From Chloroflexota bacterium (GTDB lineage Bacteria; Chloroflexota; UBA11872; VXOZ01), in NCBI GenBank assembly GCA_012270555.1, contig JAAXIC010000003.1, forward strand, positions 1-64,000: 64,000 nucleotides of DNA. Reading direction: 5' to 3'. The translations under genes were made by a program, and so were the position numbers. The notes beneath the pieces are model-generated. The model was not told the origin of the DNA, made no database searches, and saw only the letters and a program-made list of their open reading frames with translations. Positions 1 through 64,000 of the stretch are shown here, in pieces. Position 1 is the stretch's first letter. Every line of letters starts with the position of its first letter.

Positions 1-64
1 TATACTGCAAATGTCCACAGAACCTAATCCACATTGGGCGGATTTGTACGACAAAATCATCTAA
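1..64 (+). CDS. C-terminal end of an unidentified protein (partial)
   Basis: An open frame enters from the left edge and stops at TAA 62-64. The visible tail reads ...STEPNPHWADLYDKII. The composition looks like a real protein end, but about 20 residues are too few to assign a family. The gene start lies outside the window. Confidence 0.35.
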   Translation, partial: ILQMSTEPNPHWADLYDKII

Positions 65-65
65 G

Positions 66-136
66 ATGGATTCCGCGCCCCCTGCGGGGACGAGCGCCCC
101 TGCAAGGGGGCAAACTTTCGCGGGAATGACGGATTG
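66..136. repeat. Palindromic intergenic repeat (GGATTCC / GGAATGACGG family)
   Basis: The stretch begins with gatggattccgcg and ends with gcgggaatgacgga, the two halves of a dispersed inverted repeat seen near 746, 7428, 14093, 25374, 42772 and 46434. The inner part holds GC-rich stem sequence. It abuts the start of the acetyltransferase gene. Confidence 0.55.
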
Positions 137-137
137 A

Positions 138-701
138 GTGCAATACCTCGTAGCAAAGGGCACCTACCGGAGCCAACTCTTGGTTGACCCATCACTTGAA
201 ACTTCCATCACTTTGCCTACGCTGGGCAACGTGCGTTTTCATTGTCTGCGCGCTGCGGACACCGACCTGCTCTATGCATTCTTCCAGATGCTCGGCAAGC
301 AGACCCGCGACTGGTTTCGTCCGCATACACCGTGGACGTATGAAGTGGCCCAGGACCTCACGGCCAAGGCGGAAGACCCCGACTTTATCAGATTCCTCGT
401 TCTGGCTGAGAAGGACGGGAAAGAAGAACCGGCGGGGTATGGGTTCTTCGAGAATCTGCAGTCCGACCGTCCGGTGCTTGGCATCGCGGTGGCCGATGCC
501 TACCAAGATTGCGGTTTGGGCCAGATAATCATGCAGCATCTGAAGGATGCTGCGCGGCAATTGGGCAAAAGGCGTATCATACTCACTGTGGACGGCGATA
601 ACCTGCGGGCGCAGCACGTTTACGAGAAAGTGGGCTTTAGGATGACGCGGCTGATTCCGGGAAGTTCCCACAATGCCCGCGAGATGGAGTGCGTCCTGTA
701 G
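138..701 (+). CDS. GNAT family N-acetyltransferase
   Basis: A 187-residue protein of the GNAT fold, expected to move an acetyl group from acetyl-CoA to an unknown amine. The acetyl-CoA-binding core is visible at about residues 115-170: strand VLGIAVADAY, the loop QDCGLGQ (equivalent of the Q/RxxGxG/A motif), then ILTVDGDNLRAQHVYEKVGF, the usual motif B ending. The annotated start is a GTG at 138 without a clear ribosome site and it touches the upstream repeat. A TTG at 180 is an alternative, and the conserved fold begins only at ITLPTLGNVRFH. It stands alone, with no operon partner. The substrate cannot be predicted. Confidence 0.85.
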   Translation: MQYLVAKGTYRSQLLVDPSLETSITLPTLGNVRFHCLRAADTDLLYAFFQMLGKQTRDWFRPHTPWTYEVAQDLTAKAEDPDFIRFLVLAEKDGKEEPAGYGFFENLQSDRPVLGIAVADAYQDCGLGQIIMQHLKDAARQLGKRRIILTVDGDNLRAQHVYEKVGFRMTRLIPGSSHNAREMECVL

Positions 702-745
702 TTGGTCGCGTGTTACTTGAGATGAACGGTATGCCTCCCCTCCCC

Positions 746-774
746 CTGGATTCCGGCCTCCGCCGGAATGACGG
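746..774. repeat. Dispersed palindrome, CTGGATTCCGGC...CGGAATGACGG family
   Basis: An inverted repeat with arms ATTCCGGC and GCCGGAAT around a short loop, flanked by CTGG and GACGG. The same unit recurs in other gaps, in either orientation and sometimes as the ACTCCGG/CCGGAGT variant. Confidence 0.7.
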
Positions 775-873
775 AACCAAGGTAGGCTTTCGCCGGCATG
801 ACGAACCAAACACCGCAAGAGCGAACAGATAGCGTGCACGCTCCGAAGCTATAGTAAGGAGAACAGAGTTTTC

Positions 874-3567
874 ATGGCAATCAAGACTTGGCCGGCGGAG
901 GTCAACAGCGTCCGCAAGGCAACGGTAGTTCCCTTCGATGAGGTCGCCTTGCCGGAGGAAATCTTCATCGTCCCGGGCGCGCACCTCGACTTTGGCTGGT
1001 GCGCGGGCATCTCCGAGTGTCTCGCTTACGCCGATGAGCTCATCAAGGGCTCCATTGACGCCATCACCGGCCCAACGCCGGACTACCGTTTCACGGTGGA
1101 GTACGCCGCGTTTTTGCGCCACTTCCTAAAGCGTTTCCCCGAGTACCTGCCCACCGTCAAGCAACTCGTCAAAGAGCGCAAGCTCGAGACCACCGCCGCC
1201 ATGGTCGGCTACATGGAGGACGTGCTTGACGGTGAACTCATGGTGCGCGAGATCGTGCACGCCAAGCGCTTCGCCCGCGACGTGCTGGAATGCGACCTGC
1301 CCACGGCGCAGCACTCCGATCTGCCCGGCCACACGCCGCAGACGCCCCAACTGCTCGCCAAGGCGGGAGTGAAGTATTTCTCCTACACCAGGTTCCGCCC
1401 GTATTCGCCGGTGCATTGGTGGGAAGCGCCGGACGGTTCCCGGGTGCTGGCGGCCAACCACATGAACAACTATGGCTGGGCCTTCTTGCTCACCAACCCT
1501 GAACTCGGCTGGTTACCAGAATATGAGGGCGATGAACCGGAAGTGTACTCAATTTCGGAGGCCATGCGTCTCTGGCCCCTGCCCGTGCTGCTCATGATGG
1601 GGCAGTCCGACCTGCGGCCGCCCATACCGGAGGACATGGTTGCCAAGGCAAAGAAACTGACCGACGAGGGCAAGCTTAACTTCACGTTCTCCACGATTAC
1701 GGGCTTCTTTGAAGCGGCGGAGCGCACCGGCATGGTGGACGACTTGCCGGTCTACGGCGGCCATTATCCGTACGCCTTCTACTGCATTCCGGCCTTCGCC
1801 CCGCGCATCTACCTGGAGGCCCGCCACGCCGAGAATGCGCTAGCGAGTGCGGAGAAGCTCTCCGCCATCCGCGGGCTCCTGGGCTTGGGCGCCTATCCGC
1901 GCGCCGAGATCGATCCCGCCTGGGAAGATCTCTATAACTGCCATGACCACAATGTTGGCGGCAGACACGGTGAACTCAACGACGACGTGCGTTACAAGAC
2001 GGCCGTGCACGCCCGCATGGTCGGCCAGGAAATCGCGCGGGAGGCGAACAACCAGTTCGCTACCCACGTCAACTACGCGCCGCCCAGCGACGAGGCACGC
2101 ACGCTGCTCGTGAGTAATCCGCTCAACTGGGACCGCTCTGAGGTGGTGGTGGACTACATGGAGTTTGGCGGCGATAACGTTACGGGCATCCGCATCACCG
2201 ATGGGCAGGGCAACGAGATGCCATGCCAGGTTATCGAGGCGCAAAACGCCGGCGAAAACCGCGTAGACGCTGCCGGTATGAGCTATTCGCGAGTGGACTT
2301 TGCCTTCCTAGCCAAGGATGTGCCGTCGCTGGGTATCAAGGCCTTCTATTTGGAGCCGCGGGTCGGCGCCAGCGACCAGAATACGCGGCGCATGACCATG
2401 GAGCACGTAGTGGAGAATGACCACTTCCGTCTGGACGTTACCGGCGGCACGGTTAAGAGTCTGCAGTGGAAGCGGGCGGGTGGCGCCAGCGTCGAACTTG
2501 CTGCCGAGGCCGATCACTATTTCAACGAGATTGTGGTGATCGAAGACCTGCGCTTCGATTTGGAAGACTCCCAGGACGAGCAGGCCATGAAGGTGCCAAC
2601 CACCGACGAGGCGCTGGAAGTGCAGGCCAGAGGCGAGGATTGGCTGGCCGGCACGAACTTTACCGGCCGCGAGTGGCGCGCGAGTGACGGTCCCACCCAG
2701 GTGCAGTGGGTAGAGCGCGGACCCATTTGGACGACGGTCTGCCTGCGCAGCCACGTGCTGGAAGCCCCCATCGTGCAGGAGATCCGCCTGCACAACCACG
2801 AGCCGCGCGTGAACCTCACCACCTCCATCGACTGGAACGGCTCCAAGAATACCCAGGTGCGTCTGGCCCTGCCCTACAACGTGCCGGGCGGGGAGGTCAC
2901 GTATGAAGTGCCGTATGCCAACGTGGTCTTCGGCAAGGGCGAGGTGCCGAATACGTATCGCGGCGACGGCTCGCGTTGGGTGCAGAAGTGGCTAGACGTA
3001 TCGAACGACGACTACGGCGTCACGCTGGGCACGAGTAACTGCGTGCACGCTATCAAGGATACAAGCATATATCCGACGCTCATCCGCACGGCGTACTCCT
3101 GCGGCACGCCGTTCTTCGAGTACCCGAATCTCGGCGTGCACACCTACCACGCGACGCTGGTGCCCCATGAGGGTGACTGGCGGGGCGCCAACGGAGAACG
3201 CGTCGGCTGGCAGCATTGGAACCCGCTGCAGACCGCCAAGCTGGCCACCGCCGCGCCGATGGAGCCTTTTGCGGGCAATACGTTCCTGAGTGATGAGGAG
3301 AGCTTCGTTAGCACTGACGCGGCGAACGTGGTTATCACGACCATCCAGGAGCACCCCGATCGCCCCGGCAACTGGCTGCTGCGTCTCTTCGAGGCCCACG
3401 GCGAGGACACGACGGTATCGCTCCAGCTTCCACGCGAGGTGGATGCAGCCTGGGTCACCAATCTCATGGGCGACTTGGAGACGGAGCTTGCGGTCTCCGG
3501 CAGCACGGTCACCGTGCCGCTGGGCGGCTATGAGATTGAGACTATCGCCGTCGCCTTCCGGAGCTAA
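874..3567 (+). CDS. GH38-like alpha-mannosidase family protein, copy A
   Basis: An 897-residue enzyme resembling glycoside hydrolase family 38, which hydrolyses alpha-mannosides with a catalytic zinc ion. The family signatures are visible: HLDFGW (H37, D39; zinc site), AQHSDLPGHTPQTPQLL (D149 in the position of the family nucleophile in DPFGHxxxxP) and CHDHNVGG (H357-D358-H359; the HHDAxxGT zinc motif). The remaining ~500 residues form the beta-rich C-terminal part. No signal peptide is visible, so it is probably cytoplasmic. The start ATG has AAGGAG about 9 bp upstream. A paralogue of identical length follows, separated by a terminator-like hairpin. The substrate is unproven, because several GH38-like clades act on other polar linkages. 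Confidence 0.85.
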   Translation: MAIKTWPAEVNSVRKATVVPFDEVALPEEIFIVPGAHLDFGWCAGISECLAYADELIKGSIDAITGPTPDYRFTVEYAAFLRHFLKRFPEYLPTVKQLVKERKLETTAAMVGYMEDVLDGELMVREIVHAKRFARDVLECDLPTAQHSDLPGHTPQTPQLLAKAGVKYFSYTRFRPYSPVHWWEAPDGSRVLAANHMNNYGWAFLLTNPELGWLPEYEGDEPEVYSISEAMRLWPLPVLLMMGQSDLRPPIPEDMVAKAKKLTDEGKLNFTFSTITGFFEAAERTGMVDDLPVYGGHYPYAFYCIPAFAPRIYLEARHAENALASAEKLSAIRGLLGLGAYPRAEIDPAWEDLYNCHDHNVGGRHGELNDDVRYKTAVHARMVGQEIAREANNQFATHVNYAPPSDEARTLLVSNPLNWDRSEVVVDYMEFGGDNVTGIRITDGQGNEMPCQVIEAQNAGENRVDAAGMSYSRVDFAFLAKDVPSLGIKAFYLEPRVGASDQNTRRMTMEHVVENDHFRLDVTGGTVKSLQWKRAGGASVELAAEADHYFNEIVVIEDLRFDLEDSQDEQAMKVPTTDEALEVQARGEDWLAGTNFTGREWRASDGPTQVQWVERGPIWTTVCLRSHVLEAPIVQEIRLHNHEPRVNLTTSIDWNGSKNTQVRLALPYNVPGGEVTYEVPYANVVFGKGEVPNTYRGDGSRWVQKWLDVSNDDYGVTLGTSNCVHAIKDTSIYPTLIRTAYSCGTPFFEYPNLGVHTYHATLVPHEGDWRGANGERVGWQHWNPLQTAKLATAAPMEPFAGNTFLSDEESFVSTDAANVVITTIQEHPDRPGNWLLRLFEAHGEDTTVSLQLPREVDAAWVTNLMGDLETELAVSGSTVTVPLGGYEIETIAVAFRS

Positions 3568-3604
3568 CGGGTCCGGTATATCGTCTGATTCCTAAGTCTT
3601 TTGT

Positions 3605-3643
3605 CACCATGGGAGCGCAACTCTGCGCTCCCATGGTGCTTTT
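3605..3643 (+). terminator. Rho-independent terminator between the two GH38-like genes
   Basis: A perfect 15-bp stem (3605-3619 with 3624-3638, arm CACCATGGGAGCGCA), a 4-nt loop ACTC, then CTTTTG. It lies 37 bp after the stop of copy A, so the two copies are probably transcribed separately. The stem is symmetrical enough to work in either direction, but only the plus side has a T run. Confidence 0.75.
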
Positions 3644-3797
3644 GTGCCTTTCGCGAAGCCTTTGACCAATAGAAAAGTCGGATGAGAAAAAGCGGTTTCC
3701 GTTTTCCATGGGCTTGCCTATACTGAGCTTGTCAAGGGTCGAAGGATGAATGAATAGTGTGCATACTCGAAAGCAGCAGAAGGAGAGAAGAAATCTC

Positions 3798-6491
3798 ATG
3801 GCAATCAAGACTTGGCCAGCGGAGGTCAACAGCGTCCGCAAGGCAACCGTAGTCCCCTTGGATGAGATTAAGTTGCCGGAGGAGATTTTCATAGTACCGG
3901 GCGCGCACCTCGACTTCGGCTGGTGCGCGGGCATTTCCGAGTGCCTCGCCTACGCCGACGAACTCATCAAAGGGTCCATTGACGCTATTACCGGCCCGGT
4001 GCCGGACTACCGTTTCACGGTGGAGTACGCCGCTTTCCTAAAGCACTTCCTGGCGCGCTTCCCGGAATACCTGCCCACGGTGAAGCAGCTTGTGAAGGAG
4101 CGCAAGCTCGAAACCACTGCTGCCATGGTGGGCTATATGGAGGACGCGCTCGATGGCGAGACCATGGTGCGTGAGATCGTGCATGCCAAACGCTTCGCCC
4201 GCGACGTGCTGGACGTTGATCTGCCCACGGCGCAGCACTCGGACCTGCCCGGCCACACGCCGCAGACACCCCAATTGCTCGCCAAAGCGGGGGTGAAGTA
4301 CTTTTCTTGCTCGAGATTCCGCCCGTACTCTCCCGTTTACTGGTGGCAGGCGCCCGATGGTTCGCGGGTGCTGGCGGCCAACCACATGAATACCTATGGC
4401 TGGGCTTTCATGCTCACCAATCCCGACATGCCCTGGTTGCGCCACTATGAGGGCGAAAACCTTGAAGTGCAGTCGATTTCGGAAGCGATGCGCATTTGGC
4501 CGCTGCCCGTGCTGCTGATGATGGGGCAGTCCGACCTGCGGCCGCCGATACCGGAGGACTTGATCGCCAGAGCCAAGCAGCTCACGGACGAAGGCACGCT
4601 GGACTTTTCCTTTTCCACGATAACGGGCTTCTTCGAGGCCGCTGAGCGCACCGGCAAGCTGGACGATCTGCCGGTCTACGGCGGCCAGTCTCCGTATGCC
4701 TTCTATGCGCTGCACGCGGTGGCGCCTGGGGTCTATCTGGAAGCACGCCACGCGGAAAACGCGCTGGCTTCTGCGGAGAAGCTCTCCGCCATCCGCGGCT
4801 TGCTGGGCTTGGGCGCGTATCCCCGCGCCGAACTCGATCCCGCCTGGGAAGACCTCTTCAACTGCCACGACCACAACCTCGGGGGCAGACACGGCGAACT
4901 CAACAACGACGTGCGCTACAAGACCGCGGTGCATGCCCGCATGATCGGCCAGGAGATCGCGCGGGAGGCGAACAACCAGTTTGCGACCCACGTCAATTAC
5001 ACGCCGCCCAGCGACGCGGCGTGCACGCTGCTCGTCAGCAATGCGCTCAACTGGGACCGCTCTGACGTGGTAGAAGACTACATGGAGTTTCCGGGCGACA
5101 ACGTCTCAGGCATCCGCATCACGGACGGACAGGGCAACGAGATGCCGTGCCAGGTCCTAAAGACCCAGAACGCCAGCCAGGACCGTGCCGATGCAGCGAA
5201 TGTGCGCCGCTCGCGGGTGGACTTTGCGTTTCTGGCCAAGGACGTGACGTCGCTGGGCTTCAAGACGTTCTACTTGGAGCCGCAGTTTGGCAGCGGCGAG
5301 CAAGCCACCCGGCGTGGGAAAGCCGAGCACGTGGTGGAAAACGACCACTTCCGTCTGGACGTAAGCGATGGCATGGTGAAGAGTTTGCAATGGAAGCGGG
5401 CGGACGGTTCCAGTGTAGAACTCGCCGCCGAGGCCGACCACTACTTCAACGAGGTCGTGGTGCTGGAAGACCTGCGCTTCGACCTGGAAGACTCTCTGGA
5501 CGAGCAGGCCATGAAGTTTCAAACGACCGATGCGGCCCTTGCGGTACAGGCCCGCGGCGAAGATTGGCTGGCAAGCACGAACTTTACCGGTCGCGAATGG
5601 TGCGCGAGTGAGGGTCCCACGCAGGTGCAATGGGTGGAGCGCGGACCTATTTGGACTACCGTTAGCTTGCGCAGCCACGTGCTGGGCGCGCCGATCACGC
5701 AGGAAGTCCGACTGCACAACCACAAACCGCGCGTGGACCTTACAACCTCCATTGACTGGAACGGCACGAAGAACACGCAAGTACGCATTGCGCTGCCGTT
5801 CAATGTTGCGAACGGCGAGGTCACGTATGAAGTGCCGTTTGGCAACGTGGTCTTTGGCAAGGACGAGATGCCGAACACGTATCGCGGCGACGGCGCCCGC
5901 TGGGTGCAAAAGTGGTTGGACGTTTCCAACGGCGACTACGGCGTCACGCTGGGCACGAGCAACTGCGTGCACGCCATCCACGGCACCACCATCTACCCAA
6001 CGCCCCTGCGCACGACCTATTCCTGCGGCACGCCATTTTTTGAATACCCGAACCTCGGCGTGCACACGTTCCACGCGACCCTCGTGCCGCATGAGGGCGA
6101 TTGGCGCGGCGCGCATGCGGAGCGGATCGGCTGGCAGCACTGGAACCCCTTGCAGACCGCCAAGCTGGCCACCGCCAGGCCCATGCAGCCGTTCGCGGGC
6201 CGCACGTTCCTCAACGACCGGGAGAGCTTTGTGCGCACCGACGCGGAGAACGTGGTGATAACCACCATCCAGGAGCACCCGGACCGCCCCGGCAACTGGC
6301 TGTTGCGCTTGTTTGAAGCACACGGCGAGGACGTGACAGTAACGCTGCAACTGCCGCGGGAGGTGGAGGCAGCGTGGGTGACCAACCTGATGGGCGACCT
6401 GGAAACGGAGCTTGCGGTCACCGGCAGCACGGTCACCGTGCCGCTGGGCGGCTACGCGATTGAGACCATAGCGATTGCCTTTGCAGCATAA
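3798..6491 (+). CDS. GH38-like alpha-mannosidase family protein, copy B
   Basis: A second GH38-like enzyme, also 897 residues from the ATG at 3798, preceded by AGGAGAGAAG. The open frame extends upstream to 3750, but homology with copy A begins exactly at MAIKTWPAEVNSVRKATVV, so 3798 is preferred. HLDFGW, AQHSDLPGHTPQTP and CHDHNLGG are all kept, so it should be active if copy A is. The two proteins align without gaps over their whole length, with many scattered substitutions (for example GGHYPYAFYCIP versus GGQSPYAFYALH near residue 300, close to where the active-site loop should lie). This indicates an old tandem duplication with possible change of substrate specificity. Confidence 0.85.
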   Translation: MAIKTWPAEVNSVRKATVVPLDEIKLPEEIFIVPGAHLDFGWCAGISECLAYADELIKGSIDAITGPVPDYRFTVEYAAFLKHFLARFPEYLPTVKQLVKERKLETTAAMVGYMEDALDGETMVREIVHAKRFARDVLDVDLPTAQHSDLPGHTPQTPQLLAKAGVKYFSCSRFRPYSPVYWWQAPDGSRVLAANHMNTYGWAFMLTNPDMPWLRHYEGENLEVQSISEAMRIWPLPVLLMMGQSDLRPPIPEDLIARAKQLTDEGTLDFSFSTITGFFEAAERTGKLDDLPVYGGQSPYAFYALHAVAPGVYLEARHAENALASAEKLSAIRGLLGLGAYPRAELDPAWEDLFNCHDHNLGGRHGELNNDVRYKTAVHARMIGQEIAREANNQFATHVNYTPPSDAACTLLVSNALNWDRSDVVEDYMEFPGDNVSGIRITDGQGNEMPCQVLKTQNASQDRADAANVRRSRVDFAFLAKDVTSLGFKTFYLEPQFGSGEQATRRGKAEHVVENDHFRLDVSDGMVKSLQWKRADGSSVELAAEADHYFNEVVVLEDLRFDLEDSLDEQAMKFQTTDAALAVQARGEDWLASTNFTGREWCASEGPTQVQWVERGPIWTTVSLRSHVLGAPITQEVRLHNHKPRVDLTTSIDWNGTKNTQVRIALPFNVANGEVTYEVPFGNVVFGKDEMPNTYRGDGARWVQKWLDVSNGDYGVTLGTSNCVHAIHGTTIYPTPLRTTYSCGTPFFEYPNLGVHTFHATLVPHEGDWRGAHAERIGWQHWNPLQTAKLATARPMQPFAGRTFLNDRESFVRTDAENVVITTIQEHPDRPGNWLLRLFEAHGEDVTVTLQLPREVEAAWVTNLMGDLETELAVTGSTVTVPLGGYAIETIAIAFAA

Positions 6492-6572
6492 GCCGCGCAA
6501 GGTGCTGCTGTAAGGCTCAGGCGTGTTGGCACGGATATTCGGAAGGCAAGATTCTTGTCAATTTCCTGCGCG

Positions 6573-7406
6573 CTAGTACTCTTCTGTGAGCAGCCGGTCG
6601 ACCAAAGACTCTAACTCTTCGTCCGAGAAGAAGTGGATGCGGATTGTACCCTGCTTGCCGCGGCGCTTGATTTCCACTTTTGTGGCGAGCGCGCGCCGCA
6701 GTGAGTCCTCCCAGGTCCCGCTGCGCGGATCGGAGGGCTTGGTCCTGGCAGAGCGTGGCGCGGCGAGCAGCTTCTTGACGAGTTGCTCAGTCTGGCGCAC
6801 GTTGAGGCCCCGTTTTTCTATCTCAGCTAAGGCATATATCTGCAATTCAGCCGAGAGCCGCAGCAGGGCGCGCGCGTGGCCTTCGCTGATCGTAGCCGCG
6901 GCCAGGGCTTCCTTCACGGCGTGCACGAGGTTTAGGAGACGCAGCGTGTTCGCCACCGCTGAGCGGCTCTTACCGACCCGCGCCGCCACCTGCTCCTGCG
7001 TGATGCCGAATTCGCTTATGAGCGCGGCATAGGCCTCAGCCATCTCCAGTGGCGAGAGGCTGGCCCGCTGGAGGTTCTCGACCAGCGCGATTTCCAGCGC
7101 CTCGCGGCTGCCGGTGGGCCGAATGAGCGCGGGGATTGTAGCCAGCCCCGCTTGCTGCGCTGCCCGCCAGCGGCGCTCGCCCACGATCAACTGATATGCG
7201 CCCGCTTCCGGCTGGCGGCTGACCACCACCGGCTGCAAAATGCCGTGCTCGCGTATGGACCGGGCGAGTTCGTCCAGTTCCTCCGCGACGAACGTCTGAC
7301 GCGGCTGCAGCGGATTGGGACGAATGCGCTCCACCGGGATGTCCTGGAGACCCGATTCCGGCAGCAACGCCTCGAGTCCGCGACCTAAGCCACCTCTACG
7401 CGACAC
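6573..7406 (-). CDS. parB: Chromosome partitioning protein ParB (Spo0J)
   Basis: A 277-residue centromere-binding CTPase of the ParABS system, which loads on parS sites and spreads as a DNA clamp. The N-terminus has the ParA-interacting segment RRGGLGRGLEALL, followed by NPLQPRQTF, the CTP-binding box at GERRWRAAQQAGL (about residues 76-88), and the parS-reading helix-turn-helix EFGITQEQVAARVGKSRSAVANTLRLL (about 130-157). A basic linker and a dimerisation tail follow. parA lies upstream on the same strand, 184 bp away. No TGTTTCACGTGAAACA-type parS site was seen in the window. Chromosomal parAB usually lies near the origin. Confidence 0.95.
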   Translation of the reverse strand: MSRRGGLGRGLEALLPESGLQDIPVERIRPNPLQPRQTFVAEELDELARSIREHGILQPVVVSRQPEAGAYQLIVGERRWRAAQQAGLATIPALIRPTGSREALEIALVENLQRASLSPLEMAEAYAALISEFGITQEQVAARVGKSRSAVANTLRLLNLVHAVKEALAAATISEGHARALLRLSAELQIYALAEIEKRGLNVRQTEQLVKKLLAAPRSARTKPSDPRSGTWEDSLRRALATKVEIKRRGKQGTIRIHFFSDEELESLVDRLLTEEY

Positions 7407-7427
7407 GCTCGCCTATCTCCTCTCAAC

Positions 7428-7571
7428 CGTCATTCCGGCGCAAGCCGGAATCCATCTTCTCTTCCGCACAGCTACTTGCCCTGCCAAGCGGGGGACAAGC
7501 CCCCGCGCTACGCCTGCCTGTAAGAACGTAGTATCCGCTTTTCCGTTCGCCCTGAGCCTGTCGAAGGGCAG
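7428..7571. repeat. Repeat cluster between parB and parA
   Basis: Three dispersed repeat types lie side by side: CGTCATTCCGGCG/CAAGCCGGAATCCA (7428-7454), a GCGGGGGACAAGCCCCCGC palindrome (about 7490-7510), and TTCGCCCTGAGCCTGTCGAAGG (about 7546-7568). The same three recur across the window. There is no gene here. Confidence 0.6.
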
Positions 7572-7590
7572 TTTTGCGATAAGCTTTCAC

Positions 7591-8349
7591 TCAAGATGCT
7601 CCCAAGACCTCCTCCGCCAGGTGTCGATAGCCCTCGGCCCCTTTCGAAAACGGGTCGTACGCCAGAATCGTACGGCCGTGGCTCGGCGCTTCCGCCAAGC
7701 GCACGTTGCGGCTAATCACCGTCTCGAACACCTGTCCGGGAAAATGCGACCGCACCTCGTCCCGCACCTGTTGCGCTAGGCGCGTGCGCGTGTCGTACAT
7801 TGTCATGAGGATGCGCACCTGTCCCAGCGTCGGGTGCAACCCGCTACGCACACGCCTAATCGTATCCAGCAACTGCGCCAGCCCCTCTAACGCCAGATAC
7901 TCACACTGTACCGGAATAATCACCTCGTCGGCAGCGCAGAGGCCGTTCACGGTCAACATGCCCAGCGACGGCGGACAATCTATCAGGATGAAAGCATAGT
8001 CTTCCTTCACCGATGCCAGCGCCGAGCGCAGGAGATACTCCCGCTCGGGCAGGTCCAATGCCTCCGCCTCCAGGCCCGCCAGCGCCGGGCTTGACGGCAA
8101 AATGAAGAGGTTAGGCGCGTTCTCCACAGGAACGATGAGGTCCTGCACCTGCGCATTGCTGCGCAGTGTATGGTAGATGCTCGGATCCCGCTTGGGAACA
8201 TCCAGGCCGCCCGTCGTATTCGCTTGCGGATCCAAATCCACCAGCAACACCGCCTGCTGATGGAGCGCCAGGTACGCGCCCAGATTGACGGCAGTGGTGG
8301 TCTTACCCACGCCGCCCTTCTGATTGGCTATCGCGATGACCGTGCTCAT
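7591..8349 (-). CDS. parA: Chromosome partitioning ATPase ParA (Soj)
   Basis: A 252-residue MinD/ParA-type ATPase that moves ParB-parS complexes over the nucleoid. The deviant Walker A motif KGGVGKTTTAVNLG is at residues 11-24, Walker A' is LLVDLDPQANTT and Walker B is FILIDCPPSLGMLT. The length is typical of short chromosomal ParA proteins that lack an N-terminal regulatory domain. It is transcribed before parB on the minus strand, although the order is loosened by a repeat-rich 184-bp gap. Confidence 0.95.
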   Translation of the reverse strand: MSTVIAIANQKGGVGKTTTAVNLGAYLALHQQAVLLVDLDPQANTTGGLDVPKRDPSIYHTLRSNAQVQDLIVPVENAPNLFILPSSPALAGLEAEALDLPEREYLLRSALASVKEDYAFILIDCPPSLGMLTVNGLCAADEVIIPVQCEYLALEGLAQLLDTIRRVRSGLHPTLGQVRILMTMYDTRTRLAQQVRDEVRSHFPGQVFETVISRNVRLAEAPSHGRTILAYDPFSKGAEGYRHLAEEVLGAS

Positions 8350-8682
8350 GGGCGTACCGAGTGTGAAACTAACGATCGGGCGTGTTTCGGACGTGGCGCG
8401 TCGTATGCCGACAACACAGTGACATTAGAACGGCGAGAACGGTCGTCAATTGCCGTTACACACACCGTCCGGCTAATGAACGTGGTAAGGGTGGCGTCCG
8501 GCCTGCCTGTTGCCTGGTAGCGCAGGTTTGCAACCCCGTATCACGTACGGGGCAGGCTCTGCGCCCGCGCTCACCTGCCAGGATTGGGATCCTTGTGACT
8601 GAGTGTGTCTTTCCATTGCCGCCACACTGCAATCCACCCTCACCCCGGCCCTCTCCCACCGGGAGAGGGAGTGACTTGCGTA
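8350..8682. repeat. Gene-free stretch upstream of parA with two repeat types
   Basis: About 8516-8575 holds GGTAGCGCAGGTTTGCAACC followed by CCCGTATCACGTACGGGGCAGGCTC, a composite repeat also seen near 63750. About 8637-8671 holds CACCCCGGCCCTCTCCC...GGGAGAGGG, the commonest palindrome of the window. The 100 bp next to parA should contain its promoter, but no convincing -35/-10 pair was found. Confidence 0.5.
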
Positions 8683-9720
8683 CTACGGCAACATCACGAC
8701 GCGGTCGTCGCGAGCCGCCTCGTAGAAGGCGAGGCAGACGGCCAGATTTGTCCGTCCGTCCTCAACCGTAGCCGGTAGCGGTGTGCCGTCCAGCACGAAA
8801 TCTACCATCGCACCAATGCTGCCCGCGCCTGCATCTCGCACAGCATCGGAGAGCACCCAGCCCTGCCAGGGCGCGAAATTGCCCCGCACAGCCAGCTTGC
8901 CGGAAATGCCGTCGGTGGCGATCTGCCCTTCGGTGCCGACGAGGTGAAAGGCGTGCATGCCGGAATCCGGGCCGCTCGACCACGTGACCTCCAGCGTTGC
9001 CACCACACCGTTGTCAAAGGTGAGGGTCGCCACGCCAAAGTCCTCAAGCGGAATATCCTTGTGGACCAGGTTCGCGGTGGCCCCGGTAACGCGGACAACC
9101 TCAGCCCCGAGCAATTTGCACAGCATGTGGATGTCGTAGATGGAATGATCGATCCAGCCGCCGCCGGGGGCTTGGCTTGCATCCAACCACCACGTGCGCT
9201 CTACGTGCACGCCGGGCCACTCCTGGGTGGGCAAGCCGCCCCGCCGGATGGACGTGGCACTGATGGGACGCCCGATGCGGCCTTCCTGCAGCCACTGCGC
9301 GTACTGCTGCGCCGCGCCGCCGCTGGTTTGTATTGCTTCCAACGGATAGAATCCAACCCCGGCCTTCTCTACTGCCGCGACCACCCCATCGGCGGCGTCC
9401 AGCGTGAGGGCCATAGGTTTGACACAGATGATGTGCTTGCCGTGGCGCGCCGCCTCCTCACACAGCGCGGGAGCTTCCGCCGTGGTGCACGCCGCCACGA
9501 CCACGTCCACGTCATCCCGCCGCACAATGGCGTGGTAATCATCAGCCGTAAAGGGGATGTCATAGTCCCGCGCGATCGCATCCAAATACGCCGTCTTGCG
9601 ATGCGCCGCCGCCGTCACCACCGCATTGTCATTGCTGGCGATGCCCCGCAGCGCCGCAAAACCGGCATACCAGTGGTCCATCCCCGCAATGCCAAAGCGC
9701 ACATTTGCTGGTGCCGCCAT
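8683..9720 (-). CDS. Gfo/Idh/MocA family oxidoreductase
   Basis: A 345-residue NAD(P)-dependent dehydrogenase family protein acting on sugars or polyols. The N-terminal Rossmann fold begins VRFGIAGMDHWYAGF. A CVKPMALTLDAADG segment stands where most members have EKP, so the usual glutamate is replaced by valine while the lysine is kept. The C-terminal half carries the alpha/beta substrate domain, with GGWIDHSIYDIHMLCKLLG containing the conserved D-x-x-x-H-x-x pattern. GGGAG lies 5 bp before the ATG. There is no operon partner, since the next minus-strand gene is 180 bp upstream. The substrate is not predictable. Confidence 0.85.
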   Translation of the reverse strand: MAAPANVRFGIAGMDHWYAGFAALRGIASNDNAVVTAAAHRKTAYLDAIARDYDIPFTADDYHAIVRRDDVDVVVAACTTAEAPALCEEAARHGKHIICVKPMALTLDAADGVVAAVEKAGVGFYPLEAIQTSGGAAQQYAQWLQEGRIGRPISATSIRRGGLPTQEWPGVHVERTWWLDASQAPGGGWIDHSIYDIHMLCKLLGAEVVRVTGATANLVHKDIPLEDFGVATLTFDNGVVATLEVTWSSGPDSGMHAFHLVGTEGQIATDGISGKLAVRGNFAPWQGWVLSDAVRDAGAGSIGAMVDFVLDGTPLPATVEDGRTNLAVCLAFYEAARDDRVVMLP

Positions 9721-9898
9721 AAGTCTCCCGTTCCTGGCTATGCTTCCGCGCGATTCTTCTCCGTATACCGTACTATACCGAGTGACACAGTGCTAATCAT
9801 TCGCGTCAGCCGGCTTGTCACTGGCATAGAAACATGCTGCGGCATTGAATGGCTGCTTCCTTGCTGCCGATACGTCTAGAATCTGCAAGCCGTCTCCA

Positions 9899-10972
9899 TC
9901 AGTCTTCCCTGTCCCAGTAATCCACGGCCTTTTCCTTGTGGAAGATGCGGCGCACGCCGCGCAAGTTCACCTTGTTGGAGTCGGGGTATTCGCTGACATC
10001 ACTCGGCACCACGTTGCTCAGGAGTAAGAGTGTGCACGGTTCCGTGCCCTCGTTCACGTACGTGTGATCTCCGTTGGGCCCGGGCGGAAGCGCGACAAAG
10101 TCACCTTTGCGCAGGGCCACGTTGCCCCGCGACGTCCGCATGGTGCATGTGCCGTCCAGCACCACGCCGAGTTCTTCTTCAAAGTAGTGAAAGTGCAGCG
10201 GAAACGCCTTGCGGCCCGGAGCGAGGCGGATTACCTGATAACCTAAGTGCCGCGCGCCAATCAGCGGATCGATGTTCTTGAAATCGTAGCCGAAATCGCC
10301 GGGCGCCTGCCGTGTTTCCCACCATTCAATCTCATCCAAATTGATGCGGTTGATGTAGATGTCCGTGCGCGCCTCCAGCATGGCGATCAGCGCGTCGCGG
10401 GCGCCGCTCAGGATCGAGTGGCCGTCGCCGAGCAGCAACGCGTCGAGTTGCGGGACGAATAGCAGCTTGCGGAGTTGCAGCGCCGCTTTGGCCGGGTCGG
10501 CCACCGCCGGTTCCGCGCCGAGCATCAGTGAGCCCACAGGATGTCCCCACACGTAGTCGCCGATGAAGGCCACACTGTCGTCACGCCAGAGCAGCGCGAT
10601 TTCACCCGGACTCTTGCCGTGTGCCAGGTGCAGCACCCGCAGATCGGGCACGATCTCCTCGCCGTCGGTCACGGTGCGGTCTACCGTCAGTTCAAATAGC
10701 GGCGCGTCGGCCTCGTGCGCCACGATCTGCGCGCCGGTGCGCTCTTTGAAAGCTACCGCATCCCGTTCATGGTCGCGGTTTGTCAGAACGATGAGGGCCG
10801 CGCCGCCGAGCGCGTTCAGTTGGGCCGCATCACTAGCGCTCATGGGCACCGGATCGATGAGGATGTTGCCTTCCTTTCGCACCCAGAGAAAGCCGTTGAA
10901 GTCGAATTGCTTCTCCTCGTTGAAGACCGACCACGTGTAGAGATCGTCGAACATCACCCGCTTCACTGCCAT
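9899..10972 (-). CDS. Metallo-beta-lactamase-fold / cupin fusion protein
   Basis: A 357-residue two-domain protein. Residues 1 to ~215 resemble a metallo-beta-lactamase fold: LIDPVPMS, LAHGKSPGEIAL, FIGDYVWGHPVGSL and LLLGDGHSIL match the later metal-site motifs. The usual HxHxDH box is replaced by LTNRDHERDAVAF, so the metal site is degenerate. Residues ~245-335 form a cupin with PLHFHYFEEELGVVLDG and GDFVALPPGPNGDHTYVN, which keeps a His-His-Glu type metal site. The ATG at 10972 has GGAG only 2 bp away. A GTG at 10966 is better spaced and may be the true start. The function is unknown: one half may sense or bind and the other act as hydrolase or isomerase. Confidence 0.75.
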   Translation of the reverse strand: MAVKRVMFDDLYTWSVFNEEKQFDFNGFLWVRKEGNILIDPVPMSASDAAQLNALGGAALIVLTNRDHERDAVAFKERTGAQIVAHEADAPLFELTVDRTVTDGEEIVPDLRVLHLAHGKSPGEIALLWRDDSVAFIGDYVWGHPVGSLMLGAEPAVADPAKAALQLRKLLFVPQLDALLLGDGHSILSGARDALIAMLEARTDIYINRINLDEIEWWETRQAPGDFGYDFKNIDPLIGARHLGYQVIRLAPGRKAFPLHFHYFEEELGVVLDGTCTMRTSRGNVALRKGDFVALPPGPNGDHTYVNEGTEPCTLLLLSNVVPSDVSEYPDSNKVNLRGVRRIFHKEKAVDYWDRED

Positions 10973-11124
10973 CGCTCCTTGCTTGCGCTGAGATTGTCAG
11001 GGTACATGGTATACTGAACCACCACTTGACGGAGAGCCGCCCAATGGCGTGTGCTTTTGTTCGCTGGCTATCGCAACTCTCGTCGTTGACCCTGGACTGC
11101 TCACTGAATCTGCAAGAGGCAAAT

Positions 11125-11175
11125 GTAGAAAGTACGTTCGTGCTGAGCTTGTCGAAGTATGAACGTACTTTCTAC
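11125..11175. repeat. Long inverted repeat, 15-bp perfect arms
   Basis: Arms GTAGAAAGTACGTTC (11125-11139) and its exact complement (11161-11175) enclose 21 bp reading GTGCTGAGCTTGTCGAAGTAT. The core belongs to the CGTTCGTGCTGAG...TCGAAGTATGAACG family, which also occurs near 17380, 29505, 35640 and 48430. It has no T run, so it is classed as a repeat and not a terminator. Confidence 0.7.
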
Positions 11176-11217
11176 TTGACTGGAGCGACACACTGAACCT
11201 GCCCTGAATGCGACCCC

Positions 11218-12258
11218 ATGGAATTGCTTAACTCGGATTCCCTCCCACCACATCTTGCCAATGAAGACACCCTGGAAGAGTTGCTCTCGCGCCCCAGCCA
11301 GCCGTTGATCGACGACCTAGAGCGGCTTGACGGTGACATACTTATTCTCGGCGTCGGCGGCAAAGTGGGGCCGACACTGGCGCGTCTTGCCAAACGCGCC
11401 GCTCCCACGAAACGCATCGTCGGCGTGGCGCGCTTTAGCGATCCCGAAGTACGGAAGCGCCTCGAGGCCTGGGGTGTCGAGACCATTGCCTGCGACCTCT
11501 TGGACCGCGCGGCGGTGGCCGCTTTGCCATGCTTGCCCAACGTCATCTACATGGCGGGCAAGAAGTTCGGCACGGCGGACGATCCGGCTTTCACATGGGC
11601 CATGAACACGCATGTGCCGGCCATTGTGGCCGAGACGTTTGCGCAATCCCGCATCACGGCCTTCTCAACGCTCTGCGTGTATCCCTACGCGCCAGTTAAC
11701 GGGGAGGGGTGGGAGGAAGCGGTAGCGCCGGAGCCGGTGGGCGAGTATGCCAACTCCTGTGTCGGTCGCGAGCGCATCTTTCAATACTTCTCACAGCAGC
11801 ACGGCACGCCGGGCCGCCTGCTCCGGCTCAACTACGCCATCGACATGCGCTACGGTGTGCTCCATGACGTGGCCCGCTGGGTGCGTGCCGGCGAGCCTGT
11901 GCCGCTGACCATGGGGCACGTGAACGTCATCTGGCAAGGCGACGCCAGCAGCCAAGCCCTGCGCGCGCTGCTGCACTGCACCACCCCCACAAGCCCAGTG
12001 AACATCGGCGGGCCTGAAGCCACGAGCATCCGCGCCCTGGCCCACGCCTTCGGCGAGCGCTTCAACCAGACACCGCGATTCGTCGGCGCCGAGGCGGACA
12101 CCGCTTGGATCAACAGCACCGCCCAAGCACAGCAGCTTTTTGGCCGCCCCATTGTACCCCTGGAGACGATGATCGACTGGACCGCCGACTGGAGCGAGCG
12201 CGGCCTGCCAGCCTACACAAAACCAACGCACTTTGAAGTCCGCGACGGTAGGTTCTAG
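11218..12258 (+). CDS. NAD-dependent epimerase/dehydratase family protein (atypical SDR)
   Basis: A 346-residue extended short-chain dehydrogenase. The nucleotide-binding strand reads DILILGVGGKVGPTLARL (GxGGxxG at about residues 46-51), followed by ACDLLDRAAV and VIYMAGKKFG. The catalytic YxxxK box appears as YANSCVGRERIF, so the tyrosine is present but the lysine position holds cysteine. This argues against ordinary epimerase chemistry. The C-terminal part (VNIGGPEATSIRALAHAFGE) matches the substrate domain of sugar-nucleotide epimerases. No good ribosome site precedes the ATG. It may act as a reductase with altered mechanism or as a binding protein. Confidence 0.75.
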   Translation: MELLNSDSLPPHLANEDTLEELLSRPSQPLIDDLERLDGDILILGVGGKVGPTLARLAKRAAPTKRIVGVARFSDPEVRKRLEAWGVETIACDLLDRAAVAALPCLPNVIYMAGKKFGTADDPAFTWAMNTHVPAIVAETFAQSRITAFSTLCVYPYAPVNGEGWEEAVAPEPVGEYANSCVGRERIFQYFSQQHGTPGRLLRLNYAIDMRYGVLHDVARWVRAGEPVPLTMGHVNVIWQGDASSQALRALLHCTTPTSPVNIGGPEATSIRALAHAFGERFNQTPRFVGAEADTAWINSTAQAQQLFGRPIVPLETMIDWTADWSERGLPAYTKPTHFEVRDGRF

Positions 12259-12423
12259 CCGGCTGCAAGAGGAGGCTATCTCGCTAGAATTCCGTTAAGA
12301 TGTTCTAGAGAGGGCTGTAAGCGCCTCGTTGCGTTCCGTGACCTGGGAAGCGACGGGCGACCACACACCAAAACAGGCACTATCCTGAGAGCACACCCTG
12401 CACACGTAGAACGGAGTCCTTCT

Positions 12424-12894
12424 ATGGCAGACACAACCCCTCCAAAGCGCATCCTCGTAGTCGGCGGCCCCAACCTCAACCTCTTCGGCCGCCGCCAGCC
12501 GGAGATCTACGGCACAGTGACGCTGAAGCAAATTCATGAACAGGTGACGAAAGAGGCCGAAAGGCTTGGCTTCGACTGCATCTGTTTTCAATCCAACCAC
12601 GAGGGCGCGGTGCTCGACTTCCTCCACGAGAACATCGACAACGCCCAGGGCGCATTGCTAAACCCGGCCGGCTTAACCCAATACAGCCCGTCGCTCTTCG
12701 ATGCGCTGAAGGCCATGCCGTTCCCCGTGATCGAGGTGCACCTCTCCAATCTATACGCGCGGGAGGCCTGGCGCGGCCACTCCATCATCTCCGCAGCGGC
12801 CCGCGGCGTAGTGCAGGGCTTCGGCTGGTACGGCTACATCGTGGCGTTGTACGGCCTGGTGGGGCTGATCAATGAGGTGCAGCCAGAGGTGTAA
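12424..12894 (+). CDS. aroQ: Type II 3-dehydroquinate dehydratase-like protein
   Basis: A 156-residue protein of the type II dehydroquinase family (shikimate pathway, 3-dehydroquinate to 3-dehydroshikimate). GGPNLNLFGRRQPEIYG contains the catalytic loop with arginine and tyrosine, FQSNHEGAVLDFLHE and VIEVHLSNLYAREAWR carry the second conserved histidine, and IISAAARGVVQGFGWYGY closes the family pattern. The otherwise conserved NPxxxTHxS box reads NPAGLTQYSPSL, so the first active-site histidine is replaced by glutamine. GGAG is 8 bp before the ATG. Either activity tolerates this change or the protein acts on another substrate. No other shikimate gene is nearby. Confidence 0.8.
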   Translation: MADTTPPKRILVVGGPNLNLFGRRQPEIYGTVTLKQIHEQVTKEAERLGFDCICFQSNHEGAVLDFLHENIDNAQGALLNPAGLTQYSPSLFDALKAMPFPVIEVHLSNLYAREAWRGHSIISAAARGVVQGFGWYGYIVALYGLVGLINEVQPEV

Positions 12895-12967
12895 GGGTTC
12901 GCTCTGCCCGCACCACTTCGCCCTGCGGCCACCCCCTCCGTCGCTAACCGGACACTCCACCCGTCAC

Positions 12968-12998
12968 TCCGCCGGTAGCGCAGGTTTGTAACCTGCGT
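12968..12998. repeat. GGTAGCGCAGGTTTGTAACCTGCG palindromic repeat
   Basis: GCAGGTT and AACCTGC form a short hairpin (GGTAGCGCAGGTTTGTAACC then TGCG). Other copies lie near 8518, 34273 and 63755, all in gene-free DNA. Confidence 0.6.
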
Positions 12999-13057
12999 CC
13001 GATGCCTGAAGCACAGCGAAACGCAGAAAAGATGGATTCCCGCTCTGGCAATTGGTT

Positions 13058-13085
13058 GTAGGGGCACGATATATCGTGCCCCTAC
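13058..13085. repeat. 28-bp perfect palindrome GTAGGGGCACGAT/ATCGTGCCCCTAC (copy 1)
   Basis: A self-complementary 28-bp element with centre ATAT. It lies just beyond the stop of the SDR gene. Five copies exist in the window (13058, 13935, 49714, 54852, 60646), always outside genes. Confidence 0.85.
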
Positions 13086-13102
13086 GGAATTTCGCAACGA
13101 CT

Positions 13103-13897
13103 TTACCGCCACACGGGGCCTTTGTCGAACATGCCGGGTTGCTGTTGGGCGCCATCCACCGAGATATTCGTGCCGTTGATCCAGCTTCCGGCGGGAGACG
13201 CGACGAATACGACTGCGCGCGCCACTTCCTCGGCGGTGCCCAAGCGGCCCAATGGATACTCCTCGACCGCAAACTTTCCGAAGCCCTCAGGGTCTTCATG
13301 CTGACGCTGCGCCCAACCGCCGCCGGGAAACAGTATCGAGCCGGGACTGACCGTATTCACGCGGATGTTGTCCGGCCCCAGTTCCATGGCCAACGCGCCG
13401 CTGACAAAGACCTCTGCCGCTTTCGCCGCGCCGTACTGGCTGCCCGGCGCGGGCTTCAGGCCCGAGATGGACGAGATGATGACGATAGAGCCGCGTTGTC
13501 GTTTGCGCATGTGCGGCACGGCGGCACGGGACGTGCGCACCGCGTGAAAGAGGTTCAGGTCGAAGGTATCGAACCACTCCTCGTCCGTGGAGCCCATGAG
13601 CCCTTTGCCCACCGAGCCGCCAACGTTGTTGACGAGAATGTCAATACCGCCCAGCGCGTCGGCGCTCGCAGCGATGAACGCCTCTACTTCGTCACGTTTG
13701 GTCACGTCCACCGCCATACTGAAGGCGTTGACGCCACAGGCACGGATCTCTGCCAGCGTTTTTTCCAAGGTCTCGCTGCCGCGGGCGCAGATGGCGACGT
13801 CCGCCCCTTCCTCCGCGAACGTGAGCGCCGTCGCCCGGCCAATACCCCTACTGCCGCCGGTGACGACGGTAACTTTGCCCTTAAGCCCAAGATCCAT
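13103..13897 (-). CDS. SDR family oxidoreductase (3-oxoacyl-ACP reductase-like)
   Basis: A 264-residue classical short-chain dehydrogenase. TGGSRGIGRATAL (TGxxxGxG cofactor loop), NNVGGSVGKG (NNAG equivalent), the catalytic serine in IVIISSISG and YGAAKAA (YxxxK) are all visible, followed by VNTVSPGSI. The frame runs on to 14044, but the extra residues come from the palindromic repeat at 13935. The ATG at 13897 (MDLGLKGKVTVVTGG) has AAGGA upstream and is chosen. The physiological substrate (fatty acyl-ACP, sugar or other alcohol) cannot be told from sequence. The two flanking copies of the same palindrome give it the look of a cassette. Confidence 0.9.
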   Translation of the reverse strand: MDLGLKGKVTVVTGGSRGIGRATALTFAEEGADVAICARGSETLEKTLAEIRACGVNAFSMAVDVTKRDEVEAFIAASADALGGIDILVNNVGGSVGKGLMGSTDEEWFDTFDLNLFHAVRTSRAAVPHMRKRQRGSIVIISSISGLKPAPGSQYGAAKAAEVFVSGALAMELGPDNIRVNTVSPGSILFPGGGWAQRQHEDPEGFGKFAVEEYPLGRLGTAEEVARAVVFVASPAGSWINGTNISVDGAQQQPGMFDKGPVWR

Positions 13898-13934
13898 GTG
13901 ATTGCCATCCTTTCCGCAATCGTTAGGGGTCTTC

Positions 13935-13962
13935 GTAGGGGCACGACATGTCGTGCCCCTAC
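13935..13962. repeat. 28-bp palindrome, copy 2 (centre CATG)
   Basis: GTAGGGGCACGA-CATG-TCGTGCCCCTAC. It is identical to copy 1 except that the centre is CATG in place of TATA. The change keeps perfect symmetry, so two compensating base changes have occurred. Confidence 0.85.
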
Positions 13963-14092
13963 GAGCCGAAAACAGTGCCGTCACACCCGTTTTTCCCGCG
14001 CACGCTCGCCTCCGCGCGGGGAGCCTTGGTCCGGGGGAATCCACCTTATCCGTAACTACCTAAATTCAGGCCACTACACGCACACGCGAACA

Positions 14093-14197
14093 CCCTGGAC
14101 TCCGGCTTCCGCCGGAGTGACGGATTAGACCAGCGCCTCTCGTCATTGCGTTCACCCTTCGACAGGCTCAGAGCCTGCCCCGTACTTGATACGGGGG
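14093..14197. repeat. Two adjacent dispersed repeats downstream of leuB
   Basis: 14093-14123 is the CTGGACTCCGGC/GCCGGAGTGACGG variant. 14150-14197 holds CCTTCGACAGGCTCAGAGCC followed by TGCCCCGTACTTGATACGGGG, a composite also seen near 46490 and 48360. Confidence 0.6.
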
Positions 14198-14214
14198 CGA
14201 ACGGCCTAGCTACG

Positions 14215-15294
14215 TTACCCAATCCGTTCCAGCACTGCCTCTCCCATCGCTTCCGTGCCGACCGCGCGCTCGCCGGACGCGCCGCGTGCCAGGTCGGGCG
14301 TGCGGAGTCCGGCTGCCAGCACGTCTTCCACGGCGCTTTCCACTGCCGCGGCCTCCTGCTCCAGGCCCAGAGAGTGGCGCAGCAGCATGGCAACGGAAAG
14401 GATTGCCGCCAGGGGATTCGCCTTGTCCTGGCCGACGATGTCCGGGGCCGTGCCGTGCACCGGCTCGTAGAGGCCGCGCCGCCCGCGGCCCAGGCTGGCG
14501 CTCGGCAGCATGCCCAGACTGCCCGCCAGCACCGAGGCCTCGTCGGACAAGATGTCCCCAAACATGTTTTCGGTCACCAGCACGTCGAACCGGCGGGGGT
14601 CGTTGATGAGGTGCATGGCGCAGGCGTCCACCAGGATGTGTTCCACCGTTACGTCGGGGTAGTCCTCGGCCACCTGCTCCGCGATTTCGCGCCATAAGCC
14701 GCTGCTCGCCAGCACGTTCGCTTTATCCACTGACGCCAGTTGCTTGCGGCGCTGGCGGGCGAGGTCAAAGCCCAAGCGGATGATGCGTTCCATCTCGCCG
14801 CTCGTGTAGGTGAGCGTATCTTTCACCCGAATGCCCCGCTTGTTGGCGCTCCGCCCGCGCGGGCGGCCAAAGTAAAGCCCGCCGGTGAGTTCGCGCAGGA
14901 CCAGGAGATCGGTGCCTTCCACGATCTCGCGCCGCAGCGGCGAGGACTCCACCAGCGCGTCAATCGCCTTCACCGGGCGCAGGTTGGCATAGAGGCGCAG
15001 CTCCTTGCGTAAACGCAGCAGTCCGTATTCAGGACGCGCTTCCGGCGGCCCGACGTCCCATTTGGGGCCGCCCACCGCGCCGACGAGGATGGCGTCGGCC
15101 TGCTTGCAAAGAGCGAGCGAGGCATCCGGCAAGGGCGAGCCGCTCGCGTCGATGGCGTTGCCGCCGATGCTCCCTTCACTCACCCGAAACGTGTGCCCAT
15201 ACGCATCCGCCACGTGCTGGAGCACGCGCGCACCCCAAGCTGTTACTTCCACGCCAATCCCGTCGCCGGGCAAAACCGCAATGTGCGCTCTCAT
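14215..15294 (-). CDS. leuB: 3-isopropylmalate dehydrogenase
   Basis: A 359-residue leucine-biosynthesis enzyme that oxidises and decarboxylates 3-isopropylmalate with NAD. It begins [15 protein letters not shown] and contains [48 protein letters not shown], the metal-binding [30 protein letters not shown] and the NAD-binding [19 protein letters not shown]. The frame extends to 15333, but the ATG at 15294 has GGAG upstream and starts the conserved sequence. No leuA, leuC or leuD is adjacent. The next gene (rnj) is divergent, with a 360-bp gap holding a transposase remnant. Confidence 0.95.
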
Positions 15295-15420
15295 GTACTT
15301 CTCCACACTGTGCTTGCTGGCGGGGCAACGCACCCCGCGCTCTACGTGCTAAGCCTGCTATGCTTGCCTGACAATCTTCTCCACTTACGCGTAGTAGTCC
15401 TCAGCGGGGGACAAGCCCCG

Positions 15421-15654
15421 CTACGTTACTTCCACGTGACCATCCGCCAGGAACTTCACCATCATGCTACGTTCCCCCATAGTACCCAGCGCCGTGGAAG
15501 AACACCAGAGCAGCACGGCTTGAGGCGTTTTCACTTCCTTGACGCACCGCACTGGCAAGTCCATCATGATGGTGGGCATTGCGACGAACCCAACCGAACA
15601 AACCCAAACCTCGGTCTCCCCAAGAATAATCTCGACACACATACCCTCCACCTT
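15421..15654 (-). pseudogene. C-terminal remnant of a DDE-type transposase
   Basis: The minus strand reads ...VEIILGETEVWVCSVGFVA, then DLPVRCVKEVKTPQAVLLWC and FLADGHVEVT before a stop at 15421. The order VE(x)nW, then pVR-V, PQA-LL and finally VEVT resembles the end of the catalytic domain in IS701/ISNCY-like DDE transposases, where the last piece normally reads RWxVEVTFxE. The fragment stops right after VEVT, at a GCGGGG...CCCCGC repeat, and its upstream part runs into the 5' end of rnj. No start, no DDE triad and no terminal repeats remain. The family call rests on remembered motif order and is moderate at best. Confidence 0.45.
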
Positions 15655-17313
15655 ATGCCAGACGACAAGAAACTTCGCATCATCCCCCTGGGCGGCTTGG
15701 GCGAAATTGCCAAGAACTGCATGGTGCTGGAATACGGCGACGATATCGTCCTCATCGACGCCGGCGTGATGTTTCCCGAAGACGAGATGCTGGGCATCGA
15801 CCTGGTGATTCCCGATATCTCGTATTTGGAAGACAAGCGGGACCGCATCCGAGCCATCATCATCACCCACGGGCACGAGGACCATACCGGCTCGCTGCCC
15901 TACTTCCTGCGCTCCATCAACGCGCCCATCTACGCCACGCGGCTCACGCTCGGCCTGCTGGAGGTGAAGCTCAAGGAGCACGGCCTAGATGAAAAAGTAA
16001 GCATGCGGGAAATTGCGCCCGGCGATCAGATCACGCTCGGGCCGTTCCGCTTCGAGTTCTTCCACATGTGCCACAGCATCCCCGATGGCGTCGGCATGGC
16101 GATCTATACCCCCGTCGGGCTGGTGGTCCACTCCGGCGACTTCAAGTTCGATTACACACCGGTAGACGGCGAGCTCTCCGACATTTGGCGACTGGCGAAG
16201 TATGCCCAGGAAGGCGTGCGCCTGCTGCTCTCTGATAGCACCCGCGCCGACCGGCCCGGCTACACGCCGTCCGAGCGCGTGATCTACGACTGCTTCGCGG
16301 AAGTCTTTTCGGAGGCCCGGGGCCGCATCATCGTCACCACGTTCGCCTCGCTGATCTACCGCGTGCAGCAGGTGGTGGACATTGCCGACGAGTTCAACCG
16401 CAGCGTCTGCGTGACCGGTCGGAACATGGTGCAGAACGTGAATATGGCGATGCAGTTGGGGTATCTGGACGTGCCGGCAAACATGCTCGTGCGTCCGGAC
16501 CGCCTGCATGAATTCAATACCGATGAGGTCGTCATCATTACCACGGGCAGCCAGGGCGAGCCAACCTCCGCCTTGGGCCGCATCGCGAACCGCGACCATC
16601 GTCAAATAAACGTGGAGACGGACGATACGGTCATCATCTCTGCCAGCCCCATCCCGGGCAACGAGGCGCTGGTGGGAAAGACCATCGATAAGCTCTTCCG
16701 CCAGGGGGCCGACGTCCTCTACGACAGAGTGGCAAACGTCCACGTCTCCGGTCACGGCGCGCAGGAAGAGCTCAAGACGCTCATCAGCATCTTGCGTCCG
16801 GAAGCGTTCATTCCCATCCACGGCGGGTACCAGCACCTCATGCACCACGCGCGCTTGGCAGGCGAGATCGGCGTGGACAGCGAGAACATCATCGTTGCCG
16901 AGGACGGCGACATCATCGAACTGACCGCGGACGAAATCCGCAAAGTTGACCGCGTGCAGGCCGGCTATGTGTTCGTGGACGGCCTCGGCGTGGGCGACGT
17001 GAGCGAGAGCGTCCTCCGCGACCGCCAGCACCTCTCCCAGGGCGGCATCTTCATCGTGGTCGTCGCCATCGACCGGGAGACCGGGCACGTGCTCTCGGGT
17101 CCCGACATCATTGCGCGCGGCTTCATGCAAGAGGGTCTGGAGATGCTGATTGAAAAAGCCCGGCACCGCTTGTATAATAACTTGGAAGCCGATCTCGGCC
17201 CCCGGGCGGAGATTCGCCAAGTCCAAGAACGCATCCGCGACGTGGTTTCCACGTTCCTCTACGCCGAAACCCGCCGCAGACCGATGATCCTCCCCGTTGT
17301 GACCGAAGTCTAA
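15655..17313 (+). CDS. rnj: Ribonuclease J
   Basis: A 552-residue metallo-beta-lactamase/beta-CASP nuclease with 5'-exo and endoribonuclease activity in RNA decay and rRNA processing. LRIIPLGGLGEIAKNCMVLEYG starts the family pattern. The zinc box is ITHGHEDHTGSLPYFL, followed by HSGDFKFDYTP, the beta-CASP motifs SDSTRADRPGYT and TTFASLIYRVQQ, GSQGEPTSALGRIA, VHVSGHGAQEEL and FIPIHGGYQHLMHHA. The length matches the usual ~555. The ATG at 15655 (MPDDKKLRII) lacks a clear Shine-Dalgarno sequence and lies at the edge of a transposase remnant, so the native 5' end may have been altered. Confidence 0.95.
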   Translation: MPDDKKLRIIPLGGLGEIAKNCMVLEYGDDIVLIDAGVMFPEDEMLGIDLVIPDISYLEDKRDRIRAIIITHGHEDHTGSLPYFLRSINAPIYATRLTLGLLEVKLKEHGLDEKVSMREIAPGDQITLGPFRFEFFHMCHSIPDGVGMAIYTPVGLVVHSGDFKFDYTPVDGELSDIWRLAKYAQEGVRLLLSDSTRADRPGYTPSERVIYDCFAEVFSEARGRIIVTTFASLIYRVQQVVDIADEFNRSVCVTGRNMVQNVNMAMQLGYLDVPANMLVRPDRLHEFNTDEVVIITTGSQGEPTSALGRIANRDHRQINVETDDTVIISASPIPGNEALVGKTIDKLFRQGADVLYDRVANVHVSGHGAQEELKTLISILRPEAFIPIHGGYQHLMHHARLAGEIGVDSENIIVAEDGDIIELTADEIRKVDRVQAGYVFVDGLGVGDVSESVLRDRQHLSQGGIFIVVVAIDRETGHVLSGPDIIARGFMQEGLEMLIEKARHRLYNNLEADLGPRAEIRQVQERIRDVVSTFLYAETRRRPMILPVVTEV

Positions 17314-17675
17314 GTTGTCTGTAAATTCTGCTCCGTTTCTGAAGTCTGAGCGGTTGTCTGCGCAGCCTGTAGAAACCGTTCGTACTGAGGGCTGCGCGAA
17401 GCCCCCGTCGAAGTATGAACGGTTTCGGTTTTGGGTTACCTTATCCCTTCACCCTTCGACAAGCCTGTACTGAGCCTGACGAAGTGCTCAGGGCGAACGG
17501 GTGATAGTGTTCGGCAGCACCTTTGCAAACATCCTCTAGGACGGAATTCCGCTGGTTGGGCTTGCGTCCTTCACGCTACGTTTCACTACCAAACATACGC
17601 TCTCTCCCGCATTGATTCTCAGCATTACTCTTTCATCGTACCCACCTTCTTCCGCACGCTATGAGGAGCTACCCC
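17314..17675. repeat. Gene-free gap with two inverted repeats
   Basis: About 17375-17428 is an inverted repeat AAACCGTTCGTACTGAGG...TCGAAGTATGAACGGTTT. About 17447-17501 holds CACCCTTCGACAAGCCTGTACTGAGCC...GGGCGAACGGGTG. The remaining 170 bp before ftsK hold no gene, and no promoter could be defined. Confidence 0.55.
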
Positions 17676-20027
17676 ATGGCAACCCGTCGCAGCACCACAC
17701 AAAAGAAGCCATCGCGAGATTCCGGCTTGCCGCTCCCCTCATTCCGCCTGCCCTCGCCATTGCGGCGCGAGGTCTTTGGCGTTCTGAGTATTGTCATTGG
17801 GTTGCTTTCGGGCATTGCGCTGCTTTCGCCCAGCGGCACGGTGAGCGGCCTGTGGCATGAACTGCTCGTCTTACTCTTCGGTTGGATGGCGCCGCTGCCC
17901 GCGCTGGCTTCAATCGTGCTCGGCATACAACTCATCCGCGACGGCATCACGCAGGCGCGCTACGTGCGGTGGGAAACGCTTACGGCGTTGACGGTGCTCG
18001 TGCTCGCCGCCACGGCCTTTGGGCAGGCCATAGCGGGTCCGCCGGAGATGGCCGCAGCGTATCCGGTTGGCGGCGCCATCGGGCTGCAAATCCTCGCGCC
18101 GCTAACTACCGCGCTCGGCTTTGCGGGAGCAGTAATCGTCCTCTTTGCTCTGCTGCTCATTACGACCATCATCACCTTCTCGATCTCGTTGGGACGCATG
18201 CGCAGCGCGTTGGGCGGCATCTGGTACGTAGTGCGGCTGGTGGGCAAAGGCATCGGGGTACTGTTCCGCGCGGCCGGCGGCGCATACCGTCGCATGGGCG
18301 CACGCGCGACGGAGCCCGAAGAGGAAGAGCCACCGCAGCCGCGCGCGCTCAACGTGCGCGTCGCTTCCAACGTCAACGCTGCCAACGGCAGCGCGGCGCC
18401 CGCCTTGCCCGCCATGGAGGTGGTTGTGCCGAATCCGGCCGCTGCCGACGATCCCACGGAGGGGCAAGACGCTACCGTGGACCCGGATTCCGAAACGGCT
18501 ATGGAGACAGAAGCCGACGCGACCGACGCGCCGCGCTGGCAACTGCCGCCGCCTGAGTTGCTCACACCAGCCGCAAACACAGAAGACGCGGCAGAAGCCA
18601 CCGAGGAGATCGAGCAGCGGGCCCTCATCATCGAGGAGGCCTTGCGGAGCTTCAAGGTGGTGGCGGAAGTCGCCGAAGCCATTCGCGGACCCGCCGTCAC
18701 GCAATACCGCCTGACTCTGGGACAGGGCATCAAGGTGAGCCGGGTCATAAATCTCGCCAACGACCTGGCGCTCGCTCTCGCCGCGACGAGCGTGCGCATC
18801 GAGGCGCCCGTGCCCGGTTTCCCGTTCGTCGGCATCGAGATTCCCAACCAAAGCACCACCATCGTCACCATGCGCGAATTCATGACCGACCCCGCCTTTG
18901 CGGATCACGCGGGCATGCTGCCCCTGGCGCTGGGGCGTGACGTCGCCAACGACGTACGGGTCACCGACCTCGCCACCATGCCCCATCTGCTGATTGCCGG
19001 CGCCACGGGTTCGGGCAAGTCGGCGTGCGTGAACGCCATTATTTGCTCGCTGCTCATGCAGCACACGCCGGAGACGCTGCGTTTCCTGGTGGTCGACCCC
19101 AAGATGGTGGAGATGATCGGCTACAGCGACATTCCGCACTTGCTGCGCCCCGTCATCACCGACCTGGACGAGGTGGTGCCGACCCTCATGTGGGCCGCCG
19201 ACGAGATGACGCGCCGTTACAAAGTGCTGGCACAGGAGGGCTTCCGCAACATCCAGACCTACAACGCCGCCAAGCGCGAGGCCGGTGAGGAGCCGATGCA
19301 CTACCTCGTTATATTGATTGACGAGTTGGCCGACCTCATGATGACGGCCGCCGGCGACGTGGAGAAATACCTCTGCCGCCTGGCGCAGATGGCCCGCGCC
19401 GTAGGCATCCACTTGGTGGTCTCGACCCAGCGTCCCTCGGTGGACGTGCTCACGGGTCTCATCAAAGCCAACTTCCCGTGCCGCATCGCCTTTGCGGTCA
19501 GTTCACAGGCCGATTCGCGCACCATTCTCGACGGCGCGGGCGCGGAAAAGCTCATCGGCCAGGGCGACATGCTCTTTGCGCCGAAAGAGGCTACCCGCCT
19601 CACCCGTATTCAGGGCACGTACGTCGCCGACGACGAGATTAGCCGCATCGTGGCCTTCTGGCGGGAACAGGGCGCGCCGGAGTACATCCCGGAGAAGTCC
19701 TTCGAGGAAGCCGCGGCCAACCACCAGGAGAACAAGGACGACGACCTGGTGCGCCAAGCGATCCGCCTGGTCTCTCAATACGACAACGCCTCAGCCTCCT
19801 TCCTCCAACGCCAGCTCGGCATCGGCGCCACCAAGGCCAATCGCATCCTGGATACCCTGGAAGAACGCGGCATCGTGACCCCGCCGGAAGGCCTGGGCCG
19901 CGTGCGCCACGTGCTCGTCACCGCCGGCGACTTGCTAGACGACGATGACGAAGAGCCGCCCTTCGACCCGGACGATGAAGAGACCGCCGACGAGAAGGAC
20001 GAGGAGTTCTCACGTTTTCCCGTATAG
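17676..20027 (+). CDS. ftsK: DNA translocase FtsK/SpoIIIE
   Basis: A 783-residue membrane-anchored hexameric DNA pump that clears chromosome ends during division. About four membrane segments lie within residues 25-180 (VFGVLSIVIGLLSGIALLS, LPALASIVLGIQLI, LTALTVLVLAATAFG, AGAVIVLFALLLITTIITF). An acidic Pro/Ala/Glu linker runs to ~300, then the motor with AGATGSGKSACVNAII (Walker A) and VILIDELADLMM (Walker B). The C-terminal gamma winged helix is QLGIGATKANRILDTLEERGIV. The ATG at 17676 follows GAGGAG by 7 bp and is preferred over the upstream in-frame ATG at 17661. The DE-rich tail after the gamma domain is unusual but short. Confidence 0.95.
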   Translation: MATRRSTTQKKPSRDSGLPLPSFRLPSPLRREVFGVLSIVIGLLSGIALLSPSGTVSGLWHELLVLLFGWMAPLPALASIVLGIQLIRDGITQARYVRWETLTALTVLVLAATAFGQAIAGPPEMAAAYPVGGAIGLQILAPLTTALGFAGAVIVLFALLLITTIITFSISLGRMRSALGGIWYVVRLVGKGIGVLFRAAGGAYRRMGARATEPEEEEPPQPRALNVRVASNVNAANGSAAPALPAMEVVVPNPAAADDPTEGQDATVDPDSETAMETEADATDAPRWQLPPPELLTPAANTEDAAEATEEIEQRALIIEEALRSFKVVAEVAEAIRGPAVTQYRLTLGQGIKVSRVINLANDLALALAATSVRIEAPVPGFPFVGIEIPNQSTTIVTMREFMTDPAFADHAGMLPLALGRDVANDVRVTDLATMPHLLIAGATGSGKSACVNAIICSLLMQHTPETLRFLVVDPKMVEMIGYSDIPHLLRPVITDLDEVVPTLMWAADEMTRRYKVLAQEGFRNIQTYNAAKREAGEEPMHYLVILIDELADLMMTAAGDVEKYLCRLAQMARAVGIHLVVSTQRPSVDVLTGLIKANFPCRIAFAVSSQADSRTILDGAGAEKLIGQGDMLFAPKEATRLTRIQGTYVADDEISRIVAFWREQGAPEYIPEKSFEEAAANHQENKDDDLVRQAIRLVSQYDNASASFLQRQLGIGATKANRILDTLEERGIVTPPEGLGRVRHVLVTAGDLLDDDDEEPPFDPDDEETADEKDEEFSRFPV

Positions 20028-20060
20028 TTTGTGAGTCTGCAATAGAATTGCGTTGGCGCG

Positions 20061-20066
20061 TATAAT
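20061..20066 (+). promoter_or_regulatory. Possible -10 element (TATAAT) upstream of the ketoacyl synthase gene
   Basis: A perfect TATAAT stands in CGCGTATAATACAG, 94 bp before the start of the fabF-like gene. No good -35 hexamer is present at 16-18 bp, so the promoter call is weak. Confidence 0.3.
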
Positions 20067-20159
20067 ACAGGTAGCATTCAGTGAGTTGAAGGTCTTAGCT
20101 TGATGGCGAGCGGCAATCCATCATTGCGGCAGAGGGGTTGTTGCGCGACCATGTAATTT

Positions 20160-21431
20160 ATGAATGATAGATCGGTGAATTATTCGCGCATTGCGGTGAC
20201 AGGCATCGGGGCGGTGACCCCGTTGGGAAATAGCGTGGCGGAGTCGTGGCAGAACCTCTGCGCGGGCGTTTCCGGCATCGATCACACCGCGGGTTACGAT
20301 GCCGCTGACTTCCCGGTGCAAATCTCCGGTGAGGTAGGCGGGTTTGAGCCTAATACGGTCTTCAAAGGGTTGCCCCGCCGCATCTACAACGACGCCCGCC
20401 GCCAAGACCGGACGCACCAGTACGCGCTGGCCGCAGCCCTGGAAGCCTTGGCCCAGTCCGGGTTGCCGCTGCCTTTGCCGGAAGAACTGCAATTCCGCTG
20501 CGGCGTCGTTTCCGGCAACTGCCTCGGCGGCGTCACGTCCGTGGAAAGCGCTTCCCAGCGCACGGGCCGGGGCGAACTCAGTTCCTTCCTGCCCAGCGAG
20601 GTGCTGCGCATCATGCCCAACGCCGCCACCGCGCTCATAGCGGCGGCGTTTCGCGCCCGTGGCCCCAACTTCACCCCCTCCGTCGCCTGTGCCACCGGCA
20701 CGATTGCCATGGGCGAGGCCATGTGGATGTTGCAGACGGACCGCGCCGACGTGGTGGTGGCCTGCGGGTCCGACGGCGTGGTGGTGCCGACGGTGACGGC
20801 GGTCTTCGCGGCGCGCGGCGGGCCCATGAGCCGGCGCAACGACGATCCCAAACACGCCAGCCAGCCGGCCGACATCGACCGCGACGGATTTGTAATGGGT
20901 GAAGGCGGCGCGGCCATGATTCTGGAACGCGAAGCCGACGCCAAGGCCCGCGGCGCGCCCATCCTGGGCTATCTCGTCGGCTACGGCTGCACGAACGGCA
21001 CCGGCGGACGCACCGAGCCCGACGGCGATGGGCAGGTGCAGACCATGAAGATCGCGCTGGAGATGGCAGGCGTGGCGCCAGCGGACATCGCCGCCATCAA
21101 CCCGCACATGACCTCGACCGTAATCGGCGATCGCGTGGAGGCGGTGGCGCTGCGCGAGATGTTTGGCGACAAACCGTTCGTCTCGGCCACGAAGTCCAGC
21201 ACCGGCCATATGCTCGCGGCGGCGGGATCGTTCGAGGCGGTCGCCTGTGTCAAGATGCTGGCAGAGCAAAAAGTCCCGGCGACCATCAATACCGAGACCA
21301 TCGACCCCGACTGCGCCGGCATCAATTACGTCCTCGGCAAGACTATCGACGCACCCCTGGAGTTCGTGCTCTCCAACTCCTTCGGCTTCGGCGACCACAA
21401 CGCGACGCTCGTCTTCCAACGGGCGGACTGA
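20160..21431 (+). CDS. fabF: Beta-ketoacyl-ACP synthase II family protein
   Basis: A 423-residue thiolase-fold condensing enzyme of fatty-acid or polyketide elongation. It has AVTGIGAVTPLGNSVAESW at the N-terminus, the nucleophilic cysteine in SVACATGTIAMGEAMWML, the first histidine in INPHMTSTVIGD, the lysine and second histidine in KSSTGHMLAAAGSFEAV, and NSFGFGDHNATLVF at the end. Two usual residues are shifted: NAHGTST appears as NPHMTST and FGFGGHN as FGFGDHN. The Cys-His-His triad is complete, so activity is expected. No ACP, malonyl transferase or reductase is adjacent. With those changes it may serve a specialised pathway and not housekeeping FabF. Confidence 0.88.
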   Translation: MNDRSVNYSRIAVTGIGAVTPLGNSVAESWQNLCAGVSGIDHTAGYDAADFPVQISGEVGGFEPNTVFKGLPRRIYNDARRQDRTHQYALAAALEALAQSGLPLPLPEELQFRCGVVSGNCLGGVTSVESASQRTGRGELSSFLPSEVLRIMPNAATALIAAAFRARGPNFTPSVACATGTIAMGEAMWMLQTDRADVVVACGSDGVVVPTVTAVFAARGGPMSRRNDDPKHASQPADIDRDGFVMGEGGAAMILEREADAKARGAPILGYLVGYGCTNGTGGRTEPDGDGQVQTMKIALEMAGVAPADIAAINPHMTSTVIGDRVEAVALREMFGDKPFVSATKSSTGHMLAAAGSFEAVACVKMLAEQKVPATINTETIDPDCAGINYVLGKTIDAPLEFVLSNSFGFGDHNATLVFQRAD

Positions 21432-21490
21432 GTCCAACTTTCTTGACGTCTGGAGCATCATATCCAAGTTAGCTGCTACTCCGAACTCCT

Positions 21491-21541
21491 CAGTTAAAAT
21501 AAAAAGAAGGGGAGGCGTAGGATAACATACCTACACCTCCC
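21491..21541 (-). terminator. Strong rho-independent terminator of the Ntn-hydrolase operon
   Basis: On the minus strand the hairpin arms are 530-541 and 509-521 (GGGAGGTGTAGG with CCTACGCCTCCC, one mismatch, 8-nt loop). The stem is followed by TTCTTTTTATTTT. It lies 36 bp after the stop of the 67-residue gene and closes that operon. On the plus strand it could also slow transcription leaving the fabF-like gene, but it lacks a T run there. Confidence 0.85.
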
Positions 21542-21576
21542 TAATCTCTCAGTCCGCGCGATAGAAAGCTTGTCGT

Positions 21577-21780
21577 CTAGTCGTGCTTTTCCACTGAAGC
21601 GGGCGGAAAGTGCCGCTTGGCGATTGCCAACATTTTCTCCGCAACCTTTTCTCCGAATGCTCCCGGCTCCTCAAACTCCTCGTCCCTACGACCTATCGGG
21701 ATGACTGGAAACACATCTTTATCAGTCTTGCGCGAATCGCGCTGAGCCTCTACATGTTGCCCCGTCGCTTTGTTACCCAT
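21577..21780 (-). CDS. Small hypothetical protein, partner of the Ntn-hydrolase-like gene
   Basis: A 67-residue charged, probably soluble protein (MGNKATGQHVEAQRDSRKTD..., ending ASVEKHD) with no membrane segment or recognised domain. It overlaps the end of the upstream 455-residue gene by 8 bp, has AGAGGG upstream of its ATG, and is followed by a strong terminator. All of this supports translation as the second gene of a two-gene operon. The tail KMLAIAKRHFPP could form one helix. It is an unknown that should be studied with its neighbour. Confidence 0.6.
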   Translation of the reverse strand: MGNKATGQHVEAQRDSRKTDKDVFPVIPIGRRDEEFEEPGAFGEKVAEKMLAIAKRHFPPASVEKHD

Positions 21781-23140
21781 GGCTATTGTTTCCCTCTAGT
21801 GTTCTTTCTACTCCCACAGTGTCGTCTGCTACTGCGCTATTTGCGGCCTGGAAGTACTGAGGATTCAAATTGGCATCGAAGTAGTGCTTGCGTTGTATCC
21901 AGATGAGACCATCCCCTTTTGATATCAACATCACATCAATTGGGCCACCTACTGTCTCCTGCTCACCTGACACCCTTCTCTTGAACGACTGCAAGTTCAC
22001 CAATGCCTCAGCAACTGCTGGTAGTTCACTCTTGGGCATGGATGCAATTGTACTTATCACAGGTTCAACATAGCGAGTATACCCCGTGGCGTCTAAGGAA
22101 TCCTTAAAAACCTCTAGCATTTCTGAAGCGGCACTTGCGGCTACAGCCTTCAGACGTTTCCTTTCCTCGTCAGAGGTCTCCCTAAGACTATTTATGATGA
22201 TAGTTGGATATTTCTCCAAGATCTGTTTGACGCCGTTCTCTAACTCTTTCCGAAATCCCGGTTCGATTCCCTCCATAAACGAACGTACCATTTCTCCTTG
22301 CGCGAATGGTACAATTGCCTCGCCCTCCTCAGTGCCTATGTCTGTCGACGCACCATCCGCCCATCCGTAATTCAACTTCCCTCCTGCAATTCCTGCGACT
22401 CTAACTGCTCGCAGAGACGGGAAAAGCTGCTCTTCTCCAAAGCCAGCTATGACAACACCTGATCCTCCGATTGAGGTATATCGATCATCATGTTTTGACA
22501 ATACCCAACCTGCGAGGAGTGTGAGTTGTCTGGAGGCGGTAGTTTCTAAGTCGGCTCCAAAGTTCGCTTCCTTAGTATCCTTGATAGTCAAGCGGTATTG
22601 TCTTCTCAATTCATTGGCAGAGGCAGCATCCATGTCTTCCGAAAACCTGGCAGCTCTCCACCTTCGATAGTGCTCACCAATAACATCTGATTTCACTCTT
22701 TGTAACAATTGCTGGAATTCTTCAGGTGTCGTGGGTGTTTCTTCTGGCAGTTTGCTCGTGAATTCCCTCTGGATCTGTCGAACCATGACCGTGAATACAG
22801 CATCCAGAACACGACGCACGAATTGGTCTTGACTCTTACTGGGCGCCAGAGCTGTCTCGCTCTGGAGGAATTCAACGAAGTCATCCGTATAGTCTTGAAT
22901 AGTTGCGTGCGCAGTACCGCCTAAGCGGGCTCGATACAGCTTTATTACAGTTTCCCAGGGTACTTCCATGAAACTGGCGTTGCCGTAGACCATTATGCCG
23001 ACTGGATGGTGCCGTGAGAGCGCAAAGAGTTTATTGGCAGTCGCGTAAATCCTCGGCGCGCCGCCTTGAGAAATGGTAATTGCACTATCGGCTGCCAGAG
23101 CGACCGCTTCTCTGTTCATGATCGCGATTTCTGCCGTCAT
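21773..23140 (-). CDS. Proteasome-like Ntn-hydrolase-fold protein of unknown function
   Basis: A 455-residue protein. Residues 1-70 (AEIAIMNREAVALAADSAIT...KLFALSRHHPVGIMVYGNA) follow the proteasome beta-subunit/HslV pattern: first strand, GVVLAADxRxT, then K-[IL]F-x-[IL], then the strand with G. The residue that would become the N-terminal nucleophile is not an obvious Thr, Ser or Cys after a propeptide, so it may be inactive or cut elsewhere. The remaining ~300 residues are mainly helical and charged, with no recognised domain. Codon use is visibly more AT-rich than in the neighbours, suggesting transfer. It forms an operon with the 67-residue gene. It is distinct in length and extension from HslV and Anbu. 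Confidence 0.65.
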   Translation of the reverse strand: MTAEIAIMNREAVALAADSAITISQGGAPRIYATANKLFALSRHHPVGIMVYGNASFMEVPWETVIKLYRARLGGTAHATIQDYTDDFVEFLQSETALAPSKSQDQFVRRVLDAVFTVMVRQIQREFTSKLPEETPTTPEEFQQLLQRVKSDVIGEHYRRWRAARFSEDMDAASANELRRQYRLTIKDTKEANFGADLETTASRQLTLLAGWVLSKHDDRYTSIGGSGVVIAGFGEEQLFPSLRAVRVAGIAGGKLNYGWADGASTDIGTEEGEAIVPFAQGEMVRSFMEGIEPGFRKELENGVKQILEKYPTIIINSLRETSDEERKRLKAVAASAASEMLEVFKDSLDATGYTRYVEPVISTIASMPKSELPAVAEALVNLQSFKRRVSGEQETVGGPIDVMLISKGDGLIWIQRKHYFDANLNPQYFQAANSAVADDTVGVERTLEGNNSHG

Positions 23141-23174
23141 TTTCTGTCCCCGGACGCAATGGTCATGTACAATC

Positions 23175-23189
23175 CATTCTCAGAGAATG
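23175..23189. promoter_or_regulatory. Small perfect inverted repeat between divergent genes
   Basis: CATTCTC-A-GAGAATG, a 7+1+7 palindrome, lies in the 139-bp gap between the Ntn-hydrolase-like gene (minus) and the amidohydrolase gene (plus). Its position suits an operator. No regulator gene is adjacent. Confidence 0.35.
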
Positions 23190-23279
23190 CTCCGTTACTA
23201 CCTTAATGATACTTGATTCTTAATACCCTGCCAGGCATCTTACACGGTTTAATGACGCGTGTGATGTACTCTAAGGTAA

Positions 23280-24482
23280 ATGGCAAGACAGTGCAGCACT
23301 ATGGAAACACCATTGAACACGAAGTATGATCTGGTCATCCACGCTGGACGCGTCCTTTGTCCCGCGACAGGGCTGGACGGCCCCGGCGCCGTGGCGGTGC
23401 GGGGCGACCGCATCGCGGCGGTTTCGACTTCATCACAGACGCAGGACCGTGCGGAGAGTGCTGCGCCGCCGCTCGATTCAGCGCGGCAAACACTCTCCTT
23501 TCCCGATGGTATTCTCCTGCCCGGTTTCGTGGACGCGCACGCGCATCCGGCGTTGTCCGGCTCCAAGTACGGCATTACACCCGATACGCACATCCTGCCA
23601 TATGGTTCCACCACGCTGCTTTCTCAGGGTGACGCGGGCGCACGGAACTGGCAGCGGTACAAAGAGGAGACCATTAACGGCAGCCGCACGCGGATACTCA
23701 TGGCGCTCAACCTCTCGGCAACTGGCGAATCTAATGAGGAAGGCTGTTTTGCCAATCTCGCCGACGCCGACGCTGACGCCTGCGTGGAGACCGTAACGCA
23801 GGAACCGGAGCATATCTGGGGCATTGCGTTGAATGTTGGGCCCACCAACTGCGGCGAGAACGACCCCCGCGAAATCATGGCCCGGGCCCTCGAGGCGGCC
23901 GAGCGCACCGGCAAGCCGCTGCTCGTCGGCCAGCGCCGCCACGACGATTGGTGCCTGGAAGAGCAGTTCGACCTGCTGCGCCCCGGCGACGTGGTGACGT
24001 ACTGCTTCCACGCCCGCGGTGGGAATCCGGTAGCCGATGGCCGCGTGCGGGACTGCGTCTGGGCTGCCCGCGAGCGCGGTATCCTCTTCGACCTCGGCCA
24101 CGGCATGGACTCGTTTAACTTTGCGGTCGCTACGGTCGCAATTGCTGAAGGCTTCCTGCCGGATACCATCTCCAGCGACGTCTACGCCCGTCACGTGGGG
24201 GCTAATCCGCGCCACCACCTGCCGCTGGTCATGTCCAAGCTCCGCGCCGCCGGCATGGAGGAAGCCGACATCTGGCCGCGCGTAACTTCCCGTCCCGCCG
24301 CGCTCCTTGGCCTGCAGAACGAGATCGGCGCGCTGACGCCCGGCGCCTGCGCCGACCTTGCTATCTTGCGTTGGCACGACGAACCGCGAACGCTCCGTGA
24401 TGCCGCCGGTAATGAACATCAAGGCGGCGTGTGGGAACCGGTGCTCACCGTCCGCGGCGGCGAGGTTGTGGGCAACATCTGA
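23280..24482 (+). CDS. Amidohydrolase family protein (dihydroorotase-like)
   Basis: A 400-residue metal-dependent hydrolase of the amidohydrolase superfamily. DLVIHAGRVLCPATG and AVRGDRIAAV form the N-terminal beta part, GILLPGFVDAHAHPALSGSKYG gives the HxH metal site, a later YCFHARGGNP supplies a histidine and DLGHGMDSF another, and TISSDVYARHVG places the conserved aspartate. The ending GALTPGACADLAILRW and VWEPVLTVRGGEVV is typical of the family. The ATG at 23280 has AAGG close by; 23301 is an alternative. The 24492 methyltransferase follows after 9 bp and is probably co-transcribed. The substrate is unknown. Confidence 0.85.
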   Translation: MARQCSTMETPLNTKYDLVIHAGRVLCPATGLDGPGAVAVRGDRIAAVSTSSQTQDRAESAAPPLDSARQTLSFPDGILLPGFVDAHAHPALSGSKYGITPDTHILPYGSTTLLSQGDAGARNWQRYKEETINGSRTRILMALNLSATGESNEEGCFANLADADADACVETVTQEPEHIWGIALNVGPTNCGENDPREIMARALEAAERTGKPLLVGQRRHDDWCLEEQFDLLRPGDVVTYCFHARGGNPVADGRVRDCVWAARERGILFDLGHGMDSFNFAVATVAIAEGFLPDTISSDVYARHVGANPRHHLPLVMSKLRAAGMEEADIWPRVTSRPAALLGLQNEIGALTPGACADLAILRWHDEPRTLRDAAGNEHQGGVWEPVLTVRGGEVVGNI

Positions 24483-24491
24483 CGCCGGGCT

Positions 24492-25331
24492 GTGAGCACG
24501 AGCAACAGCAGGGGCGTCTGTGAAAGGCTACTCGTGCGCTTTTATGACACGTCTGACTACACTCCGGTTGCGCCCTACTATGATGCGACCCGCGACATTC
24601 CCTATAAGCTCCTGCAGACGTGCTTTCAGCGCATCTTCGCAAAAGCAGGTTTTCCCGAAACGGGCCGCATTCTCGACGCCGGCTGCGGCACGGCACAGGT
24701 GTCCCTGCCTTTGATCAAGAGCGGCCATAGTGTGGTTGGCGTTGACGTGTCTGCGGCTATGCTGGAGGTGGCGCGCAAGAAACTTGCTCCAGGCGATACG
24801 GCGGAGTTCAGGGTAGCCGACGTGCGGTCTCTCGAAGACCCGGACGGTTCTTATGATGGGATCGTCGTATCCAAGCTCTTTCAACATGTCGGCAATTGGC
24901 AGTCAGCCGTAGACGAACTGCTAAGGGTGATCAAGGACGGCGGCCTATTCATGCACGTCAATGAAAAAGGCGCTTTCAAGCACGCGGTGAGAAGGCAGTT
25001 TTCCGCACGTTGCCAGGAGTGGGGCTACATCGATCTCTACGTTGGTATCAAAGATCGTAGCCAACTCGGCGTATATCTCAGAGAAAAGGGCGCGGCGCCA
25101 CTTGCAATCGACACACACGATCTGGCTTGGGAGAAGACTATCACGTACGAAACCGCGCTTGAACACCTAAGGCTCAAGCTCCACTCGGAGTTCTGGGCGG
25201 TCCCCGAAGCAGTGTATGCCCAGGTGCTAGAAGAAGTGAGGACGTGGGTGCGCGCGCACCCCGAGGGTGAGGCTACGGTCGAAACGATGCGACCTTATTT
25301 GGTGGTCGAAGTCTTTACCGTGAGGAAGTGA
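24492..25331 (+). CDS. SAM-dependent methyltransferase
   Basis: A 279-residue class I methyltransferase. It has motif I ILDAGCGTAQVSLPLIKSG, motif II VVGVDVSAAMLEVARKKL, then AEFRVADVRSL and motif IV YDGIVVSKLFQHVG, with LLRVIKDGGLFMHVNEKG following. The first ~50 residues (FYDTSDYTPVAPYYDATRDIPYKLL) are typical of small-molecule methyltransferases. The start is a GTG at 24492, 9 bp after the amidohydrolase stop, which suggests translational coupling. The methyl acceptor is unknown, although the pairing with a hydrolase hints at one catabolic or detoxification step. Confidence 0.85.
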   Translation: MSTSNSRGVCERLLVRFYDTSDYTPVAPYYDATRDIPYKLLQTCFQRIFAKAGFPETGRILDAGCGTAQVSLPLIKSGHSVVGVDVSAAMLEVARKKLAPGDTAEFRVADVRSLEDPDGSYDGIVVSKLFQHVGNWQSAVDELLRVIKDGGLFMHVNEKGAFKHAVRRQFSARCQEWGYIDLYVGIKDRSQLGVYLREKGAAPLAIDTHDLAWEKTITYETALEHLRLKLHSEFWAVPEAVYAQVLEEVRTWVRAHPEGEATVETMRPYLVVEVFTVRK

Positions 25332-25373
25332 CATTCCGCCAACGATGGCGGCTCGGCCCATTGTCGGCGCCTG

Positions 25374-25419
25374 CCCTGGATTCCTCGGTTTCCCAACCGC
25401 GCTTTTGCCGGAATGACGG
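25374..25419. repeat. Interrupted copy of the GGATTCC / GGAATGACGG palindrome
   Basis: CCTGGATTCC...GCCGGAATGACGGG with a longer, imperfect centre than the other copies. It lies in the 148-bp gap between two convergent genes. Confidence 0.45.
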
Positions 25420-25479
25420 GCCACTCGCCCACTCAATGCTGGAGTGGGGAACCCATTGCTACAGAGATTAAGCCTCTCA

Positions 25480-26247
25480 TTACACTCCAGCTTGCACCCA
25501 GGCGCAGAAGCGACGGTCGAGGAACTCGATGACGGCGTACAGGCTAAGTCCCAGCGCAGCCATGGCTACAATGCCGGCGTACATGGCGGGATAGTCCACC
25601 CGCCCCCACGACTGCACGATGATGAAATAACCCAGGCCGTTGTGGGTAGCAAAGGTCTCCGTGAAGAAGAGCACGGCTATGGCCGTACCGCTGGTGATGC
25701 GCAGTGAGCTGAGTATCGACGGCAACACGGCGGGAAAGTAGACGTAGCGCAGCAGGTGGCGGCGGCGCGCGCCGAGCGAGCGTACCGAGAGGATGAGTTC
25801 CGGTCGCACGGCATAGGCGGCATCGCGCGTGAGCACGAGGATCTGAAAATAGAGGATCAGGCTAATGATGAAGATCTTCGAGGCTTCGCCCACGCCCAGG
25901 AAGAGCATGATGATGGGCAGCAGCACGATTTTCGGCACGGGGTAAATGAGATAGATGAGCGGACTGGCAATGCGGTCGATCATCGGCGCCTGACCCACCG
26001 CCATGCCCGCCGGCGCCGCCAGTATCACGGCGATGATGATGCTCAGCACCACGCGGTAGGCGCTGTAAAGCACGTGCTCCCACAAGTCACCGCCGAACCA
26101 CTCCCGCGCAAAGGCTTCCGCCACCACCCACGGCACGGGCAAGATGGGATTTCCCAACGCCAGCGCCGCCAACGCCCATACGGCCACCAATGCCACAACG
26201 GCGGCAAGCACAAACGGCGGCGTGACACGCGAACGCGGGGCGACCAT
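25480..26247 (-). CDS. ABC transporter permease (TauC/SsuC-like), orphan
   Basis: A 255-residue inner-membrane permease with about six hydrophobic helices (FVLAAVVALVAVWALAALAL, VVLSIIIAVILAAPAGMAVG, PLIYLIYPVPKIVLLPIIMLF, IFIISLILYFQILVL, FFIETFAT-like region, YAGIVAMAALGLSLYAVIEFL). The EAA loop contacting the ATPase reads VRSLGARRRHLLRYVYFPAVLP. The family imports sulfonates, nitrate or thiamine-precursor-like compounds. The frame extends to 26340, but the first membrane helix follows the ATG at 26247. No ATPase or binding protein gene is beside it, so partners must be elsewhere or the locus is a remnant. Confidence 0.82.
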   Translation of the reverse strand: MVAPRSRVTPPFVLAAVVALVAVWALAALALGNPILPVPWVVAEAFAREWFGGDLWEHVLYSAYRVVLSIIIAVILAAPAGMAVGQAPMIDRIASPLIYLIYPVPKIVLLPIIMLFLGVGEASKIFIISLILYFQILVLTRDAAYAVRPELILSVRSLGARRRHLLRYVYFPAVLPSILSSLRITSGTAIAVLFFTETFATHNGLGYFIIVQSWGRVDYPAMYAGIVAMAALGLSLYAVIEFLDRRFCAWVQAGV

Positions 26248-26314
26248 AGCAGTAACTCTTCTATCCAGTCTTATCTCGACGGTGCTAGAGTCGCTGTCAT
26301 TTTGCGACGATTGC

Positions 26315-26686
26315 TCATTCTGACCCCTTCTGCTCAGCACTCTCGAGGTCAGCTTGCACCTGCAAAAGATGAGGCTTCACGGTTGGCATGTCCACGGTTA
26401 CTACCTGCCAGACGCGTTCCACGATGACGCTAGGATATTGATGGATCAACACGTCGCGCAAGCCGGCTACTCTACGCCATGGAAAGTCAGGGTGCCGCGA
26501 ACGCACTGCCTCGGGGACATGCTTTGCGGCCTCCCCGATCACCTCTAAACGGCGGAACACCGCGTCCTGCAGCAGAGAGTCTGCCGCGAATTCGTCTGCG
26601 GTCACGCCTGCACAGTAACTCTCTATTTTCTCAATGCACTCCAACATGTCCTCCACGTAGAGTGCTATGCTCCGTTCTCCTCTCAT
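26315..26686 (-). CDS. hepT: HEPN-domain RNase toxin HepT-like
   Basis: A 123-residue HEPN protein (DUF86 type) of a MntA-HepT toxin-antitoxin pair. The RNase motif Rx4HxY is present as RDVLIHQY. The second gene of the pair starts 4 bp before the antitoxin stop, giving the usual tight coupling. In studied pairs the nucleotidyltransferase partner silences HepT by adding AMP residues to the tyrosine of the Rx4HxY motif, and that residue is present here. The helical flanks LECIEKIESYCAGVTADEF and AVFRRLEVIGEAAKHVPEAVR match the family. It is likely a complete, functional toxin. Confidence 0.88.
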   Translation of the reverse strand: MRGERSIALYVEDMLECIEKIESYCAGVTADEFAADSLLQDAVFRRLEVIGEAAKHVPEAVRSRHPDFPWRRVAGLRDVLIHQYPSVIVERVWQVVTVDMPTVKPHLLQVQADLESAEQKGSE

Positions 26687-26994
26687 AGGACCGGAACCTC
26701 TTCACGGAGAATGCGGTCGCGTAGACGCGGCTTTACGGCGGCATACTCTACGAGATCAACGCGTCGCCCCAACGCATCCTCCAGGTCGAGCTTAACTCCA
26801 ATGAAGTCGAGCAAACTCGCCTGCCGATCTAGTTCCACGAGAACGTCAACGTCACTCTCCGGCGTAGCCTCACCACGGGCGACAGACCCAAAGATACCGG
26901 CGCGCTTAATGCCGTGCCGGCGCAGCACGGGCAAAACTCTCTCCTGAATGTCTGCTACAGCGATTGTCGCTCTATTCCGAGACTCTGTCGCCAT
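26683..26994 (-). CDS. mntA: MntA-like minimal nucleotidyltransferase antitoxin
   Basis: A 103-residue nucleotidyltransferase with the signature GSVARGEATPESDVDVLVEL (GSx10DxD, both aspartates present) and the later acidic LGRRVDLVEYAAVK. It is the antitoxin partner of the downstream HEPN gene and would modify it by adenylylation. The 4-bp overlap with hepT indicates coupled translation. The next upstream gene on the same strand, a PIN toxin, is 12 bp away, so two toxin-antitoxin pairs sit back to back in one direction. Confidence 0.88.
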   Translation of the reverse strand: MATESRNRATIAVADIQERVLPVLRRHGIKRAGIFGSVARGEATPESDVDVLVELDRQASLLDFIGVKLDLEDALGRRVDLVEYAAVKPRLRDRILREEVPVL

Positions 26995-27006
26995 GCCTTC
27001 TCTTTC

Positions 27007-27435
27007 TCAACACGACGATTGCCCAACGAGGACACGCAGGAAGTCTCGCGGGCTAATTACGGTTACTGTCTGATACTTTCCAAGTGCCTGCAGGTTCCTG
27101 TCGCCTGTAACCAGATAGTCAACCTTCCCACTTACTGCAGTCGCAAGCACACGGTCATCTTCCGGGTGGGAAGCGACTCTTGGAAGAGTGTCTGTGATCG
27201 GAACTACCCTGGCAAATTGGCGCACGAGCGCAATGTATTTCGCAGTAGATTCCCTGCGCAGACGTTGCGCAAAGTACGGTTTCTCTAGGGCACTGTCTAG
27301 CTCGTCGAGTATGTATGGAGAGAGAACGACGACAAACTCAGCGCGAAACCACGCTTCGATTACCTGCGCCACAGCGCTATGTGTGTCAAGCGCACCAGAC
27401 GCTAGGACATTCGTATCCAACGTGGCACGAATCAC
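27007..27435 (-). CDS. PIN-domain toxin
   Basis: A 142-residue PIN-fold ribonuclease of the COG1569-like group. TLDTNVLASGAL gives the first acidic residue, SPYILDELDSAL the conserved glutamate region and HPEDDRVLATAVSGKVDYLVTGDRNLQALG the DxxxxxxA and TGD core. All four acidic positions appear present, so Mg-dependent RNA cleavage is plausible. Its start overlaps the end of the Phd/YefM-like antitoxin gene by 4 bp. Base composition is more AT-rich than the nearby housekeeping genes, in keeping with a mobile module. Confidence 0.87.
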   Translation of the reverse strand: MIRATLDTNVLASGALDTHSAVAQVIEAWFRAEFVVVLSPYILDELDSALEKPYFAQRLRRESTAKYIALVRQFARVVPITDTLPRVASHPEDDRVLATAVSGKVDYLVTGDRNLQALGKYQTVTVISPRDFLRVLVGQSSC

Positions 27436-27752
27436 GTGCTATCGCCAGCGCTCCCCTCGGTCCGTTTCTCTCGGCGCACTTCCGCAATTGCGCGCTCCAC
27501 CTCACGCTCAATCTCCTCGCTAGGCACACCTTCGAAAGGCTTTCGCATCTCGGCGAGTACCCTGAATCGCTCTTCTTTCTCTGCCTCCATCTTCTCAAGA
27601 TTAGCAAGGTCGGCCGGAGAAACGACAGCAGCCACCGGGATGCCGCTGCGTTCGATGATTACCCGATTCTTCCGATCAAAGACTTCATTGATCAGACCAC
27701 TGAGCTTTTGTCGCGCTTCCGACGCCTTCACTGTGCGGCGAATTGCCACCAT
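27432..27752 (-). CDS. Phd/YefM family antitoxin
   Basis: A 106-residue antitoxin. The N-terminal Phd fold reads TVKASEARQKLSGLINEVFDRKNRVIIERSGIPVAAVVSPADLANLEKM, the DNA-binding part of the family. The glutamate/arginine-rich C-terminal half (PSEEIEREVERAIAEVRREKR) should wrap the PIN toxin. It is the first gene of the pair, as expected for autoregulation by the antitoxin-toxin complex. The 90 bp upstream are relatively AT-rich (tgtacaatatatcac...) and probably contain promoter and operator, with TGTACA near 27778 and 27801. Confidence 0.85.
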   Translation of the reverse strand: MVAIRRTVKASEARQKLSGLINEVFDRKNRVIIERSGIPVAAVVSPADLANLEKMEAEKEERFRVLAEMRKPFEGVPSEEIEREVERAIAEVRREKRTEGSAGDST

Positions 27753-27842
27753 TCCCCTCCTAGTGCTTGTACGACTATGTACAATATATCACACTCCTGT
27801 ACATGGTGCCGACCATGGGAAGCCATGTGCTCACTTCTGCTA

Positions 27843-29285
27843 CTAAGCTTCCGCAGTACCGCCCCGTTCCGCAAACTCTTCCGGGCGCTTCTCCGCGAAC
27901 TCCTCCGCTAGCTTAGCGGCGGTTTCCGTATCGTCTTGCTCCAACTCGCCGTCAATTACGAGTTCCAGGAGGTAGTCCTTAATCGGCTTGATCCACGGCC
28001 CCGGGCCGCGGTTGAACATCGTCATGAGGTCGTTGCCATCGAGGGGGCTTTGCAGCTTTGCCACGTCCTCCTGGGCCTGGAGTTCGCGGCAGCGGGCCTC
28101 CAGGTGGTTAACGCGGGCCACCCCCGCCTCCACGCGGGAGCGGCGGTAGCTGGTGATGTCGGCGCGGGAGAGCGCGAAGAGGTCGTCCGTGATCCCCTCG
28201 GTCTCGCGCAGAAAGCGGCGCACCGCGCCGTCGGTCCATTCCGGCGTGTAGAGATTCGGGCGCAGGTGTTCAGCCACCAGCCGCTGGATGCGCTCGCTGC
28301 TCTCCCGGTCGAAACGCAACCGCCGCAGGATCTTCCGCGCCATGCGCGCGCCCACCATTTCATGCCGGAAGAAGTGCACCTTGCCGTCTTGCACCGTTTT
28401 CGTCTTCGGCTTGCCGACGTCGTGCAGCAGCGCCGCCCAGCGCAATATCGGCGTCGCGGCCACGTTCTCCACCACCTTGAGCGTATGGCCGAACACGTCC
28501 TTGTGGCGTCCGTCCTGGCCGGTGCTGCGCAGCGGCAGCAACTCAGGCATGACGTACGCCGCCAGCCCGGTGTCGCACAGGGCTTCGAGTCCCAACGCCG
28601 GTTGGTCCGCCACGAGCAAGCGCGTCATCTCGGCGGCGATACGCTCCGTGCTCACGTGCTCCAGTGCACCCGCCTGTTGCTGCAGCGCCGCGCGCGTCAC
28701 CGGATCGATCTGAAAACCAAGTTCCGCCGCAAAGCGCACGGCGCGCAACATGCGCAAAGGGTCTTCCCGAAAGCGCTCCGCGGGCTCTCCCACGGCGCGG
28801 ATGAGCCCGCGTTGCAGGTCGTGCAGGCCGTGAAAAGGATCGAACATGCCGCCGGTTGCCGGCTCTTGAGCGATAGCGTTGATGGTAAAGTCGCGGCGCG
28901 AGAGGTCGTCTTCCAGGTTCGTGCCAAAGGTCACGGCAGGCTTGCGGCTGGCGAAGGCGTATTCCTCGCTGCGGTAGGTGGTGATCTCCACCACCCACTC
29001 GCCGAAGACGGCGCCAATCGTGCCGAATTTCTCCCCCACGTCGTAGCGGGAATCCGGCCGCGCTTGTGCTAAGAGCCGCTTGATTACCGGCGGATGCGCG
29101 TCGGTTGCCAGGTCCAGGTCGTGGGTGGGACGGTGCAAGAGCGCATCGCGGACTGAGCCGCCGACGAGGTACAACTCATAGCCTGCTTCCGTGAATTGCG
29201 CCGCCAAAGTGCGCAATATCGGCGCATCCACGAGGTTTTCCACCACGCTTGTACCGCGTGCGGAGATTTCCACGCTCTTGCTCAT
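27843..29285 (-). CDS. cca: tRNA nucleotidyltransferase / poly(A) polymerase family protein with HD domain
   Basis: A 480-residue class II nucleotidyltransferase. The head has YLVGGSVRDALLHRPTHDLDLATDA (GGxxRD with the DxD metal pair), then RRDFTINAIAQEP and DLQRGLIRAVGEPAERFREDPLRMLRAVRFAAELGF. The HD domain follows (RWAALLHDVGKPKTKT and the helical tail). It repairs or completes the CCA end of tRNAs, or adds A residues; which of these cannot be decided from motifs alone. It is 90 bp from the start of the toxin-antitoxin stretch and divergent from the GH15 gene. In Actinobacteria a homologue lies in the origin-proximal region. Confidence 0.9.
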   Translation of the reverse strand: MSKSVEISARGTSVVENLVDAPILRTLAAQFTEAGYELYLVGGSVRDALLHRPTHDLDLATDAHPPVIKRLLAQARPDSRYDVGEKFGTIGAVFGEWVVEITTYRSEEYAFASRKPAVTFGTNLEDDLSRRDFTINAIAQEPATGGMFDPFHGLHDLQRGLIRAVGEPAERFREDPLRMLRAVRFAAELGFQIDPVTRAALQQQAGALEHVSTERIAAEMTRLLVADQPALGLEALCDTGLAAYVMPELLPLRSTGQDGRHKDVFGHTLKVVENVAATPILRWAALLHDVGKPKTKTVQDGKVHFFRHEMVGARMARKILRRLRFDRESSERIQRLVAEHLRPNLYTPEWTDGAVRRFLRETEGITDDLFALSRADITSYRRSRVEAGVARVNHLEARCRELQAQEDVAKLQSPLDGNDLMTMFNRGPGPWIKPIKDYLLELVIDGELEQDDTETAAKLAEEFAEKRPEEFAERGGTAEA

Positions 29286-29684
29286 CTTGCGTTCGGCGTT
29301 CCTTTCGTGCGGTCAGTGGGCCGTAGTCTATTGGTCCGCAGCGCTCGCCTTACAGCCTATGCAAGCCTAGCCGGATTCGGCTCAACTTCATGATAGCACG
29401 GGATGAAACGGCCTCGGTCACCCTCTAGCACCCATAGGCAATCGCGGTCGGCCCCACTGTTTCCTGCACTCGTGGTTGTCGCCTGCCGGGCTTCAGTGCC
29501 ATCCGTTCATGCTTCGACAGGGGCTTTCACAAAGCCCAGGCTTCGCGCAGCCGGCTGCGCGAAGCCCTCAGCACGAACGGACGGTCGGCCAGGGCGCTTT
29601 GATTTGCGCGCGGCGATGCGGTCGCTACAATGGGAGTAGTCAGTCCGTTGGCGCGACGGCGCAAGCACCCATGGGGACTCAGCG
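29286..29684. repeat. Gene-free gap with a large inverted repeat
   Basis: About 29505-29582 is a composite inverted repeat: CCGTTCATGCTTCGACAGGG..., GCTTCGCGCAGCC|GGCTGCGCGAAGC (a perfect 13+13 palindrome in the middle), then CCCTCAGCACGAACGGACGG. A TACAAT hexamer near 29627 may be part of the promoter of the GH15 gene. The first ~200 bp hold nothing recognisable. Confidence 0.55.
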
Positions 29685-31697
29685 ATGCCACGTGATTTAC
29701 CGGTAGGTAACGGTCGCCTGCTCGTCTGTTTTGACAGCGATTACCGCATCCGGGACGTCTACTATCCCCACGTCGGTCAGGAGGACCATGCCCAGGGGCA
29801 GCCGTTCCAATTCGGCGTCTGGGTGGAGGGCCAGTTTGCCTGGATCCACGATAGGTCCTGGCAAAAGTCGCTGCGCTACAAGGAAGACACGCTAGTCACG
29901 CACGTCACGGCCCAGAACGACCGCTTGCGCGTGCGCCTCACGTTGAACGACGCGGTTGACTATAGCCGCAACGTCTTCCTGCGGCAGATAGACGTTGAGA
30001 ATCAGACCGATGCCGCCAGAGAGGTGCGCCTGTTCTTTCATCACAACTTCTCCCTGGGTGGTATCAGCCTTGGCGATACCGCCTATTACGATCCGCGCCA
30101 CCGCGCGCTGATCCACTACAAGGGAAAGACCTTCTTCTGGATGAACGTGATGAATGGCCCCGAAATCGGACTGGACGCGTACGCCACGGGCACGAAGAAC
30201 GTGGGCGGACTGGAAGGCACCTGGCGGGATGCCGAGGACGGCCGCCTGGAAGGGAACCCAATCGCGCAGGGCTCTGTGGACAGCACCGGGTCGGTCAGCG
30301 TTACGATTCCCGCCCGTGAGACCGCCACCGTGTATTACTGGATGGCTGTCGGCTCCGACGCGATGGAAGTGGAGGCGATAGAGCGGCACATGCGTCAGGT
30401 AGGGCCGGCCGCGGTGCTCTTTCGGACTCAGGAGTACTGGCGGCATTGGGTGCGCAAAGAGGGCTTTTCGCTCGCGGATCTGCCGCCTGAGATCGGCGCG
30501 CTCTTCAATCGCAGCCTGCTCACAATCCAGACCCAGACCGACCACGAAGGGGCGATACTGGCGGCCAATGACAACGATATTGCGCAGTTCGGGCGCGACA
30601 CCTACTCCTACATGTGGCCGCGCGACGGCGCCCTGGTTGCCTATGCCCTGAGCCGCGCCGGCTACGGTGAGATTTCGCGGCGCTTCTTCAGCTTCTGCCT
30701 GCGCACCATCACGCCCCAGGGCTACATGATGCACAAGTACAATCCGGACGGCTCCGTTGGGTCGTCCTGGCATCCCTGGGCCGCGCCGGACGGCTCCCGC
30801 CAGCACCCCATTCAAGAAGACGAGACCGCCCTCGTCCTCTGGGCCCTGTGGCAGCACTTCGAGAAATACTGGGATATCGAGTTCCTAAAGCCGTTCTACG
30901 CGTCCTTCATCAAGCCCGCCGCCCAGTTCATGAGCCTCTACCGCGACCTCACCACCGGCTTGCCGGTGCCGTCCTACGACCTATGGGAAGAGCGCCACGG
31001 GGTTCACGCGCATACGGTGGCCACGGTCTACGCCGGCCTGCAGGCAGCGGCGAATTTTACTGAGGCTTTTGGCGAAGATACCTATACGGAGAGCTACCGG
31101 CGCACGGCGGAAGAACTCAAGCAGGCCGCCCTCACCCACATGATCAACCCCGACACCGGGCTCTTCTCGCGCATGGTGACGCCACTGCCGGACGGCACGG
31201 TGCGCCACGACCCCACCATAGACAGCGCGACGTACGCTCTCTGGTACTTCGGCATGCTAGAGCCCGACGATCCTTTGGTGATCAAGATGATGGAGACGGT
31301 CCGCGAGCGTCTCTGGGTGAAGACGGACGTGGGCGGCATCGCGCGCTACGAGAACGACTACTACCACCAGATAAGCAACAACATCGCCATCGTGCCCGGC
31401 AACCCCTGGTTCATCTGCACGCTCTGGCTCGCGGAGTGGTACATTGCCAAAGCGACCTCCCTCGAGGACCTGCAGCCGGCCAAGGAAATCCTCCTTTGGG
31501 TGGAGCAGCGCCGCCTGGAGAGCGGCTGCCTTGCCGAGCAGGTACATCCCTTTACCAACGCCCCGCTGAGCGTCTCGCCGCTTACGTGGAGTCACGCTAC
31601 TGTTGTGATGACCGTCAATGCGTATGTAGAGAAGTACCAGCAACTGCAGGGAGCTGAAGAGGCTGCAATCCCCACCTCTGAATCTGTGCGTTCCTAG
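29685..31697 (+). CDS. GH15 family glucoamylase-like glycoside hydrolase
   Basis: A 670-residue (alpha/alpha)6-barrel enzyme with an N-terminal beta-sandwich domain (about residues 1-270, from LPVGNGRLLVCFDSDYRIRDVYYPHVGQ) followed by the catalytic barrel. Family landmarks include YMWPRDGALVAYALSRAGY (general-acid region), QEDETALVLWALW (QxDExA) and DLWEERHGVHAHTVATVYAGLQAA (LWEER containing a catalytic glutamate). Near the end, VHPFTNAPLSVSPLTWSHATVVM matches the second catalytic glutamate region, with the usual EQ preceding. No signal peptide is visible, so it probably acts on intracellular alpha-glucans or oligosaccharides. GH15 also contains trehalases and dextranases. Confidence 0.9.
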   Translation: MPRDLPVGNGRLLVCFDSDYRIRDVYYPHVGQEDHAQGQPFQFGVWVEGQFAWIHDRSWQKSLRYKEDTLVTHVTAQNDRLRVRLTLNDAVDYSRNVFLRQIDVENQTDAAREVRLFFHHNFSLGGISLGDTAYYDPRHRALIHYKGKTFFWMNVMNGPEIGLDAYATGTKNVGGLEGTWRDAEDGRLEGNPIAQGSVDSTGSVSVTIPARETATVYYWMAVGSDAMEVEAIERHMRQVGPAAVLFRTQEYWRHWVRKEGFSLADLPPEIGALFNRSLLTIQTQTDHEGAILAANDNDIAQFGRDTYSYMWPRDGALVAYALSRAGYGEISRRFFSFCLRTITPQGYMMHKYNPDGSVGSSWHPWAAPDGSRQHPIQEDETALVLWALWQHFEKYWDIEFLKPFYASFIKPAAQFMSLYRDLTTGLPVPSYDLWEERHGVHAHTVATVYAGLQAAANFTEAFGEDTYTESYRRTAEELKQAALTHMINPDTGLFSRMVTPLPDGTVRHDPTIDSATYALWYFGMLEPDDPLVIKMMETVRERLWVKTDVGGIARYENDYYHQISNNIAIVPGNPWFICTLWLAEWYIAKATSLEDLQPAKEILLWVEQRRLESGCLAEQVHPFTNAPLSVSPLTWSHATVVMTVNAYVEKYQQLQGAEEAAIPTSESVRS

Positions 31698-32469
31698 CGC
31701 GTATGCCGCTCTCAGACTTCTTATCTACATAATCCTTTTGGCCGGAACCGATTCCACGGCATTACGGTCAAGTAGCGATTTATGTGGATAACTGGCATTT
31801 ATGCAGTGGATAAATTGCCCGAAATGGGGATATCCTAAGCCCTGAGCGGCTTTTGCCGCCCTTTGCCAACTTGACCGTTTTGCTTGGATCGCTCCAATAA
31901 CTGCGTCTTTTCTGGGGAAAGCTGAACAGCTTCCAGCGTCACATCATGGGGAGAAACTCTGCCCTTTTCCCCGCCATACATACGCCTCTGAGATTCCTTC
32001 CGATTCCAGGGTTTGCTTGGATGTTTTCAACACTCTTTCCCACCAATTATCCTCTTCCCAAAACCGCTTCAGTACACTCATCAGGGCACTTTTCCCCGTT
32101 ATCTACACCCCTTATGAAGATGGCTGTGACCGTCTTGATTTGCTTTTACCTTCCGAGTCCAGAACAAAACCGTTTCATCTGCCTTCCCGCTTGAGGTCCC
32201 AATACAAACGCTCGGCCAGTTCGACCCAGATCGAACATTCTCAATGGCCAATAGGTTAGGTGGCTGCCACAAACCTGTCCGTCAAGTGTATGGCACCAGA
32301 ACTAACAGAATCAGGGAGGCAAGTCGAAATCTCGTAGGCAGGGAGACGGTCCCGATTAGGTGGCAGCGGGCAGACCTCGAGAGAAGGATGGTAGCATGGA
32401 AAAGTGTCGCTTGAGACTTAGGCGAGGCGGCATTTGTCCTGCTCTTTGGGGCAGGAATGGAGGGTCTGC
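31698..32469. other. Candidate chromosomal replication origin (DnaA-box cluster)
   Basis: A 772-bp gene-free stretch, visibly AT-richer than its surroundings. DnaA-box-like 9-mers: TTATCTACA at 31721-31729 and 32099-32107 (plus), TGTGGATAA at 31783-31791 and AGTGGATAA at 31805-31813 (minus orientation of TTATCCACA/T), and a weaker TTATCCTCT at 32047-32055. Several CTTTTCCCC-like repeats lie between. parAB lies about 23 kb away, which suits an origin. dnaA, dnaN and rpmH are not in the window, so this is a candidate only. Confidence 0.5.
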
Positions 32470-33588
32470 ATGGGTACGTCAATTCGCTCTACAGATGAAG
32501 GCAGTCGCTGCAAGTTAACGCTGGTGGATGGTGACGAAGAGGTGGCGCGCTTGACCGTCGAGGATCGGGAGATGCGGCTCGGGGCATCTTGGGTGCGAAT
32601 GGGGGGAATAGCGAGCGTGCGTACTAGCCCGCGGCAGCGGAACAAAGGGTACGGTCGTAGGCTGATGGAAGGGGCGATAGACTACATGCGGGATGAGGGG
32701 TGCCTGGTATCAGTCTTGTTTGGTATCCCCGCCTTCTACCATCGAGTTGGCTACGCAACAGTTCTCCTGGCAAAGAGTGTCATACGCGTAAGAACAGAGG
32801 CGGCGGAATCCTTGACCGCAGCGTGCCGAGTGCGGTCAGCGCGGGCGGGTGAGGAAGAAGCACTTCTCGCGATTTACCGGGAGGAGATTGCTGCACGCAC
32901 CGGAACTGTGAAACGGACTGAGGCTGCTTTCGCACCTTGGTATGACGAGGCTGATGAGTGGTTTCAAGAGCCGCGTAGGATTCTCGTGGCGGAAGAGGAC
33001 GGAAGGCCCGTTGCCTACGCACTGAGCGAACAAGGCTGGTTAAGCCATTCAGAGTGGCGGCCCCAGTCAAACGAAATTGCAGTTCCACCAGAAGGTGTTG
33101 CTACTGCGGGGGCCAGTCTGATCCGAGCGCTGGCGGCTGAGGCCAGCGAGCGACGGGCGGAGTGGCTAGAGCTTGAATTGCCGCCGGACGCGCCGTTGCT
33201 GGCAGTGCTGCGCACTATCGGGTTTAGGCAAGAGACCGTGTATTCCCACAACCAGGGAGGCATGGGGCGCATCGTAAACCTGAGCGGACTCGCCACGGCG
33301 CTGACGGATGAGGTACGGGATCGGGCAGGAAGGTGGGATTTGGACGACCGGGTTGGCAGGATCGCATTTACCTGTGACACTGAACGGGCGGAAATCGAAG
33401 TCGGCGCTGGACGGACACTTGCCGTCAACCTACCGCAGCAAAACCTGCTACAACTCTTGATGGGTTACCGCAGCATCACGGAACTGCGCTTGGAGTTCCC
33501 GGCTTGTGTCGCGGAGGAAGACGTTGCCGCTGTCGACGCGCTGTTTCCAGGGGGCTATCCCTATATGTGGAACCTTGACCACTTCTAG
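32470..33588 (+). CDS. Eis-like GNAT acetyltransferase
   Basis: A 372-residue protein with the three-part Eis layout: a first GNAT domain with GGIASVRTSPRQRNKGYGRRLMEGAIDYMRDEG (acetyl-CoA loop RxxGYG), a second degenerate GNAT-like domain (about residues 130-290) and a C-terminal sterol-carrier-like region with NLSGLATALTDEV and VNLPQQNLLQLLMGYRS. The frame starts at 32434, but ATG 32470 follows GGAGGG at 7 bp. Eis proteins acetylate amines, including aminoglycosides. Substrate range here is unknown. The HAD gene follows 7 bp later, so the two form an operon. Confidence 0.85.
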   Translation: MGTSIRSTDEGSRCKLTLVDGDEEVARLTVEDREMRLGASWVRMGGIASVRTSPRQRNKGYGRRLMEGAIDYMRDEGCLVSVLFGIPAFYHRVGYATVLLAKSVIRVRTEAAESLTAACRVRSARAGEEEALLAIYREEIAARTGTVKRTEAAFAPWYDEADEWFQEPRRILVAEEDGRPVAYALSEQGWLSHSEWRPQSNEIAVPPEGVATAGASLIRALAAEASERRAEWLELELPPDAPLLAVLRTIGFRQETVYSHNQGGMGRIVNLSGLATALTDEVRDRAGRWDLDDRVGRIAFTCDTERAEIEVGAGRTLAVNLPQQNLLQLLMGYRSITELRLEFPACVAEEDVAAVDALFPGGYPYMWNLDHF

Positions 33589-33595
33589 ACCGCAG

Positions 33596-34249
33596 ATGCG
33601 TATCGCTGCCGTAATCTTCGACGTGGACGGCCTCATGGCCGATAGCGAGCCGCTGCACCGGGCCGCCTGGCATGAACTCGGGCGGCAGTGCGGCTTTCCC
33701 ACCTATCCTACCGACGCTGCGGAGAGCCTGGGGCAGCGGGTGATAGACAACTTTCGTCTGCGGCATGCCCAGGGCCGTTTTCCCCAGGACCCGCTCGAAC
33801 TGCTCGACCGGTACCATGAGATTCTCATCAAGCTGATACGGGAGCGGCTGCAGCCGAAACCGGGACTGATAGAAGCGCTGGCATGCGTGCGCGGCCAGGG
33901 CTGGGGATGCGCGGCGGCCTCTTCCGGGGACAGGGTCTACATCGACGTGGTGCTGGATGTGCTCGGAGTGCGCTCCTCGTTTCAGGCGGTGGCGACGGGG
34001 GATGAGGTCGCAGAGGGCAAGCCGGATCCGGCGCTGTACCTGCTAGCAGCCGCGCGCCTGAGCGTAGCGCCCGCAGCATGTGTGGCGTTGGAAGATAGCC
34101 CCCGCGGCGTGCAGTCGGCGAAAGCGGCCGGCATGCGGTGTATCGCCGTGCCGGAAGGGGCTGCAGACGTGTCAGTGGCTGATGCAGTGTGCGAATCGCT
34201 CTTCACGGCGGTAGACGTGTTACAGCGGTGGAGCGCGGAGCAAGACTAG
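33596..34249 (+). CDS. HAD superfamily phosphatase (beta-phosphoglucomutase-like)
   Basis: A 217-residue HAD hydrolase. Motif I is AVIFDVDGLMADSEPLH (both catalytic aspartates, DxDG), motif II is CAAASSGD, the motif III lysine is in GDEVAEGKPDPALYL and motif IV is CVALEDSPRGVQSAKAAGM. The inserted helical cap between motifs I and II marks subclass IA, as in beta-phosphoglucomutase and phosphoglycolate phosphatase. The start at 33596 lies 7 bp after the acetyltransferase stop. Substrate not predictable. Confidence 0.88.
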   Translation: MRIAAVIFDVDGLMADSEPLHRAAWHELGRQCGFPTYPTDAAESLGQRVIDNFRLRHAQGRFPQDPLELLDRYHEILIKLIRERLQPKPGLIEALACVRGQGWGCAAASSGDRVYIDVVLDVLGVRSSFQAVATGDEVAEGKPDPALYLLAAARLSVAPAACVALEDSPRGVQSAKAAGMRCIAVPEGAADVSVADAVCESLFTAVDVLQRWSAEQD

Positions 34250-34752
34250 TGGTCCAACTATTTTGGATTGATGGGTAGCGCAGGTTTGTAACCTGCGCCG
34301 CCGGTGACACTTACCCATGATTACAATGTTGTTGGACTACTAGGGAGCAAGTCTCTTAGGCAGACCTCTGCATAACCTCGGGTAGTGGCGCAACACCCTC
34401 TCCCTCTCCTAGAGAAACCTTTGCGTAGCATCGGACAGGAAGCAAGAATTACACCCTCTCCTACCGGAGACCTTTGCATAAGCCGGAGCGGCGGCCAAAA
34501 AGACTCCCTCTCCTCGGGGAGAGGGCCGGGGTGAGGGGATTCCTGCCGATGTGGTACTCGTATCGTAGAAAATATCGCATACCTACGCGAAACCTGTGAG
34601 AGCAGTCTGTGCCCGGGGAGCCCTCACCCTAACCCTCTCCCACCAGGAGAGGGGACTATCTCGCTCGGCGCGGGGTTTGCTACACTGCTTAGGTACGGCG
34701 GAGCACACACAGCACATGACCGGAAGCCAGAGAACAGTTGAGGAAGAGAGAC
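34250..34752. repeat. Gene-free gap made largely of palindromic repeats
   Basis: Near 34272-34300 is a GGTAGCGCAGGTTTGTAACC copy. From about 34390 to 34660 there are several units of the CCCTCTCC...GGAGAGGG family, including CTCCCTCTCCTCGGGGAGAG (near 34503), CGGGGTGAGGGG and CCCTCACCCTAACCCTCTCCC (near 34620). They form partial tandem and inverted arrays. No ORF with protein-like content was found. Confidence 0.6.
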
Positions 34753-35547
34753 ATGGATAGGGCAGCGTTACCGAAGCATCCGCGCGAGTTACGGGCGCTC
34801 ATACGCGCCGGAGAGTGGCAGACGACAACCGAGGGTCTCGCGCCCGGCTTTGTGCAGGCGAATCTCGCCATTGTGCCTAAAGATCTGGCGTTTGACTTCC
34901 TCCTCTTCTGCCAGCGCAATCCCCAGCCGTGTCCGGTGCTTGAGGTCATGGAGCCGGGTTCTTACGAACCCCGCGAAACGGCGCCCGGCGCGGACATTCG
35001 CACGGACATCCCACGCTACCGCATCTATGCGCACGGCGAACTCGTGGACGAAGTCACCGACATCACCGACCGCTGGCAGGATGATTTCGTCTCGTTCCTG
35101 CTTGGGTGCAGCTTTAGCTTTGAGTCCGCCATGCTCGCCGCCGGCATTCCGCTGCGACACCTGGAGGCCGGCAATGACGTACCGGTCTTTGTCACCAACC
35201 GGGATACGATGGCTGCCGGCGCTTTTGCAGGGCCGCTGGTAGTCAGCATGCGGCCGATTCACCATACGCAGGTGGTGCGGGCGGTGCAGACGACCTCGCG
35301 CTTTCCGGGCGTCCACGGCGCGCCGGTGCACATCGGCGATCCGGAGGAAATCGGCATTACCGACCTCGACGATCCCCAGTGGGGCGCACGCACCGACGTG
35401 CGCGACGGCGAGGTGCCCGTCTTCTGGGCTTGCGGCGTCACGCCGCAAGCGGTGGCGCTGGCGAGCAAGCCGCCCCTGATGATCACCCATGCCGCCGGCC
35501 ACATGTTCCTCACCGACCTGCAGGACGCCCATCTCGCGGTGCTCTAG
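34753..35547 (+). CDS. Putative hydro-lyase / D-glutamate cyclase family (DUF1445)
   Basis: A 264-residue member of the DUF1445 family, in which bacterial members are annotated as putative hydro-lyases and the human relative is a D-glutamate cyclase. Conserved stretches include RALIRAGEWQTTTEGLAPGFVQANLAIVP, FLLFCQRNPQPCPVLEV, DDFVSFLLGCSFSFESAML, GPLVVSMRPI and CGVTPQAVALASKPPLMITHAAGHMFLTDL, all family landmarks. The ATG at 34753 has GAGGAAGAG upstream. It is a single gene with no operon partner. The reaction in this organism is not established. Confidence 0.85.
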   Translation: MDRAALPKHPRELRALIRAGEWQTTTEGLAPGFVQANLAIVPKDLAFDFLLFCQRNPQPCPVLEVMEPGSYEPRETAPGADIRTDIPRYRIYAHGELVDEVTDITDRWQDDFVSFLLGCSFSFESAMLAAGIPLRHLEAGNDVPVFVTNRDTMAAGAFAGPLVVSMRPIHHTQVVRAVQTTSRFPGVHGAPVHIGDPEEIGITDLDDPQWGARTDVRDGEVPVFWACGVTPQAVALASKPPLMITHAAGHMFLTDLQDAHLAVL

Positions 35548-35585
35548 GTAAGAGCCTGTTTACAATCTTCTTGTCTGGGCGCGCA

Positions 35586-35735
35586 ACGTTCGCCCTGAGC
35601 TTGTCGAAGAGTGAATGGGGCCGTGAAAAGTTTGCGAATGGCCGTTCGTACTTCGACAGGGGCTTCGCGCAGCCCTCAGCACGAACGGCTTCTATCGGCT
35701 ATGCAAACTTCATCTCGAAAGAACGTAAACAGGCT
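35586..35735. repeat. Pair of TTCGACAxGGCTT / CGAACG repeats
   Basis: TTCGCCCTGAGCTTGTCGAAG at about 35588 and CCGTTCGTACTTCGACAGGGGCTTCGCGCAGCCCTCAGCACGAACGG at about 35642-35688. They enclose CATTCGCAAACTTTTC / GCAAACTT-like sequences and face each other. They fill the gap before the nitrilase-like gene. Confidence 0.5.
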
Positions 35736-35782
35736 CTAAGGGCAAATGAGGGAGTCAGTCAACTTAGGAGAGCGAGGCAGCT

Positions 35783-36718
35783 ATGGCACGGCACGTTAGA
35801 ATTTCCACGATTTCCTTTCTCCTTGAGAGTGAAGCGGTGTCCCAGGCCGAGCGCTACGACCAGGCGTTCCGCTACCTGGAAGCGGCGCTGGCGGACGGGC
35901 CGGACCTGATCCTGCTGCCGGAGATGTTCGAGACTTTGGGGTGCAACGAGTGGCAGCGCGTCCAAGGAATGCACGCGCCGCAGGCACGCTTTGCCGCGGC
36001 GCTTGACCTCGCCATGACGGAGGACGGTCCGGTGGCGGAGCGCTTCCTGGAATTCGCCGCGCGCCATGACGTCACGGTGGTCTCGAACAACCTCACCAGG
36101 GAGGGTGCTGCCCTCTACAACCAGGCGACCTTCTACGGCAGGCAGGGCGACATCGTGGGACGCTACCGCAAGGTGCAACCCACGGAGAACGAATACGAAG
36201 TAAAAGGCACCACGCCAGGGGACGAAATCGTGCCCATCGAGGTGGATGGTGTGCGCTACGGCGTCTTCATCTGCAACGACCAGGCGTTTCCTGAGATTTG
36301 CCAGATCTACGGGCTGCAGGGCACGGACGTGCTTCTCCACCCCACCCAGGCCGCCGGTCCCACGGAGAACATTCGCTCCGAGATGCTGCGCACCCGCGCC
36401 CACGACGCTTCCTGCTACCTGGTCACGTCAACGTTTCTCCAGGATAAGCCGCTGGGATGGCAGTACCGCCAGAGCCACGCGACGATCTACGATTTCAACG
36501 GGTTCACGCTGGCTGAAACGGGACACCGCGCCGGCCACGCGACTGCCACACTCGATCTCGACGAGGAACGGTGGACGAGTTGGTGCAGCAGATACGACCA
36601 CCGCCGGTCCATCCTGCGCCAGCACCGCGCCGATCTCTACGCCCGGGCCTATGGAGAGATCTCTCCGCAGAAGGAAAACATGATTCCCGTGAGGGAATCG
36701 AGCGCGATAGGATCGTGA
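35783..36718 (+). CDS. Carbon-nitrogen hydrolase (nitrilase superfamily)
   Basis: A 311-residue enzyme of the nitrilase/amidase superfamily. The Glu-Lys-Cys triad is visible: E47 in LILLPEMFETLG, K130 in GRYRKVQPTENE and C164 in GVFICNDQAFPE. HPTQAAGPTENIRSEMLRTRAHD and the C-terminal DLDEERWTSWC fill the usual fold. The length is typical of amidases such as N-carbamoyl-D-amino-acid hydrolases. The start has GAGAGCGAGGCAG upstream. The specific amide or nitrile substrate is unknown, and no transporter or partner is adjacent. Confidence 0.87.
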   Translation: MARHVRISTISFLLESEAVSQAERYDQAFRYLEAALADGPDLILLPEMFETLGCNEWQRVQGMHAPQARFAAALDLAMTEDGPVAERFLEFAARHDVTVVSNNLTREGAALYNQATFYGRQGDIVGRYRKVQPTENEYEVKGTTPGDEIVPIEVDGVRYGVFICNDQAFPEICQIYGLQGTDVLLHPTQAAGPTENIRSEMLRTRAHDASCYLVTSTFLQDKPLGWQYRQSHATIYDFNGFTLAETGHRAGHATATLDLDEERWTSWCSRYDHRRSILRQHRADLYARAYGEISPQKENMIPVRESSAIGS

Positions 36719-36803
36719 CGGGCGCATGGTGAGGAGTGTAGGAAGGCGCGCCAAGCCGCCGGTAGTCTCGTGCCGCAGCGCAGTTGCGGAAGGCTCGTAA
36801 CGG

Positions 36804-37304
36804 TTAGCGCGCGTTGCCGTTCGCGCCGTCAGCGCCGGGCGTGACGTCTTCCACCCAGACCTCGCCGTCGGCGTAGGCCTCTTTCTTCCAGATGGGAACT
36901 GTCTCTTTCAGCCGGTTGATGGCAAACTCACAGGCCTCAAACGACTCCTTGCGGTGAGGTGTTGCCACCGCAATCGCCACCGAGACGTCGCCGATCTCCA
37001 GCTTGCCGATGCGGTGGAGCATGGCCACCCGGCAGTCCGGCCACCGCGTGTAGACCTCCTGCGCGATCTTGCGCATTTCCGCCTCCGCCATCTCCGGGTA
37101 GGCCTCGTACGTCAGGCCGGTGACGTGCTTGCCGCGCGCATGGTTGCGCACCGTGCCGGAGAAGGTGGCCACGGCCCCGTAGGCGTCGGTTAGCACGTGG
37201 GGGATCAGTTCGTCAGCCGTGATTGGGCGTTCAAGGATGCGGAAGTGACCGGTCTCGACTTTCTCCGCCGAGGTCATGGCAACAGGTTTTGGAACAGTCA
37301 TCAT
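36804..37304 (-). CDS. moaE: Molybdopterin synthase catalytic subunit MoaE
   Basis: A 166-residue large subunit of molybdopterin synthase, which transfers sulfur from MoaD thiocarboxylate to precursor Z. YGAVATFSGTVRNHARGKHVTGLTYEAYPEMAEAEM, VAMLHRIGKLEIGDVSVAIAVATPHRKESFEACEFAINRLKETVPIWKKEAYADGEVWV carry the family pattern, including the lysine of PIWKKE and RKESF. The start could be either of two adjacent ATGs (37304 or 37301), with AAAGG upstream. A moaD-like gene lies 142 bp upstream on the same strand, separated by a palindromic repeat. The pair implies molybdenum cofactor synthesis. Confidence 0.93.
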   Translation of the reverse strand: MMTVPKPVAMTSAEKVETGHFRILERPITADELIPHVLTDAYGAVATFSGTVRNHARGKHVTGLTYEAYPEMAEAEMRKIAQEVYTRWPDCRVAMLHRIGKLEIGDVSVAIAVATPHRKESFEACEFAINRLKETVPIWKKEAYADGEVWVEDVTPGADGANGNAR

Positions 37305-37370
37305 TTACCTTTTCTTAAGTGTAGACTTTCGCGTAACTCGACTAAGCGGGCGTCGAATTGGCGAGGATTT

Positions 37371-37411
37371 CCCCTCACCCCGGCCCTCTCCCCAGGGAGA
37401 GGGAGCTTTCC
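37371..37411. repeat. CCCTCACCCCGGCCCTCTCCCC...GGGAGAGGG palindrome between moaE and moaD
   Basis: A CCCTCTCCC / GGGAGAGGG stem with a short loop, preceded by CCCCTCACCCCGG. It has separated the two subunit genes without breaking either. Confidence 0.7.
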
Positions 37412-37446
37412 TTGCTTCCAAACGGGTGTTTGCAGAGGTTTCCAAT

Positions 37447-37716
37447 TTAGACAAGAGACCCGCCGCCGCTCACCGGCGGGATGAAGGCCACCTCGTCTCC
37501 GGCATTTAGTACTGTATCCGCCGACGCATACACGCGGTTGACCGAGAATGACACGGCGGCTTCCGCGCCGGCCAGCGACGGATGCTCGCCGATCAGTTGC
37601 TCAAGTACTTGCCCCACGGTCGTACCGGCAGGCACCTCTCGTGTGAGCATACTGCTGCCCATGGCCTCACGAAAGACCGCAAAGAGCCGCAACTCGATCG
37701 AAATGGTCTCTCCCAT
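37447..37716 (-). CDS. moaD: MoaD-like sulfur carrier protein with a C-terminal extension (GGGSLV)
   Basis: An 89-residue ubiquitin-fold sulfur carrier. IELRLFAVFREAMGSS, GTTVGQVLEQLIGEHPSL, VNRVYASADTVLNAGDEVAFIPPVSGGG match MoaD. Mature MoaD must end in Gly-Gly for thiocarboxylate formation, but this protein runs on as GGGSLV, so either a protease removes the tail or it works differently. The frame extends upstream to 37824, but ATG 37716 has GGAGG about 11 bp away and starts the family sequence. moaE is downstream on the same strand. Compare the GGAA tail of the carrier at 54987. Confidence 0.88.
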   Translation of the reverse strand: MGETISIELRLFAVFREAMGSSMLTREVPAGTTVGQVLEQLIGEHPSLAGAEAAVSFSVNRVYASADTVLNAGDEVAFIPPVSGGGSLV

Positions 37717-37841
37717 CGGGCGTAATCCTCCACTGCCGGAACCTGCTCTCAGTATACCAAAGCGGGCTGCGGGCACCGCAACGAGCCAGCTTGACAAATG
37801 CGCGGCTCGCCAGCAATAGTACACGCATAGGAGATGGTGTG

Positions 37842-38660
37842 ATGACTGTTCGGACCGCCGCTCAGCGGTACCTAAGCGACGCGCAGGTATCCTCTTACCA
37901 TGAGAACGGCTATCTGGTGCTCCCGAACGTGCTGACTGCGCCAGAGCTTGCTGGCCTGCGGGCGGCCGCCGACGCGCTGGATGAGGAGCGGCTCCGGCGC
38001 GGCGGCGCGGAGCGCACCGTTGCCATTCATGACGTGATCTTCATGCAGGAAGCCTTCATGGAGGCCGCGCACCATCCGGCCCTCATTGGGGCGTCCGTGC
38101 AGCTTATCGGCGAAAATCTGCATCTAATTCAAGCGCGGGTCCACTGGAAGCCCATCGCCAAGGGCGAAGGCGCCGTGGACTGGCATCAGGACTACCCCTT
38201 TCACCCACTCACCAATTACGACGTGCTGGCGGTGACGTTCTTGCTCGACGATACGTCTGTGCGCAACGGCGCGTTGCAGGCCATTCCCGGCAGCCACAAA
38301 CGCGGTCCGCTGAATCACCACGACACAGACGGCGCTTTCGTGGGCCGCTGCACGAATGCCGACGACTATGCCGCCGACGTTGCCAACGGAAACCTCTTCG
38401 ATCTGGAGGGCCCTGCCGGCAGCATGACCATTCACCATGCCAACCTGCTCCATTACACCCATCCCAACAACAGCGATACGCCGCGGCGGGCGTTGGTCTA
38501 CCAGATCGCGGCGGGTGACGCGGCGCTGCTGGGCGGCAACTTCTTCAAAGTCTGGCCGGTCTACCTCCACGGCAGCGATCCCCTGGTGGCCCGTTTTGAA
38601 GACGGCACGGTGCGGCGCTTGCCGCAGCCGTTTCGCAACCTGGGAGGACTGGATCAGTAA
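37842..38660 (+). CDS. Phytanoyl-CoA dioxygenase (PhyH) family protein
   Basis: A 272-residue Fe(II)/2-oxoglutarate-dependent oxygenase. The facial triad is visible: HQD in VDWHQDYPFHPL and the distal histidine in MTIHHANLLHYTHPN, followed by RRALVYQ with the arginine that binds 2-oxoglutarate. The family hydroxylates diverse small molecules. The frame begins at 37791, but ATG 37842, with AGGAG 8 bp upstream, is preferred. A MerR regulator gene follows in the same direction with its own promoter. Substrate unknown. Confidence 0.88.
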   Translation: MTVRTAAQRYLSDAQVSSYHENGYLVLPNVLTAPELAGLRAAADALDEERLRRGGAERTVAIHDVIFMQEAFMEAAHHPALIGASVQLIGENLHLIQARVHWKPIAKGEGAVDWHQDYPFHPLTNYDVLAVTFLLDDTSVRNGALQAIPGSHKRGPLNHHDTDGAFVGRCTNADDYAADVANGNLFDLEGPAGSMTIHHANLLHYTHPNNSDTPRRALVYQIAAGDAALLGGNFFKVWPVYLHGSDPLVARFEDGTVRRLPQPFRNLGGLDQ

Positions 38661-38664
38661 GACG

Positions 38665-38694
38665 TTGACTTTAACGGAAACTGCGCCCTATGAT
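38665..38694 (+). promoter_or_regulatory. Sigma70-like promoter upstream of the MerR-family gene
   Basis: TTGACT (38665-38670), an 18-bp spacer and TATGAT (38689-38694). It is about 100 bp before the regulator start. An 18-19 bp spacer is slightly long, as is common for MerR-controlled promoters. Confidence 0.5.
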
Positions 38695-38794
38695 TAATGC
38701 ACAACCACTATTGGTGCGCGGCGCGGCCAGGATTGGCACGCGGCGCGAACAGACTGGGTGCGAACATTCTTGGGGGAACCGCTAAGGATTGACT

Positions 38795-39262
38795 ATGTCT
38801 GCGGAACGCTATCTTCAGATAGGTGAGGTAGCGGAGCAACTTGCACTTACGCCCCGCACGCTCCGGTACTACGAGGAAATCGGCTTGCTGGCGCCGCCCT
38901 CCCGCATGGAAGGCGGCTTTCGGCTGTATTCAGCAGCGGATATCGACCGGCTTGAGAGTATCGTGCAACTCAAGCGCTTGCTCGGCTTCTCGCTGCGCGA
39001 GATCAAGCAAGTGGTGGAGGCGATGGAGTCGCTCAAGCTCCTGCGGCAAGAGAGCAAGCAGGCCTCCGACCTGGAAACCAAACGGGATTCGCTGCGCAAG
39101 GGCTTGGAAATCCTGGAGCAGCAGGTAGAGGTGCTGGACGGCCGCATGCGCCAGGTGGCAGAGCTCCGCGACCAGTTCAACGAGCGCTCTCGGCGCGTGC
39201 GCGAACGGCTGCAGCAGATCGAAGCCGAACTCCAAGCCGTCGTGGTGGAAACTTCCTCTTGA
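38795..39262 (+). CDS. MerR family transcriptional regulator
   Basis: A 155-residue regulator. The N-terminal winged helix is YLQIGEVAEQLALTPRTLRYYEEIGLLAPPSRMEGGFRLYSAADIDRLESIVQLKRLLGFSLREIKQVV. It is followed by a long coiled coil (EQQVEVLDGRMRQVAELRDQFNERSRRVRERLQQIEAEL). No cysteine-rich metal site or effector domain is present, so the signal is not obvious. The ATG at 38795 is chosen over a TTG at 38789. It may act on its own promoter or on the flanking PhyH and pyridoxal-enzyme genes. Confidence 0.9.
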   Translation: MSAERYLQIGEVAEQLALTPRTLRYYEEIGLLAPPSRMEGGFRLYSAADIDRLESIVQLKRLLGFSLREIKQVVEAMESLKLLRQESKQASDLETKRDSLRKGLEILEQQVEVLDGRMRQVAELRDQFNERSRRVRERLQQIEAELQAVVVETSS

Positions 39263-39337
39263 GGGATACGCGAGGATTTTTGCTCCACAGGCCGCTCGGA
39301 TAGGTCCGTTATTCCGGCGGAAAGCCTGCCGCGAACC

Positions 39338-39382
39338 CGATACGAAGTATCGACTGATCTCGATACGAAGTATCGACTGATT
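39338..39382. repeat. Tandem pair of a 22-23-bp unit that is itself palindromic
   Basis: CGATACGAAGTATCGACTGAT occurs twice head to tail (39338-39360 and 39361-39382). Each unit holds the 6+3+6 palindrome CGATAC-GAA-GTATCG. It lies 72 bp upstream of the D-cysteine desulfhydrase-like gene and could be an operator pair, or part of the CCGTATCAAGTACGG repeat family. Confidence 0.6.
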
Positions 39383-39453
39383 CGGGGCCGGAAACCAGCG
39401 GTTGTGGACAAGAAGGCCGTCCCGAATCCTCTTGCGTAGGGAGGCGGCAAGGC

Positions 39454-40497
39454 ATGGCGGTGCGGGACCGGTCGACGATTACGGTGGAGAACTTCCGCAA
39501 GGTGCTGGACGTCCTGCCGCGCGCGCACTTGGCACGTCTCCCCACGCCGCTCGACTTCTGTCCGCGCCTCACGGCACATCTGGGCGGCCCCGACATCTAC
39601 ATCAAGCGTGACGACCTCACCGGCCTGGCGCTCGGCGGCAACAAGACCCGCAATCTGGAATTCCTCTTTGGCGAAGCGATCGCCCAGGGCGCCGACTGCA
39701 TCATCACCGGCGCGTATCCGCAGTCGAACCAGTGCCGCCAGACGGCAGCGGCCGCGGCGAAACTGGGGCTGGACTGCTACCTGGTGCTCGGTGCGCTAAA
39801 GCACCGGGCGGACGTGCAGGGCAACTTGCTGCTCGACCACCTCTTCGGTGCCCACGTAGAGATCGCGCCAGACGCCGACGACGTGGGCGTGCAGGCAATA
39901 ATCGATGAGCGTGTAGAGGAACTCAAAGCCCAGGGCAGGCGGCCCTACCGCTTCACGAATAAGTATCCTGCACTGGCGGTTAAATCGGTGGCGGGCTACT
40001 TGAGCGGCATGGTGGAACTGCATGAGCAATTGGAGCAACTGCCGGAACAGCCAACGACCATCGTCGTCACCTCCGGTTCCGGCTCGACCCACACCGGCAT
40101 TGCCGCCGCGGTGAAGGCGCTGGGCCTGCCCTACCACGTCACCGGCATCTCGATTCGACCGCAAAACCCGCCACAGCGCGAACGCATTGCCTCCCTGTCG
40201 CAAAACGCCGCGCAACACTACGGCATTCCCTGTGCTCTGACCCCGGATGAAGTTGACGTGCGCGAGGAGTATTTTGGCGCGGGACATGGCGTAACTACCG
40301 CCGCAGGCCGGAAGGCCGTCCTCACCGTCGCGCGCACGGAAGGCATCTTGCTTGATCTCACCTACACCGGCAAGGCCATGTCCGGCCTCATCGACCTGGC
40401 GCGCAACGGCACTCTGCATAGGGGTGAACGCATCGTCTTCGTGCACACCGGCGGGATTCCGTCGCTCTTCGCCCACGCTGATGAAGTGTTCGCATAA
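39454..40497 (+). CDS. D-cysteine desulfhydrase / ACC deaminase family pyridoxal enzyme
   Basis: A 347-residue fold-type II PLP enzyme. The PLP lysine is in KRDDLTGLALGGNKTRNLEFLFGEA, the family signature of 1-aminocyclopropane-1-carboxylate deaminase and D-cysteine desulfhydrase. ITGAYPQSNQCRQTAAAAAKLGL and the phosphate-binding TSGSGSTHTGIAAAVKALG follow, and VHTGGIPSLF ends the fold. D-cysteine desulfhydrase yields pyruvate, H2S and ammonia. The motif CIITGAYPQSNQ is closer to desulfhydrase-type members, but the two activities cannot be separated with certainty from motifs. The next gene starts 56 bp later. Confidence 0.85.
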   Translation: MAVRDRSTITVENFRKVLDVLPRAHLARLPTPLDFCPRLTAHLGGPDIYIKRDDLTGLALGGNKTRNLEFLFGEAIAQGADCIITGAYPQSNQCRQTAAAAAKLGLDCYLVLGALKHRADVQGNLLLDHLFGAHVEIAPDADDVGVQAIIDERVEELKAQGRRPYRFTNKYPALAVKSVAGYLSGMVELHEQLEQLPEQPTTIVVTSGSGSTHTGIAAAVKALGLPYHVTGISIRPQNPPQRERIASLSQNAAQHYGIPCALTPDEVDVREEYFGAGHGVTTAAGRKAVLTVARTEGILLDLTYTGKAMSGLIDLARNGTLHRGERIVFVHTGGIPSLFAHADEVFA

Positions 40498-40553
40498 TTC
40501 AATATCAATGCCGCGTGCACGGCGTTCACGCTAACGATAGGAGGGGGTGTCCC

Positions 40554-42731
40554 ATGAGCAGCCGCATAGACGTGGAGAAATTCCGATCCCGCAAGATGTT
40601 CGAAAGTATCTGGGCGCCGGTCGCGCTCTCTCCAGACGGCAATCTGGTTGTCTACGGCGTCGTGCCTGTCCAGCGAGAAATACCGGATCCACCCTCTGGG
40701 ATGCTCGCAATGGGTGCTACGCGCTTTGTGCTAGGTATCGAGCTTTGGCTTGCCGACATTGCCCAAGGTACAGCCAAGGCACTCACTACCGGTTGGGGAA
40801 GCAGTTGGGGACCGCGCTGGTCGCCCGACGGGCGGTGGCTGGCGTTTTACTCCGATCGCAATGGTGAAGCACAGGTCTGGCTCTGGGACCGCAGTACCGG
40901 GGAGAGCTGCACCGCGTGCGCGGAATCTGTCGTGATGTGCGAGACCTGGGAACAATTGCGCTGGCTGCCGGATAGCACGCGTCTGGTGGCCAAGCTGCGG
41001 GCGCCTGGTTGGCAGCCACCCCAACAGGATAAGGAGGGGGAAACTTCCAGATCCGGTTGGGACGTTTGGGAGTCTCCGGCCCCCGAAGTCGCGCAGCGCT
41101 CCACTGAGGACGAGGGATGGCGCTGGTTTGATGGCAGCCGGGGCGACATAGGCATAATCGACATTGAAACCGGCGAGGTGCGGCGCCTGGGAACGAACAT
41201 CTTCCCCTGTTCTTTTGTGTCCTCGCCCGACGGCCGGCATGTTGCCGCAATGTGCGTAGCGGACTCGGAGGACTTCGACTTGCACGTGTTCGCCGTTGAT
41301 GGCTCGCGCCGGGAGGTCTTGGCCCGGGACATTCCCATGTCGTGGGGCACTTTCACTTGGTCGCCTGCCTCGGACGCCGTTGCCTACACGACTTACAGCG
41401 AAGAAGGAGAGCCAGGGCAGCTCATTTTGGTTTCGTTGGAGGGCGAGCGACGCGTGCTCCACGACGGCAGCGAAGTGGACTTTGCCAACGAGGAGCCGTA
41501 TCCGCCGCCGCTCTGGTCGCCGGACGGAGAGACCATCTATTGCTGGGCCAACCGCGCCATCTATGCCGTATCTCTTGCCACCGGCCAAATGGAGAACATA
41601 ACCCAGGGTCTAGATCAATACAGCATTTGGGGATTCATCGCGACACTCGGCGCCAACACCGTAAACGACGGCGGCAAGCCCGGTACCCTCTTGATCATGG
41701 CCCAGCACCGCCAGACCAAGCAGCACGGCATATTTCGGGTAGGCAACGGTCAACCGGAAGTGATTGTGCCTGAGCAGCAGCGTCACCTGCTAAACCTGAT
41801 GCTCTATGGCGATAGCAGCCAACAGAGAATCGTGGGGCCGATTGAATCCGCTTCCCTTCCCGCCGATCTCTTTCGCATTGAGATAGCGACCGGAGAGGAG
41901 AAGCAGATTACGCGGCTCAACCCGGCATTTGCGTGCCTCTCTTGGGGTACCGGCCGGCTGCTCGATTACGCCGGTGTGGACGATGAGGCCCTGCAGGGCG
42001 TGGTGCTGCTCCCGCCGGGATACCAGGAAGGTGAGCGCCATCCCACGGTTGTCGTTGTCTACCCCGACCTGGGAACTACCGGCTATTTGAACCTGTTCGA
42101 TTGGGACAGGCTTGGCTTCATTGAGCTGCACGTTCTCGCCAGTCGCGGGTACGTGGTGGTTGTGCCCGGCATGCCGCGCCGCCAACCGAACCTGGCTGAC
42201 GAGCTGGCGCTACTGGCCGAAAACGCCCTGGAAGCCGCGGTTGCGGCGGGCTACGCAGACCCTGAGCGCGCGGGAGTAATGGGACACAGCGCCGGTGGCT
42301 ATAGCGCGTGCTGCGTGGTGACGCGCACCGACCGCTTTCGCGCCGCCGTTGCCGGCGCGCCGCTCACCAACCTCGTCAGCTATGGCTTGGGTGTTGTCGC
42401 CAATCGGGCGGGGCGGTTCGATATGGTCACCGGGCATGTGTTCAAGCTGCGGGAAGGCCTTTGGGACGCACCGGAACTGTGGGTAGAGAATTCACCCGTA
42501 TTCTTCTGCGACAAAGTAAACACTCCCCTCCTGTTTCTATGCGGAACTGCGGATGAGCCCTTCATGTCGCAAGCGGAAGAGATGTACGGCGGACTGCGCC
42601 AGCTTGGCAAAAGGGCAACGCTGGTGCGGTACCACGGCGAAGGTCATGCGGTGGGAGAGTGGTCGACAGAGAACGCGCAGGACTGCTGGGACCGCATCAT
42701 CGGCTGGTTCGACCGCTACGTGAAGGGTTAG
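40554..42731 (+). CDS. S9 family prolyl-oligopeptidase-like serine peptidase
   Basis: A 725-residue peptidase with an N-terminal beta-propeller (repeats such as GPRWSPDGRWLAFYSDRNGEAQVWLWD and LWSPDGETIYCWANR) and a C-terminal alpha/beta-hydrolase. The catalytic serine is S579 in GVMGHSAGGYSACC, the aspartate D667 in LFLCGTADEPF and the histidine H698 in RYHGEGHAVG. The ATG at 40554 follows AGGAGGGGG by about 6 bp, so it is preferred to the in-frame upstream start. No signal peptide is visible, so it probably trims small peptides in the cytoplasm. Confidence 0.9.
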   Translation: MSSRIDVEKFRSRKMFESIWAPVALSPDGNLVVYGVVPVQREIPDPPSGMLAMGATRFVLGIELWLADIAQGTAKALTTGWGSSWGPRWSPDGRWLAFYSDRNGEAQVWLWDRSTGESCTACAESVVMCETWEQLRWLPDSTRLVAKLRAPGWQPPQQDKEGETSRSGWDVWESPAPEVAQRSTEDEGWRWFDGSRGDIGIIDIETGEVRRLGTNIFPCSFVSSPDGRHVAAMCVADSEDFDLHVFAVDGSRREVLARDIPMSWGTFTWSPASDAVAYTTYSEEGEPGQLILVSLEGERRVLHDGSEVDFANEEPYPPPLWSPDGETIYCWANRAIYAVSLATGQMENITQGLDQYSIWGFIATLGANTVNDGGKPGTLLIMAQHRQTKQHGIFRVGNGQPEVIVPEQQRHLLNLMLYGDSSQQRIVGPIESASLPADLFRIEIATGEEKQITRLNPAFACLSWGTGRLLDYAGVDDEALQGVVLLPPGYQEGERHPTVVVVYPDLGTTGYLNLFDWDRLGFIELHVLASRGYVVVVPGMPRRQPNLADELALLAENALEAAVAAGYADPERAGVMGHSAGGYSACCVVTRTDRFRAAVAGAPLTNLVSYGLGVVANRAGRFDMVTGHVFKLREGLWDAPELWVENSPVFFCDKVNTPLLFLCGTADEPFMSQAEEMYGGLRQLGKRATLVRYHGEGHAVGEWSTENAQDCWDRIIGWFDRYVKG

Positions 42732-43132
42732 GGGGCAGACTAGGCGTTTGAAGCGCGTTCCGATTTCTTTTCGTCACTCCGGCGGAGGCCGGAGTCCAGG
42801 GATGGCGCGGGCGAAGTGCCTCGGATACGTGCGATTGGAAGGACGACTCTGATAAAGAGAAAGATGGATTCCGCGCCCCGGCACGGGGCGAGCGTGCGCG
42901 GGAGTGACGGATTCTCCAGGTCGCTGTCTCCCTCTCGCAGCCGGAATTGGTTACGGCGGTTGCGGATCCTGCTCAATCAACTGTGGGCCGAGTCCAGCGC
43001 CACAGAGACCCCGGGCAGTGATACCATACGGACTGACCGGTTGCGCAATGGGCAAGGGTCTTTGGACACATCAGGTGGAGTGCAAAACGGTCTTTGGAGC
43101 ATGATCTAATCAGCTATGAGGGAAGAAATCAC
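42732..43132. repeat. Gene-free gap with two GGAGTGACGG-type repeats
   Basis: 42772-42801 is the CGTCACTCCGGC/GGCCGGAGTCCAGG copy. 42863-42911 reads AGATGGATTCCGCGCCCC...GCGGGAGTGACGGATTC, similar to the repeat at 66. The rest before the aminotransferase contains no recognisable gene. GAGGGAAG near 43118 is the ribosome site of the next gene. Confidence 0.5.
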
Positions 43133-44452
43133 ATGACATCGGTGTCTGAGGCGAACGATTTGCAGCAGGAACTCTTGGCGAGCAGCCGTGAGCTTTTTCC
43201 GGGTGGCTCGTCGGGATTGTGGCGGTTGCCGGACGAGTATCAAATCGTGGTCACCCACGGGCGCGGCAGCCACGTGTGGGACATGAACGGTCGGGAGTAC
43301 ATCGACTGCATCCTGGGATCGGGGCCGGTGCTCATCGGTCACGCCCATCCGGCGGTCGTGGCGGCGGTGCAGGCGCAGGTGGCGCAGGGCGCGACGTACT
43401 TTCTGCTCAACGAACCGGCCATCCGGCTGGCGGAGATTGTGGTAGATGCCGTACCGTGCGCCGAGCAGATCCGCTTCGTAAGCACCGGCACGGAGGCTAC
43501 GTTCTACGCGGTGCGTATCGCCCGCGCCTATACGGGACGCAATAAGGTGTTGAAGTTCGAGGGCGCGCTCCACGGCGGCAACGACTACGCTACCCTGAGC
43601 ACGGTACCGCCCCGCACGAGCGACTACCCCCACGGTATTCCCGACAGCAGCGGCATCCCGGCGCAGGTGCAGGAGCAGGTGCTGATCTCGGAGTTCAACA
43701 ATCTCGACCTCACCCGCGACCTGGTGCGCCAACACGGCGACGACCTGGCGGCCATCATCATGGAGCCGCTGCAGCGGGCGCTCAATCCGGAGCCGGGCTT
43801 CTTGGCAGCGGTGCGCGACCTCGCCCACGAGGCGGGAGCGCTGCTCATCTTCGACGAGATCGTCACTGGCTTTCGCCTGGCCTGGGGCGGCGCGCAGGAA
43901 TACTACGGCGTGGAGCCGGATCTGGCAGTGCTCGGCAAGGCGCTGGGCGGCGGCTATCCGCAGGCGGCGGTAGCCGGGTCTGCCGAGATCATGGAAGTGG
44001 TCTCGTCCGCTATTCGCGGCACACCGCGCTACGTCTGGATGGGCGGTACGTTCAGCGGCAATCCCCTGAGCGCCGTGGCCGGACTGGCTACCCTGAGCGT
44101 GCTCCAAGAAGAGGGCAGCTTTGCGCGTCTGCGGGAAATCGGTGACAACGTGCGCACCGGTCTGGAAGACCTCGGCCGGGAGTTTGGCGAACCGCTCCAG
44201 GCCATTGGCGCGGGGCCGCTGCTGCAGGTCTTCTTCGGCGAAGGCGCCCTGCGCAGCTACCGCGACTGCCTGCAAACCGACAACGAGAAACGCATCGCTT
44301 TCGCCCAAGAATTACTCCGCGCCGGCATCCTCACCAACCCCGGCGAGAAGCTCTACTTCTCGCTCGCCCATACCGACGAGGACGTCGGTAGAATACTCGA
44401 AATCGCCCGCGCGGCACTCAAGACGGTGCAGGAGAGAAACGAGCTACAGTGA
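43133..44452 (+). CDS. Class III aminotransferase (glutamate-1-semialdehyde aminomutase-like)
   Basis: A 439-residue fold-type I PLP enzyme. LFPGGSSGLWRLPDEYQIVV and GSHVWDMNGREYIDCILGSGPVLIGHAHP start the family pattern. STGTEATFYAVRIARAYTGRNKVLKFEGALHG binds PLP phosphate, LIFDEIVTGFRL holds the PLP-pyridine aspartate and LAVLGKALGGGYPQAAVAG carries the Schiff-base lysine. GSA aminomutase is a haem-pathway enzyme, but many paralogues are general transaminases, and no haem gene is adjacent. The ATG at 43133 has GAGGGAAG upstream. Confidence 0.87.
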   Translation: MTSVSEANDLQQELLASSRELFPGGSSGLWRLPDEYQIVVTHGRGSHVWDMNGREYIDCILGSGPVLIGHAHPAVVAAVQAQVAQGATYFLLNEPAIRLAEIVVDAVPCAEQIRFVSTGTEATFYAVRIARAYTGRNKVLKFEGALHGGNDYATLSTVPPRTSDYPHGIPDSSGIPAQVQEQVLISEFNNLDLTRDLVRQHGDDLAAIIMEPLQRALNPEPGFLAAVRDLAHEAGALLIFDEIVTGFRLAWGGAQEYYGVEPDLAVLGKALGGGYPQAAVAGSAEIMEVVSSAIRGTPRYVWMGGTFSGNPLSAVAGLATLSVLQEEGSFARLREIGDNVRTGLEDLGREFGEPLQAIGAGPLLQVFFGEGALRSYRDCLQTDNEKRIAFAQELLRAGILTNPGEKLYFSLAHTDEDVGRILEIARAALKTVQERNELQ

Positions 44453-44509
44453 AATCCGTGTATATAAGCGTCGGGTGAGGTATTGATTCGCGAACAAAGA
44501 GTGTCACCC

Positions 44510-44653
44510 TTAGCGCAGCGTCTTGCGCAGGGCGCGACCGGCTGCCTTGCCTGCCACGCGGCGCACGATGCGCTGTCTGATGCGCCCCCTACGCACGGCG
44601 TTCACGTCACCGAGCAGCCGCGCCAACCAATAAAGCAGTGACCGCACGCTCAT
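44510..44653 (-). CDS. Conserved very basic 47-residue small protein
   Basis: MSVRSLLYWLARLLGDVNAVRRG then RIRQRIVRRVAGKAAGRALRKTLR: 13 or so arginines and lysines, an amphipathic N-terminal helix and no cysteine. I recall similar small proteins with the LLYWLARLLGDVNAVR motif in other high-GC genomes, but cannot name a function. The ATG at 44653 has AAGGAG at 7 bp. The frame extends further upstream but without a ribosome site. It stands alone between two convergent or unrelated genes. It could bind nucleic acid or membrane. Confidence 0.65.
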   Translation of the reverse strand: MSVRSLLYWLARLLGDVNAVRRGRIRQRIVRRVAGKAAGRALRKTLR

Positions 44654-44911
44654 CCGGGACTCCTTGATCTCAGCTTTTCCCAGCCGCCAGCGTACCACAA
44701 TGGCTTATACGGAAGCGTTACGATTGTCCTGCAACGGATCGGCCAGTTCAGGTTAGGATCACCCAGCACAGGCAGCGGTTGGGCACGAAGTCAGCGAGCA
44801 ATCTGACCACTGCGCAGAGACCGGTGCCTGCGCCCAATCTCGCCTGACGTGAGCACCGCCGTGCGAAGTTGACGCCCTGAAATTCCCCTCAGGCTCGCTC
44901 TCTCCGGACCC

Positions 44912-46237
44912 TCAGATGCGTGCGGTCCGGATATGTGGGTTCGCCCAGGCCGCAAGCGCCAAGGCCAGGAGGAGCACCCCGCCGGCGGCGAACATGACCC
45001 AGATCTCCACGAACTCAGCAATCCAGCCGCCGGTAAGGGCGCTCGCGGGGATGAGCACAACGGAGAGACTGCGCAGAGTGCCGAAGACCCGGCCTCGGTA
45101 GGCTTCGGGTACGGACGTAATCGCGATCGCGCCGCTGGCGACCATGCTGGCGGTGAGTGCGGCGGTCTCCACGAGCTCTAGGACCAGCGTCACCGGCATC
45201 CATGTCGACGCGGCTATCCCTAGCGTACACACTCCCGCCAGACTCCAGCCTGCTGCCAGCACACGCCCGGCGCCGAAGCGCCGCTCCACCGGCCCTGCCG
45301 CCAGGCCGCCAAATATGCCACCGGCGGTACCCGCCGCCAGCAGTATCCCAAAGGAACCTGCACCGCCACCCAGGCGCTCCTGTACGAGGGCGGGCCACAG
45401 TGGGCCCATGAAGGAGCAGATATTGACAAGCACGCCCAGCCAGAGCAATGCTCGCACCACCGGTAGTTCCGCTGCCGTCCGCCACCCTGCGCGCAGGTCA
45501 TCAATGACCAACCTCGGAGTGAATAGGGGCCGGACTTCGTTTGCGTGCGAGGCAGCGTCTGGTACAGCCCGGCCCGGCAGGCGGGCAAGCGCGATACACA
45601 GCGCCACAAACAGAAATGAGGCGGCATCCACCGCCAGCGCCCACACCGCGCTCGCGGCCGCGATGAGCAGTCCGCCGGCCGCGCTGCCCACCAGCGATGC
45701 CGTCTCCCTGGCGGTTGAGAAGAGGCCTTGAGCAGTGGTGAGCAGGTCGCGTCCCACCACGGACGGCATGATAGAGGCGCGGGCGGGACTCATAAACGCC
45801 GTCAGGCTGTTCAGCTTGAAGACGGCCACAAAGGCGATGACGGGAGGCAAGTGACCGACCAGCACCACCAGCAGCGCCACCGCTCCCACCACACCTGCGG
45901 CGGCAAGGCTGGTCGTCACCATGATCGCCTTGCGGTCCCAGCGGTCGGCAAGCACGCCGGCCAGGGGCGCAAAGATGATGTCGGGCAGGTGCCAGATCGC
46001 CTGGATGATGGCGGTCTGCAGAGTCGATTGGGTCTCCGACCAGACCACCCACATCACGGCGAGGTTGAAGAAAGCATCGCCAAAGACGGAGACCGTCTGT
46101 CCGCCCCAGAGCAATACGAACGCGCGGTTGCGGAACAGCCGCCGGTGGCTTTCTGTGATGTGGAGCAGCTTGTCCTTAAGGCCCACCGCTAAATCCCCAC
46201 ATTTCCCTGCACTCTCCTTTAACCTGCGCGGCGCCAA
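44912..46237 (-). CDS. Major facilitator superfamily transporter
   Basis: A ~441-residue 12-helix transporter of the drug/macrolide-efflux or EntS-like type. The first helix is FVLLWGGQTVSVFGDAFFNLAVMWVV. The loop 2-3 signature is LAGVLADRWDRKAIMV, and further helices include AAAGVVGAVALLVVLVGHLPPV, GGIFGGLAAGPVERRFGAGRVLAAGWSLAGVCTLG (second-half signature) and WVMFAAGGVLLLALALAAWA. The start is a TTG at 46237 or a GTG at 46186; the latter gives a shorter basic N-terminus. Substrate unknown. There is no neighbouring regulator. Confidence 0.87.
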   Translation of the reverse strand: MAPRRLKESAGKCGDLAVGLKDKLLHITESHRRLFRNRAFVLLWGGQTVSVFGDAFFNLAVMWVVWSETQSTLQTAIIQAIWHLPDIIFAPLAGVLADRWDRKAIMVTTSLAAAGVVGAVALLVVLVGHLPPVIAFVAVFKLNSLTAFMSPARASIMPSVVGRDLLTTAQGLFSTARETASLVGSAAGGLLIAAASAVWALAVDAASFLFVALCIALARLPGRAVPDAASHANEVRPLFTPRLVIDDLRAGWRTAAELPVVRALLWLGVLVNICSFMGPLWPALVQERLGGGAGSFGILLAAGTAGGIFGGLAAGPVERRFGAGRVLAAGWSLAGVCTLGIAASTWMPVTLVLELVETAALTASMVASGAIAITSVPEAYRGRVFGTLRSLSVVLIPASALTGGWIAEFVEIWVMFAAGGVLLLALALAAWANPHIRTARI

Positions 46238-46433
46238 CGGCCGCGCAGTCGACGCTCTACTTGGTGTCAGTCAAAGTCGGGCATTGTTCGCTGTCATAGC
46301 ACAGTGTGCAACTTGTACATCCAGTCTATATGGAGGGAGACAGGAAAGTGCGAATGTAACTACGTTGAGATGCGTGTGAGAGAAAGGCAGTGACACCTCT
46401 TGCCTCTCATTTCATGAGATCTTGGCGAGGGTT

Positions 46434-46555
46434 CGTCATTCCGGCGCAAGCCGGAATCCATCCTCTCTACGCACCCTGGACTCCGGCCCCGTATCAAGTA
46501 CGGGCAGGCTCTTCGGCAAGCTCAGAGTAGGCTTTTCGTCGGAGTGACGGACTGC
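46434..46555. repeat. Two dispersed repeats upstream of the MetRS attenuator
   Basis: 46434-46460 is CGTCATTCCGGCG/CAAGCCGGAATCCA. 46472-46550 is CTGGACTCCGGCCCCGTATCAAGTACGGGCAGGCTCTTCGGCAAGCTCAGAG...GGAGTGACGG, a CTGGACTCC...GGAGTGACGG element into which a CCGTATCAAGTACGGG unit appears nested. Confidence 0.5.
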
Positions 46556-46607
46556 CTAGCGTCTCTTTCCCCACGTTCAGTGACAGGTACCATATTCGCC
46601 GGACGAG

Positions 46608-46636
46608 TTGACAGAAGCTCTCACAGAGCTTACGCT
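46608..46636 (+). promoter_or_regulatory. Promoter of the MetRS attenuator
   Basis: TTGACA (46608-46613), exactly 17 bp, then TACGCT (46631-46636). Transcription would begin near 46643, about 23 nt before the leader-peptide ATG. The -35 is a perfect consensus match. Confidence 0.65.
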
Positions 46637-46665
46637 GTGAATACCACTTCAAGGAGGGGGAGAGT

Positions 46666-46758
46666 ATGCCGAGCGAAACCCACACCAACCTGATGCACGC
46701 AATGATGCATCGACGGGCGTGGTGTGAGTCCCGCTCGGTCATCATGTGCTTGCACTGA
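46666..46758 (+). CDS. Met/His-rich leader peptide of a MetRS attenuator (30 codons)
   Basis: ATG 46666 to TGA 46758, with the strong ribosome site AAGGAGGGGGAG at 46651-46662. The peptide is MPSETHTNLMHAMMHRRAWC then ESRSVIMCLH: 5 methionines and 4 histidines in 30 residues. Three Met codons cluster at 46693-46707 (codons 10, 13, 14). It lies between a consensus promoter and a terminator, directly upstream of a methionyl-tRNA synthetase gene. This is the arrangement of a leader peptide whose translation speed reports charged tRNA-Met. Confidence 0.7.
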   Translation: MPSETHTNLMHAMMHRRAWCESRSVIMCLH

Positions 46759-46811
46759 CGTACCGATCTCACGGCTCCATCACGCCCAAGGGCAACCGCT
46801 CTTGGGTTTTT
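46669..46811 (+). promoter_or_regulatory. Ribosome-mediated transcription attenuator for the MetRS gene
   Basis: Mutually exclusive pairings can be drawn. (1:2) CCGAGCG 46669-46675 with CGCTCGG 46732-46738, and CACACCA 46681-46687 with TGGTGTG. (2:3) GGGCGTG 46715-46721 with CACGCCC 46781-46787, plus GTGAG 46724-46728 with CTCAC 46768-46772. (3:4) the terminator stem from 46785. Segment 3 overlaps the terminator's left arm, so the 2:3 pairing acts as antiterminator. A ribosome stalled on the Met codons (46693-46707) would hide segment 1 and free segment 2. This predicts induction when charged tRNA-Met is scarce. Confidence 0.65.
46785..46811 (+). terminator. Intrinsic terminator in the MetRS leader
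   Basis: CCCAAGGGC (46785-46793), loop AACC, GCTCTTGGG (46798-46806), then TTTTT (46807-46811) and CGTTT. It is a 9-bp stem with one G-T pair and lies 27 bp after the leader-peptide stop and 38 bp before the MetRS start. Confidence 0.85.
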
Positions 46812-46848
46812 CGTTTAATTGCGCAGTTCCGTAGAGAATGGAAAGCAG

Positions 46849-48291
46849 ATGCAAGCATACATTACCTCGTCAATTCCTTATGTTAATGCCCCGCCGCATA
46901 TCGGCCACGCGCTTGAGCTCGTGCAAGCTGACGCCATCGCGCGGTATCAGCGCCTGGCCGGCAATGCTACGATCTTGCAGACCGGCACAGACGAAAACGC
47001 CTTTAAGAACGTGCTGGCTGCGCAGGCACAGGGCGTCCCAGTTCAAGCGCTCGTTGATCGCAACTCGCAGCGGTTCCACGAGCTTACCCAAGCCCTCGGA
47101 ATTGCGGCGGATACGTTCATTCGGACCACTGAGCCTCGGCACCGCCACGGAGTGGCAGCCTTCTGGCGCAGGCTCCGCCGCGAAGACCTCTTCAAGCAGC
47201 AGTACACCGGTCTCTACTGCACCGGGTGCGAAGACTTTCTCCTGGAGCGAGATCTGGTGTAGGGCACGTGTCCCGAACATCTGGCCGAGCCGGAAACGGT
47301 AGCGGAAGAGAACTACTTCTTTCGCCTCTCCTCCTATCAAGCCGTTCTGGAGGAGGCCATCCGTGGAGGACGTATCAAGATTGTACCGGAGACGCGCAAG
47401 AATGAAGTACTCTCCTTCATTCGGAGCGGACTGCAAGACATCAGCGTATCGCGCGACACGAGCCGCATGGCGGGTTGGGGCATACCGGTCCCCGGTGATA
47501 GCAGCCAGACCATCTACGTGTGGATCGACGCGCTTATCAACTACATCACCGGGCAAGGCTTCGGCTCAAGCGAAGCGTGGCGGCGGGTCTGGAATACTGA
47601 GACCAAGAAAATTCACGTTATCGGCAAGAACGTCTGGAAGTTCCACGCGGTCTACTGGCCGGCGCTGCTGCTCTCCGCCGGTCTGCCGCTCCCGGATGAG
47701 ATCGTCGTCCATGGCTTTCTCACGGTTGAAGGAGCGAAGATCAGCAAGTCGCTGGCCAACGTCATCGATCCCTTTGCGTGTATTGAGCCGTTTGGGGCAG
47801 AGGCGGTGCGGTACTCTCTGCTCACGCTCTCGCCCTTTGCGGACGGCGACTACTCTCAGAGGTATCTAGGGCAACGCTATCAGGCTGACCTTGCCAACGG
47901 CATTGGCAATCTGGCAACCCGACTCACGGCTCTTTGTCAGAAGGCGCGCCTGAATGGACTGCAGCTAGCCGCTGCGCCGGAACTACCGCTTGAATTCGCC
48001 CAGCACATGGCAAGTCACCGCTTTGACCGGGCGTTACGTGCGCTCTGGACACCGGCTACTGCAGTCAACCAGGGCATCGAGAGAGAACGGCCGTGGGAAC
48101 AGATACAGAGTGCGCAGACAGCGCAGTCCCTACGCGAATGGGTACATAGCCTATGGGTCATCGCCTACTGGATGCAACCCTTTATGCCAACGACTGGAGC
48201 TAAGATACTGCACGATCTGCGTCAACCCCACCTTACGCGTCTACCCCCTCTCTTTCCCCGGTTGGAAACAGGGCGACTTGCTGAAGAATAA
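46849..48291 (+). pseudogene. metG: Methionyl-tRNA synthetase gene with one in-frame TAG codon
   Basis: The frame encodes a 480-codon class I synthetase: ITSSIPYVNAPPHIGHALEL (HIGH, residues 17-20), TGTDENAFKN, the zinc knuckle YCTGCEDFLLERDLV, then TAG at codon 138 (47260-47262), then GTCPEHLAEPETVAEENYFF in the same frame, VWIDALINYITG, and HGFLTVEGAKISKSLANVID (KISKS, 297-301). Nothing else is damaged. Family members usually have E or D at the TAG position (ERDLVEGxCP), and GAG to TAG is one base change. It may be a fresh nonsense mutation, a sequence error or a read-through site. The protein is shorter than typical MetRS (500+), so it may be an auxiliary copy. It is preceded by the leader attenuator. 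Confidence 0.8.
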
Positions 48292-48350
48292 GACCTTGAA
48301 CACATGGGGAAAGTGACGCAGTTACCAGCATTCGTTGCGGTTACGTGACT

Positions 48351-48483
48351 GTTCGCCCTTCGACAAGCTCAGAGCCTGCCCCGTACTTGATACGGGACGA
48401 CGGTTGCGCTCCGCGTAGGCAGAGCCTCGCTCCGTTCGTGCTGAGGGGCCTTTGCTAAGTCCTGGTCGAAGCATGAACGGAGC
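48351..48483. repeat. Composite TTCGACAAGCTCAGAGCC / CCGTACTTGATACGGG / GCATGAACGG repeat
   Basis: It contains CCCTTCGACAAGCTCAGAGC, TGCCCCGTACTTGATACGGG, GCTCCGTTCGTGCTGAGGGG and TCGAAGCATGAACGGAGC. The last two are complementary ends of one long inverted repeat, about 48426-48484. It lies between the convergent MetRS and SelA-like genes. Confidence 0.6.
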
Positions 48484-48510
48484 GGGAACTTAAGGTGTAC
48501 AACCTTATCC

Positions 48511-49641
48511 TCACCCCGCCGCTGCGCCGACGGGTTGCAGAATCTCCTGGAGGCGGGCGATCACCGTCGGCACGTCCTCGGGGCGCAGCGTGATGGGATC
48601 GATGAAGAGAAAGCCCTCTTCCGCGTAGTGGTCGCGCACGTAAATGGGCGGCGTGCCATTTTCCATTGCCTGGCAGACGGCTACGGCATCCATGCCTGCT
48701 ACTTCCGGATCGACCACGATCTTGGTGCGGGCCTGCGGATTGCCGGTGAGGTCGCGCTCAGCGAATACCCTCGCGCCGGGGATGTCCTGCAGCGCGGCCA
48801 CCATCACGTCCACCTTGGCGTTCTGCTCGGCTTCCCAGGCGGCGAAGTCGAGGTTTGCGAGCCACTCCATGCGCTCGATGACGCTTACCACACCCTCTTT
48901 GGAAGGCTTCATGGCGCGTCCGATGCCTTTACCGTTCAGGGCCGCGGCCTCCACGAGATCGCGCTTGCCGGCGATGACGCCGGAGGTGAAACCGCAGAGG
49001 TGCTTGTGCCCGCTGAAGCAGACCGCGTCGGCGCCTTCAGCCAGCAAACGATTGGCAAACAACGCCCCGGCGGCGGCGTCAACGATCACGGGAATGTTGT
49101 GGCGGTGGGCAATCTCGGCGAAGTCAGGCAGCGAGAGTTGCCCGCTGGTGGCGGTCATGTGAGAGACAACGTAGAGGGCAGCGGCGGTGTGGTCGGTGAT
49201 GGCGTACTCCATCTGCTCCGGCAGCGCGCGGTTGGCCTCGCCAAACTCGACGGACGTGGCGCCGCTCAGGTGAATCATCTGGGTCACCGGCGCGCCAAAG
49301 CCGACCGTGTGCCGCTTTTGGATGATGATCTCATTCTCCATGCGGCTGGTATCGGGCAGAGCGAGCACCTTGCCAAGATGCGTGCCCGTCATGGCTCCGG
49401 CGCAAAGGACCGTGATGGCCGAAGCGGCGCAGTGTGTCACAGTTCCCGCTTCCGCGCCGGTGGCGTGGGCGATGGCCGCATCGGCGGCTGCGAGCAATTC
49501 CGTCATGCGCGCGAACTCCGGCGCTGCTTCCACGACACGTTCGACTACTTCCGGCGGCACCGCGGATGCGCCGAGAGTCGTCTGCGTGCCGGCGGTGTTG
49601 ATGATCGGCGTCAAGCCGTAGCGTTCGTGGTACCTGGACAT
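48511..49641 (-). CDS. SelA-like pyridoxal enzyme (L-seryl-tRNA(Sec) selenium transferase family)
   Basis: A 376-residue fold-type I PLP enzyme beginning RYGLTPIINTAGTQTTLGASAVPPEV, typical of the SelA/DgaE group. IPVIVDAAAGALFANRLLAEGADAVCFSGHKHLCGFTSGVIAGKRDLVEAA holds the PLP aspartate and the SGHK lysine. Stand-alone members without selenium genes are usually lyases of amino sugars or amino acids, such as D-glucosaminate-6-phosphate ammonia-lyase. The absence of selB or selD nearby and of in-frame TGA genes argues against a selenium role. No operon partner is present; a 28-bp palindrome lies upstream. Confidence 0.85.
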   Translation of the reverse strand: MSRYHERYGLTPIINTAGTQTTLGASAVPPEVVERVVEAAPEFARMTELLAAADAAIAHATGAEAGTVTHCAASAITVLCAGAMTGTHLGKVLALPDTSRMENEIIIQKRHTVGFGAPVTQMIHLSGATSVEFGEANRALPEQMEYAITDHTAAALYVVSHMTATSGQLSLPDFAEIAHRHNIPVIVDAAAGALFANRLLAEGADAVCFSGHKHLCGFTSGVIAGKRDLVEAAALNGKGIGRAMKPSKEGVVSVIERMEWLANLDFAAWEAEQNAKVDVMVAALQDIPGARVFAERDLTGNPQARTKIVVDPEVAGMDAVAVCQAMENGTPPIYVRDHYAEEGFLFIDPITLRPEDVPTVIARLQEILQPVGAAAG

Positions 49642-49713
49642 AAGAGACAGTCTCCTCTCCCCTGCATCTCACATTTATCCGAAAGCCAAATCCCAACAAA
49701 TCCCTTAACGTGC

Positions 49714-49741
49714 GTAGGGGCACGATATATCGTGCCCCTAC
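49714..49741. repeat. 28-bp palindrome, copy 3
   Basis: The GTAGGGGCACGAT/ATCGTGCCCCTAC element, identical to copy 1, lies between the SelA-like gene and the solute-binding protein gene. Confidence 0.85.
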
Positions 49742-49804
49742 ATTCTATATCAGTACTTGCCAGTCCATCAGGTGAAACGGCCTAAGCCGGATCGCCTCCT
49801 GGAA

Positions 49805-51232
49805 CTACCCTTTGTACTTCTCCTCCGTATCGTCGAGGATAGCCTGGATCTGCGGCTTGAGCGCCAGCAGACCTTCTTCCACGCCCGCGGTACCGGCATA
49901 GACATTATTGAGCCATTCCTTCACCTCGGCAGAGCCGCTGAAAGCGAAGTTCGGCACCACCCAACCGGGATCGTAGCCGCCGGGGTGGTTGAGGACATCG
50001 ATGATGACTTCGAGCCGGACCTTGTCTCTCAAGTCGGGGAAGGTCTCATTGGCCCATTGCTCCATGAGGTCGGCGCGCATCGGGATCGTGCCTTTGCCCA
50101 CTGCCCAGTTCAGGGTGCTGCCCTGCCAGGCCACGTACTGCCAGGCTTCCTCGGGGTGGTCCGCATTGGTCACAACGCCGTTGGCGTCCGTCCATTGGAA
50201 CGAGGCCGTGGTTTCGACCGTCGGCAGGGGCGCGAAGTCAATGGGCAGGTCTTCATCGCGAATACGCTGCATCATGTCGCCAAAGGTACCGCTAGAAAGC
50301 GTATTCAGAAAGGCCAACTTACCCTGGTAGAAGAGATTGACGATGCTGCCTTCGCCGAACAGGTCCGCGCCCTGGCCCGGCTTCAGCATGGCGCCGTGCT
50401 CGTGCACCATCGAGAAGTAATCACTGTAGCATGCCATTGTCTCCGGGCTGTCGCACACAGCAGTGCGCCGGTCATCGGAAACCCACTGGCCGCCCCACAG
50501 GAAGGGCAGGTTGCCCACGAGCGCGCCGGTGCCCATGTTGGAGGCACCCATAGTCGAAATGCTGCCACCCTCGGTGATGGTGGTCTTCTTCGCCATATCA
50601 ATGTAGGCGTCCCAGTTCCACTCCGGGTCGCCCCAGGTGGCGGACGGCTCATTGAGACCGGCCTTCTCGATGATTTCCCGGTTGTACGGCAGCGCCATCA
50701 TGTTGCCGCCGGTCTGGTTGGGGAGACTGACGATCTCATTGCGAATGCGGCTGATCGAATTGAAGATATGCTGCGGATAGTGGCTCAGATCGAAGTTGTC
50801 GCGCTTGATATAGTCGGCGAGATCGACAAAGTATCCGAGCAGATAGGTCGCGTTGTCGCCTTCCCAGGCGGCGTCGGGTTGCTCGCCGGCCGCAAATGCC
50901 GTCCGGAAGGATTCTTGGTAGGCGTGCATGTTGTGGATGACTTCCACCGTAACGCCGGGATGCAACTCTTCGAACGGCGCCACCAAGGTTTCCGGATAAT
51001 TCTCGAGCTGGCGGGCATTGAGCCACGTGCCGTAACGGATGTGTACCGGCTCCTTCTCGGCAGCGGCCTCTTCCGCTTTCGGCGCGGCTTCCTCTTCCAT
51101 CTCTTCATCGGCGGCTTCCGGCCCCGCCATCGTCGCCTGCCCACAGGCGGCCAACACTGCGCCCGCACCGGCCACGCCGAATCCGGCGAGAATACCGCGC
51201 CGGGTCAATTGCAACTCATCACGCGTAGACAC
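49805..51232 (-). CDS. Extracellular solute-binding lipoprotein (ABC sugar importer type), orphan
   Basis: A 475-residue family 1 binding protein. The N-terminus has a twin-arginine-like signal with lipobox, LTRRGILAGFGVAGAGAVL then AACG. An acidic linker rich in E and A follows, then the binding domains from VHIRYGTWLNARQLENYPETLVAPFEELHPGVTVEVIHN, with PDAAWEGDNATYLL, NMMALPYNREIIEKAGL and PEEAWQYVAWQGS. Use of the GTG at 51232, after GGAGG by 7 bp, gives a proper signal peptide start. No permease or ATPase genes are adjacent, so its importer must be encoded elsewhere. The ligand is probably an oligosaccharide or similar. Confidence 0.88.
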   Translation of the reverse strand: MSTRDELQLTRRGILAGFGVAGAGAVLAACGQATMAGPEAADEEMEEEAAPKAEEAAAEKEPVHIRYGTWLNARQLENYPETLVAPFEELHPGVTVEVIHNMHAYQESFRTAFAAGEQPDAAWEGDNATYLLGYFVDLADYIKRDNFDLSHYPQHIFNSISRIRNEIVSLPNQTGGNMMALPYNREIIEKAGLNEPSATWGDPEWNWDAYIDMAKKTTITEGGSISTMGASNMGTGALVGNLPFLWGGQWVSDDRRTAVCDSPETMACYSDYFSMVHEHGAMLKPGQGADLFGEGSIVNLFYQGKLAFLNTLSSGTFGDMMQRIRDEDLPIDFAPLPTVETTASFQWTDANGVVTNADHPEEAWQYVAWQGSTLNWAVGKGTIPMRADLMEQWANETFPDLRDKVRLEVIIDVLNHPGGYDPGWVVPNFAFSGSAEVKEWLNNVYAGTAGVEEGLLALKPQIQAILDDTEEKYKG

Positions 51233-51366
51233 TTCTTTGCCTCCTGGTACTGCTATCGACACCACACACTACAACTGTGCGCTCTTGGGACGAATACCTT
51301 ATGCCGCGAACGCCGGACGCGCTCCGGCCGCTACAAGAATTCGCCACTACGATGCGCTGTGACTAC

Positions 51367-51396
51367 AATCTACTGCCAACGGCGAAATACTGTCAA
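51367..51396 (-). promoter_or_regulatory. Promoter of the solute-binding protein gene
   Basis: On the minus strand, TTGACA (51396-51391), 18 bp and TAGATT (51372-51367), giving a 5' untranslated leader of about 125 nt. The rest of the gene-free stretch 51233-51680 shows no gene or repeat. Confidence 0.5.
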
Positions 51397-51680
51397 GATA
51401 TGCACGTTGGGCGCGAGCTCCATTTTGGTAATTAGATGTACGAAAGAAACTACCGTGAAAACTCTAGGGGAACGGGAAGACTGCGGTTTGCATTGAGCAT
51501 GCTTGGGGGACTGCTAGGAAAGCTGCACGCGTCGCGAGACCAGCCAAGACTCTAGTGCGGGAGGCCAGCGCGTAGTTGCGGATGACCGTTAGCAAGTTTG
51601 ATGGATGACAAACGCGGGGACTAATGTGTCTGGGGGTGATTTGAAGGTGACGAGACTAAGTGAGGAATCATCTACGTATT

Positions 51681-51953
51681 TCAGCCGCCGAAGGGCAGCA
51701 GTTGAGCCAGACTTGAGAGCGCAACGGCGGCCGCGCCGATCGAAACGATCCACCACTTTATGCCGCGGATTTCGCCGTCCATGCCGGCAATCTTACCGTC
51801 TAACCTACCAATATCAGTCTTCAACTCAGCCTTCATCTGCGCAAGTTCGGCCTCGACTCGCGCAAGATCAGCCTTCGTGGCCAAGTGCTCATAGCCGCCT
51901 TCGATACGGCTTACCCGTTCACCGAGTGAACTCGTTTGCTCCGTGGTCGCCAA
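51681..51953 (-). CDS. Small coiled-coil protein with a C-terminal membrane helix
   Basis: A 90-residue protein. Residues 10-62 are a heptad-rich coiled coil (LGERVSRIEGGYEHLATKADLARVEAELAQMKAELKTDIGRLDGKIAGMDGEI). IKWWIVSIGAAAVALSSLAQLL forms one membrane helix near the end. The layout (MATTE..., ATKADLARVEAEL) is common among short proteins of unknown function in mobile or prophage-derived regions. It should sit in the inner membrane with the coil in the cytoplasm. No partner gene is visible. Confidence 0.7.
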   Translation of the reverse strand: MATTEQTSSLGERVSRIEGGYEHLATKADLARVEAELAQMKAELKTDIGRLDGKIAGMDGEIRGIKWWIVSIGAAAVALSSLAQLLPFGG

Positions 51954-52125
51954 AGTGCGTTCTCCAGGACTGCTCGTTCTTGTCTCTCTTTATACTACAT
52001 ATGTGTCATATACACAAGAGACAAATACTCTTGGAACGCGAAGGATTATGCGATACATCGTGGACAACCCCTACTCTTCTAGGTTCGTAGTCGACCTTCA
52101 ATGAGAGTGCAATTCGGGCTTGCGG

Positions 52126-53064
52126 CTAGTTCGTCTGGTAGCCGCGCTTGGCGTCCGGCAGGCCCACCGGCTTGCCGAGGGCTTCCGCCATGGCGCGGAC
52201 GTGGTAGGGCAGGGTGCCGCAGCACGCGCCGATGAATTCGATGCCGATGCCCTGCGCCTCTTTGGCGTACTCCGCCATGACGAAGCGGCTGAGCACACGC
52301 GGCTCCACGCTTGGGTAGAGGCCGGCGCGGCTGATCGCTTGATTGAAGACCTCGCCGGGTTCCAATTGATACGCGGTCGGCTGGACGCATATAGGTACTG
52401 AAACCGCCGCCCGAATGCGCCGCGCCATTTCGTTCATCGTCTGCCACGGGCGCATGCAGTTTAGTCCTACCACGTCGGCGCCGTTGTCCACCAGGCGCTT
52501 GGCTGCCTCCACCGGATCGTAGCCGTCGCGCGTGAACTCGCTGTCGCGGAACGTTAGGGTGACCACCGCCGGGACACCCGCCTCTTTCACGAAGGGAATG
52601 GCGATACTTGCTTCTTCCACGGAATAGAAAGTCTCGACGATGAAGACATCCACTTCCGGGTCCATCTGCTCGGAAACCCGTCGCGCAAAGAACTCCTGCG
52701 CCCGTTTGCGGTCGTCGGCATTCAGCGGCTCCCACTTGGACGAGCCGGAGTAGATGAATTGGCTGATGGTGCCGGCCACGTAGCGGTCCGGCCCGGCGGC
52801 CTCCCGCGCCAACTCTACGGCGACCTTGTGCAGTTCCTTTTCCCGTCCAAAGGGCCGCACGCCCCAGGACATGGCCTGCAGGAGCTCCGCGCCGGCGCGG
52901 GCGAACTCATGGTGCATCTCCAGCACGGCCTCCGGGTAGTCTAAGACTGCCATCGGAATATGGGAGGCATAGCTGCCTATCACCCGGCGCTCAAGCTCAA
53001 GGTAGTACGCGCCGTCACCCAGCAGCGGCCCCTGCGCGAGACGCTTGAGAAAATCCGCTTTCAC
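52126..53064 (-). CDS. Homocysteine S-methyltransferase family protein
   Basis: A 312-residue zinc-dependent methyltransferase domain protein (betaine-homocysteine methyltransferase / MetH N-domain type). It begins FLKRLAQGPLLGDGAYYLELERRVIGSYASHIPMAVLDYPEAVLEMHHEFARAGAELLQAMSWG. The zinc cysteines are in VVGLNCMRPW and FIGACCGTLPYHVRAM. The methyl donor may be betaine, S-methylmethionine or another methylated compound; it cannot be read from sequence. It is single, but lies 2-4 kb from the SAM-riboswitch unit that may make homocysteine, its probable substrate. Confidence 0.85.
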   Translation of the reverse strand: MKADFLKRLAQGPLLGDGAYYLELERRVIGSYASHIPMAVLDYPEAVLEMHHEFARAGAELLQAMSWGVRPFGREKELHKVAVELAREAAGPDRYVAGTISQFIYSGSSKWEPLNADDRKRAQEFFARRVSEQMDPEVDVFIVETFYSVEEASIAIPFVKEAGVPAVVTLTFRDSEFTRDGYDPVEAAKRLVDNGADVVGLNCMRPWQTMNEMARRIRAAVSVPICVQPTAYQLEPGEVFNQAISRAGLYPSVEPRVLSRFVMAEYAKEAQGIGIEFIGACCGTLPYHVRAMAEALGKPVGLPDAKRGYQTN

Positions 53065-53290
53065 CGGCCTGCTCCTTGTGGTTGCTCTTGTTCATGTCCC
53101 TATCATACTGGAATGAACGCACGGCATTGGTTCGTTCTCGCGCGAAACGCGCCGATTGGAATGAGTAAACTTTGGGGCGAACGGTGCATGGAAGAGAAGT
53201 GCCAGTGTGGTCTTTTGGCAGCGTGACAGCGGTTGCCACCCGCGCGCCTATTGAGGAGAGGCACGATACCTGCTAGAATGGCTTCGTGAA

Positions 53291-53367
53291 CGGGGCGTGG
53301 CTCAGCCTGGTAGAGCGCAGCGTTCGGGACGCTGAGGCCGGCGGTTCAAATCCGCCCGCCCCGACCA
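53291..53367 (+). tRNA. tRNA-Pro (anticodon CGG)
   Basis: A complete 77-nt cloverleaf. The acceptor stem CGGGGCG pairs with CGCCCCG, the D-loop contains AGCCTGGTAGAGC, and the anticodon arm CAGCG-TTCGGGA-CGCTG has CGG at the centre of its loop. The T arm is GGCGG-TTCAAAT-CCGCC, the discriminator is A and the CCA end is encoded (53365-53367). It reads proline codon CCG, a common codon in this GC-rich sequence. It stands alone. Confidence 0.97.
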
Positions 53368-53521
53368 AGCCGTGAGGCAAAGGTGTCGCTTTGCTCGTTT
53401 CGTTTACCATTGTTTACCCCTACCGTCCGCATTGCGGCTAAGTAGCACATGCACAGAGATGTGCCTGCCAAGCGAGAGGCAGCGAAGCCGTTGCCGCCGA
53501 TCAGCAACGGGAGGTTCTGGA

Positions 53522-53833
53522 ATGCAACAGCAACCGCAACAACCGTCTGTAGATAAGCTCATCATCGCTGTCGTGCGTAACGATGACGCCAATACCATCG
53601 TGGACGAACTGGTGAAGCGCCGCATCGGCAATACGCGCATCAATACCGCAGGGGGCGTCCTCCGGCGCGGTAACGTGACCCTGCTCGTCGGCGTGCCCGC
53701 CAGCCAGGTGGATGAGACCCTGGACGTGATCCGCGAAAACGTGAGCGGCCAGCCCCTCACAGGCAAAGGCCAGACCGGCGACAACCGCGGCGTCGCCTTC
53801 GTCATCGACGCCGGCCGCTACGTGCGGGTCTAG
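53522..53833 (+). CDS. darA: DarA/PstA-like cyclic-di-AMP receptor protein
   Basis: A 103-residue PII-like protein. DKLIIAVVRNDDANTIVDELVKRRIGNTRINTAGGVLRRGNVTLLVGVPASQVDETLDVIRENV matches the DarA pattern (AVVxxxD, TxxGGxLxxGNxTxxxGV), in which the ligand is cyclic-di-AMP, bound at subunit interfaces of a trimer. The frame begins at 53372, but the upstream residues read through the tRNA flank; ATG 53522 has GGGAGG at about 7-8 bp. The downstream partner of DarA is generally unknown, and no cyclase or phosphodiesterase is adjacent. Confidence 0.88.
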   Translation: MQQQPQQPSVDKLIIAVVRNDDANTIVDELVKRRIGNTRINTAGGVLRRGNVTLLVGVPASQVDETLDVIRENVSGQPLTGKGQTGDNRGVAFVIDAGRYVRV

Positions 53834-53845
53834 GGTTGGAAGAGT

Positions 53846-53932
53846 TCCCTCTCCCGATGGGGACCTTTGCGTAACCCTAGCGGAAGCGAGAAAGTTCCCT
53901 CTCCCACCGGGAGAGGGTTAGGGTGAGGGGGG
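53846..53932. repeat. Two CCCTCTCC palindromic repeats between darA and the isomerase gene
   Basis: GTTCCCTCTCCCGATGGGGA (about 53846) and CCCTCTCCCACCGGGAGAGG followed by GTTAGGGTGAGGGG (about 53894-53930). They form hairpins between convergent genes and may also end transcription on both sides, although no T run is present. Confidence 0.6.
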
Positions 53933-53941
53933 AATCTCGCC

Positions 53942-54733
53942 TCACACACCCTTCGACGTCAGGAACTCCAAGCTCGACCGCAGGCAATCGAAGGGGTCGC
54001 GCCGGCAGGTGTCCTGTTCCACGGCATACCATTGCACCCCTGTCTCGTTTCCTGCGGCGATGATGCCGTCCCAGTCCAGGTTACCCTCGCCTACCGGACA
54101 CATGACCGGCCCGTCCTCGGCGGTTACTTCCTTGTCCTTGGCGTGGATCACCGGCACGCGGCCGGAGGCCTGCCTGAGCAGGCGCTCAGGATTGGCGCCG
54201 GCATGCGCGACCCAATAGACGTCGAATTCCAGCGTAAAGTCCGGCCCGCCTTCTTCAATGAAGATGTCGATCAGGGTCTTCGGTCCGGGAGCGATGCGTT
54301 CGAACTCATGGGAGTGGTTGTGGTAGCCAAAGGTCAGACCGGCGGCCTTGAGCTTCTGGATGACGGGCTGCGCCGCCGCGAGGAACGCACGGTAGCCCGC
54401 CTCGCCCTGGCTGCGGTACGGCTGAGGGATGCCGCCAATGGCAACGTAATCACATGCCAACACGCCGTGGTAGTCGATCTCGGCCTGCGTGTTGTTTGCC
54501 AGGTCGTCCCAACTGCGGTGGGTGGCGATACAGCGAATGCCGTTGTCGTCCAGCATCTGCTTGGCTTCGTGCACCGTGATCTCCGGGTCTGCGCTCTCCA
54601 GCGCGCCAATGGCGGAGAATTGCGCAGCCTCGTAGCCTATGCTGCTGACCTTTCGCAGCGATTCGGCTAAATCCTGGCGAGTCTTCGTGTGGTCCCGAAC
54701 CGTGTACATTTGTGCCGCCACTTTGCTCGGCAT
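53942..54733 (-). CDS. Sugar phosphate isomerase/epimerase family protein (xylose-isomerase-like TIM barrel)
   Basis: A 263-residue TIM-barrel protein. KVAAQMYTVRDHTKTRQDLAESLRKVSSIGYEAAQF starts the fold. Metal-binding positions follow the family: YHNHSHEF with histidines and glutamate, FTLEFDVYWVAHAGANPERLL with the E and D, VPVIHAKDKE and the final AVEQD. Members act on sugars, inositols and their phosphates, often beside Gfo/Idh/MocA dehydrogenases, but the window's oxidoreductase is 44 kb away. Start ATG 54733. Substrate unknown. Confidence 0.87.
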   Translation of the reverse strand: MPSKVAAQMYTVRDHTKTRQDLAESLRKVSSIGYEAAQFSAIGALESADPEITVHEAKQMLDDNGIRCIATHRSWDDLANNTQAEIDYHGVLACDYVAIGGIPQPYRSQGEAGYRAFLAAAQPVIQKLKAAGLTFGYHNHSHEFERIAPGPKTLIDIFIEEGGPDFTLEFDVYWVAHAGANPERLLRQASGRVPVIHAKDKEVTAEDGPVMCPVGEGNLDWDGIIAAGNETGVQWYAVEQDTCRRDPFDCLRSSLEFLTSKGV

Positions 54734-54846
54734 GGGCTGTCTCCTTGTAGTCGTCGTTTCCGTTATGGCTTTCGCCGTGGGTCTGCTCTCACGTGATTAT
54801 ATACCTTCTGCTGGAGGCCCCGTTGCCGGGACGCCGGGTGGGTTGG

Positions 54847-54884
54847 GAGACGTAGGGGCACGATATATCGTGCCCCTACGTCTC
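54847..54884. repeat. 28-bp palindrome, copy 4, extended to 38 bp
   Basis: The core 54852-54879 is identical to copy 1. Here the symmetry runs on for five more base pairs on each side (GAGAC ... GTCTC). It lies between the isomerase and carrier genes. Confidence 0.85.
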
Positions 54885-54986
54885 GTGGGTGGACCACATT
54901 CGTGGGAATCTTCAGCGGCGCGCAACTTACCGTCGCACGCCGCTGCACCATTTCGCCAAATTAGTAACGGCTCGTTGGCAATTGGC

Positions 54987-55271
54987 CTAAGCCGCTCCGC
55001 CGGAGACGGCAGGGACGATGGAGACCTCATCGCCGTCGCTAAGCGAGGTCGCTAGGCCGTCCATAAAGCGGATGTCCTCGCCGCGCACGTAGATGTTGAT
55101 GAAGCGGCGCAGTTCGCCGTCCTCGTCGCACATGCGGTCTTTGAAGCCCTCGTGGGCCTCGTCCAGCTTGGTAATCAACTCTTCGATAGTGCTCGCCCCT
55201 TCCACCGTGACCTCGGCCTTGCCGCCGGCCAGAGGACGGAGCGGGGTGGGAATCTTTACGGCATTTGCCAT
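54987..55271 (-). CDS. MoaD/ThiS family sulfur carrier ending in GGAA
   Basis: A 94-residue ubiquitin-fold carrier: VKIPTPLRPLAGGKAEVTVEG, STIEELITKLDEAHEGFKDR, ELRRFINIYVRGEDIRFMDGLATSLSDGDEVSIVPAVSGGAA. The family's functional end is Gly-Gly; here two alanines follow. In Wolinella, HcyS is likewise made with a terminal alanine that a metalloprotease (HcyD) removes before thiocarboxylation for homocysteine synthesis. The gene follows the threonine-synthase-like gene by 25 bp under a SAM-I riboswitch. Its job is therefore more likely in methionine or cysteine synthesis than in molybdopterin. GAAGGA lies 7 bp before ATG. Confidence 0.88.
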   Translation of the reverse strand: MANAVKIPTPLRPLAGGKAEVTVEGASTIEELITKLDEAHEGFKDRMCDEDGELRRFINIYVRGEDIRFMDGLATSLSDGDEVSIVPAVSGGAA

Positions 55272-55296
55272 GGTTTAGTCCTTCGTCTCCTTATGC

Positions 55297-56559
55297 TTAC
55301 ACGGTAACAGGGGTGCGTTCCAGACCGCGCACCGCTGCTTCGAATGACTCTACGTGCGGCTCGACTTGGATAGTCAGATCGAGCGAATCGGAAACCGCCT
55401 CTTGCGCCTTGAGGCCGTTGCCCGTGACGTAGGCTACCGTGACCTCGTCCGGCGCGATTTGGCCGCTTTCCGCCAGCTTCTTGAGGGTTGCGATGGTCAC
55501 GCCGCCCGCGGGCTCGGTGAAGACGCCTTCCGTCGAGGCCAGCAGCTTGATGGCATCCACCACCTCTTCGTCGGTGACGGATTCAATGACGCCGCCGGTA
55601 TCCTGCGCAATCTTCACGGCATAGTAGCCGTCGGCGGGATTGCCGATAGCCAGCGAATGGGCAATCGTCGTCGGCAGCTTCACCGGGCGGATGGCGGTGG
55701 TATTGGCCGCGTAGGCCTGCGCCACGGGACTGCACCCCTCGCCTTGCGCGCCGGAGATGCGCGTATGCGGCGTGCCGTCCAGCAGCCCAACTTTGTACAG
55801 CTCGTTCAGCCCCTTGTAGACCTTGGTGTAGAGCGAGCCGGAGGCGATGGGTGCCACGATGTGGTCCGGTGCGCGCCAGCCAAGCTGTTCTACCACCTCG
55901 AACGCCAGCGTCTTGGAGCCTTCCGAATAGAAGGGGCGGATGTTGATGTTGACGAACGCCCAGGAGTAGCGGTCGGCAAGCTCACTGCAGAGGCGGTTCA
56001 ACTCGTCGTAGGTACCTGCCACCGAGACCAGGGTCGCGCCGTACACCGCCGCGTTCACCACCTTGCCGTGCTCCACCGTGTGAGGCAGGAAGACAAACGT
56101 GCGCAGGCCGTTGCGCACGCCGGCGGCGGCCGTTGCGCTGGCCAAATTGCCGGTGGAAGCGCAGGCAAATGTATCGAACCCAAACTCCTTGGCCTTCGCT
56201 ACCGCCACCGAGACTACGCGGTCCTTGAAGGAAAAGGTCGGGTTCACGCTATCGTTCTTGACGTAAAGTTCCTTCAGGCCCAGGGCTTTGCCCAGGTTGG
56301 GCGCGGGCTGCAAGGGGGTAAACCCCACGCGCCAGTTCAGGTCTTCGCCGTGCTCCACGGGCAACAGGTCTTTGTAGCGCCACAGCGAAATCGGCCCCTG
56401 CGCGATCTTCTCGTGACTCGTGATTTCACGAATGGCATCGTAATCGTACTCGACCTCCAATGGGCCGAAACAGAAGGAACAGACGTGTGTCGGCTGCACG
56501 GGATAGCGCTCATCGCACTCCCGACACTTCAGTCCCTTAATGCGTGCTACTTCACTCAT
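55297..56559 (-). CDS. thrC: Threonine-synthase-like PLP enzyme under SAM-riboswitch control
   Basis: A 420-residue fold-type II PLP enzyme with an N-terminal zinc ribbon (C12, C15, C27, C30 in LKCRECDERYPVQPTHVCSFC). The PLP lysine is K112 in NDSVNPTFSFKDRVVSVAVAKA, followed by CASTGNLASATAAAGVRNG, a phosphate-binding IASGSLYTKVYKGL region and GVFTEPAGGVTIATLKKL. By similarity it is threonine synthase (O-phosphohomoserine to threonine). However, its upstream SAM-I riboswitch and its coupling to a GGAA-tailed sulfur carrier suggest it may replace the phosphate of O-phosphohomoserine with protein-bound sulfide to make homocysteine, as CysM does with O-phosphoserine and CysO. The chemistry is inferred. 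Confidence 0.85.
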   Translation of the reverse strand: MSEVARIKGLKCRECDERYPVQPTHVCSFCFGPLEVEYDYDAIREITSHEKIAQGPISLWRYKDLLPVEHGEDLNWRVGFTPLQPAPNLGKALGLKELYVKNDSVNPTFSFKDRVVSVAVAKAKEFGFDTFACASTGNLASATAAAGVRNGLRTFVFLPHTVEHGKVVNAAVYGATLVSVAGTYDELNRLCSELADRYSWAFVNINIRPFYSEGSKTLAFEVVEQLGWRAPDHIVAPIASGSLYTKVYKGLNELYKVGLLDGTPHTRISGAQGEGCSPVAQAYAANTTAIRPVKLPTTIAHSLAIGNPADGYYAVKIAQDTGGVIESVTDEEVVDAIKLLASTEGVFTEPAGGVTIATLKKLAESGQIAPDEVTVAYVTGNGLKAQEAVSDSLDLTIQVEPHVESFEAAVRGLERTPVTV

Positions 56560-56984
56560 GACTCGATATCTTCCTCTTGCGAATGCTCATTCAAATCAAT
56601 TGCAGCGACGTGCTCAGATCGATTGCTTTGTTTTGATCGCTGTTGCTCTTGCCGCTTGCTCCCCATCCCCCAAACTGCCGCTGTTCTCTTTGTCCGGCGT
56701 CTACCGTTGCTCTTTCTCCCTCTCCCACAGGGAGAGGGCCGGGGTGAGGGTCTGGGGCTTGCCGCGCCCATTGCGCGCGCAGGCTCAGCAAAGATTATGT
56801 TGCTATACAGTGCGCCCGCAGCGGGGCATGCGGGGCAAGCCGCCGGCATCGGTCATGGTCGCGTGTTTCTTCCAAGCGGTTAGCGCAGCGCCGTACGGCA
56901 TCGCCGCCCCTCCCGTGGGAAGCGCGTCATTCTGAGCTTGCGACCCTTGTTGCGGTCGAGGCTCTTGTAGCAGTGAATTCCTCA
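56560..56984. repeat. Leader region between riboswitch and threonine-synthase-like gene, with one repeat
   Basis: About 425 bp with no convincing gene. 56718-56756 is a CCCTCTCCCACAGGGAGAGG copy followed by GCCGGGGTGAGGG. The gap between terminator and start codon is unusually long for a riboswitch, and may have been lengthened by this repeat. Confidence 0.5.
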
Positions 56985-57027
56985 TTAAATAAGAACAACC
57001 CCTTTCTCTTTCCTTATAGAGAGGGGT
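56985..57027 (-). terminator. Expression-platform terminator of the SAM-I riboswitch
   Basis: On the minus strand ACCCCTCTCT, loop ATAAGGAA, AGAGAAAGGGGT (10 bp with a 2-nt bulge), then TGTTCTTATTT. The left arm CCCCT can also pair with AAGGGG just after the aptamer's GATAAG strand, giving an antiterminator. It is the SAM-on / transcription-off design typical of S-box leaders. Confidence 0.6.
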
Positions 57028-57047
57028 CGTATATCGCAATATTTCCC

Positions 57048-57162
57048 CTTATCTTGCCCCAATGCGCATGGGGCCGGAATTGGCACCCTGTCGTGGACAC
57101 AATCATCGTCCACCGGGATGCCGGGCTTCATAGGGCCGTCTCCCTCCACCTCTCTTGATAAG
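57048..57162 (-). ncRNA. SAM-I (S-box) riboswitch
   Basis: Reading the minus strand: CTTATCAAGAGAGGTGGAGG, GACGGCCCTATGAAGCCCGG, CATCCCGGTGGACGATG..., GGTGCCAATTCC, GGCCCCATGCGCATTGGGGC and AAGATAAG. These are the conserved S-box blocks in the correct order. P1 is CTTATC (57162-57157) with GATAAG (57053-57048). It binds S-adenosylmethionine and normally lowers expression of methionine and sulfur genes when SAM is plentiful. The genes downstream in this direction are the threonine-synthase-like and MoaD-like genes. Confidence 0.95.
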
Positions 57163-57236
57163 GCAACGGTTATTCACTTGTTAATGCTCGCAGGCTCCCG
57201 GCGCTTGCGCCTCGTGCCTGCACCTCATTCCTGAGT

Positions 57237-57265
57237 ATGCTAACACAGCCCCGCAGGGTCGTCAA
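57237..57265 (-). promoter_or_regulatory. Promoter of the SAM-riboswitch transcription unit
   Basis: On the minus strand TTGACG (57265-57260), exactly 17 bp, then TAGCAT (57242-57237). Transcription would start near 57230, about 70 nt before the aptamer. Confidence 0.6.
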
Positions 57266-57480
57266 ACGCTGGGCCGCCCACCCCCTCACAAGTCTACGCC
57301 TCGAGGGCAACGCGGTACAATTGAATCAATGCGTGTCTGCACGGTGCCACTCACTCTTAGCGTACAGGCTGCGAGCCTGACACAGGCGCAAGCCACCATT
57401 CCCACGGGAGTTCCTCGCTGGGCGCGCTTCCCGTATCGGCATAATAGCCCAGCAATGCTCACAGGAGAAAGCATTCCAAT

Positions 57481-58191
57481 ATGGCTACAACAAGCCTCCC
57501 TGACGGCCTCGTCCCCGCCGGCAGTTCTCTAGAATTCACGGAAGACTCCATTCCCGCGGCCCTGCAGGAGGAACACGCCTTGGGTCCCGGGCATTGGGGC
57601 GTGCTGCACGTGTTTGAGGGGCAGGTGTGCTTCGTAGACCTCTCAACCGGCGAGGAGACCGACGTGACCGCGCCCGACCATGCCGTCATCCGGCCGGAAG
57701 CGCCCCATCACCTGCGCGTCTCCGGGCCGGTGCGCTGTCGTATCGACTTTTTTCGCAAGCCGGAGGACGCCTCCGCCATGCGCACGCCCGGCAGCTTTGC
57801 CGAAGAGGAAGTGAAGCGGAGTTTTGCGCGCTGCGAGGCCGCCGGCGACTTTGCGGAGACCTTCTACACTACCTTCATGAACGCCTCTCCCGCAATCGCG
57901 CCGTTCTTTGCCCAAACGGAGTTTGGCAGACAGCGCCAACTGCTGCGGGACTCGGTGTATCTGATGGTGACGCACGACGTTTCCGACCCCGAAATGCGGG
58001 CCTTGCTCGACAAGCTGGGCGGTCTCCACAGCCGCGCCGGCCGCAACATCGCGCCCAAGCTCTACGAACTCTGGCTCGACAGCATCTGCGACACCGTCAA
58101 GCAACTCGACCCGGAATGGTCGCAATCCCTCGAAGACCACTGGCGCGTGCGCCTGCGCGCGGGCATGCAGATCATCATGGCGGCGTACTGA
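57481..58191 (+). CDS. DUF1971 (TehB-type cupin) fused to a globin domain
   Basis: A 236-residue two-domain protein. Residues 1-92 match DUF1971, the small cupin-like domain often attached to tellurite-resistance TehB: LPDGLVPAGSSLEFTEDSIPAALQEEHALGPGHWGVLHVFEGQVCFVD, APDHAVIRPEAPHHLRVSGPVRCRIDFFR. Residues ~108-236 match a bacterial single-domain globin, with the phenylalanine pair PFFAQTEF (CD1 region), LLRDSVYLMV helix E, the proximal histidine H183 in GLHSRAGRNIAPKLY and a long final helix. Haem binding is therefore likely. AGGAG is 13 bp before the ATG, rather far. A role in gas or redox sensing, or NO/peroxide detoxification, is possible. Confidence 0.75.
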   Translation: MATTSLPDGLVPAGSSLEFTEDSIPAALQEEHALGPGHWGVLHVFEGQVCFVDLSTGEETDVTAPDHAVIRPEAPHHLRVSGPVRCRIDFFRKPEDASAMRTPGSFAEEEVKRSFARCEAAGDFAETFYTTFMNASPAIAPFFAQTEFGRQRQLLRDSVYLMVTHDVSDPEMRALLDKLGGLHSRAGRNIAPKLYELWLDSICDTVKQLDPEWSQSLEDHWRVRLRAGMQIIMAAY

Positions 58192-58381
58192 GAGGGGCTG
58201 GGCGATCTCCGCAAGCAGGCCGGCCAGTGGATACATTTAAGACTATTTGAAGCGTGAAAGTGAATAGCAAGTTGCGACAGACTACAAAAAGGCGGTCTTT
58301 GACCTGCAGTGACTTGTTACATTGGCGTTAAGAGTGGCTTTGGCTAGGAACCAAGTCAATTCTCATCGCAGTGAGACAGAA

Positions 58382-58410
58382 TTGAATTGACGAAGAGTAC
58401 ACTGTACACT
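58382..58410 (+). promoter_or_regulatory. Promoter of the 79-residue/retropepsin pair
   Basis: TTGAAT (58382-58387), 17 bp, TACACT (58405-58410), about 43 bp before the first gene. Confidence 0.4.
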
Positions 58411-58452
58411 TTCACTTGCAGCGGAGTTAGGAGCGTTTAAGGAGCCATGGTG

Positions 58453-58689
58453 ATGGACGAGCTAGCGCAAGAGTATGCCGTCTTCGAATCCAAGCGAGAG
58501 GAGCTAGAAGCTGCTCACACAGGTAAGTATGTACTTATCAAGAGTGACGAGATTATTGGAACCTTTGATACGCTCGACGATGCGCTGCGCATTGCCGTCA
58601 AGAGATTTGGCAGGGGCCCATATCTCATAGAGGAAATAGGCTTGCCTGTGCCCGAAACGGTATTGCCAATGTCCTATGGCGCGCATTGA
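58453..58689 (+). CDS. Small hypothetical protein upstream of a retropepsin-like protease
   Basis: A 78-residue soluble protein: MDELAQEYAVFESKREELEA, HTGKYVLIKSDEIIGTFDTLDDALRIAVKRFGRGPYLIEEIG. The GKYVLIKxxEIIGxFDTxxDAxxxA core resembles small DUF5678-type proteins, often encoded next to retroviral-type aspartyl proteases. AAGGAG is 8 bp before ATG 58453, so this is preferred to the ATG at 58447. Its TGA overlaps the next gene's ATG, so translation is coupled. Confidence 0.75.
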   Translation: MDELAQEYAVFESKREELEAAHTGKYVLIKSDEIIGTFDTLDDALRIAVKRFGRGPYLIEEIGLPVPETVLPMSYGAH

Positions 58690-59135
58690 TGAAGCAGGTG
58701 AGCTGTGGTGCTGGCGACTCCGGTTCTCTGATGATAGAGGGCCCGATGTTGCGTGTGCGGATAGGCTTCGACCCGGACTACTTTCTTGGCAAGAATCCTT
58801 TTCCGTCATTGCCGCCAACTGACCTTCCGGCGCTCGTAGATACCGGGGCAACGTATAGTGCCATCGATTCGGCACTGGGGACCTACCTTGGCTTGCCGCG
58901 GGTAGGCACTACGCGCGTATCAGGGGCCCATGGCAGCGGTGAGCTTCCTCTTTATGCTGCCCAAGTCTACGTCATCGACTTGGATTACACGATGACCGGT
59001 CGATTCGCCGGGGCGCATCTTTCTAGCGGGAACCAGAAGTGCCTGGCTGTGCTTGGCAGGTCTTTTCTCCGCGACTTTACGATGGTCTACGAAGGCCACT
59101 CCGGGCGCGTGCTCATTCACCGTTCGCCAACGTAG
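58689..59135 (+). CDS. Retropepsin-like aspartyl protease domain protein
   Basis: A 148-residue protein with the single-domain aspartyl protease motif ALVDTGATYSAID (DTG active site). The later hydrophobic-hydrophobic-Gly segment is CLAVLGRSFLRDFTMVYEG, matching the GRDxL-like turn of retropepsins. It would work as a homodimer. No membrane segment or signal is present. Coupled to the preceding 78-residue gene by the TGATG junction. The partner may be substrate or regulator. The biological role of such bacterial pairs is unknown. Confidence 0.8.
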   Translation: MKQVSCGAGDSGSLMIEGPMLRVRIGFDPDYFLGKNPFPSLPPTDLPALVDTGATYSAIDSALGTYLGLPRVGTTRVSGAHGSGELPLYAAQVYVIDLDYTMTGRFAGAHLSSGNQKCLAVLGRSFLRDFTMVYEGHSGRVLIHRSPT

Positions 59136-59272
59136 ACTTCCCGCATGGCCGCAGTCTTTGACAGCCGCCACTCCGCTGACTGCGGAGAGACGCGGCTGCA
59201 CCTACGTGTGGCCCCCTGGGTGTGCTAGTATACGGTATCCCAAGTAACGCAGGGAGGAGGCATAGTAACCCC

Positions 59273-60364
59273 ATGCAGGTGCAGATTACGGCGCCGATTC
59301 ATGGCGCGGTGCTCAACCGGCACGACGGACGGCAGGATGACGACGGCTTGCACATTACGGTGCAGGGCGTGGTGAGCGAGGCCGATACGGTGACGATCAA
59401 CGGTAGGGCCGGCTCCGCTAATGTCAAGGCAAGGATCGTTGGCGCGACCTTCACAGCGGAATACACCCTGGACACCCACGAGACCGTGATCACCGCCGTG
59501 GCGGAACGCGGCGGCGAGACTCTCTCCCACACCGTCACGGTGCTCTGGGACCGCAACTCGTTCCCGCGCTACCGCTTCTCGCTGGATGACGACATCTACT
59601 TCTTGCGCGACATCGCCTGCGAGCGGCCGAAATCGCTCTTCGACAACTTCTACCTCGGCTTCATGCGCGACCTGCGGGACCGTTACGGCACGAAGACCCA
59701 CATCAACATCTACTACGCCTGCGAGGACTTCGACCTGCGCCAGATGCCGGATGCGTATAAATCGGAGTGGCGCGATAACGCCGACTGGCTGCAACTCTCG
59801 TTCCATGCCCGCGCCGACCAGCCGCGCGATCCGTACAAAGAAGCCTCGGCGGAGAAACTGCTCACCGACTACCGGCAGGTGCGGGACGAGACGCTGCGCT
59901 TCGCGGGCGAGGAGAGCTGGTCGCACTTCACGACGCTGCACTGGGGCGAGGGCACCCGCCGGGGCTGCCGCGCGCTGCGCCAGGAAGGCATTTGGGGACT
60001 GGCGGGCTACTTCATTCCCGCGCCGGCCCTGCGCGTGAACTACTACCTGGACGCCCCTACCACCGCGTATCTCAACACCCATGACTACTGGAAGGACTTC
60101 GGCGAGGATATTCTGTTCGTGACCCACGACCAGGTGATCAACTCGATCAAGACGCCGGAAGCGGTGGTGGCCCATCTGGAGGTCGTCGCCAAAGACCCCC
60201 ACCGCAGCGAGGTACTGGAACTGATGGTGCACGAGCAGTACTTCCGCAAACACCTGCGGCACTACCAGCCGAACGTGTCCGCGAAGGTGGAAGCGGCCAT
60301 CCGCTGGGCGACCGAACACGGCTATACGTCCGTGCTCTACGAAGAGGGGTTCCTGGGGGCGTAG
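59273..60364 (+). CDS. Ig-like domain plus polysaccharide-deacetylase-like protein
   Basis: A 363-residue protein. Residues 1-95 form a bacterial Ig-like sandwich (VQITAPIHGAVLNRHDG, LHITVQGVVSEADTVTINGR, FTAEYTLDTHETVITAVAERGGETLSHTVTVLWDR). Residues ~100-363 resemble the carbohydrate esterase/deacetylase barrel: RFSLDDDIYFLRDI with the metal-binding aspartate pair, WLQLSFHARADQP with a histidine, HFTTLHWGEGTRRGCRALRQEGIWGLAGYF, and LELMVHEQYF. No signal peptide is visible. AGGGAGGAGG is 12 bp before ATG 59273. The enzymatic call is tentative, since only parts of the NodB motif set are seen. Confidence 0.6.
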   Translation: MQVQITAPIHGAVLNRHDGRQDDDGLHITVQGVVSEADTVTINGRAGSANVKARIVGATFTAEYTLDTHETVITAVAERGGETLSHTVTVLWDRNSFPRYRFSLDDDIYFLRDIACERPKSLFDNFYLGFMRDLRDRYGTKTHINIYYACEDFDLRQMPDAYKSEWRDNADWLQLSFHARADQPRDPYKEASAEKLLTDYRQVRDETLRFAGEESWSHFTTLHWGEGTRRGCRALRQEGIWGLAGYFIPAPALRVNYYLDAPTTAYLNTHDYWKDFGEDILFVTHDQVINSIKTPEAVVAHLEVVAKDPHRSEVLELMVHEQYFRKHLRHYQPNVSAKVEAAIRWATEHGYTSVLYEEGFLGA

Positions 60365-60424
60365 AAAACCCTGGCCGCGGCGCTGATGACATGTTCTGTC
60401 TCTCCTCTGCGGCTTGAGTAAGGA

Positions 60425-60831
60425 TTCGCCCTCACCCCAACCCTCTCCCCCGGGAGAGGGAGCAGCCGCCAAACTGACCAACAGTTTGATCGGCTGGCAC
60501 GTGAAGCAAGAGGGCTGCCAGGCTAGAAAGAAATGGGACGATCTCCCCTGGGAGAGGGAGCTTTCCCCTTTCCCGCGAGTTGTGGCGGCCGCGCCCAGGC
60601 CAAAGCGCAGGTCCTCGCAGCTTTTCCAGACTTTGCCACACATAAGTAGGGGCACGATATATCGTGCCCCTACGTGTCAATCCTGCGGTTGAGACGGGCT
60701 GCTTCAGGTTTCAGTCGCGCCCAAGTTATGTACTCGTAGTCCGGCTCCATTTGCGCCCCTCACCTCAGCCCTTTCCCACAAGGAGAGGGAGAAATTGCAG
60801 CAGCCTCGCGAGCATCTGATCGGTGTGCTCG
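60425..60831. repeat. Gene-free gap with three CCCTCTCC repeats and palindrome copy 5
   Basis: 60428-60463 reads CCTCACCCCAACCCTCTCCC then CCGGGAGAGGGAG. 60540-60570 holds ATCTCCCCTGGGAGAGGG. 60646-60673 is the fifth GTAGGGGCACGAT/ATCGTGCCCCTAC palindrome. 60757-60792 reads CCCTCACCTCAGCCCTTTCC then CACAAGGAGAGGG. No gene. Confidence 0.7.
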
Positions 60832-61725
60832 TTAGCTTCTGCCGGTATCTTCTTCGTCGATGAGCGCGCTGAGGGTGGTATCGAGGGCGGCGGCGATTCT
60901 GGCGGCAGCGCCGATGGTGATGTTCTGTTTGCCCTTTTCCACGGTGCTCAGGTAGGCGCGGTCGAGACCGGCCTTCGTGGCGAGCTCCTGCTGGCTCCAG
61001 CCGCGCTCCTTGCGTAGTTGCTGGACGCGCCGCCCCAAGACTGCCAAGTAGTCCGCAGCGGATTTCGGCTCCTCACGCACCTTCATCAGGCGATTTGCGA
61101 CGCTGATTGCCTCCAAGGGATCGGCGGAGATGAGGTCCGCCGGGATTGCGGCGCGCAATGCGGGATCTGAGAGTCCTACTCCCCCCACGAACACCAACGG
61201 CGCGTTGTCGAGGGACTTGAGCGTGCGGACCGCTTCCTGTGCGACGGGAATGCGATCGCGCTGCGAGAGCGAAAGAATGACCAGGTCCGGTTTGCGTTCG
61301 CGTACCCAGTCCACGAGGTCATTAGTGGGCGTATTCTGTCCTAAGTACGCCACGTCCCACCCCTCCAGATAGAACAGGTCGGCAATGAGGCGCGCGCCCA
61401 CCGCGTGCATCTCGCCTTCCACCGCCGTAATCACTGCCTCGGCCCCGATAGGCTTGCGCCGCCGCGCCAGACCCCGAATGTACGCGCTGTGCTGGAGGGT
61501 GATTTGAATAGCGAGGTGCTCGGCGGCAATGTTCAGGCCGCCGCGGTGCCAGGCATTGCCCACCGCGACCAAGGCGGGGGTGATGACCTCGGTATAGATC
61601 ACGAGCGGATTGATCCCGCGCTCCATGGCGTCCTTGATTACGCGGAACGCCTCTGCTTGATCGCCGGCCAGCAGAGCGGCGGCGTAGCGCTCTTCCAGGA
61701 GGTCTAGCTCCGGTTTGTCTTCCAT
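60832..61725 (-). CDS. B12-binding regulator with C-terminal XRE helix-turn-helix (CarH-like sensor)
   Basis: A 297-residue protein. Residues ~8-85 form the helical cap of cobalamin-binding regulators, with W59-x9-E69-H70 (VGNAWHRGGLNIAAEHLA), the signature of CarH-type adenosylcobalamin photoreceptors. Residues ~95-215 are the B12 Rossmann domain: EGEMHAVG with the lower-ligand histidine H107 and G110, LGQNTPTNDLVDWV, VFVGGVGLSD. The tail from about 225 is an XRE helix-turn-helix (QLRKERGWSQQELATKAGLDRAYLSTVEKGKQNITIGAAARIAAALD). Known CarH proteins carry an N-terminal MerR domain, so both the type and the position of the DNA-binding part differ. Divergent from the fasciclin gene. Confidence 0.85.
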   Translation of the reverse strand: MEDKPELDLLEERYAAALLAGDQAEAFRVIKDAMERGINPLVIYTEVITPALVAVGNAWHRGGLNIAAEHLAIQITLQHSAYIRGLARRRKPIGAEAVITAVEGEMHAVGARLIADLFYLEGWDVAYLGQNTPTNDLVDWVRERKPDLVILSLSQRDRIPVAQEAVRTLKSLDNAPLVFVGGVGLSDPALRAAIPADLISADPLEAISVANRLMKVREEPKSAADYLAVLGRRVQQLRKERGWSQQELATKAGLDRAYLSTVEKGKQNITIGAAARIAAALDTTLSALIDEEDTGRS

Positions 61726-61768
61726 CAGGGCCTCATGTGGAGATTCTAGAAAATGTTGTTGGATATAG

Positions 61769-61797
61769 TTGACATCTTGTAGTGTATATTATATACT
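61769..61797 (+). promoter_or_regulatory. Consensus promoter of the fasciclin gene
   Basis: TTGACA (61769-61774), 17 bp, TATACT (61792-61797). Transcription would begin near 61804, giving an 85-nt leader that contains the inverted repeat CATATGC (61811) / GCATATG (61831). It is nearly ideal, so strong unless repressed. Confidence 0.8.
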
Positions 61798-61800
61798 ACA
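61778..61800. promoter_or_regulatory. Palindromic operator inside the fasciclin promoter
   Basis: TGTAGTGTATA-T-TATATACTACA: 11+1+11 with 10 of 11 pairs matching. It fills the spacer and covers the -10 hexamer, the typical site for a repressor. The B12/XRE regulator gene starts 53 bp away in the other direction, so it is the obvious candidate to bind here and to control itself. Confidence 0.65.
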
Positions 61801-61888
61801 TTCTGTTGGACATATGCCGCACCCGGGTAAGCATATGCTAGGCATATCAAGCAGATTCGTCAAGAAGCCTGAGCACAAGGAGAACACA

Positions 61889-62878
61889 ATGCTTAGGAAC
61901 ATCGTTGGAAGAACCGTAGGAAGTGGCGCTGTGTGGCGGCAACACTTCCGCAAACTCGGGGTAGTTGCCGCCTTAGGCGCCGCCCTGCTGCTCCTCGCAG
62001 CTTGTGGCGCTGATGCGGAGTCCACCCCGGCGGCGGAGCCGGAGGCTCAGCCCGGCACCATCGTAGACATTGCCGTCGACGACGGCAGGTTCCAGACCCT
62101 CGTCGCCGCCCTGCAGGCGGCCGGCCTGGTGGAGACGCTGCAGGGTGCAGGCCCCTTTACAGTCTTCGCGCCCACAGACGATGCCTTCGCCAAGCTGCCG
62201 GAAGGTACCGTGGATGCGCTTTTGCAGGATGTCCCCACTTTGACCGACATTCTCTTGTACCACGTAGTTTCCGGTAACGTCAAGGCCGCCGACGTTGTAA
62301 AGCTCGACATGGCGACCACCGCCCAAGGCGAGTCCGTGTCGATCACCGTAGACGGTGACACCGTGCGCATCAACGATGCCCAGGTCATCATCACCGACAT
62401 CGAGGCGTCCAACGGCACCATTCACGTCATTGATACCGTGCTGCTGCCGCCTGAGCCGGAAGCAGAGCTTGGCACCATCGTTGACATCGCCGTCGGCGAC
62501 GGCAGGTTCGCAACGCTTGTGGCGGCATTGCAGGCGGCTGACTTGGTGGAGACGCTGCAGGGTGCAGGCCCCTTTACAGTCTTCGCGCCCACGGACGATG
62601 CCTTCGCCAAACTGCCGGAAGGCACCGTGGCAGGGCTCTTGAACGACATTCCCACCTTGACCGACATCCTGCTCTACCACGTGGTTGCCGGTAACGTCAT
62701 GGCGGCTGACGTCGTGAAGCTTGACGCAGCCACCACCGTGCAGGGCGGCGACGTGTCGATCACCGTTGATGGTGACACCGTGCGCATCAACGATGCCCAG
62801 GTCGTCATCACCGACATCGCAGCCGCGAATGGCACGATCCACGTCATCGATACCGTACTGGTGCCGCCGCAGAACTAG
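61889..62878 (+). CDS. Lipoprotein with two fasciclin (FAS1) domains
   Basis: A 329-residue surface lipoprotein. A basic N-terminus and the helix VVAALGAALLLLAACGADAE give a lipobox (LAAC). Two FAS1 domains follow at about residues 58-190 and 197-329, each with TIVDIAVxDGRFxTLVAALQAAxLVETL, GPFTVFAPTDDAFAKLPEGT, LTDILLYHVVxGNVxAADVVKLD and GTIHVIDTVLLPP. FAS1 domains serve adhesion or matrix contacts. Within the two domains a 77-bp DNA block (62129 and 62546) is nearly identical, showing a recent internal duplication or conversion. The ATG at 61889 has AAGGAG at 6 bp. Probably under the divergent B12/XRE regulator. Confidence 0.92.
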   Translation: MLRNIVGRTVGSGAVWRQHFRKLGVVAALGAALLLLAACGADAESTPAAEPEAQPGTIVDIAVDDGRFQTLVAALQAAGLVETLQGAGPFTVFAPTDDAFAKLPEGTVDALLQDVPTLTDILLYHVVSGNVKAADVVKLDMATTAQGESVSITVDGDTVRINDAQVIITDIEASNGTIHVIDTVLLPPEPEAELGTIVDIAVGDGRFATLVAALQAADLVETLQGAGPFTVFAPTDDAFAKLPEGTVAGLLNDIPTLTDILLYHVVAGNVMAADVVKLDAATTVQGGDVSITVDGDTVRINDAQVVITDIAAANGTIHVIDTVLVPPQN

Positions 62879-63028
62879 GGAGAAGCAGAGGAGACTAGCA
62901 GAGAAAGTCCTCCAACAGACGGGAATTTCCACCGGTCACTCTGCTCGCGCAGACTAGGGCAGTATTTGTCACACATCCTTCGCTCGCTCTAGTCTGCACG
63001 CGGCAGGACGTGCGCTTTCAGCATTGAC

Positions 63029-63057
63029 TTGACACCAGAGTGAACAGTCTTTAGGCT
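63029..63057 (+). promoter_or_regulatory. Promoter upstream of the DUF378 gene
   Basis: TTGACA (63029-63034), 17 bp, TAGGCT (63052-63057). It precedes a short reading frame with a good ribosome site and then the DUF378 gene. Confidence 0.55.
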
Positions 63058-63075
63058 ACGCAGGGAGGACAGCAT

Positions 63076-63228
63076 ATGCAAAGACTCAGGCTGTCTAGCA
63101 GTATGAAAGCAGCGCCCCGGCCACCAGGGCAGCCACGTCGCTCTCAGGAAGCGATCGGGTTACGCGGGGTAGCGGGCAGCTTTCACGTGCCGGCCGCGTC
63201 GGCGGAAGGAGGGGATGAGCGGCTGTAG
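63076..63228 (+). CDS. Possible 50-residue leader or small protein
   Basis: ATG 63076, with GGGAGGAC 5 bp upstream, to TAG 63228. The product (MQRLRLSSSMKAAPRPPGQP...) is basic and proline-rich and resembles no family I know. It lies between a promoter and the DUF378 gene (35-bp gap). Translation is plausible from the ribosome site only; codon content does not strongly support it. Confidence 0.3.
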   Translation: MQRLRLSSSMKAAPRPPGQPRRSQEAIGLRGVAGSFHVPAASAEGGDERL

Positions 63229-63263
63229 AGTAATTTTCACGTTGGAACCGAAGGAGAAGACGC

Positions 63264-63479
63264 ATGGAAATCGTTGAAGTCCTTGTCTTGATCGTTGCCG
63301 CCGTGGGCGCCATAAACTGGGGCCTCGTGGGCTTGGCGAAGTTCGATCTCGTAGCTCTGATCGCAGGCGGCCTAAAGTTCGGCGACATCAACACTATTTC
63401 GCGCGTTTTGTATATCGTTGTTGGCATTTGCGGCCTTGCCGCCCTCTATTTTGGGCTTCTCAACGGCAACGGCGCGTAG
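63264..63479 (+). CDS. DUF378 family small membrane protein
   Basis: A 71-residue protein with two membrane helices: VEVLVLIVAAVGAINWGLVGL and SRVLYIVVGICGLAALYFGLL. The AVGAINWGLVGLxxFDLVAxI stretch and the YxxVGxxGL segment are the DUF378 signature. The function of the family is unknown. The ATG has AAGGAG at 8 bp. It follows the fasciclin gene by ~385 bp with its own promoter. Confidence 0.9.
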   Translation: MEIVEVLVLIVAAVGAINWGLVGLAKFDLVALIAGGLKFGDINTISRVLYIVVGICGLAALYFGLLNGNGA

Positions 63480-63910
63480 TGTTCCCGTGAATGAAGAAGT
63501 GCTGCCGCCGTTTGCTTTGAGACGGTTGCAGTCAGCTTGTCGATAGAACCGACTAAAGGAAGAAGCGAGGTCGCACGGTCGTTCGTGTGTCCTCGCTTCA
63601 GTTATTCTATCGCTCTTGTCTCTTTTGCGTGACCTTGCCAAGCAGTTGGCATCAAGCTGGACAAACCGGATGCCTCCTTACCCCAATGTTGTCGCACGCG
63701 GGGGCTTTGCCCCGCGGACAAAGTGGCAATGAATACCGCGCCTCACGTCCCCGGTAGCGTAGGTTTGCAACCCCGTATCGAGTACGGGGCAGGCTCTGCG
63801 CCCGCCTGTCAGCGCCTGCCATTTCCCCTCACTCCGGCCCTCTCCCCAGGGAGAGGGAGTTTTCTGGCTGCCAGCGGGAAGAGATCAAAGCCGGACAGGG
63901 GAGGCGGGCA
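63480..63910. repeat. Gene-free end region: hairpin and dispersed repeats
   Basis: 63562-63599 is a hairpin with 9-bp arms GAAGCGAGG / CCTCGCTTC but no T run, possibly a weak terminator of the DUF378 gene. 63698-63712 is GCGGGGGCTTTGCCCCGC. 63750-63800 is the composite GGTAGCGTAGGTTTGCAACC then CCCGTATCGAGTACGGGGCAGGCTC. 63828-63862 is the CCCTCTCCCC...GGGAGAGGG palindrome. Confidence 0.6.
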
Positions 63911-64000
63911 TTATGTACACTGCCAGGCCGGGTCGATGTTGACCGCGCCAATGTCCCAATTCTGCATGCTCCAGGCATCACCGTCGCGCACGAAGGTATA
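63911..64000 (-). CDS. C-terminal end of an unidentified protein (partial)
   Basis: A minus-strand frame enters from the right edge and ends at TAA (63911-63913). The visible 29 residues read YTFVRDGDAWSMQNWDIGAV then NIDPAWQCT. The sequence looks like a genuine beta-rich protein end. I cannot name the family. Confidence 0.5.
   Translation of the reverse strand, partial: YTFVRDGDAWSMQNWDIGAVNIDPAWQCT

Follow-up and report, generated by a model that had tools for sequence, protein, structure and literature searches.

The window analysed here, a 64,000-nucleotide stretch of a contig from a Chloroflexota bacterium (VXOZ01), carries on its forward strand a leader region followed by metG, a gene for a methionyl-tRNA synthetase (MetRS; Table 1). 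The anatomy of the unit is established by direct reading: the promoter, ribosome site, 30-codon frame with five Met codons, competing pairings and terminator reported in an earlier note on this DNA all lie where that note had placed them. Its 9-bp terminator with T5 stands as a terminator with T5, the stem being counted here as 10 pairs (including a G-T; 6 are G-C), and its naming of the downstream gene as a MetRS also held, whereas an in-frame TAG within that gene had been overlooked. The −10 hexamer of the promoter has only three of six matches and the promoter was missed by an automatic scan; both hexamers are unchanged in a second genome of the same genus (G005), and TTGAC[AG] with 16–17-nt spacing was seen by eye at the equivalent place in several relatives (L039, L040 and L045–L048). 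The region upstream of metG in G005 has 97% nucleotide identity to that of the window and keeps the leader frame with its start, its stop and every Met codon (1, 10, 13, 14 and 27). Folding of the 224-nt leader is far above that of dinucleotide shuffles (z = −4.5; 0 of 200 shuffles). Beside the unit, similar repeat-like sequences in opposite orientation flank it on either side (46436–46545 and 48355–48420; by eye), and a probable MFS transporter gene (44912–46237, minus strand; named from its translation) is divergent from it.

Table 1 Features of the leader and the metG gene in the window (regulatory elements by direct reading)
Feature	Position	Strand	Description
Sigma-70-like promoter	46608–46636	+	TTGACA (46608–46613), N17, TACGCT (46631–46636)
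Leader-frame ribosome-binding site	46651–46660	+	AAGGAGGGGG
Leader peptide frame	46666–46758	+	MPSETHTNLMHAMMHRRAWCESRSVIMCLH, then stop; 30 codons, 5 Met counting the start
Region 1, protector helix 5′ side	46669–46676	+	Core of a longer pairing (46669–46686); partner 46731–46738
Regulatory Met codons 10, 13 and 14	46693–46707	+	ATG at 46693, 46702 and 46705
Region 2, antiterminator 5′ side	46715–46724	+	GGGCGTGGTG; partner 46778–46787
Protector helix 3′ side	46731–46738	+	CCGCTCGG; partner 46669–46676
Region 3, antiterminator 3′ side	46778–46787	+	CATCACGCCC; 4-nt overlap with the terminator
Intrinsic terminator	46784–46811	+	GCCCAAGGGC-AACC-GCTCTTGGGT; stem 46784–46807, T5 46807–46811
Auxiliary metG (methionyl-tRNA synthetase)	46849–48291	+	PF09334 and TIGR00398 above cut-off; interrupted by TAG at codon 138
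In-frame TAG in metG	47260–47262	+	CAG (Gln) in G005

The window metG is 96% identical to the G005 copy, the differences are mostly synonymous (dN/dS 0.14) and the TAG is the sole lesion, such that the gene was under selection until recently. From its sequence, the window copy may be inactive, or the TAG base may be an error. Were the nonsense codon real, switch and gene could both be remnants in the window genome, a reading that applies to the window copy alone and says nothing against the family, and that is compatible with the regulatory interpretation developed below. We hold such decay to be possible but not the likelier state of the locus: the interruption itself speaks for it, whereas the low dN/dS between the two genes, the lack of any further lesion and the intact leader pairings (with an antiterminator better than that of G005, which contains one mismatch) speak against it, and a single-base assembly error cannot be excluded.

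T-box RNAs bind tRNA directly, and Bacillus-type metG genes use T-box leaders. The window leader would share with these the task of sensing uncharged tRNA-Met, but direct tRNA binding operates there and no T-box match was found here. Against Rfam 15, neither the window leader nor any of 15 other loci matched a known RNA family; in particular, covariance models gave no T-box and no SAM riboswitch in these leaders. The sole SAM riboswitch match in the window lies elsewhere (RF00162, 74.8 bits; 57046–57164, minus strand), upstream of a threonine synthase-like gene (55297–56559, minus strand; named from its translation); a SAM riboswitch before threonine biosynthesis genes has been listed for Streptomyces lividans (PMC8079986).

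The architecture of the leader recurs in relatives from other phyla. Seven leaders (termed type (i)) were compared: those of the window and G005, together with five loci labelled Aegiribacteria, Planctomycetota, Hydrogenedentota, Verrucomicrobia and Victivallales. In all seven, the start, ATGATG, region 2, region 3 and terminator come in identical order at near-constant distances, and the distances from start to Met codons differ by multiples of three. Counterparts of the leader frame are present in L039, L040, L042, L043 and L051, and a purine-rich site upstream of the start is also found in the type-(i) relatives. The seven sequences align without gaps in four blocks, with ATGATG invariant (alignment A4), and each helix is largely preserved: the protector with 94.6% of cells paired (G-C to A-U in three sequences); the antiterminator with 91.4% (four pairs in which both members change; none of 500 shuffles attained its covariation score); and the terminator with 92.9% (two pairs changed on both sides), the last showing, taken alone in these seven sequences, no covariation excess over a column-shuffle control. 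Position and pairing guided the choice of alignment blocks, and this biases them towards structure; shifting helix partners by one to three columns made pairing fall sharply for each helix. Extended to all 49 of the leaders with tandem Met codons described below, a segment-shuffling test of the antiterminator gave only partial support, with 17 of 49 reaching p ≤ 0.05, since subfamilies differ in how their pairings are laid out; our claim of covariation is therefore restricted to the type-(i) leaders.

Within that scope, conservation and compensatory changes are established, and the layout and compensatory changes in relatives across phyla place the observation beyond chance. The earlier note had proposed aligning the leader in related genomes; pairings 1:2, 2:3 and 3:4 indeed show compensatory changes in the seven leaders and the Met codons are conserved, and the comparison that could have refuted its reading (homologous loci without the leader frame or the alternative pairings) came out in favour of it. 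The sequence-level elements expected of a leader-peptide attenuator are in place, namely a leader frame with its own ribosome site (for which there are no translation data), Met codons clustered ahead of metG, and mutually exclusive protector, antiterminator and terminator helices, each with compensatory changes. Conservation could in principle reside in the peptide instead, with the nascent chain, perhaps together with a small molecule, stalling the ribosome and the Met residues forming an arrest motif as opposed to starvation sensors. The pattern (M)M[ML]PGA[WR]...GS.IM, alike in L039, L040 and L042, is what such an arrest switch would predict, but this likeness coincides with stretches that are bound to pair in the RNA, and beyond type (i) the peptides share little except the Met tandem (for example, MNRSLANATMMMPRS, MITRSFQMMPRRRGC and MTISPVMMSP), leaving arrest a poorly supported and improbable account.

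To place the leader in a wider context, the MetRS subfamily was traced by a scan of GTDB genomes and by whole-genome searches, and upstream regions were read for short frames containing tandem Met codons. At the thresholds used, the subfamily has a scattered distribution (1 of 199 Planctomycetota, 1 of 241 Verrucomicrobiota, 4 of 64 Gemmatimonadota and approximately 32 of 297 Actinomycetes genomes). A Met-tandem leader frame is present in 49 of the 122 dereplicated upstream regions of the subfamily, against 3.9 expected from dinucleotide shuffles, and 14 of 41 clusters (at 60% protein identity) hold one, versus none of 20 main-type metG genes from related genomes (a comparison in which the start of the window genome's own main metG is imprecisely placed). 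Several loci scored as negative nevertheless carry a leader that contains Met codons, though not in tandem (L098, L130, L139, L140, L180, L184 and L187). The leader is absent from L012 and L013, which were the next relatives identified within the phylum of the window, and from most Patescibacteria bearing a subfamily MetRS. On a quick protein tree, leader presence required 11 changes compared with 28 for shuffled labels; the supported group that includes the window consists of ten rows, drawn from several phyla, and 8 of these rows have the leader. A conserved gene neighbourhood around metG was looked for and none was seen. In L041, an Edaphobacter relative, a leader-like frame (MPSLRSERKNATALKRARFSLSAARSGVMAA) lies approximately 185 bases upstream of metG (start 1194), with Met tandem and terminator lost. 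These frequencies bear on whether Met codons and hairpins might simply have come together before metG by accident: approximately 0.5 terminator-like sites are expected by chance per shuffled region, but the excess of Met-tandem leaders over expectation, their presence before every gene of the plasmid set below and the compensatory changes make coincidence an explanation that we effectively dismiss.

Outside type (i), the arrangement is different in detail. By eye, actinobacterial and rhizobial leaders have a hairpin directly after or enclosing the Met tandem, the 3′ strand of which can pair with the 5′ arm of the terminator, and this layout appears to follow the same attenuation logic in more compact form. 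Several actinobacterial leaders (for example, L162–L175) have the hairpin without a U-run, as might be expected if metG were controlled through translation coupling or Rho, with the final hairpin masking the ribosome site or serving as a pause. However, in the window and its closest relatives the hairpin has the usual form of an intrinsic terminator, is followed by a U-run and lies well ahead of the metG start, and rhizobial leaders carry U-runs too; we consider control by coupling or Rho very improbable, more so even than peptide arrest.

Plasmid records, searched by protein similarity alone and kept as a set separate from the genome scan, yielded eight distinct subfamily metG genes with a readable upstream region (from Rhizobium, Agrobacterium, Sinorhizobium, Streptomyces and Embleya), and all eight are preceded by a leader in which two or three Met codons stand in tandem (for example, MNRSLANATMMMPRS and a stop codon before CCGCCCTTGAGGCGGTTTTTC). 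One record (L199), in which the gene start was not reached, was excluded, and L200 (Nocardia; 39% identity, closer to the main type) has no Met-tandem leader. In Sinorhizobium sp. RAC02, the metG lies on a plasmid typed as conjugative. Several phage records (for example, MW495066.1 and OR846599.1) also contain a metG, approximately 33–38% identical to the rhizobial plasmid protein.

The genomes that bear the leader usually have a second MetRS. The window genome (G000) encodes another, uninterrupted one on a separate contig (C8), and 24 of the 28 leader-bearing genomes checked hold another by TIGR00398 matches, indicating that the controlled gene is usually auxiliary, as had been suggested beforehand for the window; in G123, G690, G509 and G601 the leader-bearing metG is apparently the sole MetRS. 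Conversely, no leader was found in five genomes with a sole copy (G055, G180, G411, G1217 and G1218). The link with a second MetRS is thereby established, and the switch mostly accompanies a spare synthetase. Closest in logic among known systems is the auxiliary antibiotic-resistant TrpRS of Streptomyces, which is controlled by a leader peptide.

Ribosome positions were related to the alternative helices with a ViennaRNA model, in which a ribosome masks RNA up to 10–12 nt beyond the start of the A-site codon, the last arm has still to be transcribed and pairing across the ribosome is disallowed. In all seven type-(i) leaders, the antiterminator formed for stalls at or before the Met tandem and was lost between the second Met codon and approximately three codons beyond. 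Within the model, the position of the Met codons with respect to region 2 is thereby shown to be as classical attenuation requires, with a ribosome waiting there leaving region 2 free. When pairing across the stalled ribosome was permitted, the outcome was not clean (the protector won at Met 13/14 of the window). For full-length RNA at equilibrium, with the ribosome stalled at the first tandem Met of the window, the mean pair probability was 0.68 for the terminator versus 0.90 for the antiterminator, and at the same stall L042 was fully in the terminator form. A stalled ribosome thus does not keep the terminator from competing well at equilibrium, and the switch must depend on co-transcriptional folding. 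Free, untranslated leader RNA favoured the terminator in most leaders (1.00 in the window), with L043 as the exception.

On this evidence, we consider it highly probable that the window leader is a methionine-specific, ribosome-mediated transcription attenuator placed before an auxiliary MetRS gene; its response to tRNA charging and its physiological trigger are inferred, in the absence of expression or starvation data. Transcription would start approximately 23 nt upstream of the leader frame. With Met-tRNA plentiful, the ribosome would pass Met codons 10, 13 and 14, cover region 2 and reach the stop codon; with region 2 either masked or back in its pairing with region 1, the terminator hairpin would form, and RNA polymerase would stop at the U-run before metG. 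When charged elongator tRNA-Met is scarce, whether from methionine shortage or from inhibition of the main MetRS, the ribosome is predicted to wait at the Met codons; regions 2 and 3 would then pair ahead of synthesis of the last arm, no terminator would form and the spare synthetase would be transcribed. By inference, methionine is here both the sensed and the initiating amino acid, and a severe shortage would block initiation on the leader itself; with the leader untranslated and free RNA favouring the terminator, the response should rise and then fall with the severity of the shortage.

Leader-peptide attenuators have been described before trpS and leuS in Streptomyces (PMC1262725) and before trpS, leuS, alaS and thrS in S. 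lividans (PMC8079986). These share with the window system a leader frame of cognate codons, competing hairpins and a synthetase gene downstream, but the window system involves methionine and metG and occurs far outside Actinobacteria, a group in which no conserved upstream RNA structures were seen for methionine genes (PMC1262725). A Met-containing leader peptide like that of the window, metL, has been proposed before metNIQ in S. lividans (PMC8079986); unlike the window leader, it precedes a methionine importer and not metG, its internal Met codons are not in tandem, termination is described as unclear and one species is concerned. In Bacillus, hisS paralogs are preceded by His leader peptides (PMC2965389), and as here a duplicated synthetase has its own leader peptide; the amino acid there is histidine, and metG is unmentioned in the text of that paper. 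Consistent with the earlier note, which knew of no described Met leader for metG, our literature search found none, the metNIQ leader being nearest (most subscription papers were outside reach).

Together, these results extend leader-peptide attenuation to methionine and metG, and so to the one amino acid for which a shortage affects initiation as well, and extend this attenuator type to several phyla outside those in which it is usually described. More tentatively, and with less confidence than in the attenuator itself, the leaders could represent a cross-phylum family of Met-leader attenuators that spreads together with a spare, inhibitor-tolerant MetRS, in some cases on conjugative plasmids, and that may act as a band-pass switch, on at moderate shortage of elongator Met-tRNA and off when initiation fails. 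That a spare MetRS bearing a dedicated switch for Met-tRNA shortage is distributed widely but patchily, rhizobial plasmids included, suggests that natural inhibitors of MetRS, or stresses that limit methionine, are common.
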